Made by a program: the position numbers and the translations under genes. Positions 1 through 32,461 of a DNA stretch of 32,461 bases are shown here, piece by piece (position 1 is the first letter of the stretch; each line of letters begins with the position of its first letter). This DNA is from a virus: positions 1 through 32,461 of the IMG/VR virus record IMGVR_UViG_3300024520_000316; one strand, given 5' to 3'. The notes beneath the pieces are model-generated. The model was not told the DNA's origin. It saw only the letters and a list, made by a program, of their open reading frames with translations, and searched no databases.

Positions 1-1
1 T

Positions 2-133
2 GTTAAGGTACTAATGCAGAAACTAGGACGCTTTACCAGTGAAGACATTGAGAACAATGAAATAGGGCCTAATCATGTTGGATGGTACACTACAGCAAAA
101 AGAAAAGAACAATTAAAAGCAATGTTTAACTAA
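2..133 (+). CDS. C-terminal fragment of an unknown protein, 5' end outside window
   Basis: The reading frame is open from the first full codon and ends at TAA 131-133, giving 43 residues. The fragment is hydrophilic and ends in a basic stretch (AKRKEQLKAMFN). It lies 20 bp upstream of the DUF3127 gene on the same strand, so it probably belongs to the same early operon. In phages of this type the neighbours are usually recombination or replication genes, but the fragment is too short for me to recognise a family. I assign no function. Confidence 0.6.
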   Translation, partial: VKVLMQKLGRFTSEDIENNEIGPNHVGWYTTAKRKEQLKAMFN

Positions 134-153
134 TCAAATCAAATCAATAAATT

Positions 154-435
154 ATGGAAGTAAAAGGAACAATTAAAAGAATCGGAGAAGAACAAGTAAT
201 TACTGATTCTTTCAAAAAAAGAGTTTTACACATTACAACGGGTGATAAGTACCCTCAAATTGTAGAACTACAAGCAGCACAAGATAAATGTGACTTGCTA
301 AACGGTTTAGAAGTAGACCAGGAAGTAACAGTACATTTTAATTTAAGAGGCCGCGAGTGGCAAAATAATGAAGGAGTGGCAAAAGTTTTTAATACTTTGG
401 ACCTTTGGAAGATTGAAGCTGGTGAAGCTTTTTAA
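154..435 (+). CDS. DUF3127 family protein, OB-fold-like, probable ssDNA-binding role
   Basis: A 93-residue protein. It shows the DUF3127 pattern: an opening strand MEVKGTIKRIG, a middle segment in which the family usually has the nucleic-acid-facing strands (FKKRVLHITTGDKYPQIVEL), then VTVHFNLRGREW followed by a terminal LDLWKI strand. DUF3127 is widespread in Bacteroidetes and their phages and resembles an OB fold, so a single-stranded-DNA-binding role in replication or recombination is plausible. That role is inference. Its position between an early gene fragment and the primase-helicase operon fits. The ATG at 154 follows an AT-rich tract and a strong terminator follows the gene. The length is normal for the family. 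Confidence 0.75.
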   Translation: MEVKGTIKRIGEEQVITDSFKKRVLHITTGDKYPQIVELQAAQDKCDLLNGLEVDQEVTVHFNLRGREWQNNEGVAKVFNTLDLWKIEAGEAF

Positions 436-455
436 ATTGTAAAAACTGTATTTTT

Positions 456-487
456 AAAGGCTGCTTGTAAAAGTGGTCTTTTTTTTT
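456..487 (+). terminator. Intrinsic terminator after the DUF3127 gene
   Basis: The arms AAAGGCTGCTT and AAGTGGTCTTT pair over 11 bp with three G-U wobbles, closed by a GUAA (GNRA-type) tetraloop at 467-470. The 3' arm runs directly into a T tract to 487. It sits 20 bp past the DUF3127 stop and would end the leftmost transcript. Confidence 0.75.
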
Positions 488-743
488 GCCTTTTTCAGTA
501 GTTTAAAAAGAAGTTTTGCCAGCTGTAAAAGTCTTATTTACAAAGCCTTAAGTGTCTACTGGCAAAAAAGCAAAAAAATTACCCTATACTTATTATGTGT
601 TTAAAGTTGTTTATTTAAAAAAAACAGTAAGGGGGGGTAGGTGTTGTATGTTTTGTTTATTTAAAATACATTCTCTATAGCAGTATACAATGTGTTTTTT
701 TTTGCTTTTTTACCAGTGAGTTTTTTATTTAGGATAATATTGT
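488..743. other. Non-coding region with nested inverted repeats, candidate origin or control region
   Basis: This is the main part of the only gene-free stretch over 300 bp in the window (436-854). It holds a 9-bp inverted repeat, TTTTGCCAG (514-522) with CTGGCAAAA (559-567). Inside it is a smaller hairpin, TGTAAA (524-529) with TTTACA (537-542). A 13-bp direct repeat, TGTTTATTTAAAA, occurs at 608-620 and 654-666. A run of seven G lies at 631-637. I see no convincing open frame. Its place before the replication operon makes an origin or regulatory role possible, but that is inference. Confidence 0.4.
608..666. repeat. 13-bp direct repeat pair flanking a G7 run
   Basis: TGTTTATTTAAAA is present at 608-620 and again at 654-666, exactly 46 bp apart, with GGGGGGG at 631-637 between them. 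The AT-rich repeats could be protein-binding sites (iterons need more copies than this) or chance in AT-rich DNA. Confidence 0.35.
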
Positions 744-751
744 TATATTTG
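744..751 (+). promoter_or_regulatory. Bacteroidota -7 promoter box (TATATTTG) for the replication operon
   Basis: TATATTTG is a perfect match to TAnnTTTG. The expected -33 position (about 720-724) holds a T-rich stretch but no clear TTTG. Transcription would start about 5 bp downstream and produce a leader of about 100 nt before the gene at 855. Confidence 0.6.
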
Positions 752-756
752 TAGCT

Positions 757-845
757 CAAGAAGGTCGGAACTTCTATAAACATTTATTTTAAAACTTCTT
801 TGTCTAAGGTACTCCGACCACCTTTTTCAAAGAGGTTTTTTTTAT
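757..845 (+). ncRNA. Structured leader RNA, possible attenuator or small RNA
   Basis: Directly after the promoter box, GGTCGGA (763-769) is perfectly complementary to TCCGACC (813-819). The flanking AAGAAGGT (758-765) can also pair with ACCTTTTT (820-827). A small hairpin AGAAG/CTTCT (759-763 and 771-775) competes with the long stem. The 3' end forms a short stem-loop followed by eight T. The two pairings share bases 821-827, as in attenuators. I recognise no known RNA family; function is inference. Confidence 0.45.
821..843 (+). terminator. Terminator-like hairpin upstream of the GIY-YIG-like gene
   Basis: CCTTTT (821-826) pairs with AAGAGG (830-835) around a three-base loop, with one G-U pair, and eight T follow (836-843). 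The stem is weak. Because it lies between a promoter and the gene it serves, it would act as a leaky or conditional terminator, or as the 3' end of a short RNA. Confidence 0.45.
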
Positions 846-854
846 TTAAAAATT

Positions 855-1184
855 ATGACTGAAAATAACAAAGGTTGTGTCTATTTCTTTAGACACATTG
901 GATTAAAACCTGTAAAAATAGGATATTCTACAAAAAATGACCCTCTTATGCGTTTTGAACAGTTTAAAACTTATGCGCCTTACGGCGGTGAGGTTTTAGG
1001 TTATTTTAATGACGAAGAACCTTCAAGGGCTGAAAGAGAATTACATAAAGAGTTAATAGATAAACGATTAACAGGTGAATGGTTTGACCTAACTACAGAA
1101 GATGTTGAAAATTTACTTATAAGGCAAAAAAAAATAATAGCTTATTGGGCAAAAGAGGAATCATTAAAAAATAAAAAATCATGA
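855..1184 (+). CDS. T5orf172/MUG113-type GIY-YIG-like domain protein
   Basis: A 109-residue protein. The N-terminus has the GIY-YIG-like pair of strands VYFF (residues 9-12) and VKIGYS (about 19-24), followed by a helix with Arg (MRFEQ), then the conserved AERELHKELIDKRLTGEWF segment seen in T5orf172/MUG113 proteins. These are DNA-binding or nuclease-like domains carried by many phages; the biological role is usually unknown. It is the first gene after the leader RNA and overlaps the primase-helicase start by 4 bp (ATGA, 1181-1184), so the two are translationally coupled. The basic C-terminus (KKIIAYWAKEE and on) is consistent with nucleic-acid contact. Whether it cuts DNA or only binds it cannot be told from sequence. 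Confidence 0.7.
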   Translation: MTENNKGCVYFFRHIGLKPVKIGYSTKNDPLMRFEQFKTYAPYGGEVLGYFNDEEPSRAERELHKELIDKRLTGEWFDLTTEDVENLLIRQKKIIAYWAKEESLKNKKS

Positions 1185-3523
1185 GAATATCAGCATTTAA
1201 AAATATCAAATCAGTAGCACCGTTAAAAGATACAACAGTATTAAGAGTGTTAGAGGGCATTCAAAAAGGATTATACAAAAAAAGCATAGCTAAAATAAGA
1301 GTGCAAGACGATAAAAACGAACGTAACAAGCTTAAAGCTTTACTTCCTTATGTTACCTTTTGCGGAACGTTTACAAGCCGATCAAACGCTAATTTGCGTA
1401 AACATTCTGGTTTAGCTTGTTTAGACTTTGATGATGTGAAGAACCTTGAAGAACTAAGAACAGAAATAAACCAAGACAACTATACTTTTTCTTCCTTTAC
1501 TTCACCAAGTGGAGACGGTTTAAAGGTACTTGTTAAAATTCCAAACGTTGACAACAACAACGACTACCAAGACTATTACCACGAAATAACAAACCACTAT
1601 AAAAAGTACTACGAACTTGATGAAAGCACAAAGGATATTGCAAGGGCTTGTTACTTGAGTTATGATGCTGAATTATACCTAAACAATGAAAGTGAAACCT
1701 TTACAGATAAATTCCACAGACCGCTACCAGTAGAGTCAAAAATTGTAAATATTCCTATCACTGACCAAAACGAAATAGCTGAAAGGTTAGAAAAGTGGTT
1801 TAAAAAACGCTGGACAACAAGCAACAGAAATAGTAACCTTCATGCTTACGCTAGACAAATGAACGCTTTCGGTATTGATAAGGGCACTTGTGAAAATTAC
1901 TTACTTCGTTACAATTCAGGAGGTAAAGAAGTTGAAATACAAAAGCTTATTGATTCTGCTTACAAGTACTCAAAGGAATTTAATACACGTTCTTTTGAAG
2001 ACACTAAGCGCATAAATGAGATTAAGAATATCGCTATGGCTGGTGAAAGTATTGAACGGCTAAAGTCTAGAATAGAAGGTGTTGATTTTGAAAAGGTAAA
2101 AGAAGAGTTTGAAAAACATAAAGAAAACTTGCAGCTTGATGAGTTCTGGTACTATACCGATAACGATCAAATACGTTTATCTTCACACAGGTTTAAACAA
2201 TACTTAGAGCATAACAATATATTTAAGTTTTATCCAGATGAGAATAGCGGTTCTTACACTTTTGTAAAGAATGATAAGAATTTTATTTCAGTATTTGAAG
2301 AGTCAAAAATAAAAGATTTTGTTTTGTCAGACTTAACTAGTAGGGGCTTGATTGATGCGTGGGAGTTAATGGCTAATAAGACAGCTACTTTTGATGCAAA
2401 ATTTCTTTCAATGGTTAATTCAATTGATGTTAAATTAAACAGAGATACACAAGACACCTCATACGTTTACTACCAAAACGCAGCAGTAAAGACAACAAAG
2501 AACAACATTGAAGTATTAAAGTATTCAGATATTAGTGACTTAATATGGAAGAACCAAGTAGTAAAAAGAAACATTGAAATAAAAGAAGAAAGTGACGGAG
2601 TATTTAAAACTTTTATCTGGAAGGTTTCAGGTGAAAACGTAGAAAGGTATTACACTTTAAAATCTGTTATAGGTTATTTAATGCACTCTTTTCAAAACGA
2701 AGCAAAGCCAAAAGCAATAATCTTCAATGATGAAATGATAAGCGAAGACATTCCTAATGGTGGTTCTGGTAAGGGATTAATACACAAGGCAATAGGACAT
2801 ATTAAAAACATAGTTATTGAAGACGGTAAAAAGTTTGATTCTAAAAACCAATTTGCTTATCAGAAGGTAAACAAAGACACTCAAATTTTTCTAATGGACG
2901 ATGTACCAAAACGCTTTAACTTTGAAAGCCTTTTTAGTATAATAACTGAAGGCATGACAGTTGAAAAGAAAGGTAAGGACGCTTACCAGATACCAGCAAA
3001 GGAAAGCCCGAAAATATCAATAACAACTAACTACACTATTAACGGTAGTGGTGCAAGTCATGAACGTAGAGTTTTTGAAGTTGAGATAGCTAACTACTTC
3101 AATGATAATCTAACGCCAGAAATGGAATTTGGACACTTGTTTTTTTCTGATTGGGACGATAAAGAGTGGGCCAACTTTGATAATTACATGATACGTTGCG
3201 TTCAATTTTTCTTAAAGAACGGCCTAGTACAAAGTGATAAAGTAAACCTTGCTTTTAGAAAGTTTAAAAATGAAAGCGGTGTAGAGTTCCTGGAGTTTAT
3301 GGATTCTAAGAGCTTTGACGGTACAGCTGTAAACAGAAAAGAGTTTAGAGACGACTTCAACAGGCAATACCCAACATTAGCCAAGTTCAACACCGCACAA
3401 AGCTTTAATAAAAAAGTGAAAAACTATTGTGACTTCAATAAGATACCTTTTGAAGAAAGTAAATTCAACGGGGTTATGAATTTTTACATAGGATCAGAGC
3501 AAACTAATAACGTACCTTTTTAA
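1181..3523 (+). CDS. Bifunctional VirE-N/BT4734-type primase and SF3-like helicase
   Basis: A 780-residue replication protein. The N-terminal third matches the VirE-N (BT4734-like) primase type: an acidic strand LDFDD (residues 81-85) followed by SPSGDGLKVLVK, the usual metal-binding and core strands of these primase-polymerase-like domains. The middle contains a PriCT-like helical segment. The C-terminal half is a P-loop helicase: Walker A NGGSGKG (526-532, Lys531) and Walker B IFLMDD (569-574, Asp573-Asp574). Further on are a TTNY sensor-like stretch and a likely arginine finger region (SHERRVFEVE). This arrangement is the standard replicase of many Bacteroidetes phages, making primers and unwinding the template. 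It overlaps the upstream gene by 4 bp, and its TAA shares one base with the next ATG (TAATG), so the operon is continuous. Confidence 0.85.
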   Translation: MRISAFKNIKSVAPLKDTTVLRVLEGIQKGLYKKSIAKIRVQDDKNERNKLKALLPYVTFCGTFTSRSNANLRKHSGLACLDFDDVKNLEELRTEINQDNYTFSSFTSPSGDGLKVLVKIPNVDNNNDYQDYYHEITNHYKKYYELDESTKDIARACYLSYDAELYLNNESETFTDKFHRPLPVESKIVNIPITDQNEIAERLEKWFKKRWTTSNRNSNLHAYARQMNAFGIDKGTCENYLLRYNSGGKEVEIQKLIDSAYKYSKEFNTRSFEDTKRINEIKNIAMAGESIERLKSRIEGVDFEKVKEEFEKHKENLQLDEFWYYTDNDQIRLSSHRFKQYLEHNNIFKFYPDENSGSYTFVKNDKNFISVFEESKIKDFVLSDLTSRGLIDAWELMANKTATFDAKFLSMVNSIDVKLNRDTQDTSYVYYQNAAVKTTKNNIEVLKYSDISDLIWKNQVVKRNIEIKEESDGVFKTFIWKVSGENVERYYTLKSVIGYLMHSFQNEAKPKAIIFNDEMISEDIPNGGSGKGLIHKAIGHIKNIVIEDGKKFDSKNQFAYQKVNKDTQIFLMDDVPKRFNFESLFSIITEGMTVEKKGKDAYQIPAKESPKISITTNYTINGSGASHERRVFEVEIANYFNDNLTPEMEFGHLFFSDWDDKEWANFDNYMIRCVQFFLKNGLVQSDKVNLAFRKFKNESGVEFLEFMDSKSFDGTAVNRKEFRDDFNRQYPTLAKFNTAQSFNKKVKNYCDFNKIPFEESKFNGVMNFYIGSEQTNNVPF

Positions 3524-5127
3524 TGATAGTTTTAAGAGATTACCAGGAAGAAGTAGTAACTAAAGTAATTCAGCACCTTGAAGATAATAAGCGGTGTTGT
3601 GTTTCTTTGGCTACTGGTGGTGGGAAAACAGTTATTTTTTCGGAGGTGGTTAATTTACTTCATGGAAGAACCTTAATTTGTGTACACCGTGAAGAACTAG
3701 TACACCAAACTGCAAGCACTTTAAAAAAAGAACACGACTTACTACTTCCAAAGTCGCCACCACTAAGTAAAGATATTTGTGTTGCAATGGTGCAAACTTT
3801 ACACAACAGGATTAAGAAAGGTCTTATTGATGTGAATAGCTTTGATAATATCATAATAGACGAAGCTCACAGGGGTGAATTTATGAAGATATTAGATTTG
3901 TTTGAAGGCAATGTAGTAGGATTTACAGCCACGCCAAACTATGAAAAGTCAAGAATGTTTTACAAGTGTTTGAAATGTGGACACGAACAAGACAAAGCCG
4001 ACAAGCACTGCAACAGAAAGCTTAAAAAATACCGTGAAAACGTGCCTTTAGCTAAATACTACCATACATTAATTGAAGGTATTGGTATTAATGAACTAAT
4101 TGAAAAAGGTTTTTTAGTACAAGACGACAATTTTATACTCCCTGTTGATACTAGCCAGCTTATTTACAATCCTGCAACTAAAGAATATACTGAAGAAAGT
4201 ATAGGCTTAGTTTTTGGATCCGAAGAAGCGATACAAAACACCGTTCAAACCTATCAACAACTTGCAGGAAATAAAAAAACAATGATATTCAACCCTAATA
4301 CATTGGTAAATAAAAAGCTTTATGATGCTATGTTAGCTAGGGGGTTTAACGTTAAAATGTATGATAGTAACAACAAAGACGAAAACAGAAAAGAATTGAT
4401 ACAATGGTTTAAAGACACTGCAAACGCTGTTTTATTAAATGTTCAAGTATTTACTACAGGCTTTGACTGTACAGATGTTGAGGTAATATTCCTGAACAAA
4501 AAAACAAAATCAATTAATTTATTTCTGCAAATGGTGGGCCGCGGTGGTAGAATCACTGATAAGATTTTAAAGCCCAGCTTTAGAGTAATTGACATGGGAA
4601 ACAATAACGAAGACTTTGGCAAATGGAGCGATAAAAGAGAGTGGAAAGGGTTATTCTACGACAAAGAAACAAAAGAAGTAGGCCCAGCACAACCAGCCGC
4701 CGTAAGGACTTGTAAAGAATGTGAAAGCATAGTAGCAGCAAACTCTTTAAAGTGTGAAATTTGCGGTGTTGAGCGCGTCTACAGCGGTGGTGTACTTGGA
4801 CTTCCAACAAGACAAGGTAAGCCCGTAATACCAAACCCTCAAAAAATCGTTGAATACTGCGAAAAGAAAGAGGTTAATATATTAACAGCCCGTAAAATAG
4901 TCTACAATTATATTGCTGAAATGTTTGAAAATACAACCTTTGAAGTATTTAGTACAGCAAAAGCAACAGGAGAACTATTTTACAAAACAAATGAATTTAT
5001 AAAGCCTTACTATTTTGCTATCCAAAAAAGCAAATTAGAAGGTAACAGGTGCAGAACAATTAATTCTTTTACTAACGAAACAATCAAACAAATTGAGCGA
5101 AGATATTCTACAGGCAAAGTTGTTTAA
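3523..5127 (+). CDS. Superfamily 2 DEAD/DEAH-type helicase
   Basis: A 534-residue SF2 helicase. Visible motifs are the Q-like RDYQEEV near the N-terminus, motif I ATGGGKT (residues 30-36), motif II DEAH (113-116), motif III FTATP, motif V TTGFDCTDVE and motif VI QMVGRGGR (336-343). Two Cys pairs lie between the lobes (CLKCGHEQ and a following Cys), and a C-terminal CKEC...CEIC knuckle probably binds zinc. Family members act on DNA in replication, repair or restriction-like processes. Its position directly behind the primase-helicase and in front of a VRR-NUC nuclease points to replication or recombination intermediates. It starts at the TAATG overlap and its 3' end overlaps the nuclease gene by 35 bp. 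Confidence 0.88.
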   Translation: MIVLRDYQEEVVTKVIQHLEDNKRCCVSLATGGGKTVIFSEVVNLLHGRTLICVHREELVHQTASTLKKEHDLLLPKSPPLSKDICVAMVQTLHNRIKKGLIDVNSFDNIIIDEAHRGEFMKILDLFEGNVVGFTATPNYEKSRMFYKCLKCGHEQDKADKHCNRKLKKYRENVPLAKYYHTLIEGIGINELIEKGFLVQDDNFILPVDTSQLIYNPATKEYTEESIGLVFGSEEAIQNTVQTYQQLAGNKKTMIFNPNTLVNKKLYDAMLARGFNVKMYDSNNKDENRKELIQWFKDTANAVLLNVQVFTTGFDCTDVEVIFLNKKTKSINLFLQMVGRGGRITDKILKPSFRVIDMGNNNEDFGKWSDKREWKGLFYDKETKEVGPAQPAAVRTCKECESIVAANSLKCEICGVERVYSGGVLGLPTRQGKPVIPNPQKIVEYCEKKEVNILTARKIVYNYIAEMFENTTFEVFSTAKATGELFYKTNEFIKPYYFAIQKSKLEGNRCRTINSFTNETIKQIERRYSTGKVV

Positions 5128-5428
5128 GTGGTATCACAACAACTATTGCACAAAATTAAACAACCCACAACACGTTATATTTTCAGTTCCTAACGGTGGT
5201 CACAGGTCAAAGAGTGAAGCGGCAAGGTTTAAAGCAACAGGCTTAGTAGCTGGTGTTTCTGATCTTATAGTAGTACAGCCAAATAAGATTATTTTTATTG
5301 AATTAAAATTAGAAAAGGGCAAACAGCAAAAGACGCAAATAGACTTTGAAAACAAAGTAAGCGCTTTAGGTTTTGAGTATCATGTAGTCAGAAGTTTAGA
5401 AGAGTTTAAAAAAATAGTTGTTTTATAA
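5093..5428 (+). CDS. VRR-NUC domain nuclease, TTG start
   Basis: A 111-residue PD-(D/E)XK-type nuclease of the VRR-NUC class. The core is visible: PNGGHRSKSEAARFKATG, then GVSD with Asp57, then the strand IIFIELK with Glu70 and Lys72, followed by KGKQQKTQ. Stand-alone phage VRR-NUC proteins cleave branched DNA, and pairing with an SF2 helicase suggests resolution of replication or packaging intermediates (inference). The protein has no internal Met. The frame is closed by a TAG at 5036-5038 and no ATG or GTG lies between, so TTG at 5093 is the best start. It overlaps the helicase gene by 35 bp, which implies coupled translation. Confidence 0.82.
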   Translation: MSEDILQAKLFKWYHNNYCTKLNNPQHVIFSVPNGGHRSKSEAARFKATGLVAGVSDLIVVQPNKIIFIELKLEKGKQQKTQIDFENKVSALGFEYHVVRSLEEFKKIVVL

Positions 5429-5448
5429 TATACTTTAGTGTATATTTG
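5418..5448 (+). promoter_or_regulatory. Bacteroidota promoter: TTG-N20-TATATTTG
   Basis: TTG at 5418-5420 and TATATTTG at 5441-5448 are separated by 20 bp, matching the Bacteroidota -33/-7 pattern. It overlaps the end of the nuclease gene and opens the cluster of small genes. A TTG in frame with the next gene lies inside the -7 box, so it cannot be the real start. Confidence 0.7.
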
Positions 5449-5466
5449 AAGAAAGTAATACATATT

Positions 5467-5643
5467 ATGAAACTAAAATTAGAAGCTTGCTCTGACTGTT
5501 ACGAGAATACAGTAGTAGTATCAGAAAATCACGAAGGTAGCGCATACTGTACTGATTGCATGACTAACGAAAGGCTTAAAGAAACACAGCCTAAAATATA
5601 CAAAGAAGCAGTAAGAGAAACATTAACCAAAAAACAAAAGTGA
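5467..5643 (+). CDS. Small zinc-ribbon-like protein
   Basis: A 58-residue protein starting at ATG 5467, 18 bp past the promoter box. Two Cys pairs, CSDC near residues 8-11 and CTDC near 29-32, are spaced as in a small zinc ribbon. The rest is charged and ends LTKKQK. The TTG at 5446 would extend the frame by seven residues but sits inside the promoter, so I prefer the ATG. The stop and next start overlap as TGATG. No family is recognised. Such small knuckle proteins in phages can bind nucleic acid or host polymerase, but that is a guess. Confidence 0.65.
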   Translation: MKLKLEACSDCYENTVVVSENHEGSAYCTDCMTNERLKETQPKIYKEAVRETLTKKQK

Positions 5644-5645
5644 TG
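5622..5645 (+). repeat. 24-bp direct repeat, copy 1, at a gene junction
   Basis: An exact 24-bp sequence covering the last codons of one small gene (LTKKQK), its stop and the next ATG. It is repeated without change at 5789-5812, 167 bp on. Confidence 0.85.
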
Positions 5646-5810
5646 AAAAAGGCATTAGAAATAGAGTTAAGGAAGTACATAGATTTCAGAAAGTCACAAG
5701 AAGAGTGTTCAGGATTTATTGATGGATTTATGTTAGGTTATGAGGCACGTACAAGGAAGAGTGTATTTATTAGAATAATGAGATTACTATTAACCAAAAA
5801 ACAAAAGTGA
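5643..5810 (+). CDS. Small basic protein of unknown function, 55 aa
   Basis: Starts at the ATG of a TGATG overlap with the upstream gene and ends at TGA 5808-5810, itself part of a second TGATG. The protein has charged ends and a central segment FIDGFMLGYEARTRKS. It ends in the same six residues, LTKKQK, as its upstream neighbour because of the 24-bp direct repeat. The central part resembles the short helical phage proteins that contain a GF.xGY motif, but I cannot name a family. Confidence 0.6.
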   Translation: MKKALEIELRKYIDFRKSQEECSGFIDGFMLGYEARTRKSVFIRIMRLLLTKKQK

Positions 5811-5812
5811 TG
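5789..5812 (+). repeat. 24-bp direct repeat, copy 2, at a gene junction
   Basis: Identical to 5622-5645, again spanning LTKKQK, the TGA and the next ATG. The pair brackets the 55-aa gene, so recombination between the copies would delete exactly that gene and keep both junction frames intact. Confidence 0.85.
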
Positions 5813-5947
5813 GAAAACAAAATAAAAGAAATTGAAAGGCTAATGATGGTACACGATGACCTTGAAGAAAAAAAGAAAAAGATTGAGCGCATGATAAAAG
5901 AGAATTTAGATAAAATCCAAGTGTTGACTAAACCAAAAGAATATTAA
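5810..5947 (+). CDS. Small coiled-coil protein, 45 aa
   Basis: Starts at the ATG of the second TGATG overlap and ends at TAA 5945-5947. The sequence is almost entirely charged heptads (EIERLMM, DLEEKKKKIERMIKENL), which predicts a single coiled-coil helix that probably dimerises or binds a partner. No homologue recognised. Tight coupling to the two upstream small genes indicates a common transcript. Confidence 0.55.
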   Translation: MENKIKEIERLMMVHDDLEEKKKKIERMIKENLDKIQVLTKPKEY

Positions 5948-5964
5948 CTTGAAAAAATTAGATT

Positions 5965-6204
5965 ATGGATGAAATAAAAATAGGCTATAACGCAAACGAA
6001 AATAATTCAAATAACTTTGTTTTAGGAGTCAAAACACTAGCTAAAAACACGATTTTAATAGGTAATAATCTAACTACAAACAAAGAATATCATTTATTAG
6101 TAAATCAAAATGGGGTTAAGATTGACAAAATAATGACACCTGAAGAACGCAAGTTGCTTTATGATTTATTTGTTGCTCTTGGACTCATTCAAAAAAGTAA
6201 ATAG
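5965..6204 (+). CDS. Hypothetical protein, 79 aa
   Basis: A 79-residue protein rich in Asn and Lys with alternating strand-like segments (FVLGVKTL, TILIGNNL, YHLLVNQNGVKID), then a C-terminal helix (TPEERKLLYDLFVALGL). This suggests a small beta sheet followed by a helix. The start at 5965 follows TTAGATT, the same nine-base start context (TAGATTATG) seen before the tiny gene at 6221. Not recognised. Confidence 0.55.
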   Translation: MDEIKIGYNANENNSNNFVLGVKTLAKNTILIGNNLTTNKEYHLLVNQNGVKIDKIMTPEERKLLYDLFVALGLIQKSK

Positions 6205-6220
6205 TAATTAAATTTAGATT

Positions 6221-6283
6221 ATGCTAACCCCATCATTAGGAATATTAATAATAGTGTTAATTGTTAAAGGTATAATCAAATGA
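6221..6283 (+). CDS. Tiny membrane peptide, 20 aa
   Basis: ATG 6221 to TGA 6281-6283 encodes 20 residues: a short polar start (MLTPS) followed by one hydrophobic stretch (LGILIIVLIV) and a basic end (KGIIK). This is one predicted membrane helix with positive residues at the inside end. The start context TAGATTATG repeats that of the upstream gene. The stop overlaps the next start as ATGA (6280-6283), which supports real translation. Function unknown. Confidence 0.4.
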   Translation: MLTPSLGILIIVLIVKGIIK

Positions 6284-6354
6284 ACACAGGAGTAATACTA
6301 GCCGCATCAATGATAATAACAATTGTAGTGATTGCAATAGGGCATGAACGTTAA
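6280..6354 (+). CDS. Tiny membrane peptide, 24 aa
   Basis: ATG 6280 to TAA 6352-6354, joined to the preceding tiny gene by a 4-bp ATGA overlap. It is a single hydrophobic segment (ILAASMIITIVVIAIG) with a short polar end (HER). Two consecutive coupled membrane micropeptides are unlikely to arise by chance; they could form a small membrane complex. Function unknown. Confidence 0.4.
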   Translation: MNTGVILAASMIITIVVIAIGHER

Positions 6355-6492
6355 ACGCTATGACCTATGCAAATAATTAAATCTGGGAAATCTTCATTAA
6401 ATTCATTCATGAAGTAAAAGTAAAGAATTAACACCGTTTAAATTATGGTATTTGGCAGGTAGTAATATGTTTTTTAACAGTACCTTAACAAA

Positions 6493-6690
6493 ATGCTTGA
6501 TAAAGAAATAATAGCCCATGCTATAGGTATTGTGAAAACGCAGAACACTACTTGCACAATGGACTTAGTAGACCAGCTAGGGATTAAAGAACAAAAAGCA
6601 AGTGAGATATTAGATAGCTTAGTAGCCCTGGAGCTTGTAGCACAGTTTGACGGGTTTGTAGCTGTTACTGACTGGGCCGAACTTAATTAA
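6493..6690 (+). CDS. Small winged-helix-like protein, FtsK-gamma-like
   Basis: A 65-residue protein with the layout of a small winged helix: a first helix (KEIIAHAIGIVKTQ), a second (TMDLVDQLGI), a third (EQKASEILDSLVALEL), then a two-strand wing (VAQFDGFVAV). The order and spacing resemble the gamma DNA-reading domain of FtsK, but I claim only winged-helix-like. It may be a sequence-specific DNA binder regulating nearby promoters. It ends 12 bp before the TATATTTG box that serves the methyltransferase gene. Confidence 0.5.
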   Translation: MLDKEIIAHAIGIVKTQNTTCTMDLVDQLGIKEQKASEILDSLVALELVAQFDGFVAVTDWAELN

Positions 6691-6702
6691 TTTGTTTTTA
6701 TG

Positions 6703-6710
6703 TATATTTG
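6703..6710 (+). promoter_or_regulatory. -7 promoter box (TATATTTG) abutting the methyltransferase start
   Basis: A perfect TAnnTTTG match ending only 4 bp before ATG 6715. No TTG is found at the usual 19-21 bp upstream. If it is used, the transcript starts at or within a few bases of the ATG. Confidence 0.55.
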
Positions 6711-6714
6711 AAGT

Positions 6715-8232
6715 ATGAAGAAGATCAACGAAATGATAGAAACCGTTGCGATAGGCTCGGTTCTACTAAACCAGGACAATCCACGAATATTAAAAGACGA
6801 CAAATTTAAAAAGCTGGTCAAGTCAGTTAAGGAGTTTCCGCAAATGTTACAGATAAGGCCCATTGTTGTTAATTCTGACATGGTTGTACTTGGTGGTAAC
6901 ATGAGACTACAAGCCTGTAAAAAAGCAGGATTAAAAGAAGTAACAATAATAAAAGCCGATAACTTAACAGAAGAACAGCAAAAAGAGTTTATTATTAAAG
7001 ATAACGTAGGCTTTGGTGAGTGGGATTGGGATATGATTAATAACGATTGGAACACAGAAGAAGTTGAAGAATGGGGGTTAGATATTCCAGAGTTTGAAGT
7101 TGATGAAGTTCTTGAAACCGAAGAAGATGAATTTGATGTTCCTAATGGTGGGATTGAAACGGATATTGTTTTGGGTGATTTGTTTGAAATTGGAGAGCAT
7201 AGATTGTTGTGTGGAGATAGTACAAGCAGCGGTTCAATGGAGTTGTTAATGAATGGAAAGTTTGCAGACTTAGCACACAATGACCCACCGTACGGAATGA
7301 AGAAAGAAAAGGATGGTGTTTTGAATGACAACCTAAACTTTGACGACCTTTTACAGTTTAACCACGATTGGATTCCTTTACAATGGTCACACCTCAAAGA
7401 GAACGGCAGTTGGTATTGTTGGGGAATAGACGAACCACTTATGGACGTTTATTGCGATATTATAAAACCTTATATTCAACAAGGAAAAGCTTCTTTTCGT
7501 AATTTAATTACATGGAACAAAGGGCATGGTCAAGGTCAAAACTCTGAACTAACTAGAAGTTTCGCTAATGCAGACGAAAAATGTTTGTTTGTTATGATGG
7601 GTATGCAAGATTTGAACCCGTCAAAAGATAACTTCCCTGAAGAATGGAGAGGCGTTTTAAATTATCTCAAAAACGAAAGAGATAAGGTTAATTGGAAAAC
7701 TTCAGACGTAATAACAATAACTGGTAAATCTTCGGCTAGTCACTACTTCACTGAATCGCAATTTTTAATACCAACAGAAGAACACTACAACAAACTCAAG
7801 CAAGAAGCAAAAGGAAAGGCTTTTCAAAAAGAATTTAAGCAGTTAAAAAAAGAGGCTTCTCAAATACTTGATGGAATAAAAAATAAAAGAGCCTACTTTA
7901 ACAACACGCACGACAACATGAACAACGTGTGGAACTTTGAAAGAACATCGCAAACAGAAAGAGAACACACAGGAGGACACGCAACACCAAAACCTTTGGA
8001 GTTGTGCGAAAGGGCAATAAAAAGCAGCTGCCCAGAACAAGGACTAGTTGTTGACGCTTTTCTTGGTTCGGGCTCAACAATGGTAGCTTCACACCAACTT
8101 AACAGAAAGTGTTACGGCATGGAACTAGACCCTAAATACTGTCAAGTAATAGTCAACAGAATGTTAAAACTTGATCCAACATTAGAGGTTAAATTGAACG
8201 GTAAGAAGTACGAACCAATAACAGAACACTAA
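6715..8232 (+). CDS. ParB-domain DNA methyltransferase
   Basis: A 505-residue fusion. Residues 1 to about 115 form a ParB/Sulfiredoxin-like domain: NPR near residue 23 and GGNMRLQA at 60-67. From about 150 onward is an amino-methyltransferase: motif IV DPPY (Asp190-Tyr193) and, near the C-terminus, the AdoMet-binding motif I DAFLGSGS (447-454) followed by MELDPKYC. Order IV then I is the beta class; DPPY indicates N6-adenine or N4-cytosine methylation. Such fusions are common in phages and are thought to protect phage DNA from host restriction. No matching endonuclease gene is adjacent, so an orphan role fits. The start may be ATG 6715 or the in-frame ATG 6733 (see findings). Confidence 0.87.
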   Translation: MKKINEMIETVAIGSVLLNQDNPRILKDDKFKKLVKSVKEFPQMLQIRPIVVNSDMVVLGGNMRLQACKKAGLKEVTIIKADNLTEEQQKEFIIKDNVGFGEWDWDMINNDWNTEEVEEWGLDIPEFEVDEVLETEEDEFDVPNGGIETDIVLGDLFEIGEHRLLCGDSTSSGSMELLMNGKFADLAHNDPPYGMKKEKDGVLNDNLNFDDLLQFNHDWIPLQWSHLKENGSWYCWGIDEPLMDVYCDIIKPYIQQGKASFRNLITWNKGHGQGQNSELTRSFANADEKCLFVMMGMQDLNPSKDNFPEEWRGVLNYLKNERDKVNWKTSDVITITGKSSASHYFTESQFLIPTEEHYNKLKQEAKGKAFQKEFKQLKKEASQILDGIKNKRAYFNNTHDNMNNVWNFERTSQTEREHTGGHATPKPLELCERAIKSSCPEQGLVVDAFLGSGSTMVASHQLNRKCYGMELDPKYCQVIVNRMLKLDPTLEVKLNGKKYEPITEH

Positions 8233-8245
8233 CAGAACAAAAAAT

Positions 8246-8677
8246 ATGTCAAAGGAGGATTTAATACCATTTAAAAAAGGTCAATCTGGTAACCCTAAAG
8301 GAAGACCACCTAAACTAGTATCTCACATTACAAGGGAACTAAACAAAGAAGGCTATAAAGCTGTAAGTAAAAGCAATATATTAGATGCTTACCTTACCTT
8401 AATTCAACTACCATACGAAGAAATTAAAGCAATAGCAAACCCGAAAGATAAAACAAAATATCCTTTCTTTTATAAATTGGTAGCCAAGGAATTGATAGGT
8501 AAGAAGGGTTCTGAAATGCTGGAAAAGTTACTTGACAGAGCATTAGGAAAAGCAACACAAAACACTGACATAACAACCAAGGGCGACAAGCTACAAACAC
8601 AGTTCATTGTAGGCACTAAAGAACATGGTGACGAGGTTAAGGACTTTGTAAACGATATTAAAGAAGATAAAGAGTAA
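8246..8677 (+). CDS. Terminase small-subunit-like protein
   Basis: A 143-residue protein whose N-terminus carries the phage motif FKKGQSGNPKGRPPK (about residues 9-23). This motif is common in DUF5681-type proteins encoded just before terminase genes. The rest is helical and charged (LYKLVAKEL-like segment, then LEKLLDRALGKATQ) with an acidic tail. By position, one gene away from TerL, it is the likely small terminase subunit that selects packaging sites. It lacks an obvious textbook HTH, so the call rests on the motif and context. Confidence 0.65.
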   Translation: MSKEDLIPFKKGQSGNPKGRPPKLVSHITRELNKEGYKAVSKSNILDAYLTLIQLPYEEIKAIANPKDKTKYPFFYKLVAKELIGKKGSEMLEKLLDRALGKATQNTDITTKGDKLQTQFIVGTKEHGDEVKDFVNDIKEDKE

Positions 8678-8696
8678 ACCACTTAAATTAAACCAC

Positions 8697-8981
8697 ATGA
8701 AGAAGAACAAAGTATTTGAAAACAGAAACAAGCCTACGACTTTTCCACACTGGAATACTGCACTATGTTATTTACTATTAGATTATTATAACGCCCCTGA
8801 ATGGCTTTGGACTGTTGCTATAATATTCTTTGGAATAGGATGGGTACTTGTAATTACTAGATACATTACACAGCAAAAGGTTGATTTATTCCCAGATAAA
8901 GAAGATGTAAAACGAAAGCCAATAAGTAAAAGTAAGTGGCAAATGAAACTTGAAGAAATACAAAGCAAGCAGAATAGCTAA
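8697..8981 (+). CDS. Small membrane protein between the terminase genes, 94 aa
   Basis: The first 25 residues are polar. Two hydrophobic stretches follow, about residues 25-34 (ALCYLLLDYY) and 38-58 (WLWTVAIIFFGIGWVLVITR), giving one sure and one possible membrane helix. The tail is basic and charged. The stop at 8979-8981 abuts the TerL ATG at 8982. Position between TerS-like and TerL is unusual for a membrane protein. A role in packaging or in superinfection exclusion would be speculation; I do not recognise it. Confidence 0.6.
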   Translation: MKKNKVFENRNKPTTFPHWNTALCYLLLDYYNAPEWLWTVAIIFFGIGWVLVITRYITQQKVDLFPDKEDVKRKPISKSKWQMKLEEIQSKQNS

Positions 8982-10142
8982 ATGCGCTTATCTAATACTT
9001 TCATGCAGACTATGAAAGCCTATAAGCAGAACTATAGGTTTATCATTAATTCAGGTGGTTCTAGGTCTAGCAAGACTTACAGCACCTTACAACTACTCTA
9101 CATTCTAGCAAAGAACAGCCCTAAAAAACGTATTATTCACGTTGTTAGTTACTCAACACCCCATTTAAGGGACGGTGCAATAACTGATTTTGAAGATATT
9201 ATACAAAACGAAGGTGAAGACTTAGAAGAAGTTAGGCTAAAGAACCCTTATACGTTTACAATAGGTAAAAGCGTTATTAAATTCATTGGTATTGATCGAG
9301 TTGGTAAAGCCTTAGGAGGGCAAAAGGATATTCTTTTCATCAATGAAGCTAATAACATGCAGTGGAAAGTAGTACACCAACTTATACAGCGTACTACTGA
9401 AACAGTATTCATTGATTATAACCCCTCTGTAGAGTTCTGGGTAGACACTGAAGGGATAAGCCAAAGAGATAACGCTATAGTGTTGAACAGTACTTTCTTA
9501 GATAACCTGGAGAACTTAACAGCCTCACAGATAACAGAGTTTAAAGAGGGTAAGAAAAAGCATGATGACGAACTAGCACAAGACATTAAAGGCCACTGGT
9601 TCAATTGGTGGCGGGTTTACGGCCTAGGTAAGAAGGGGGTTGTTGAGGGTGCTATATTTAACAACTGGAGTACTGGAAAGTTTGACGATACACTACCTAT
9701 CATGTACGGCATGGACTTTGGCTTTAAAGACCCTTGCACATTGCTAAAGGTTGCCTTTGATAGTAAGACAATGACTATCTACCTACATGAAGAAATGTAT
9801 AAAAGTAAGCTAAGCCCTAACGAGATAATAGCAATGTTAAACGCTAAGATACCAAACAAGAATAGCCTTATACTTGCAGACAGCGCAGACCCTACACAAA
9901 TACGAGGCATTAAAAACGATGGTTTTAACATCATGGGCCTAGGAAAAGAGAAGATTGTAATAGGTATTAGGTCACTTCAGAACTGGCAATTTGTAGTAAC
10001 AGAAGAAAGCCGTAATTTAGTGAATGAACTATCTAACTACATTTGGTTAGATAAGACTGGAGAAGTGCCGATAGATAGCCAAAACCATTTACTTGACCCT
10101 TTACGCTATACTGAAAAATATTACAGATACAAAAACTCTTAA
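8982..10142 (+). CDS. terL: Terminase large subunit
   Basis: A 386-residue packaging motor. The ATPase domain has a Walker A variant GGSRSSKT (residues 25-32, Lys31) and Walker B DILFINEA with its Glu. The nuclease domain begins with MDFGFKDP (Asp245) and continues with LADSADP (Asp300, Asp303), the acidic residues of the RNase H-like fold. The length is on the short side for TerL but both halves are complete. It pumps DNA into the prohead and cuts the genome during headful or site-specific packaging; I cannot tell which type. It starts directly after the small membrane protein and is followed 23 bp later by the portal. Confidence 0.93.
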   Translation: MRLSNTFMQTMKAYKQNYRFIINSGGSRSSKTYSTLQLLYILAKNSPKKRIIHVVSYSTPHLRDGAITDFEDIIQNEGEDLEEVRLKNPYTFTIGKSVIKFIGIDRVGKALGGQKDILFINEANNMQWKVVHQLIQRTTETVFIDYNPSVEFWVDTEGISQRDNAIVLNSTFLDNLENLTASQITEFKEGKKKHDDELAQDIKGHWFNWWRVYGLGKKGVVEGAIFNNWSTGKFDDTLPIMYGMDFGFKDPCTLLKVAFDSKTMTIYLHEEMYKSKLSPNEIIAMLNAKIPNKNSLILADSADPTQIRGIKNDGFNIMGLGKEKIVIGIRSLQNWQFVVTEESRNLVNELSNYIWLDKTGEVPIDSQNHLLDPLRYTEKYYRYKNS

Positions 10143-10165
10143 TAAATTATCTTACTTTTATCAAC

Positions 10166-11287
10166 ATGAATGTATTTGACGCAAAAAAACTAACGCCAGA
10201 CTTCTGGAACGTAATTAATGGATATGATTATAAAAGGGCAACAGCAGACGAAATAGTAAAAGAAGGTTTCTTAGGTAACGAATTAGTTTATGCTTGTGTT
10301 TCTACACTTGCTAGGGCTTGCTCAGTGTTTCCTACGGTGTTAATGGATGGAGATAATATTGTAACTGATGTTAATGACCCTGTTTATAAGCTTTACTTTG
10401 GTAACTGGAATACTAAGCATGGTAAGTCTGAGGAAATGTATCAACTATTCGTCAACTTGTTCCTTCATGGTAAATCACACATTTTAAAAGAGTCTGAATC
10501 TATAGGTTTAGAAACTACTGAGCTTTGGACGTTACCAACTCAGGCTGTAACACCAGCACAGGAGCAAACAGGATATTTTGACCAAGTACCTTACTACATT
10601 TTTAACGATGGTGTTAAGCAATACAAATACTTTCCTTCTGAACTTATCACTTTAGAATATTACGACCCTTCCACAATGCAAGAGCAACATTTAGGGTTAA
10701 GTCCTTTACAGGGTGTTTGGAATACTATAGGAGCTTCTAACAATAGAGCAACAGCAGAAAAGGCAATGCTAGAAAATAGGGGTATAGCTGGAATTATTAG
10801 CCCAAAGGCTGCAAGCGGTGACGCTGGAGCATTAGGGTTTAGTAACTCTGTTATGGATTTAGTAAGGAAAGCTTTTGCTGGTATTTCTGGAGGAGCTGAA
10901 AAGTTTAATAAGGTTGAAGTAGTAGAACAAGCTGTAGACTTCACTCAGTTAGGAATGAATGCTACAGATATGAAAGTAATTGAAATGCAACTACCTCATA
11001 TTAGGAGTGTTTGTAGGGCGTTGAATCTACCTTCTCAAAAGTTTGGAGATTACCAAAGCTCACAATACGCTAACTATGTAGAAGCTGATAGAGTTTTTTA
11101 CACAGGTGCAGTAATGCCAAACGTTGAGCTGTTTTTAAATCAATTTCAAAAAGGTTGTTTAAACCATATTAACATGGTTTCAAGTAAGAACTACCACGTA
11201 GAGCTTGACCCTGAAAGGGTAGAGCAATTACAAACAACAACAGAGGAAACAGCATCAACAACAACAGAAGAAAATGAACAACGATAA
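10166..11287 (+). CDS. HK97-type portal protein
   Basis: A 373-residue portal. Family features include VYACVSTLARACSVFPTVL near residues 40-60 and the ITLEYYDPS...LGLSPLQG segment. The C-terminal helix region has CRALNLPSQKFGD...YANYVEADRVFY, typical of the HK97 portal crown and stem. It forms the dodecameric DNA gate at one capsid vertex. The C-terminus is a Thr/Glu-rich tail. The last 14 bp overlap a tiny Lys-rich gene. A weak promoter-like TACTTTTA lies at 10153-10160, similar to but less perfect than the boxes elsewhere. Confidence 0.92.
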   Translation: MNVFDAKKLTPDFWNVINGYDYKRATADEIVKEGFLGNELVYACVSTLARACSVFPTVLMDGDNIVTDVNDPVYKLYFGNWNTKHGKSEEMYQLFVNLFLHGKSHILKESESIGLETTELWTLPTQAVTPAQEQTGYFDQVPYYIFNDGVKQYKYFPSELITLEYYDPSTMQEQHLGLSPLQGVWNTIGASNNRATAEKAMLENRGIAGIISPKAASGDAGALGFSNSVMDLVRKAFAGISGGAEKFNKVEVVEQAVDFTQLGMNATDMKVIEMQLPHIRSVCRALNLPSQKFGDYQSSQYANYVEADRVFYTGAVMPNVELFLNQFQKGCLNHINMVSSKNYHVELDPERVEQLQTTTEETASTTTEENEQR

Positions 11288-11378
11288 GATAATAAAGGGT
11301 ACTAACTTAGCAGACATTAAAAAGCTGTTAGAGGCAAAGAAGCAGAAAGCTAACGATAAAAAAATGATAAAAAAATGA
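11274..11378 (+). CDS. Tiny lysine-rich protein, 34 aa
   Basis: ATG 11274 to TGA 11376-11378. It overlaps the portal gene by 14 bp and the protease gene by 4 bp (ATGA). About one third of residues are Lys, with the helix LADIKKLLEAKKQK. The double overlap argues for real translation, perhaps also as a coupling element between portal and protease. No function known. Confidence 0.45.
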   Translation: MNNDKIIKGTNLADIKKLLEAKKQKANDKKMIKK

Positions 11379-12268
11379 GCGATTTAAGACATTCAGCAGT
11401 TAAGCAAGTAACAAGAGATAAAGAGGAGGCTTTAATGCTTAAACGTGGAGCGGTAAAGTTCACAGATTCACCTACTTTAAGCCCTGTATTGGGAGTAACT
11501 AAAGATGATGAACAAAACAAGGCTCTACTAGAAAGAAACTTACCACTAGATACAGAGGAGGCGGTTTACCGTACCATCATAGCGAACACATACAACTACA
11601 TGGATTCGCATGACGATGTACACTTAAACAATGTGTTCAAGAAGTCTTTAGAAGAAACTAAAAAGCTATTCTTATTGCATGATCACAAGTTTGAAGTGAC
11701 AGCTCAAACAGGAAATATATTAAAAGCATACGAACAAGACGGGCGCTTTATTTATTACGGGCTTAACTCTCCACTTGATACCCAAGCTTTACTTCTGGAC
11801 GTTGAAATAGAACGCGCTAAGAATGAACTTGTATTCAATGAGTACAAAAATCATAATATTAACCAACATAGTGTAGGAATGTACTATGTAAAGATTGACC
11901 TAGCAATAGACAACCAAGACGACAAAGAAGCTTATGCACTTTATAGAAAGTACCTACCACAGATTGGAAACGCTGACAAAGTAGAAAAGCAGGGTTACTT
12001 TTTTGCTGTCCAGGAAGCAAAACTAAAAGAAACAAGCGCGGTTTTAATGGGTTCTAATGACTTGACAGGCATATTTGATAACAATAAAAGCATTAAAAGC
12101 ATCGATGAAGCGCAAAAAATGTTCGATTATTTAGGTCAAAATATAGAGAATAAGGAAATTTTTAATAATATTTGTAAGCAGTATGTTGACACTTTTACTC
12201 AAATAGAGCCGTCTTTGGACACTCAAACAGATAAAAAGCCGTCTTTTTACGAACTAATGAGTAAATAA
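11375..12268 (+). CDS. HK97-type prohead protease
   Basis: A 297-residue protein between portal and major capsid, the standard protease position. The core shows LLHDHKF with His102 and His104, NQHSVGM with Ser166, and KETSAVLMGSN, matching the His, Ser and Glu/SLV-type motifs of the U35 herpesvirus-fold proteases. The first 35 residues are a polar leader and the last 80 or so an acidic, probably scaffold-like extension. The protease is expected to cleave the capsid delta domain and itself during head maturation. It is coupled by ATGA to the tiny gene before it. Confidence 0.85.
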   Translation: MSDLRHSAVKQVTRDKEEALMLKRGAVKFTDSPTLSPVLGVTKDDEQNKALLERNLPLDTEEAVYRTIIANTYNYMDSHDDVHLNNVFKKSLEETKKLFLLHDHKFEVTAQTGNILKAYEQDGRFIYYGLNSPLDTQALLLDVEIERAKNELVFNEYKNHNINQHSVGMYYVKIDLAIDNQDDKEAYALYRKYLPQIGNADKVEKQGYFFAVQEAKLKETSAVLMGSNDLTGIFDNNKSIKSIDEAQKMFDYLGQNIENKEIFNNICKQYVDTFTQIEPSLDTQTDKKPSFYELMSK

Positions 12269-12307
12269 GTAATTAACAAACAAAGACCCCTAACAGGGCA
12301 AAAGAAA

Positions 12308-13567
12308 ATGAAATTTAAAGAATTTTTAGTGTCTAAAGAAGTTAGTGACATCACTAAGTTAGATGCAGAAGCACAAGCTGGCTTGTACAATGAGTACAAC
12401 GAAGTGTCAAAAGTAGCAATTGACAAAGCAATTGAGTTAAAAGCATCTAAAGAAGATGTTGACGCAATGAAAAGCGAATTAGAAGCTAACATTACAAAGC
12501 AATTTGTAGCACTTCAAACAGTTCTTAAAGAGCAAGGTGTTTACATGAAAAAACTTTCTAAAGGTGAAGTAGAAGCTAAGAACGTTACTATCAAAGAATT
12601 GGTAGACGGTAAAGCTGACGCATTGAAAGCTTTAGCAAGTGGAGCATCAAGAGAGAACGTAAAGTTCACAGTAAATAAAGCTGATATGTCTTTAGCTGGT
12701 AACACAACAGGACAGATACCACAAGCGGACAGAAATCCAATGATTGGTGACGTAAAAGAAAGAGCTACAACTCTTTTAGACATTGTTACTGTTGGTTCTA
12801 TTGGATCAAATGTAAAAGAGTGGGTTTATGTTTCTAATGAAAGTGGTGCAGCGGGACCAACTGGTGAAGGACTTATTAAGAACAATATCGATTTTGATTT
12901 AATCGTAGGTTCTCAAAAAGTTGAAAAAATCACAGCTTATATTACTGCTACTGACGAAATGTTAGAAGATGTTGAAGGTATCACTAGCTTGATTCAAAAC
13001 AAATTGACTACTAAGGTTAGATTAGCTTTAGAGCAAGGGGTTTATAGTGGTACTGGTGTTTCTCCTATACTTAATGGAATTGTAACAGTAGCTCCAGTTT
13101 TTGCAGCTGGTACTTTTGCTTTGTCAGTAGACAACGCTAACGAAGTAGATGTTTTAGCAGTAGCTCAAAACCAAATTGAATTAGCTAACTGTCCAGCACC
13201 AACAGCTATCTTTATGAATCCTTCTGATGTAACAAGGTTATTGTTGCAAAAGGTATCTTCTACTGATAAGCGTTATATTGAAAGACTACAGTTAATTGCT
13301 GGAACTCTTTCTTTTGATGGTGTACCAGTAATCAAGTCTACAATGGTTACAGTTGGAGACTTCTTAATGGGAGACTTTACTAAAGCTAACGTTGATTACA
13401 AGAAAGGATTTACTGTTGAGATTGGCTACAACGCTGATAACTTCGTTAAAAACTTCAAGACTATTAGAGGTGAGGTAAGAGCTGTTTGTTACGTTGAAAA
13501 CAATGATAGAACGTCATTTGTTTACGGTAACTTTGCAACAGCAAAAGCTGCTTTAGAAACAGTATAG
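12308..13567 (+). CDS. HK97-fold major capsid protein
   Basis: A 419-residue protein. Residues 1 to about 95 are helical and charged with heptad character (the delta or scaffold domain removed by the protease). The rest is the HK97 fold: TGQIPQADRNPMIGD, an E-loop-like NESGAAGPTGEG, KVEKITAYITATDEML, an A-domain region, and TRLLLQK. It builds the icosahedral shell. A strong terminator follows 21 bp after the stop. Synonymous codon use appears more GCT/GTT-rich than in neighbours, as expected for a highly expressed gene (impression only). Confidence 0.93.
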   Translation: MKFKEFLVSKEVSDITKLDAEAQAGLYNEYNEVSKVAIDKAIELKASKEDVDAMKSELEANITKQFVALQTVLKEQGVYMKKLSKGEVEAKNVTIKELVDGKADALKALASGASRENVKFTVNKADMSLAGNTTGQIPQADRNPMIGDVKERATTLLDIVTVGSIGSNVKEWVYVSNESGAAGPTGEGLIKNNIDFDLIVGSQKVEKITAYITATDEMLEDVEGITSLIQNKLTTKVRLALEQGVYSGTGVSPILNGIVTVAPVFAAGTFALSVDNANEVDVLAVAQNQIELANCPAPTAIFMNPSDVTRLLLQKVSSTDKRYIERLQLIAGTLSFDGVPVIKSTMVTVGDFLMGDFTKANVDYKKGFTVEIGYNADNFVKNFKTIRGEVRAVCYVENNDRTSFVYGNFATAKAALETV

Positions 13568-13588
13568 TAAACTGTTAAACAATAAATT

Positions 13589-13619
13589 AAAAGCCCTGTC
13601 TAGTACGGGGCTTTTTTTT
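13589..13619 (+). terminator. Strong intrinsic terminator after the major capsid gene
   Basis: An 11-bp stem (AAAAGCCCTGT with the ACGGGGCTTTT arm, one G-U) with a five-base loop, running into a T8 tract. It isolates the capsid transcript from the neck and tail operon. Confidence 0.9.
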
Positions 13620-13633
13620 GCTTTAAATTATCT

Positions 13634-13641
13634 TATATTTG
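13634..13641 (+). promoter_or_regulatory. -7 promoter box (TATATTTG) for the neck/tail operon
   Basis: A perfect TAnnTTTG 15 bp past the capsid terminator, followed by GAAGTAAAC and a 21-bp leader to ATG 13663. No TTG at the optimal -33 spacing; a TTTG occurs only 13 bp upstream. Confidence 0.6.
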
Positions 13642-13662
13642 AAGTAAACAAAAACTATTATC

Positions 13663-13854
13663 ATGGCAAAGAAACAAGCAAAGAAGAAACCAGAAGCAGC
13701 ACCAAAGAAAGCAGCGGTAAAATTAGACCCTAAAAAGTTTTACGACTTTGAAGTAACTAAAGACAGTAAGCACCTAAAGAAAGGGCTTATTACTATCACT
13801 GGTGAAATGTGTACTATCTTTATTAAAAAAGGTTTAGGTAGTGTTAAGGCTTAA
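13663..13854 (+). CDS. Small Lys/Ala-rich protein, 63 aa, after the capsid gene
   Basis: The first 20 residues are a Lys/Ala/Pro-rich basic tail (MAKKQAKKKPEAAPKKAAVK). A compact domain of about 40 residues follows (FYDFEVTKDSKHLKKG, ITITGEM, IFIKKGLGSVKA). The layout resembles small phage structural accessory proteins in which a K-x-G strand pair is followed by a terminal helix ending in GLxxV. The gene at 23587 has the same layout and also follows a terminated shell gene. It overlaps the next gene by 14 bp. A capsid decoration or connector role is possible but unproven. Confidence 0.6.
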   Translation: MAKKQAKKKPEAAPKKAAVKLDPKKFYDFEVTKDSKHLKKGLITITGEMCTIFIKKGLGSVKA

Positions 13855-14638
13855 AGTAAATAACGACTCAAGGACTATAAAAGATGAGTTTGTAGATGTT
13901 ACTCTAAATGAGTTATCAGATGCTTATAAATTCGTGAGTACACTTGATGCTGAAACCAAACGATACTTATTGACCACAACAGAAGCAGAAATAGACCAAG
14001 ACAAGTTCTTTGAATTTAAAATAAAGTGGGTTACTATGTTTAGTGACTTGACTATAAACGAATTACGATTGATACCTCAATACGAGGGTACGGCTATAGA
14101 CATATCTGTAGACTGGCTTTACAATCTTTGTGAGAAGTTCTTACACCAACCAGAGACTTACTTAGAGCTAAAGGAATTTAAGCACAAAGGAGTTAAGTAC
14201 AATTTAATAGAACCTTTAAAAACTATAGGAGGTGCTCAAATGTTATTTGGTAACGGAAACTACAGACAGTTTATGCTTGGAAGTCAGTTAACTAACATGG
14301 TCCACGATCAAAAGAATGAACGAGGTATTGAAAGCTTAAAGCAATTATTTGCTTTGTTGTATTCAGATGGTAACGACTCAAGCGACGATATAGTAAACAG
14401 GTCGGAAAAGTTTGGAACGGTAAACGCGATGTATGGCTGGTCAGCTTACTTTTTTTTTGTTCAGTTGGTAGAGAAGTACAAAGATTATTTCAAGTTATCT
14501 ATGACAAAGAACCCACCTCCAAAAGTAGCGGTACAATTAGCGAAACAACAGCTAAGAGTATTACTATTAAGAACCACTTTTGGGAGATTGTTGCTATCAA
14601 AGTTGCCGAAACGGGAGTTTTCAATACTAAAGACATAA
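13841..14638 (+). CDS. Tail assembly chaperone-like protein, zero-frame product, GTG start
   Basis: A 265-residue zero-frame product from GTG 13841, overlapping the previous gene by 14 bp; no nearer ATG in frame. The first 215 or so residues look coding (DVTLNELSDAYKFV, GGAQMLFGNGNYRQFMLG, YGWSAYFFFVQLVEKYKDYF). The last 40 residues (VLLLRTTFGRLLLSKL and on) look like an out-of-frame read. A -1 frame is open from 14374 to 14712 and ends in an ATGA overlap with the next gene, so the natural long product is probably a -1 frameshift fusion of about 290 residues. The GW and YGW patterns resemble Bacteroidetes phage neck/tail chaperone proteins, but the family call is tentative. Confidence 0.6.
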   Translation: MLRLKVNNDSRTIKDEFVDVTLNELSDAYKFVSTLDAETKRYLLTTTEAEIDQDKFFEFKIKWVTMFSDLTINELRLIPQYEGTAIDISVDWLYNLCEKFLHQPETYLELKEFKHKGVKYNLIEPLKTIGGAQMLFGNGNYRQFMLGSQLTNMVHDQKNERGIESLKQLFALLYSDGNDSSDDIVNRSEKFGTVNAMYGWSAYFFFVQLVEKYKDYFKLSMTKNPPPKVAVQLAKQQLRVLLLRTTFGRLLLSKLPKREFSILKT

Positions 14639-14712
14639 CACCACTTGAGGCAGTAATGAATAAAAGAGCCTTTGACGTATTAAGGGTATTTAATTTAAAA
14701 TTAACAGAATGA
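14374..14712 (+). other. -1 frame extension of the upstream gene (probable frameshift product C-terminus)
   Basis: This frame is open from 14374 (after a TAA at 14371) to TGA 14710-14712. From 14521 it encodes 63 residues with clear protein character (KNHFWEIVAIKVAETGVF, then TPLEAVMNKRAFDVLRVF). Its stop overlaps the ATG of the next gene at 14709 (ATGA), like many other junctions here. Candidate slip sites are the T9 run at 14450-14458, which contains T TTT TTT in the right phase, and the AAAA at 14521-14524 (CCA AAA G). Confidence 0.65.
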
Positions 14713-15182
14713 CATACGAAGCATTAGTAGACATATTTAAGAACGCGGCAAGCGCTTACGTGCCTGTTTCACCAGCTTTACCTTTAAACTTTCATTACGA
14801 TAAAGTGTGGTATAATAACGGTGCTGCTGCTAATAAGTACCCTTCAATGTTGTTTGAATGTTCACCAGATTTTGAGTTAGTGGGGCAACAGTTCAACAAC
14901 AGAACAGGGCAACAGGTCTTTACTGGTAAATTATTCTTTTACGATACGTTTTGGGAAGCAGAAAGAACTGCTAAAGTAGTCTACAAGAAACAAAGCGAAC
15001 TAAACGAATTAGCGTTAAAAGTAATAGGACAAATAAACGGACAAACTCAACTTATACCTACTCAACAAATACAGTGGGGTAAGGGCTTCTTTGGCTTAGA
15101 CGTACACAACCCTAAACTAGTACAGGTTTATATACCATTCACAGCAGTAATAAAAAGCGATTGCACACCCTTAACAGTTTAA
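14709..15182 (+). CDS. Probable neck/tail protein, 157 aa
   Basis: Starts at the ATGA overlap with the -1 frame stop and lies one base before the HK97 gp10-like gene. It is compact, with mixed strands (LNFHYDKVWYNNG, PSMLFECSPDFELVGQ, QVFTGKLFFYDTFW) and a C-terminal sheet-like end (PKLVQVYIPFTAVI). Between capsid and tail genes, this is the position of a head-tail connector or tail terminator in siphophages. I do not recognise a named family. Confidence 0.6.
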   Translation: MTYEALVDIFKNAASAYVPVSPALPLNFHYDKVWYNNGAAANKYPSMLFECSPDFELVGQQFNNRTGQQVFTGKLFFYDTFWEAERTAKVVYKKQSELNELALKVIGQINGQTQLIPTQQIQWGKGFFGLDVHNPKLVQVYIPFTAVIKSDCTPLTV

Positions 15183-15183
15183 G

Positions 15184-15660
15184 ATGGTTCAAGACGGGTT
15201 AGAACTTATAGGCGACTTCATTGTAAAGCAGCTACAAATTGTTTTAGACGAACAAGGACACCGCGCAAGTGGTAACTTAATCGACACTATGCGTAGTGAG
15301 GTTAAAAGCACTAGTAAAGGCTTTGAGATTATTGTTTACGGTGCTGACTATGCTATAGCAGTTGAAAAAGGTGTACCTCCAGGAGTGAGGGTTTCAACTG
15401 ACGCTTTAGCTAAATGGGTAGAAGAAAAAGGAATAGCAACAGGTGAATCAACCATTAAAAGCATTGCATTTTTAATACAGCGTAAGATATTTCAAGAAGG
15501 TACAATCCAATTTAGAGAAAAAAAGAAGGGTTTTGTTGAAGTTGTGATAGATGCAAACGCAAACGCTATCTTTCAAATGGTCTTAGATTTATTTACGAAA
15601 GAAATTACATTATCTTTAAGCAATACGATAAGGAAGAACAAACGAACATTTTCAGAATAA
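15184..15660 (+). CDS. HK97 gp10-like tail component / connector
   Basis: A 158-residue protein with the gp10-like pattern: an N-terminal helix (DFIVKQLQIVLDEQGHRASGNLI), then the strand pair GFEIIVYGADYAIAVEKG with the PPGVRVSTDALAKWV loop, and a helix around AFLIQRKIFQEG. HK97 gp10-like proteins sit at the head-tail joining region. The stop overlaps the next ATG as TAATG at 15660. The length is normal for the family. Confidence 0.75.
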   Translation: MVQDGLELIGDFIVKQLQIVLDEQGHRASGNLIDTMRSEVKSTSKGFEIIVYGADYAIAVEKGVPPGVRVSTDALAKWVEEKGIATGESTIKSIAFLIQRKIFQEGTIQFREKKKGFVEVVIDANANAIFQMVLDLFTKEITLSLSNTIRKNKRTFSE

Positions 15661-17792
15661 TGGCATTAACAACAGCACAAATAGGAAGCGAAATAGCAAC
15701 GGAAAAACTAGTAATTCAAGCAATTACAGACAATCCTGGAGCTGGTAACGTTACTTCTGTACAAATGGAAGTACTTATTAATTCTGGTGTTGTTCAAGCA
15801 ACCTTAGAACATTTACCAATAATAGGAAGTACAACGACTTTCGAGTTTGAGATAAACAGCATTGTAAAAGATTACTTTGCTAGTGACTTCTTAGCTTTAA
15901 CAGGCGTTAACCAAACAGCAACAGAAAACGCTTTAGTATCTGTAAGGTTAAAAGAAATTATAGGCAACGTTGTACAAGGAACAACATATCGAGAAGAAAT
16001 ATTTATTAAGAACATTACTCAAGATGTTTTTGAAATAGAAGACTTTGACTTAACAGATTACGATTGCGGCGACACTGGAAGCACATTAAGTAAGCTAATG
16101 ACTTCAGCACCAAGTCCATTGTTTGTAGGTGATAATACAAGCTTTCACGTTAGTTGTTTAACTACTAGCTACACAGTAGGACTAGTACCTAAGCAAGAAT
16201 GGACAATTGAAACTTATTTAAACGGGGTCTTTGTTGCTCAATTAACTGATAGTGTAGACGTGCCAACAAGGGGTGTCAGTGGTGAAATAATTGGAGGTAA
16301 GTACGATGTTTCAAACTACAGGTTTGACTTTGATAGTTCAGCAGGATATGATGAGGTGAGAATTTACATTAGAGACATTGCAGGACCAAACACACAACGA
16401 AGCGAAACAAAAGTTTTCAAATTAAACGATGCTTGTGAAAAAGAATTAACCTTATCATGGCATAATGAACTAGGACAACAAGACTCTTTTAGCTTCTTAG
16501 GTAACATCAATAGAGTAGGAAAATACACAGATAGCACATTTAAAAGAGTTAGACCAGTAAACCCGTTGAGCACTAACGTAGGTGACTTGGTTTATAAGTC
16601 AAGTTACAACTACGAATACGACCTTTTCAGTGATAGAATGCCTGAATTATACGTTAAATGGTTATCTAAGATGTTAATAAATAAACGTGCAGCTATACAA
16701 AGTAAAGAAACGTCAACAGATTGTTTATTGTCTTTAACTAATGACCAGTATTTTGGGTCTATGCCTCAAGCCGCTTCTTACTTTGGAATCGTTGACGGTG
16801 GCAATGGTTTTGCTTATGGAGCGCCTGGAAGGTCAGGAAACTTTTTAAAGTATGATTTAACTAACGATACAACAAGCACAATAGCTACGGCCTTTCCTGC
16901 TGCTGCTGCTGTTTATTACACATTCGGCATTAGGTCACTTGCTAACGGTAAGATTTACTACATGAATAGTCAACCTACTACAACTGACATTTTAGTATTT
17001 GACCCTACATTAGAAACCTTTGCAACATTTGGAGTATTAACAGAAAGCGTAGGTCAACCATGCCAAACGCCAAGCGGTGTTATTTATGCTCCAATTTCTG
17101 GATCAGGTAAGTTTATTAAAATAGATACTAACACAGATACAATAACAGAAATTGTAGCAGTTGGTGTTTCTGGTGGTGGTGATTGTGTTTATGTTGGTGG
17201 TTTTGTTTACTTCATACCTACTGGCGGTGCTGCTGAATTTTACAAGCTAGACACTTCAAACGATACTTACATAACTATTGCAGCGGCTTCAAACTCTTTG
17301 AGCGTTCAAAGCTCTGTTATTACTTCAACTGGTAAGATTTATTCTTACATGAATGCTTTTAACCAAAACTTTGTATTTGTTGTTGATACTAGTAATGATA
17401 GTTCTTACAGCTTTGACACTGGGGTCGTTACAAACGCCGCTTACAATTCTATTTTCTTAATGTCAGACGACAACCCATACTTACTAGGGTTTGATTTAGG
17501 TGATGTGCTAAAAATAGACATAACAAACGACGCTCTTAGTATAGCTGGTACAATAACACCTGAAAGACATGATTTACCAATTGTTATAGGTGATAACGTT
17601 TACGCTGTTTCTGGACAACAAAACGACACTGTAATAAAGCTTACTTTTGAAGAAAGCTGTACTATTACACCTAGTAAATACTTTCCTATAGTAATTGAAA
17701 CAGAAGAAACAGTTTTAGAGGACAAATTTACACCTGAAACAATTTTTAGAGTTAAGTTTAGAATGGCAAACCGAAGAAAAGGACTTAAATAG
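15660..17792 (+). CDS. Large tail protein with an apparent seven-bladed beta-propeller insertion
   Basis: A 710-residue protein. The first 350 residues are beta-rich tail-like sequence (SVQMEVLINSG, TFEFEINSIVKDYF and so on). Residues of about 365-665 contain seven repeats of 40-50 aa. Each repeat has a short strand ending in a K/V-hD-xxxD type turn (KYDLTND, VFDPTLE, KIDTNTD, KLDTSND, VVDTSND, KIDITND, KLTFEE) preceded by a G-K/F-h-Y strand (NGKIYYM, GGFVYFIP, TGKIYSY, GDNVYAV). This is the signature of a beta-propeller. The last 40 residues (YFPIVIETEET...FRVKFRMANRR) resume tail-like sequence. The propeller probably projects from the tail and binds a host surface ligand (inference). It starts at a TAATG overlap. 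Confidence 0.7.
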   Translation: MALTTAQIGSEIATEKLVIQAITDNPGAGNVTSVQMEVLINSGVVQATLEHLPIIGSTTTFEFEINSIVKDYFASDFLALTGVNQTATENALVSVRLKEIIGNVVQGTTYREEIFIKNITQDVFEIEDFDLTDYDCGDTGSTLSKLMTSAPSPLFVGDNTSFHVSCLTTSYTVGLVPKQEWTIETYLNGVFVAQLTDSVDVPTRGVSGEIIGGKYDVSNYRFDFDSSAGYDEVRIYIRDIAGPNTQRSETKVFKLNDACEKELTLSWHNELGQQDSFSFLGNINRVGKYTDSTFKRVRPVNPLSTNVGDLVYKSSYNYEYDLFSDRMPELYVKWLSKMLINKRAAIQSKETSTDCLLSLTNDQYFGSMPQAASYFGIVDGGNGFAYGAPGRSGNFLKYDLTNDTTSTIATAFPAAAAVYYTFGIRSLANGKIYYMNSQPTTTDILVFDPTLETFATFGVLTESVGQPCQTPSGVIYAPISGSGKFIKIDTNTDTITEIVAVGVSGGGDCVYVGGFVYFIPTGGAAEFYKLDTSNDTYITIAAASNSLSVQSSVITSTGKIYSYMNAFNQNFVFVVDTSNDSSYSFDTGVVTNAAYNSIFLMSDDNPYLLGFDLGDVLKIDITNDALSIAGTITPERHDLPIVIGDNVYAVSGQQNDTVIKLTFEESCTITPSKYFPIVIETEETVLEDKFTPETIFRVKFRMANRRKGLK

Positions 17793-20186
17793 ATGCGCGA
17801 ACTACAGATTTTAATACTTGATTTAGCTGGCAACCAGTTAGGAGAGTTAGACTTAACAGATTCTAACGACTTTGCATTGAAGTTAACTAAGTCTATTGCT
17901 AGTATTAACGACCTAGGAAGGCGTAACACATCTTATAGTCTTGACTTTGACGCTCCGCAAACAAAGAATAACAACAAGCTCTTAAACGGGCTTAGATTCG
18001 CTACAGCTTCAAAAGAAATACTAGGACAAAAGCCTTGTTCGATAGTTGTTGACGGCAACCAAATTGATCGCGGTTTTCTTTATCCTTTCCAAAGTGAGCT
18101 TGACGGTATGTATAAGCTTAACTTTAAAGGACTCAATAATGATTGGTTAGAGCAATTACGTGACGTAGAATTAAATGAGTTAAACTGGAGGGATTACCTA
18201 ACAGGATTAAGAACAGAAGACGCTACAGAATTATTTAGATCAGATAGAATAGGAGTTTTAAACGCTTTAAATTCAGTTACAACAGATTTAACTTATCCTT
18301 ATATTAACAGGAATAATGATAGTGCAGCTTTAAACTTTAGACCACAATTACACCTTAGAAGTATTGTATTGTCGATGTTTGAAAAGATAGGCTATACTGT
18401 TTCTAGTGCTTTTTTAGAGAGTGACTGGATAAAAGGACTACAAGGAGCTGCTTTAAATTATCCAGATGCTTTTGGTAATTTGTACAATCACATGGGCCTT
18501 AGTGTTGATCCTGCTTTTCAAATGACTAGGAAGCAAAACGATTTATTAGCACAAACTGTAGAGTATAGCGTTAATACAGTAACAGGTACAGACCCTAATA
18601 CATGGGCAGCTAGTACAATGATAGGTAACATAGGTGCTAATCCAACTTCACCAAACGTAAGAACCTTCTACAGATTTCCTAATTTAATTTCAAACGTTTT
18701 ACTTGATAACTTTGGGCGTTTTGACCCTGTAAAAAGTGAATATACGGTTAATGTCGGTGGAACTTTTACTGTAGAGTTTTCATTTAAGCATGAAGATTCT
18801 TTTTTTCAAAATTATTCAAATCAATGGGTAAACTGGAACTTTGGAGGGTTTCAAACTACACAAAGAGCGCCTTCGTTTACTTGGTACATAGTGAAAAATA
18901 ATACTAGTGATACAACTATAGACGGGCAAATACTTTACACAGGATTAACAACTTCTGGTTTTCACCCAGATATTAATTCTACTATAAACCATGTTTTTGG
19001 GACGGGCGACAAAATAAGCGTATTTCTACAATTAAATAATGATTCAACAGGGTTTGCACCTTTTGACCCCCAATTAGATGGTGACTTAAACTACTGGAGA
19101 ACAAGAATATTGAACAATTCAGTACTAAAAATAGTACCAAAAGCAGATGTTCAATTGGGAAATGTGTTTAGGATTAACTCTCACATTCCAGATGGTATAA
19201 AATGTATTACCCTACTACAGGATTTTAAAACAATGTTTAATCTGTACTTTGACGTTGATGTAAACAGAAAGGTAGTATTTATAGAACCGCGTGACGACTT
19301 TTATACTGGTGTAAGTGAAGACATTACAGACATTGTAGACTTATCAAGCCCACCAGTTTTAAACTATATTACAAGCTATAAGAATGAGATTGTTTTCCAA
19401 TATAATAAAGACGACAAGGATAAATACCTCGACCAATGGAACAAAATCAACGACAAAACTTATGCACAGTATAAGTACTTACTACAGAATAACGAACGTT
19501 TTGAAAAGGGGCAAAGCACTTTAAGCACGTCTTTAATTTCAGCAACTATACAAGGTCCTTTAAATGGTGTTGGTAATATTTTCACGTCAATAGTTAAAGA
19601 AGAGTATTTAGATGCTGACAACGTAGCTAAGACAGTTAATAACAATTATGCGCCGCGTGTATTCCAATTAATAAGAGGGCAACAATATGACACCGCTGGT
19701 GTTCCAAGAAGAACTTTAAACCCTTTAATTGTGTTAGCTGGTGCAATGGAGGACTACGGAAATACACCAACTTTTGAAGATAGAAGGTTGACTTTTGTAG
19801 GTAGTAACGGCCTAGTAGAAGATTACTACGCTAAGACTTTAGCAAACATTGAAGACACTGCTGTACTAAAAATCAAAATAAAATTGACGCTTAATAAGTT
19901 CAATGAATGGGATTTAAAGAAAACGTATTACATTAGTGAACCAGCGGAAATTGCAGGGTATTACATTACGGATAGTATCAAAAACTTTAACGTAACAACA
20001 GAAACATTAACCACTATTACTTTAGTGAAGTTTAGAGACTTTGTACCTGTTACAGTTCAAGGTGGAGTAGGTAACGTTAATGTAATTACCCAAACAGGAA
20101 CGCAGCCTACACCAATACTATGTACGGTTAACGGTGCAATAGTTGATTGTTTAGATAATAACCTAAATCAAATGTTTAAAATATAA
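17793..20186 (+). CDS. Large tail/baseplate-type structural protein, 797 aa
   Basis: It opens with a tail-protein-like pattern (LGELDLTDSNDFALKLTKSI, DLGRRNTSYSLDFDAP, IVVDGNQIDRGFL). A long, beta-rich body with few charged clusters follows, and the end is Gly/Thr-rich (VQGGVGNVNVITQTG). It starts directly at the stop of the propeller-bearing gene and ends 3 bp before the tape measure. In Bacteroidetes siphophages proteins of this size and place belong to the tail tip. I recognise no enzymatic motif. Tail-tip scaffold or distal tail is my best reading. Confidence 0.6.
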   Translation: MRELQILILDLAGNQLGELDLTDSNDFALKLTKSIASINDLGRRNTSYSLDFDAPQTKNNNKLLNGLRFATASKEILGQKPCSIVVDGNQIDRGFLYPFQSELDGMYKLNFKGLNNDWLEQLRDVELNELNWRDYLTGLRTEDATELFRSDRIGVLNALNSVTTDLTYPYINRNNDSAALNFRPQLHLRSIVLSMFEKIGYTVSSAFLESDWIKGLQGAALNYPDAFGNLYNHMGLSVDPAFQMTRKQNDLLAQTVEYSVNTVTGTDPNTWAASTMIGNIGANPTSPNVRTFYRFPNLISNVLLDNFGRFDPVKSEYTVNVGGTFTVEFSFKHEDSFFQNYSNQWVNWNFGGFQTTQRAPSFTWYIVKNNTSDTTIDGQILYTGLTTSGFHPDINSTINHVFGTGDKISVFLQLNNDSTGFAPFDPQLDGDLNYWRTRILNNSVLKIVPKADVQLGNVFRINSHIPDGIKCITLLQDFKTMFNLYFDVDVNRKVVFIEPRDDFYTGVSEDITDIVDLSSPPVLNYITSYKNEIVFQYNKDDKDKYLDQWNKINDKTYAQYKYLLQNNERFEKGQSTLSTSLISATIQGPLNGVGNIFTSIVKEEYLDADNVAKTVNNNYAPRVFQLIRGQQYDTAGVPRRTLNPLIVLAGAMEDYGNTPTFEDRRLTFVGSNGLVEDYYAKTLANIEDTAVLKIKIKLTLNKFNEWDLKKTYYISEPAEIAGYYITDSIKNFNVTTETLTTITLVKFRDFVPVTVQGGVGNVNVITQTGTQPTPILCTVNGAIVDCLDNNLNQMFKI

Positions 20187-20189
20187 GTT

Positions 20190-22880
20190 ATGGCTGAAGA
20201 AAGTATTATAATAAAAGTTGAATTAGACGGGGCAAAGGATCAGTTAAAAACGCTTAACGCATTACAGGAAGAAATAAACGCCTTAGCTCAAGAAAAAAAG
20301 AAACTATCTAAAGCTGAAAAAGACCTAGAGAAGTCTATTGATGCAACAACAGGTGCAACAGAAGAACAAACAGCAACGGCAAAAGACTTAGCAGAACAGC
20401 AAGTACAAAATAATTTAATACTAAAGCAAACAAAGCAAGAGTTTAACCAAACAGAAAAAGCTGTATTAACTTCTGCAAAAAGCAATAGACTAGCTAAGGG
20501 TTCTGTAGAACAACTTGCAGCTGAACACGAAAAAGATAAAATAGCTTTAAGGAAGTTAACAGAAGAAGAAATTCTAAACACAAAAGCAGGTCAAGCTTTA
20601 AATAAAAAAGTAAAAGAGCAAGGTGATAAATTAAAAGAACTAGAAAAAGGTTACGGTGTAACAGCTAGGTCTGTTGGTGACTATGGTGTAGCAACACAGG
20701 AGGTACTTCCTTTAATGGGGTCTTTTGGTGGACAGATTCAAGGAGTAGTACAGAACTTAGGGCAAATTAAGTCAGCTGTTACAAAATATGCTACAGCTCA
20801 AAAAGGAATGGCGGCCAGTACTAAAGGTTCTTCTAGTGCTTTAAAGCGTTTTAGAATAGCACTTATTAGTACTGGTATAGGTGCAATAGTTGTATTACTT
20901 GGGTCTTTGTTAGCTGCTTTTGGTAGTACGCAACGTGGAGCTGATGCCTTTACGAAGATACTTAGACCACTAGAACAAATCTTACAAGGTTTGCTTGGTG
21001 TAGCTCAAAAACTTGCAACAGACGCCTTAGACGGTGTAAAGAAAGCTTTTGATAATCCAAGAGAAGCAGCTATAAAATTAGGAGAAGCTATAAGGGAGAA
21101 CATATTAAACAGGCTTAAAGCTATTCCATTGTTTGCAAAAGCTATTAAACGTGGTACTGTTGCAGCTTTTAATCTTATAGGTATAGGAATTAAGAAAGTA
21201 ATGGCTGAAGTGCCTTTAATTGGTAGGTTGATTGATAAAGATAAGCTAAAGAAAGACCTAGACGATGCTAAAAAAGAATACTTAGAGTCTTTTAAAGACC
21301 TAGGTAGTGCAGCTCTACAAGTTCAGACGGGACTTGATAGAGAAGGGCAAAAAGAATTGTTTAACGATATAACTAACTTCGTTGAAGGAGCAGTAGAAAG
21401 AGGGACGGAAATTGACCGACTAACAAAGAAAATAGAACAGGCTGCAATTAATCTAAGACTAGAAACCGAAAGGGGGAATTTAGAATTTGTAAAGCAAAAA
21501 GAAATAGTACAAAACACTTTATTAACAGACGAAGAAAGATTAGCGGCAGCTAAAAAAGCAAAAGCAGCTTTAGAGGGTGTTACTAAGCTATTAGTAGATC
21601 AACAAAATAGAGAGATTGAATTAGCTAAGTTTAAAACACTAGCAAACGACACCGACAGAGTAGCACAAAAAGAGCTTCAAGACTTGATCGCAGACCGCGA
21701 AAAAATAGAAGCGGATGCTATCACAAAACGTATTGAATTAGGAAACCAAGCAAACGGCATTGTCAAGACTAGAATAGCAACAGATAAGAAAGCTGTTGAA
21801 GACCAAGCGAAAGCAGACGCGAAAGCATCTAAGGATAAAATAAAAGAAGACACTAAAGCTTTAGACAAAAAAATAACAGATTTAGAGCTATTCAGACAAT
21901 TAGAGCTGGCAACTATTGACGAAACAAACGCGCAAAAGATTGAAAAAGAACGTCAATTGCTTGATGCAATTGGCGCTTTAAGAGTTGAGAAGGCTAAATT
22001 AAACGGTGAAGATGTTGCAGAAGTTGAGCTAGAAAACACAATAGCAAAAGCAGAAAAAGAAAAAGAATTTAAAGAAGAGTCAGACGCTAAAGAATTAGAG
22101 CAAGAAGAACTAAAAGCCGAAAATGTAACTTTGATTAGGGGCGCAGCATTTGAAGCTGGCGAAAGTTTCGTAAACGAAGCGTTTAAAAATCAAGAACGCA
22201 GGATAAAAGACGGGTTGACACGTGAAACAGAAGCTTTAAAACTTAAACGTCAAGCAGGTGAAATATCAGAAGAAGAGTTTGCAGCAAAACGTTTAGAGCT
22301 AGAAAAGAAAGCTTTTGCTTCTCGTAAGCGATTAAGTCAAGCACAAAACGCTATTGATTTTGCCGTAGCTGCTGGAAAGACTATTGCAAACCTTGGGCTT
22401 CCTTTAGCTTTACCAGCTTTAGGAGTATTAGCAATTCAGAAAATATCACAAGCTGCAATAATATCAAGTCAGAAGTTTTCACATGGTGGTATGATTAACG
22501 GGCCTAGTCATAGTCAAGGCGGTGTACCTGTTTCTGTTGGTGGGTCTGGAATGATTGAAGCTGAAGGCGGCGAAGCGATTATAAACAAGCGAAGTACTGC
22601 TAAACACATGGGTCTTTTATCAGCGATCAACCAAGACGGGGGCGGTGTTCCTTTAGCTGCTAGAGGTATAGTAACGCCAAGCGCTTCAAAGTTAAGCTTT
22701 GGTAATGGAGGCGTAGCAACAGTTGGAGCAACGCAAAGTATTGATTTAAACGGTATAGAAAATAGTATTGCAAGTGCAGTAGCTAATTCTATAGGAGCTA
22801 TCAAAGTACAGAACGTTGCAAGTGAAACTACTGACGTTGCTAATAGGGTGCAACAAATAGAAGATAGTGCAAGTTTCTAA
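20190..22880 (+). CDS. Tape measure protein
   Basis: An 896-residue protein. It starts with a long coiled coil (residues 10-170, rich in KE). A hydrophobic segment follows at about residues 220-246 (ISTGIGAIVVLLGSLLAAFG), then more coiled coil with Lys/Ala repeats. A second hydrophobic patch lies near 735-755. The C-terminus has the typical Gly-rich end GGMINGPSHSQGGVPVSVGG and EAEGGEAIINKRS. This is the classic phage tape measure layout. At roughly 1.5 A per residue it would set a tail of about 130 nm (family rule, rough). The internal hydrophobic parts may enter the host membrane during DNA injection. Confidence 0.9.
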   Translation: MAEESIIIKVELDGAKDQLKTLNALQEEINALAQEKKKLSKAEKDLEKSIDATTGATEEQTATAKDLAEQQVQNNLILKQTKQEFNQTEKAVLTSAKSNRLAKGSVEQLAAEHEKDKIALRKLTEEEILNTKAGQALNKKVKEQGDKLKELEKGYGVTARSVGDYGVATQEVLPLMGSFGGQIQGVVQNLGQIKSAVTKYATAQKGMAASTKGSSSALKRFRIALISTGIGAIVVLLGSLLAAFGSTQRGADAFTKILRPLEQILQGLLGVAQKLATDALDGVKKAFDNPREAAIKLGEAIRENILNRLKAIPLFAKAIKRGTVAAFNLIGIGIKKVMAEVPLIGRLIDKDKLKKDLDDAKKEYLESFKDLGSAALQVQTGLDREGQKELFNDITNFVEGAVERGTEIDRLTKKIEQAAINLRLETERGNLEFVKQKEIVQNTLLTDEERLAAAKKAKAALEGVTKLLVDQQNREIELAKFKTLANDTDRVAQKELQDLIADREKIEADAITKRIELGNQANGIVKTRIATDKKAVEDQAKADAKASKDKIKEDTKALDKKITDLELFRQLELATIDETNAQKIEKERQLLDAIGALRVEKAKLNGEDVAEVELENTIAKAEKEKEFKEESDAKELEQEELKAENVTLIRGAAFEAGESFVNEAFKNQERRIKDGLTRETEALKLKRQAGEISEEEFAAKRLELEKKAFASRKRLSQAQNAIDFAVAAGKTIANLGLPLALPALGVLAIQKISQAAIISSQKFSHGGMINGPSHSQGGVPVSVGGSGMIEAEGGEAIINKRSTAKHMGLLSAINQDGGGVPLAARGIVTPSASKLSFGNGGVATVGATQSIDLNGIENSIASAVANSIGAIKVQNVASETTDVANRVQQIEDSASF

Positions 22881-22888
22881 ATATTTTG

Positions 22889-22896
22889 TATATTTG
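22889..22896 (+). promoter_or_regulatory. -7 promoter box (TATATTTG) for the tail tube gene
   Basis: A perfect TAnnTTTG match, 9 bp past the tape measure stop and 28 bp before ATG 22925. It gives the tail tube its own transcript, closed by the terminator at 23540. Confidence 0.6.
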
Positions 22897-22924
22897 AATA
22901 TACTAACATTTAAAAAATTAAAAG

Positions 22925-23515
22925 ATGCCAGAATTTTGCCCATTAACAGACAATATAACTAACCAATGTGGTGACGATTTTCCGTTAGCTGGGTTAGGTA
23001 ACATTTATTTAGCACCAGTTAGACAGTTAGACCCTGCGGTTACTGTTTTTGATGCAACAAATCACGACATTACAGCTTTAGGTTTACAATCTGCTGGTAT
23101 GTTCGTAAAGATTGAAGGTAAAGTTTCAACTAAAGACTTAGCAACTGAAAACGCTAAAGACGGTGGTGGAAATGTATTTAACATTACTGCAAACGCTGTA
23201 ATTCCAAATTTAGACACTGTTAAGTCTTTCTTATTGGAAGAGTACGGAAACCAAAAACTTATCGTTATTGCAGAACTTTATGAGTTAGATGCAATTTCTG
23301 GAAACAGAAAAGCGATTGTAATTGGATTAGATAAAAAAATGGGTACAGATGCTGGAGCAACACTTGCTTTCAACAATACTTCTGAAGCTGAACAAGGAGG
23401 AGTTAACGGTTACAACACTGTTATAACTGCTGTTCAAGGTGAATCAACTAGATTCTTTAAAGGAGCTATTACTGTTGAAGACGGCGCGACTGGTACAACT
23501 GTAAACTTAGGGTAA
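22925..23515 (+). CDS. Major tail tube protein (probable)
   Basis: A 196-residue protein rich in Ala, Gly, Thr and Asn with many predicted strands (FVKIEGKVSTKDLATE, NVFNITANAVIPNLDTV, KLIVIAELYELDA). Size, composition and gene position fit a tail tube subunit. It has its own promoter at 22889 and a strong terminator at 23540, as expected for a protein needed in many copies. It is unusual in lying after, not before, the tape measure. No hallmark motif proves the call. Confidence 0.65.
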   Translation: MPEFCPLTDNITNQCGDDFPLAGLGNIYLAPVRQLDPAVTVFDATNHDITALGLQSAGMFVKIEGKVSTKDLATENAKDGGGNVFNITANAVIPNLDTVKSFLLEEYGNQKLIVIAELYELDAISGNRKAIVIGLDKKMGTDAGATLAFNNTSEAEQGGVNGYNTVITAVQGESTRFFKGAITVEDGATGTTVNLG

Positions 23516-23539
23516 AATCTAGGTTTTTAATATAAACTT

Positions 23540-23574
23540 AAAAGCCCTGCAAGTAAATTGTAGGGCTTTTTTTT
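23540..23574 (+). terminator. Strong intrinsic terminator after the tail tube gene
   Basis: A 13-bp stem (AAAAGCCCTGCAA with TTGTAGGGCTTTT, one G-U) around a GTAAA loop, running into further T residues. Very similar in stem sequence to the capsid terminator at 13589. Confidence 0.92.
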
Positions 23575-23586
23575 AAACTAAATGTG

Positions 23587-23766
23587 ATGGCTAAGGAAAC
23601 AAAAGAAACTAAAAAGAAAGAGGTAAAAGAATTTAAAGTTCTGAAGAAAAGTGTAGGAACTGCTATTAACTGGAAAGGTGAAAAACTTATTTTAAATAAC
23701 GGACTAGCTCAAAAAGTATTAAAAGCAATGTTTAACGCTGGTTTGAAAGCTGTTACCAATGAGTAA
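23587..23766 (+). CDS. Small Lys-rich protein, 59 aa, after the tail tube gene
   Basis: Starts at ATG 23587; a GTG three bases upstream would add one residue and I prefer the ATG. It begins MAKETKETKKKEVKE, a basic/acidic tail, followed by a compact domain (FKVLKKSVGTAINWKGEKLIL, then VLKAMFNAGLKAV). The layout parallels the gene at 13663: MAK + charged tail + short domain ending in GLxxV. It overlaps the next gene by 8 bp. A small structural or adaptor protein is plausible; no function is known. Confidence 0.55.
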   Translation: MAKETKETKKKEVKEFKVLKKSVGTAINWKGEKLILNNGLAQKVLKAMFNAGLKAVTNE

Positions 23767-24250
23767 CTTAATGACTTCAGAACAGGTTAAAGCAATTGTA
23801 ACACCTGTCAACGCTTTCGATCCTTCATTCTTTGATACTTCAATACAATACATTGAAGACTCTATTATTTGTGGCATACTTACCAAAGCTTATTATGATG
23901 ACTTAGTAGCTAAGGTGGCTTTGTTACCTGGAACACCATTAAGCGCAGCGGATCAGTTAGTATATGACATTGTTTTAAATGCTGAAGCTTACGCTATTGC
24001 TTATGAGAGTTATCAAAAGGACTTAGAAAGCAAGCCTAATAATCAAGGCATAATGACAAACCATACACAGTGGTCTAAAAGTGCTGAAACTATTAGAGCT
24101 ACAAGGATATTAAAAACCCTAAAAGACAGAGAATACTTTTATTGTTTTAAATTAGGAGAATTTTTAATAGATAACTTTGCTACTTATCCTTTATTTGATA
24201 TTGATTTAGTAAATTACGAACCAAACTTTAGAAGATTTTTCTCAATATGA
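23759..24250 (+). CDS. Connector/adaptor-like protein (DUF6712-like), 163 aa
   Basis: A helical protein with the sequence MTSEQVKAIVTPVNAFDPSFF, then IEDSIICGILTKAYYDDLV, and a C-terminal helical set. This is reminiscent of the DUF6712-type proteins of Bacteroidetes phages, thought to act at the head-tail joint. The resemblance is by eye only. It overlaps the previous gene by 8 bp and the next by 4 bp (ATGA 24247-24250). Confidence 0.5.
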   Translation: MSNLMTSEQVKAIVTPVNAFDPSFFDTSIQYIEDSIICGILTKAYYDDLVAKVALLPGTPLSAADQLVYDIVLNAEAYAIAYESYQKDLESKPNNQGIMTNHTQWSKSAETIRATRILKTLKDREYFYCFKLGEFLIDNFATYPLFDIDLVNYEPNFRRFFSI

Positions 24251-25764
24251 ACAATTTACACGTAACTCTAGACGAAGCAAACAAGCACACTCCTAAAGGT
24301 TTTGATCCTGCGGTAAGTAATACAAGACCGTGGAAAGACGAACAGAGCTTGTCTACGTATACCGAAAACATGGAGCTGCCAAAAGCAATTAACTTTGTAG
24401 ATGGTACGGTAGCACCTCCAACAACGGGCAACTTAGACGCTTATGTACTTACTGGTGCTGGTGTAGTTGATGCTGGGTGGGGTACTGCTACTTTTGGCGA
24501 CTGGGTAAGGTTTACTAACGCTATTGCAGCGCCTATTACTCCTTTAACTGGTTACTTGTGCTTTGATAGTACAGCTTCAGCTTGGAAAGAGTTTGACGGT
24601 TCTGTATGGGCTGCCTTTGGAGGGGGTGTTGATACTAATTTAGGAACTGACAACCTTACATTAAGCGGAGCGACTACGAGAACTTATAATATAGACGGTA
24701 ACGAGTTGAAATTTATTGACGGGGCAAATAATAAAATTAAAATAACTAGTTCAGGTGTAGGTGTAGGAAACATTGGTACTCCAGCGGCTCAATTACATGT
24801 TCAAGGCTCAGGCTCAACAAGTGGTACAACAGCGTTATTAGTTCAAAACAGTTTAGGCACTGACTTATTAGAAGTTAAAGATGATGGAACTATATTAGGA
24901 GCTTTTCCCGTAGGTGCTGGAAGTGGTACTGATTCCTTTCAAACTAACGGGGTAGGTTCTAGCGCAAGTGCTTTATATGCGATTGCTTTAGGTTTTAGTG
25001 CTAGTGCTAGTGGAGGTAATGGTATTGCTATTGGAAATGCTGCCTCAGGTGGAACTAACGGAATAGGTATTGGCGCACTCGCTTCAAGTTCTGGCGCACA
25101 AAGCGTAGCAATAGGAACTTCTTCTTCTTGTGCAGCACTAGACAGCGTTGCTTTAGGTAGAAATTCAATCGTAGTAGCCTCAGCGACTTATGGATTAGCT
25201 TTAGGTTTTTCTTCTGTTTCTAGCGGAGGCAATGGTATTGCTATTGGAAATCAATCACTTGGAGGAGCTAACGGAATAGGTATTGGAGCGCAAGCAAAAT
25301 CAGCGTCAGATGGCATATCAATAGGGTGTCTGGCTAACAGTTCAGCCACTAAAGGTATTAGCTTTGGTTTTAACATGAAGTCAACAGCAGACTACGCCTT
25401 AATGTTTGGAGGTTCTACAGCGGCTAAAACAAATGCAACATCAAACAGCTTAGAGGTTAACTTCAATGAAGCTACTTCTACAATTAGACTTGCTAGAAGT
25501 GCTGATAGTTGGATTAACACAAGTTCAAATTTTGGGATAGGAACAAACACACCAAGCGCAAAACTTGATGTAAATGGTAGTACTTTATTAAACGGAAATT
25601 TAGGACTTTTCGGAACTACTCCAGTTGCTCAACCTACCACTGCGATAATAGCACCGGCCCAGGTTCAAAACGGAGGTATAACAATAACAGATACAGATAC
25701 TTTTGAAGGATATACACTTTCTCAAATAGTAAAAGCAATGAGAACTATCGGTATATTAGCATAA
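24247..25764 (+). CDS. Tail fibre with YadA-like head repeats
   Basis: A 505-residue protein. Residues 1 to about 125 are a globular N-terminal part with a DUF2793-like Trp/Gly pattern (WGTATFGDWVRF, GYLCFDSTASAWKEF). Residues of about 235-375 carry many AIALG/IAIGN/VAIGT-type repeats spaced 14-16 residues, the left-handed beta-roll of YadA-like trimeric adhesin heads. The end contains the fibre motif FGIGTNTPSAKLDVNG and a helical C-terminus. It is most likely a trimeric receptor-binding fibre. Two nucleotide-level repeats within the head region show recent duplication. It starts at an ATGA overlap. Confidence 0.78.
   Translation: MNNLHVTLDEANKHTPKGFDPAVSNTRPWKDEQSLSTYTENMELPKAINFVDGTVAPPTTGNLDAYVLTGAGVVDAGWGTATFGDWVRFTNAIAAPITPLTGYLCFDSTASAWKEFDGSVWAAFGGGVDTNLGTDNLTLSGATTRTYNIDGNELKFIDGANNKIKITSSGVGVGNIGTPAAQLHVQGSGSTSGTTALLVQNSLGTDLLEVKDDGTILGAFPVGAGSGTDSFQTNGVGSSASALYAIALGFSASASGGNGIAIGNAASGGTNGIGIGALASSSGAQSVAIGTSSSCAALDSVALGRNSIVVASATYGLALGFSSVSSGGNGIAIGNQSLGGANGIGIGAQAKSASDGISIGCLANSSATKGISFGFNMKSTADYALMFGGSTAAKTNATSNSLEVNFNEATSTIRLARSADSWINTSSNFGIGTNTPSAKLDVNGSTLLNGNLGLFGTTPVAQPTTAIIAPAQVQNGGITITDTDTFEGYTLSQIVKAMRTIGILA
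24985..25289 (+). repeat. Internal duplication in the fibre head, period 213 bp
   Basis: 24985-25076 is closely repeated at 25198-25289 (offset 213 bp = 71 codons, in frame). It includes the shared 14-mers GGAATAGGTATTGG at 25060 and 25273. The intervening sequence is diverged, consistent with duplication of a block of beta-roll turns. Confidence 0.75.
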
Positions 25765-25778
25765 TATAAAAAAACATC

Positions 25779-26114
25779 ATGATAACATTAACAACACCAA
25801 ACGAAGAAAAAATAACTATTACAGGTTTTGAAACAGAAGTTGCAAGCGTATTATTTAGATTAGAGTTTTACGCTCCAGCAAACGGAAAAACTATTCAAGT
25901 AGCGTTATGCCCGTATGCAAGTATCGAAGCTTTTGAAGCTGGAGACAGCACAATATCAATTGAAGGTGTAGAAGGTTTTACAATAGCGGCAAAATATTAC
26001 GATCTTTTAAATGAGGACGGCACTTATAAAGAACAAACAATAACCGTAGCACATGACGAAGTTAAATCTTATTTAGACGGCTTAGGGTATTTGGCTACAA
26101 TTTCAGGAATTTAA
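25779..26114 (+). CDS. Hypothetical protein, 111 aa, in the fibre region
   Basis: Beta-rich with an opening ITLTTPNEEKITITGFETEV, then LFRLEFYAPANGKTIQVAL and a C-terminal helix EVKSYLDGLGYLATI. It starts 15 bp after the fibre gene. Small proteins in this slot are often fibre chaperones or fibre-associated subunits, but I cannot identify it. Confidence 0.55.
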   Translation: MITLTTPNEEKITITGFETEVASVLFRLEFYAPANGKTIQVALCPYASIEAFEAGDSTISIEGVEGFTIAAKYYDLLNEDGTYKEQTITVAHDEVKSYLDGLGYLATISGI

Positions 26115-26126
26115 ACAACAAAAAAG

Positions 26127-26330
26127 ATGAAACCAAACGAACAAACCGAAGAAGAAAAAGCATTAGAACAGGCGCAGGCATTGATTCAAGCTAAAGAAAA
26201 CGAAAAGGCTAAAGCTTTTTTAAATGATTACAAAGAATTAAGCGCAAAATATGGTTATCAATTATCACCAAAGGTAATAACAACTATTAACGGTACGATA
26301 ATGGATTTAGAAGTTATAAAATTACAGTAA
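26127..26330 (+). CDS. Small helical protein, 67 aa
   Basis: Mostly one charged helix (EEEKALEQAQALIQAKENEK, AKAFLNDYKELSAKYG) followed by a short strand-turn (SPKVITTINGTIMDLEV). Its TAA shares a base with the ATG of the next gene (TAATG). Not recognised; may bind a partner through its coiled coil. Confidence 0.5.
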   Translation: MKPNEQTEEEKALEQAQALIQAKENEKAKAFLNDYKELSAKYGYQLSPKVITTINGTIMDLEVIKLQ

Positions 26331-26515
26331 TGAAAGAAATTACCCTCACTAAAATTAGCTTCTTCTGTTTACTTATTCAGACCACTTTTGCAAACGTTAC
26401 ATTTAGCGACTCTATTGATTTTTTAGGCGATCACATTAGTATTATCTCTTTTATTATTATATTAGTTGCTAACTGGTCTAAGGTTAAAGCTCAGGTTAAA
26501 AAGTGGATAAAATGA
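26330..26515 (+). CDS. Small membrane protein, 61 aa, holin-like candidate
   Basis: Two hydrophobic stretches: residues 8-20 or so (KISFFCLLIQTTFANV) and 34-48 (HISIISFIIILVANW), then a Lys-rich C-terminus (KVKAQVKKWIK). Topology and size fit a small phage holin or membrane accessory. It starts at a TAATG overlap and ends in ATGA with the next membrane protein. Confidence 0.5.
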   Translation: MKEITLTKISFFCLLIQTTFANVTFSDSIDFLGDHISIISFIIILVANWSKVKAQVKKWIK

Positions 26516-26700
26516 CATTAAAAAGAAAACGTTTAATTAATTTATTGACGGCTTTAAAGGGGGTTGTATTAGTTGGTGGCGCAAGTGCTTACATTACAGA
26601 CCATGAACACATAACTTTTTGGGTATTAGTTGCTGGTGCTGGAATTGACGAAGCTATAAAGTTTTTAAAAAAAGACATTAAAATAATCGAGGAAGAGTAA
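26512..26700 (+). CDS. Small membrane protein, 62 aa, holin-like candidate
   Basis: ATG 26512 lies in the ATGA overlap with the preceding gene. An upstream in-frame GTG at 26503 would add three residues, but the ATGA junction supports 26512. Basic N-terminus (MTLKRKRLINLL), then two hydrophobic segments (GVVLVGGASAYI; FWVLVAGAGIDEAI) and a charged tail. The pair of coupled small membrane proteins suggests a holin/antiholin-like pair, although it is far from the lysis cassette at 29 kb. The stop overlaps the next start as TAATG. Confidence 0.5.
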   Translation: MTLKRKRLINLLTALKGVVLVGGASAYITDHEHITFWVLVAGAGIDEAIKFLKKDIKIIEEE

Positions 26701-27038
26701 TGCCTGTAACTCCAATCATACCACCAGATAGGATTGATCCTAACGTAGAGTACCGTTACTTAGAGTGTCAAGACTCTTATGTATTACTATTAATGCAAAG
26801 GCAGCTAGATGCGATAAATGGTATTTCTGGAGGGTTTAAAGACAAACTATTACAAGTTGACACTGTAGGTACTACTAACTATTTAGGGTATGCAGAAGCT
26901 GGTAGCGATACAAGCGCAACGGTTTGGGCTATTAAAAGGGTTGTAGAAGTTGGTAATAGCGTTGTAATAACATGGGCAGACGGTACAAAAGACTTTGACA
27001 ATATTTGGAACGATAGATTAACTTTAACTTACAGTTAA
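26700..27038 (+). CDS. Hypothetical protein, 112 aa, fibre region
   Basis: It opens with a Pro-rich turn (PVTPIIPPDRIDPNVEYRYLE), then a helix (SYVLLLMQRQLDAINGISG) and a beta-rich end (VEVGNSVVITWADGTKDFDNIW). It is coupled on both sides by TAATG overlaps. No family recognised; it may be a structural accessory of the tail. Confidence 0.55.
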   Translation: MPVTPIIPPDRIDPNVEYRYLECQDSYVLLLMQRQLDAINGISGGFKDKLLQVDTVGTTNYLGYAEAGSDTSATVWAIKRVVEVGNSVVITWADGTKDFDNIWNDRLTLTYS

Positions 27039-27304
27039 TGAACGTTAAGTACGATAAAATATTAGACTGTTTAAGAGAGGAAGATACGCCTACAGCTGGC
27101 TCTTTTGTGGGTATTAAAAACCACTTGAAGCTTGGTGATGATTTAGTAGTTTCAGATTGTTTTCAATACCTTTCTTACAAAAGAATGAGTATTGATTCAG
27201 GTGTTACGGTTACAATTGATGATGGTGCAGAGTTTGGAGTTCATAATGGAATACTGAAAAATGACGGCTTGATAATTAATAACGGAATTTTAATAATTGA
27301 TTAA
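27038..27304 (+). CDS. Hypothetical protein, 88 aa, beta-rich
   Basis: The second half resembles right-handed beta-helix turns (VTVTIDDGAEFGVHNGIL, KNDGLIINNGILII), as in short beta-solenoid caps or tail-fibre accessory proteins. It starts at a TAATG overlap and is followed 2 bp later by the next fibre-like gene. Not assigned. Confidence 0.55.
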   Translation: MNVKYDKILDCLREEDTPTAGSFVGIKNHLKLGDDLVVSDCFQYLSYKRMSIDSGVTVTIDDGAEFGVHNGILKNDGLIINNGILIID

Positions 27305-27306
27305 CA

Positions 27307-28203
27307 ATGGGAGTATTACAAACAGAAAAAATAGATCAATCGTTAGTTGCAACACCTCCAACTGGTTATTATAATATATTTATTGATACCGACGGTATTG
27401 AAAAAAAGAAAGATGCTGCTGGTGTAGTTACTCCAACAAGTGCAGCAGGACAAAATGATAAGGTTAAAACTTCTGTAACAGATACTACTGACGGTTATTT
27501 AGAGGATAAAATAACAGGAGAATCAGATAAAATAACTATCACTAAAATTAACACAGGAGCTAATGAGTCTCTAGTAGTTACTGTAGGTACAGACATTTTT
27601 GACTTATCTGTTGATGATTCTGACGCGATAACCGAAGGACTCTCAAACCTATTTTTAACAGTGGCAGAGAGAAGTAAAATAGCAGACTCTATTACTGCTT
27701 CAGACGTTAAGAATAGCATTGAAGAAGACTCGGGTGATTTGCAATTAGTGAATGATGCTAACTCCCCTGGTAACGATCAATATTACGGAACTGACAATAG
27801 CGGAACAAAAGGCTTTCATTCATTCCCTGCACCTGCAGATAATTATTTTAAAGCAGAGGTTCTATCTACTACAAACTCAAATAATTTTAATAGTAACACG
27901 CCTACAAACATACCAGACATTACATACACAATAACTCAGGACGGGGATTATGTTTTTTACTCGGTTGTAAATTGTAACAATGACGAAAATGGGGAACTTG
28001 AAATGTATTTTGCTAAAAACGGAACTACTATAAATAACTCAATAGTCACCGATAGGCAGCAAAAAAACCAAGACCAATCAATCCAAAACACATACCCTGT
28101 TGATGGGCTTGTTATTGGTGATGTTATTACGGTACAGTTTAACACAAGGGGCGACAATGTAGATTTATTAACTAGGAGAATGTTAGTTCAATCATGGTCG
28201 TAG
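27307..28203 (+). CDS. Fibre-like protein with C-terminal C1q/TNF-like beta-sandwich
   Basis: A 298-residue protein. The N-terminal half is a polar, repeat-poor shaft-like region (YYNIFIDTDGIEKKKD, KITITKINTGANESL). The last 120 residues show the strand pattern of a C1q/TNF-like jelly roll (DITYTITQDGDYVFYSVV, GELEMYFAKNGTTIN, DVITVQFNTRGDNV). Such domains often end phage tail fibres or appendages as a receptor-binding trimer. The last 10 bp overlap the next gene. Confidence 0.6.
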   Translation: MGVLQTEKIDQSLVATPPTGYYNIFIDTDGIEKKKDAAGVVTPTSAAGQNDKVKTSVTDTTDGYLEDKITGESDKITITKINTGANESLVVTVGTDIFDLSVDDSDAITEGLSNLFLTVAERSKIADSITASDVKNSIEEDSGDLQLVNDANSPGNDQYYGTDNSGTKGFHSFPAPADNYFKAEVLSTTNSNNFNSNTPTNIPDITYTITQDGDYVFYSVVNCNNDENGELEMYFAKNGTTINNSIVTDRQQKNQDQSIQNTYPVDGLVIGDVITVQFNTRGDNVDLLTRRMLVQSWS

Positions 28204-28538
28204 ATTGTTTAAAATGTATAAATTCGGCTTGTTGCTCTTTAGTAATAGAGGTAGATAAGTTAGAGTTTGAATTGTTAAAAGAAAAAGGGCTAAGTGATTG
28301 TTTTATTAAACACGTAGATGTTTTTGTGGACAAATTCCCTAAGTTAAAAGACAAAAAAGAACAGTTAGAAGAAAATTATTCCGATAACTACGCAGAAATG
28401 AAAAAAAGTAAAGACGGGCTTTGTGTTAATTTAGATAGAAAAACAATGCTTTGTTCTATTTATGAAGATAGGCCGAAAGTCTGCAAGGATTACGAAAATA
28501 ATAGATGTTCAAAAATTAGAAAATTATGTACAAATTAG
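28194..28538 (+). CDS. YkgJ-family cysteine-cluster protein
   Basis: A 114-residue protein with the YkgJ pattern: an N-terminal CLKC...CC (Cys5, Cys8, Cys13, Cys14), then later GLCVNL, MLCSIYEDRPKVC and further Cys. The CxxC...CC + CxxYxxRPxxC arrangement binds zinc or an Fe-S centre in this family; cellular function is poorly known. Its overlap with the fibre gene (10 bp) and with the next gene (13 bp) shows it belongs to the late operon. A carrier or modifier for a tail protein is possible, but that is speculation. Confidence 0.75.
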   Translation: MVVDCLKCINSACCSLVIEVDKLEFELLKEKGLSDCFIKHVDVFVDKFPKLKDKKEQLEENYSDNYAEMKKSKDGLCVNLDRKTMLCSIYEDRPKVCKDYENNRCSKIRKLCTN

Positions 28539-29032
28539 AGATTGCACCAACTAACGAAAACGCAGACGGAAAATATTTTAACAATTGGTTGAGGGAAAAC
28601 CACACTTTCACCTCTGTATCTCATGGCGACCTAAAGGTTATTGTATCTTTCGCAACTGAGCCAGTGGCGGAAATAAAAACAGCTATAGCTGAAAAGTACG
28701 AAAGCCTTACAGGTTCTGACGTAATACCTTTCGCATCAATACTTGAAGATTTCAGCAAGTCAGAGGTAGACGGAAAAAGATTGTTTTATAATTTTTCATC
28801 TGAGAATTTCGCTTTAAGGTACTTAACTGGAGAATTAACAATACAAAATGTAGACTACATCTTTGAAAGGTTAAAGCCTGTTTTAGATCCTTTGCTTGTA
28901 GGTTTCTGGAGTTTAGCCATGTATAGAATGATAGCTAAAATAGCTCCAATAACACAGGACGATATTGACAACGGTTACACTCAAGAAGTTCATGATAAAT
29001 TACTAAACGACATCACATCATATTTGTATTAA
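28526..29032 (+). CDS. Hypothetical protein, 168 aa
   Basis: Mixed alpha/beta: an N-terminal sheet (KLEIAPTNENADGKYFNNW, DLKVIVSFATEPV) and a helical C-terminal half with a hydrophobic patch (PLLVGFWSLAMYRMIAKIAP) that is not clearly transmembrane. It overlaps the YkgJ gene by 13 bp. Not recognised. After its stop there is a 110-bp AT-rich gap before the lysis cassette. Confidence 0.5.
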   Translation: MYKLEIAPTNENADGKYFNNWLRENHTFTSVSHGDLKVIVSFATEPVAEIKTAIAEKYESLTGSDVIPFASILEDFSKSEVDGKRLFYNFSSENFALRYLTGELTIQNVDYIFERLKPVLDPLLVGFWSLAMYRMIAKIAPITQDDIDNGYTQEVHDKLLNDITSYLY

Positions 29033-29116
29033 TACCTTACTATTAATTTGTTTAATTAGTTTTTATTAACTATAAAAATATATTCTAATAAACCTATTTT
29101 CTTTTCATATAAAATG

Positions 29117-29132
29117 TTTACTTTCAAGTAAA
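29117..29132. promoter_or_regulatory. 16-bp palindrome before the lysis cassette, possible operator
   Basis: TTTACTT-TC-AAGTAAA is a perfect inverted repeat (7 bp arms, 2-bp centre). It overlaps a degenerate -7-like sequence (TACTTTC) and is 10 bp upstream of ATG 29143. It would suit a dimeric regulator controlling late lysis genes. No second copy was noticed. Confidence 0.4.
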
Positions 29133-29142
29133 TACGATTATT

Positions 29143-29610
29143 ATGAAAGAATTTTTAAAAGGTATTGCAACGCTTGTAGGGGCTTTAATTATAACAATCA
29201 TTTACTTACCTGTTGGGCTTCCTTATACTTATTTACACGCATTATATTACTGGATTAAAGGTAGAAAGTTTAAAAACTTCTTTCAGTTGATCGCTAGACA
29301 AATAGACGGTACATTAGCTGTTGTTGGATATGTATTTTATCACTTAGCTATTGCTCTTGATATGCTTTGGAATGTAAACGGTGAGTTTATAGAAGACCTA
29401 ACAACCACAACAGAACACACAAGCTTCGGAGAAAAGAATATAACAGTATCGACAGCAACAGGTGAACAAGAAATTTTAGGACTACAAAAACCACTAGGTA
29501 AAAAGTTTAACATTTGGTTAAATTGGTTGTTTGGTCAAAAAAGTCACGCAACAGATTCTTACCAACTTCATTTAAAAGAGCAGGAATTGAAGCGAAAATA
29601 TTTCCAGTAA
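29143..29610 (+). CDS. Membrane protein, 155 aa, lysis-region candidate
   Basis: A hydrophobic N-terminal half with two probable membrane helices (residues about 6-30, LVGALIITIIYLPVGLPYTYL; and 60-78, LAVVGYVFYHLAIALDML) separated by a basic loop (GRKFKNFFQL). The second half is polar. It precedes the DUF5675 gene by 19 bp, so it may be a holin or other lysis accessory, though it is larger than a usual holin. Not recognised. Confidence 0.5.
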   Translation: MKEFLKGIATLVGALIITIIYLPVGLPYTYLHALYYWIKGRKFKNFFQLIARQIDGTLAVVGYVFYHLAIALDMLWNVNGEFIEDLTTTTEHTSFGEKNITVSTATGEQEILGLQKPLGKKFNIWLNWLFGQKSHATDSYQLHLKEQELKRKYFQ

Positions 29611-29629
29611 AAATTATTAACTTTATTAC

Positions 29630-30088
29630 ATGATAAAAAAAGAACTACTAATTAAACGCTTCATTTATAACGATGAAGAAACTACAGGAGGAGAAGCTAA
29701 TAACATAGGTGAATTTTTCATTGATGGTGAATTTTTTTGCTACTCTTTAGAGGATAAGATAAGATTTGAAAAGGTTTACGGTAAAACAGCTATTCCAGAT
29801 GGACGCTACAAGATTGTTTTAACACGCTCTAACAGGTTTAAAAGAGTTATGCCCCTACTTGTACATGTTCCAAACTTTGAAGGCGTTAGGTTGCATGGTG
29901 GTAATACTGCTGAAAATTCGCACGGTTGCCCCTTAATAGCTTTTCACACTGATAAAGTTAAAATTTGGGGTACTGCTGAACGGATCTTAACAAAGAAGCT
30001 CCAGGAGTTTGAAGAAGAACACTTAGATGGTGAAATTTGGCTAACAATTGAAAACTGTTTTCTTTCATACGATGGTAAAGGTGCTTAA
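29630..30088 (+). CDS. DUF5675 family protein, probable peptidoglycan-active enzyme
   Basis: A 152-residue protein with the family core: RLHGGNTAENSHGCPLI with His89, Ser97, His98, Cys100 and a preceding YSLEDKIR...AIPDGRYKI. The HxxxxxxSHGC arrangement resembles the catalytic loop of YkuD-type L,D-transpeptidases. DUF5675 proteins often sit in phage lysis regions. An endolysin-like or peptidoglycan-modifying role is inferred from this motif and the neighbouring spanin-like gene; no activity is proven. The next tiny gene starts inside its 3' end (17-bp overlap). Confidence 0.7.
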   Translation: MIKKELLIKRFIYNDEETTGGEANNIGEFFIDGEFFCYSLEDKIRFEKVYGKTAIPDGRYKIVLTRSNRFKRVMPLLVHVPNFEGVRLHGGNTAENSHGCPLIAFHTDKVKIWGTAERILTKKLQEFEEEHLDGEIWLTIENCFLSYDGKGA

Positions 30089-30152
30089 GTTAGTATTCGC
30101 TATCTTCGTGCTAGGCATTTTAGCCGCTTTAATCTTACCTACTTTATTATGA
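30072..30152 (+). CDS. Tiny membrane peptide, 26 aa, in lysis cassette
   Basis: ATG 30072 to TGA 30150-30152, overlapping the DUF5675 gene by 17 bp and the spanin-like gene by 4 bp (ATGA). It has a short basic start (MVKVLK) and one long hydrophobic helix (LVFAIFVLGILAALILP). Position and topology suggest a pinholin-like or antiholin-like peptide, but the function is open. Confidence 0.5.
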   Translation: MVKVLKLVFAIFVLGILAALILPTLL

Positions 30153-30661
30153 AAAAAATAATATTATTTATTGCACTAGGAATAGTAGCAATTTTCCTTA
30201 TGTCTTCATGTGCCAGTTCACAAAAGAGACTACAGCGCAAAATAGAAAGGCACGGAATAAAAGAAAGCGTAACTTTTGTAATTGCTAAATATCCTGAATA
30301 CTTTAAAAGTAGAGATACCACAATAACAGACACGGTAATAGTTAGAGATACTATAATTTTAAAAGCTGATACTGTAATAGAATTTTTAAAAGATTCTAGC
30401 AACTTCCTAACCTTAAACAATGATTCAATTAGCTTGACCATTGATAAGGTCACAAATGAAGTAAGGATAGTTTATAAGGAAAGAATAGTACCAATTGAAA
30501 AGATTATTTACAGAGACGTTGAGTGCCCTGTTATTATTTGTCCAGATTGTGACGACTTAAAAGATAAGAGTATTGTACCTTCTAACTTTCCTTGGTGGAT
30601 GCTTATTGTGGGCGGTGTTGTTCTGGTAGCTTTCAAAATTTGGCTAAACAAGTCTAAGTAG
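30149..30661 (+). CDS. Probable unimolecular spanin (lipoprotein plus C-terminal membrane anchor)
   Basis: A 170-residue protein. The first 20 residues are a lipoprotein signal (MKKIILFIALGIVAIFLMSSC) with lipidated Cys21. The middle is a long periplasmic segment with beta-rich repeats (TVIVRDTIILKADTVIEF). The end has a second hydrophobic helix (WWMLIVGGVVLVAFKIWL) and a basic tail. A lipid anchor at one end and a membrane helix at the other is the defining topology of u-spanins, which fuse inner and outer membranes in the last step of lysis. Its place after the DUF5675 gene agrees. The residues after Cys21 are basic, without the acidic export signal of Bacteroidetes surface lipoproteins, so retention in the periplasm is expected. 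Confidence 0.65.
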   Translation: MKKIILFIALGIVAIFLMSSCASSQKRLQRKIERHGIKESVTFVIAKYPEYFKSRDTTITDTVIVRDTIILKADTVIEFLKDSSNFLTLNNDSISLTIDKVTNEVRIVYKERIVPIEKIIYRDVECPVIICPDCDDLKDKSIVPSNFPWWMLIVGGVVLVAFKIWLNKSK

Positions 30662-30715
30662 CTACCTTTAAGACGCTACAAGGTGTGGTTTCCTAGTAGT
30701 ATTGGTTTTTTCATC

Positions 30716-30775
30716 ATGGCAGGCCCTATCTTAATTGGTGGGGCTTGTTTAGTAATGTACTTTTGTGTATATTAG
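30716..30775 (+). CDS. Possible tiny hydrophobic peptide, 19 aa (doubtful)
   Basis: ATG 30716 to TAG 30773-30775 encodes a short hydrophobic sequence (GPILIGGACLVMYFCVY). It overlaps the promoter of the next gene, so it may be a chance frame. A 6-bp stem, AGGCCC with GGGGCTT, lies in the same region and could be a weak terminator. Kept only because several similar tiny membrane genes exist in this window. Confidence 0.2.
   Translation: MAGPILIGGACLVMYFCVY
30745..30775 (+). promoter_or_regulatory. Bacteroidota-like promoter: TTG-N20-TATATTAG
   Basis: TTG at 30745-30747 and TATATTAG (one mismatch to TAnnTTTG) at 30768-30775, 20 bp apart. ATG 30780 lies 4 bp after the box, giving a very short or absent leader. 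Confidence 0.5.
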
Positions 30776-30779
30776 CGCA

Positions 30780-31052
30780 ATGAAAAAGGCACTACATAAT
30801 ATAAACCAGCTGATAAAAGCTAAAACCAAACGTTGCACAATGAAACCAAGCGACTTCTTAAAAGCAATAGCTGAAGATTCTGAAAAGAATATTAAACAAA
30901 TGGGCATAGAGATTGGCCGTGGTGAAGGGTCAAGCTTTTCTAGGACCGTAAATACTGAAATGATTAGAGTTGAGGACCTAAAAAAATGTATTGAGTGTAC
31001 AGGCCAAGACTTTGTTATACTATACAAGGGCTTAAAAGTACATATAGATTAA
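30780..31052 (+). CDS. Small regulator-like protein, 90 aa
   Basis: Starts at ATG 30780; an in-frame GTG at 30765 falls inside the promoter, so it is not the start. The sequence is helical and basic in front (KKALHNINQLIKAKTKRC), then IKQMGIEIGRGEGSSFSRTV and a helix MIRVEDLKKCIECTGQDF. The latter pattern is reminiscent of Cro/XRE-type phage repressor C-terminal helices (the ...EDL..I...TG pattern), but I see no clean HTH. It is monocistronic, with its own promoter and terminator, which fits a regulatory gene. Tentative. Confidence 0.5.
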   Translation: MKKALHNINQLIKAKTKRCTMKPSDFLKAIAEDSEKNIKQMGIEIGRGEGSSFSRTVNTEMIRVEDLKKCIECTGQDFVILYKGLKVHID

Positions 31053-31086
31053 TTTGTTGTTTATTGGTTTATACAATGATGTGATT

Positions 31087-31107
31087 AGGGGCTTTGCGGC
31101 CCCTTTT
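31087..31107 (+). terminator. Intrinsic terminator after the regulator-like gene
   Basis: AGGGGC (31087-31092) pairs with GCCCCT (31099-31104) around a six-base loop, followed by a short T run (TTT, then TCTGTTAATA). GC-rich stem but weak T tract. Confidence 0.65.
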
Positions 31108-31139
31108 CTGTTAATAAATAAAAAAAATGTTGATAATTA

Positions 31140-31171
31140 TTTGTGTGGTAATATACTTTTACGTATATTTG
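31140..31171 (+). promoter_or_regulatory. Bacteroidota consensus promoter: TTTG-N20-TATATTTG
   Basis: TTTG at 31140-31143 and TATATTTG at 31164-31171, 20 bp apart, the best promoter in the window. It drives the second early operon (tiny membrane gene, unknown, ERF, pentapeptide). ATG 31176 lies 4 bp after the box. Confidence 0.8.
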
Positions 31172-31175
31172 GAAC

Positions 31176-31232
31176 ATGATAACAGCACTAATAATAACAA
31201 CAGCAATTTTTGTATTAACTAAATTAAATTAA
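31176..31232 (+). CDS. Tiny membrane peptide, 18 aa, first gene of the ERF operon
   Basis: ATG 31176 to TAA 31230-31232, starting 4 bp after the promoter box and 4 bp before the next gene's start at 31237. It encodes a single hydrophobic helix (LIITTAIFVLTKLN). Resembles the tiny genes at 6221 and 6280. Either a real peptide or a translated leader that couples initiation of the next gene. Confidence 0.35.
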   Translation: MITALIITTAIFVLTKLN

Positions 31233-31236
31233 ACCA

Positions 31237-31455
31237 ATGGAAATAGAACAAGCAGCAAAAGACTTAGCAAATTACTACCTATTAAAATTCAAAATCACAG
31301 CAACATTAAATGCTTATAATGGTTTGCTAAATGATTACGAACACGACTTAAAAGAATACGTAAAACAGGACTTACCACAACCTTTAATAAACGTTCAACA
31401 AACATTAATAATTAAGTTAAAAGCAAAAATAGAAGTACTAACCGATTTAAACTAA
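31237..31455 (+). CDS. Small helical protein, 72 aa
   Basis: Mostly helical (EQAAKDLANYYLLKFK, LLNDYEHDLKEYVKQDL, IIKLKAKIEVLTDLN). It starts 4 bp after the stop of the tiny peptide and 5 bp before the ERF gene. Not recognised; the position suggests an early recombination or replication accessory. Confidence 0.55.
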   Translation: MEIEQAAKDLANYYLLKFKITATLNAYNGLLNDYEHDLKEYVKQDLPQPLINVQQTLIIKLKAKIEVLTDLN

Positions 31456-31460
31456 ACCAC

Positions 31461-32027
31461 ATGAAAAACCTTTACAAATCATTAGCAGCGTTTCAACAAG
31501 AAGTACCAGCGATACACCAAGGTACAAAAGGGTACGGCTATACCTATTCAGACTTAAAGACAATCTTTAAAGTAATTAATCCAATACTAGCAAAACACGA
31601 CCTAGGATTTACACAACTACTACACGGTGTAAATATTAAAACGGTAATTTTCCACACTGGAAGCGGTGAAAGTATTCAAAGCATTACAGAGATACCTCAA
31701 AACATAACCTTAAAAGGTATGAACACCTTCCAAGTTAACGGTTCTGGTATTACTTACTACAGAAGGTACTCTTTAAGTTCAGCACTTGGATTAGTAACAG
31801 ACGTAGATAGTGACGCTACAGGTGAAGAAAAAACTAAAACAACAGCACCAGCTCAACAACAACCACAAGTAAGCACTGAACAAGCAATAGAAGCAATTGC
31901 AAATCTTAATAACGCAGCTGACATTGGAGAACTTACAACGGTTTGGAAAGAAGTATTAACACGTGAAGAAAGACTACACAAAGATATTATAGCAGAAAAA
32001 GAAAAATTAAAAATTAAACTTAAATAA
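31461..32027 (+). CDS. erf: ERF family single-strand annealing protein
   Basis: A 188-residue protein with the ERF core: GYGYTYSDLKTIFKVINPILAKHDLGFTQL-type opening (residues 24-53), then HTGSGESIQS, then GSGITYYRRYSLSSALGL and TDVDSDA, the hallmark strands of ERF. It anneals complementary single strands in phage recombination. The C-terminal 60 residues are a Gln/Thr-rich linker followed by a charged helical domain, as in other ERF proteins. It is part of the operon starting at 31176. The family is expected near an exonuclease and SSB. Confidence 0.85.
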   Translation: MKNLYKSLAAFQQEVPAIHQGTKGYGYTYSDLKTIFKVINPILAKHDLGFTQLLHGVNIKTVIFHTGSGESIQSITEIPQNITLKGMNTFQVNGSGITYYRRYSLSSALGLVTDVDSDATGEEKTKTTAPAQQQPQVSTEQAIEAIANLNNAADIGELTTVWKEVLTREERLHKDIIAEKEKLKIKLK

Positions 32028-32030
32028 ATC

Positions 32031-32461
32031 ATGAAAATATATAACATTTATGGAAGTGTAATACATGAAACTACAGGCGCTAACCTAATAGGCGCTAACC
32101 TAATAGGCGCTAACCTAGAAGGCGCTGACCTAAGAGGCGCTAACCTAATAGGCGCTAACCTAATAGGCGCTAACCTAGAAGGCGCTGACCTAAGAGGCGC
32201 TAACCTAGAAGGCGCTAACCTAATAGGCGCTAACCTAGAAGGCGCTGACCTAAGAGGCGCTAACCTAGAAGGCGCTAACCTAAGAGGCGCTGACCTAAGA
32301 GACGCTGACCTAAGAGGCGCTGACCTAATAGGCGCTAACCTAATAGGCGCTAACCTAGAAGGCGCTGACCTAAGAGGCGCTAACCTAATAGGCGCTAACC
32401 TAATAGGCGCTAACCTAGAAGGCGCTGACCTAAGAGGCGCTAAACTAAAAGGCGCTAACAT
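32031..32461 (+). CDS. Pentapeptide-repeat protein, 3' end outside window
   Basis: Starts at ATG 32031, 3 bp after the ERF stop, and stays open to the last base. After 15 leading residues (MKIYNIYGSVIHETT) come about 25 tandem five-residue units of form GANLI, GANLE, GADLR, GANLR, i.e. A(N/D)LxxG, the pentapeptide motif that folds into a right-handed square beta-helix. Some family members mimic DNA and bind gyrase; whether this one does is unknown. The units differ only by three or four side chains, unlike typical divergent family members. The antisense frame is also open but has no support. Confidence 0.82.
   Translation, partial: MKIYNIYGSVIHETTGANLIGANLIGANLEGADLRGANLIGANLIGANLEGADLRGANLEGANLIGANLEGADLRGANLEGANLRGADLRDADLRGADLIGANLIGANLEGADLRGANLIGANLIGANLEGADLRGAKLKGAN
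32076..32461 (+). repeat. 15-bp tandem array encoding the pentapeptides
   Basis: About 25.7 units of GGCGCTAACCTAATA-type sequence, each varying only at the N/D codon and the last codon. Many units group in fours (pattern I-I-E-R) so the sequence repeats every 60 bp. GC content in the array is clearly higher than in the surrounding AT-rich DNA. The array continues past the window end. Confidence 0.95.

Follow-up and report, generated by a model that had tools for sequence, protein, structure and literature searches.

A conserved run of nine T residues between two selected reading frames suggests programmed slippage in a morphogenesis gene of uncultured flavobacterial phages

The DNA analysed in this work (the window) comprises positions 1-32,461 of the IMG/VR record IMGVR_UViG_3300024520_000316. 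The order of its genes, determined together with PHROG and Pfam profile matches, shows that it carries a tailed-phage morphogenesis module with the following components:

8982, terminase large subunit gene
10166, portal gene
11375, head protease gene
12308, major capsid protein gene
13663-13854, + strand, small gene of 63 aa, whose 3' end overlaps the GTG at 13841 and which has a counterpart in most of the compared loci
13841, + strand, GTG start of the gene studied here (the frameshift gene)
14709-15182, + strand, downstream gene of 157 aa, syntenic
15184, tail completion/Neck1-like gene
15660 and 17793, large genes preceding the tape measure gene
20190, tape measure gene (PHROG 20660)

The frameshift gene thus lies between the capsid and the neck-like genes and not before the tape measure gene, as had been stated in the initial annotation. 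When its frames were read again, the positions given there for the run of nine T residues (T9), for the motif CCAAAAG (14519-14525) and for the open -1 frame were found to be correct. The features of the gene are:

13841-14638, + strand, zero-frame ORF of 265 aa with a GTG start (ATG in most relatives) and a stop codon at 14636-14638
14374-14712, + strand, the open -1 frame over its whole length
14450-14458, + strand, T9 run, the candidate slippage site, which consists of three zero-frame TTT (Phe) codons, 14450 being the first base of a codon
14452-14458, heptamer T_TTT_TTT within the T9 run, in phase for a -1 slip
14458-14712, + strand, -1 extension of 84 codons starting with TGT at 14458, plus the stop codon TGA at 14710-14712; the predicted slipped product has 290 aa
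14459-14638, + strand, putative dual-coding overlap of 59 zero-frame codons (177 nt) plus the zero-frame stop, also read in the -1 frame
14709-14712, + strand, ATGA, in which the -1 stop overlaps the ATG of the next gene at 14709

Fourteen distinct homologous sequences were compared: the window, 12 further sequences from IMG/VR and one contig of a Flavobacteriaceae metagenome-assembled genome (MAG). Nearly all of them are metagenome assemblies. Protein identity in this set ranges from 36 to 81%, with L031 and L034 as the most distant members (about 36-43%). No relative of the frameshift gene was detected among 50,697 INPHARED phage records. Among 397 genomes from the family of the MAG and 395 from its phylum, the known MAG contig alone was recovered, besides one chance match in an unrelated cellular gene. 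The phages carrying the T9 gene are a family of uncultured flavobacterial phages.

The order of the genes around the frameshift gene is kept among the compared loci; the product of the gene at 14709 had no match in INPHARED. Two loci carry additional ORFs in this neighbourhood. In L003 (2077-4303) four of them (135, 204, 182 and 212 aa) separate the 63-aa gene from the frameshift gene. The N-terminal motif I[TI]DGxGTG is common to two of these, and together the four resemble an inserted cassette for virion or decoration proteins, immediately 5' of the frameshift gene. In L034 (1951-2700) a 250-aa ORF is located at this insertion point, behind the capsid gene, with its C-terminal end overlapping the region that matches the 63-aa protein; judged by eye, the ORF looks like a putative glycosyltransferase. 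Some observations were made elsewhere in the window. The ORF at 6715-8232 matches ParB-like nuclease as well as DNA methyltransferase families and probably encodes a fused ParB-methyltransferase. The 710-aa protein of the structural region (15660-17792) has a sub-threshold match to the DUF6923 repeat and resembles WD40/YVTN-like proteins of Vibrio phages. A run of nine A residues (1126-1134) is located near the end of a 109-aa ORF (855-1184), whose stop shares an ATGA with the start of the following ORF (1181); the frames were read here, and no obvious extension was seen.

The exact sequence TTTTTTTTT was found at the position of window 14450-14458, starting on a codon boundary, in all 14 homologues, and this check upheld the T9 run as a candidate slip site. 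Past the run both the zero and the -1 frame are open in every sequence, whereas the +1 frame invariably meets a stop codon 16-19 nt from the first T of the run. Programmed -1 recoding, as proposed in the initial annotation, agrees with this pattern. The run is intact in L031 despite altered flanks (TTG T9 ATT, with flanking bases G...A, vs TAC T9 GTN elsewhere), and a gapped, run-length-tolerant pattern scan of IMG/VR found T9 only and no other run length. All 42 Phe codons at the slip site are TTT, as compared with 111 TTT and 52 TTC among the upstream Phe codons of the same genes.

The two ends of the gene are conserved as well. The same zero frame is present in all relatives, and in 13 of the 14 sequences it ends at an identical distance from the run, exactly 180 nt from T9 to the stop codon (207 nt in L031). 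The ATGA overlap between the -1 stop and the next gene is also kept in 13 sequences, with L031 having TAA and a gap in its place. Both ends thus look real: the -1 stop, which had been taken for the true end, gains support from the conserved overlap, but it does not appear to be the sole one. The -1 frame had been credited with about 63 residues of normal protein, whereas about 84 conserved residues follow T9. The zero-frame tail, described in the same annotation as low-complexity and out-of-frame-looking, is conserved in all relatives and, as shown below, bears the marks of selection.

Selection on the two frames was assessed from the substitutions between homologues. Among codon pairs specifying the same amino acid, the zero-frame synonymous difference is 0.49-0.51 upstream of the run and drops to 0.185 downstream of it. 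The corresponding values for the -1 frame are 0.18 just past T9, 0.28 over the remainder of the overlap and 0.42 beyond the zero-frame stop. Substitutions upstream of T9 are found on third positions of zero-frame codons, and those beyond the zero-frame stop on third positions of -1 codons; between T9 and the zero-frame stop all positions are slow initially, and the -1 pattern dominates later. In simulations in which the amino acids of one frame were fixed and synonymous codons were drawn according to the codon usage of the phage, the probability of finding the zero frame open given the -1 amino acids was 0.0003-0.008 per tested sequence, and that of finding the -1 frame open given the zero-frame amino acids was 0.0002-0.006, figures that are descriptive, the homologues being related by descent and the per-sequence probabilities therefore not independent. 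An unselected frame would be expected to carry about 2.4 stops; none was observed. The zero-frame identities (0.735/0.556) exceed those expected in the simulation under selection on the -1 frame only (0.498/0.422), and the -1-frame identities (0.785/0.648) exceed those expected under selection on the zero frame only (0.558/0.462). The dual-frame pattern recurs at about 40% identity. These sequence comparisons indicate that the 177-nt overlap codes for two proteins and that both tails are kept by selection. In L003 (5192-5302) the -1 tail contains a 12-residue insertion, LRDWITGKKQEA, directly after the position of the zero-frame stop, in the single-frame part.

Taking into account that the T9 run is conserved and that both frames of the overlap appear to be under selection, the gene probably yields two proteins, and we consider programmed slippage at T9, giving two selected products, very likely. 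Unshifted expression would produce the 265-aa zero-frame protein. A fraction of expression shifted to the -1 frame at T9 would produce the 290-aa protein, which would share residues 1-206 with it but carry a C-terminus of its own, of 84 residues, in place of zero-frame residues 207-265, and its translation would end at the start codon of the gene that follows. We infer that both proteins are made; each tail has a segment of its own as a source of peptides, VQLVEKYKDYFK being unique to the zero-frame tail and NHFWEIVAIK to the -1 tail.

The shift could take place at the level of transcription or of translation. If RNA polymerase inserted one U at T9, the resulting mRNA with ten U residues, read by standard translation, would continue in the genomic -1 frame, whereas deletion of one T would lead to the +1 frame, which is closed in all relatives. 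Efficient slippage of bacterial RNA polymerase on nine A or T residues has been described (PMC5009743), the threshold for transcriptional slippage being put at a homopolymer of at least 8-9 A or T (PMC3711429, PMC5009743). A run of this kind, T9, is located at the frame junction in all 14 homologues. The E. coli polymerase requires at least seven T residues and slips on T in preference to A, and in one gene its insertions outnumbered its deletions about threefold (PMC6260861); this reported bias is in the direction required at T9.

The alternative, -1 slippage of the ribosome by tandem Phe-tRNA on U_UUU_UUU (14452-14458), with or without the aid of a weak hairpin, would use the same site. The heptamer is in exact phase. 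Frameshifting in G/GT genes is widespread in long-tailed phages (PMC5009743), and the documented recoding of tail chaperone genes is ribosomal, as exemplified by SPP1 17.5/17.5* with its putative -1 site UUUUUUC (PMC6316719). In E. coli, however, U_UUU_UUU shifts only weakly, much less than A_AAA_AAG does (PMC5009743), and all nine T's are invariant and not merely the seven of the heptamer. The latter argument has to be read with the conserved Phe-Phe-Phe, which makes the models with seven and with nine T's nearly equivalent; the ninth T is also constrained by the conserved -1-frame Cys codon (TGT). A candidate stimulatory structure was found downstream of the run:

14468-14502, + strand, weak hairpin formed by GUAGA/UCUAU and an inner stem of 6 bp, starting 9 nt 3' of T9

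In the closer relatives this hairpin is present at a plausible spacing, with z-scores from -0.05 to -2.2. In L031 and L034, the two most distant relatives, the values are +0.7 and +0.8 and the hairpin is lost while T9 persists. Its covariation does not exceed that of shuffled controls, and it was rejected as a conserved stimulator. No other stimulatory structure conserved across the relatives was found downstream by a search that was non-exhaustive for pseudoknots, and an Rfam search of the region gave a chance match only. Ribosomal and transcriptional slippage are not separable on the basis of sequence. On the evidence listed, insertion of one U by RNA polymerase seems slightly favoured, with ribosomal slippage a serious candidate whose chances we put a little below even.

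A further possibility is phase variation at the DNA level, in which the length of T9 would change during phage replication and some genomes would carry T8 or T10. Homopolymer tracts are known sites of such variation (PMC3711429). Every assembly has T9, however, the scan that tolerated other run lengths returned none, and the tight conservation of both tails suggests co-expression and not switching, so that this explanation is very unlikely.

The initial annotation had placed the frame switch near 14507-14525, possibly at CCAAAAG, which would make the zero-frame tail noise. In favour of a late switch, the zero-frame residues just past T9 resemble ordinary helix-forming protein. The motif CCAAAAG is not conserved, however; L002 has CCGAAG, L003 CCCCGAG and L005 CCAATAATG at this place, and it was discarded as a slip site. 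Constraint on both frames, seen as zero-frame synonymous constraint and as constraint on the -1 frame, is present from the first codons after T9. Directly from the slip, the -1 frame is 38-51% identical to that of the distant L031. The -1 motif EIQRLFPLI, located a few residues past the slip, is kept at about 40% identity, in L031 and, as QIQRLFPVI, in L034. The zero-frame tail is conserved up to its fixed stop. Since the -1 ORF opens only 25-76 nt 5' of T9 across the homologues, -1 constraint starts right after the run, the motif is common to L031 and L034, and the region 14507-14525 has no conserved slip motif, T9 appears to be the switch site, and the chance of a switch in the later region is slight indeed.

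The -1 ORF might also be a separate overlapping gene with a start of its own, as the frame is independently open over 336 nt. The sole ATG, GTG or TTG codon of this ORF in the window is an ATG located 206 nt from the first T of the run, behind the greater part of the conserved region, which makes separate initiation unlikely. The relatives have no common start near T9, and the ORF reaches just the short distance given above upstream of the run. We regard this explanation as highly improbable. An indel introduced by sequencing or assembly into a single continuous gene, suggested by the fact that homopolymers are classic error sites, is already refuted by the relatives, in which an identical T9 and both open frames occur in 14 distinct sequences on separate contigs, with both tails apparently under selection, and can be given virtually no chance.

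Returning to programmed slippage at T9, translational coupling of the -1 product to the gene at 14709 through the ATGA overlap is possible. Zero-frame translation ends 70 nt upstream of the -1 end at ATGA. Since the -1 product would end on the start codon of the gene at 14709 and zero-frame ribosomes 70 nt earlier, slippage may tune the expression of that gene. As a tentative picture, and one that we hold to be possible, not probable, RNA polymerase slippage on T9, and not ribosomal slippage, would determine in what ratio a tailed-phage lineage makes two assembly proteins; both C-termini would be needed, and the -1 product would couple translation to the next gene, so that the rate of slippage would tune downstream expression.

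Programmed slippage at T9 would add a well-conserved frameshift in a phage lineage whose gene has no sequence match among the 50,697 INPHARED records, and standard annotation would for this reason overlook the product of 290 aa. Dual coding over so long an overlap, with two apparently selected C-termini, would be unusual for a dsDNA phage. A clean and cheap test would moreover be possible with the T9 run, namely of whether transcriptional slippage does in tailed phages the job that ribosomal frameshifting does in lambda.

The product of the frameshift gene had no sequence match in PHROG, Pfam or PDB, so that the term "chaperone-like" used in the initial annotation is unproven. AlphaFold models of the two frame products, folded separately, were poor (pLDDT 52 and 47). 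Foldseek returned uncharacterised viral proteins only, the best two with E < 0.001 but low TM-scores, and was uninformative against PDB. Bacteroides phage BKR1 gp23, Parabacteroides phage PM21P1 gp29 and Croceibacter phage P2559Y_0014 were chosen for their similar or pre-tape-measure positions; no homology to these proteins, or to ORFs of Flavobacterium phage snusmum9-1 and Leeuwenhoekiella phage Arctus_1, was detected by hhalign, hmmsearch or BLAST.

Position and recoding logic suggest, less firmly than the slippage itself, that the pair may work like the gpG/gpGT assembly chaperones of phage lambda. As with lambda G/GT and SPP1 gp17.5/gp17.5*, the gene belongs to a tailed-phage morphogenesis operon, and -1 recoding would yield proteins with a common N-terminus and different C-termini (PMC5009743, PMC6316719). 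A short and a long product of this kind are predicted here by sequence only. A U-run at the slip site is shared with SPP1, whose site is putative (PMC6316719). In contrast to the lambda and SPP1 genes, to which no sequence relation was found, the T9 gene is located between the capsid and the neck-like genes and not immediately upstream of the tape measure gene, the small genes at 14709 and 15184 and the two large genes at 15660 and 17793 intervening. Because it is not adjacent to the tape measure gene and has no sequence match, it was not filed in the G/GT family. Set against lambda and SPP1, whose overlap lengths were outside the comparison, it is also distinguished by the 59-codon dual-coding overlap, by the apparently selected zero-frame tail and by having no conserved stimulator.

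In its homopolymer of about nine A or T residues the gene resembles the Shigella mxiE and spa genes and Thermus dnaX, in which transcriptional slippage changes the frame through bases inserted into the mRNA and RNA structure is not needed at such runs (PMC5009743, PMC3711429). Unlike the T9 phage gene, these are bacterial genes. In the literature collection searched, no paper was found that deals with transcriptional slippage in the tail chaperone gene of a phage, which is no proof of absence. The potyvirus P3N-PIPO differs from the T9 gene in belonging to an RNA virus with a viral RNA polymerase, in its GA6 site and in the unrelated proteins; P3N-PIPO is similar in that an overlapping frame is reached by slippage of the polymerase, which inserts one base (PMC4552492, PMC5009743).
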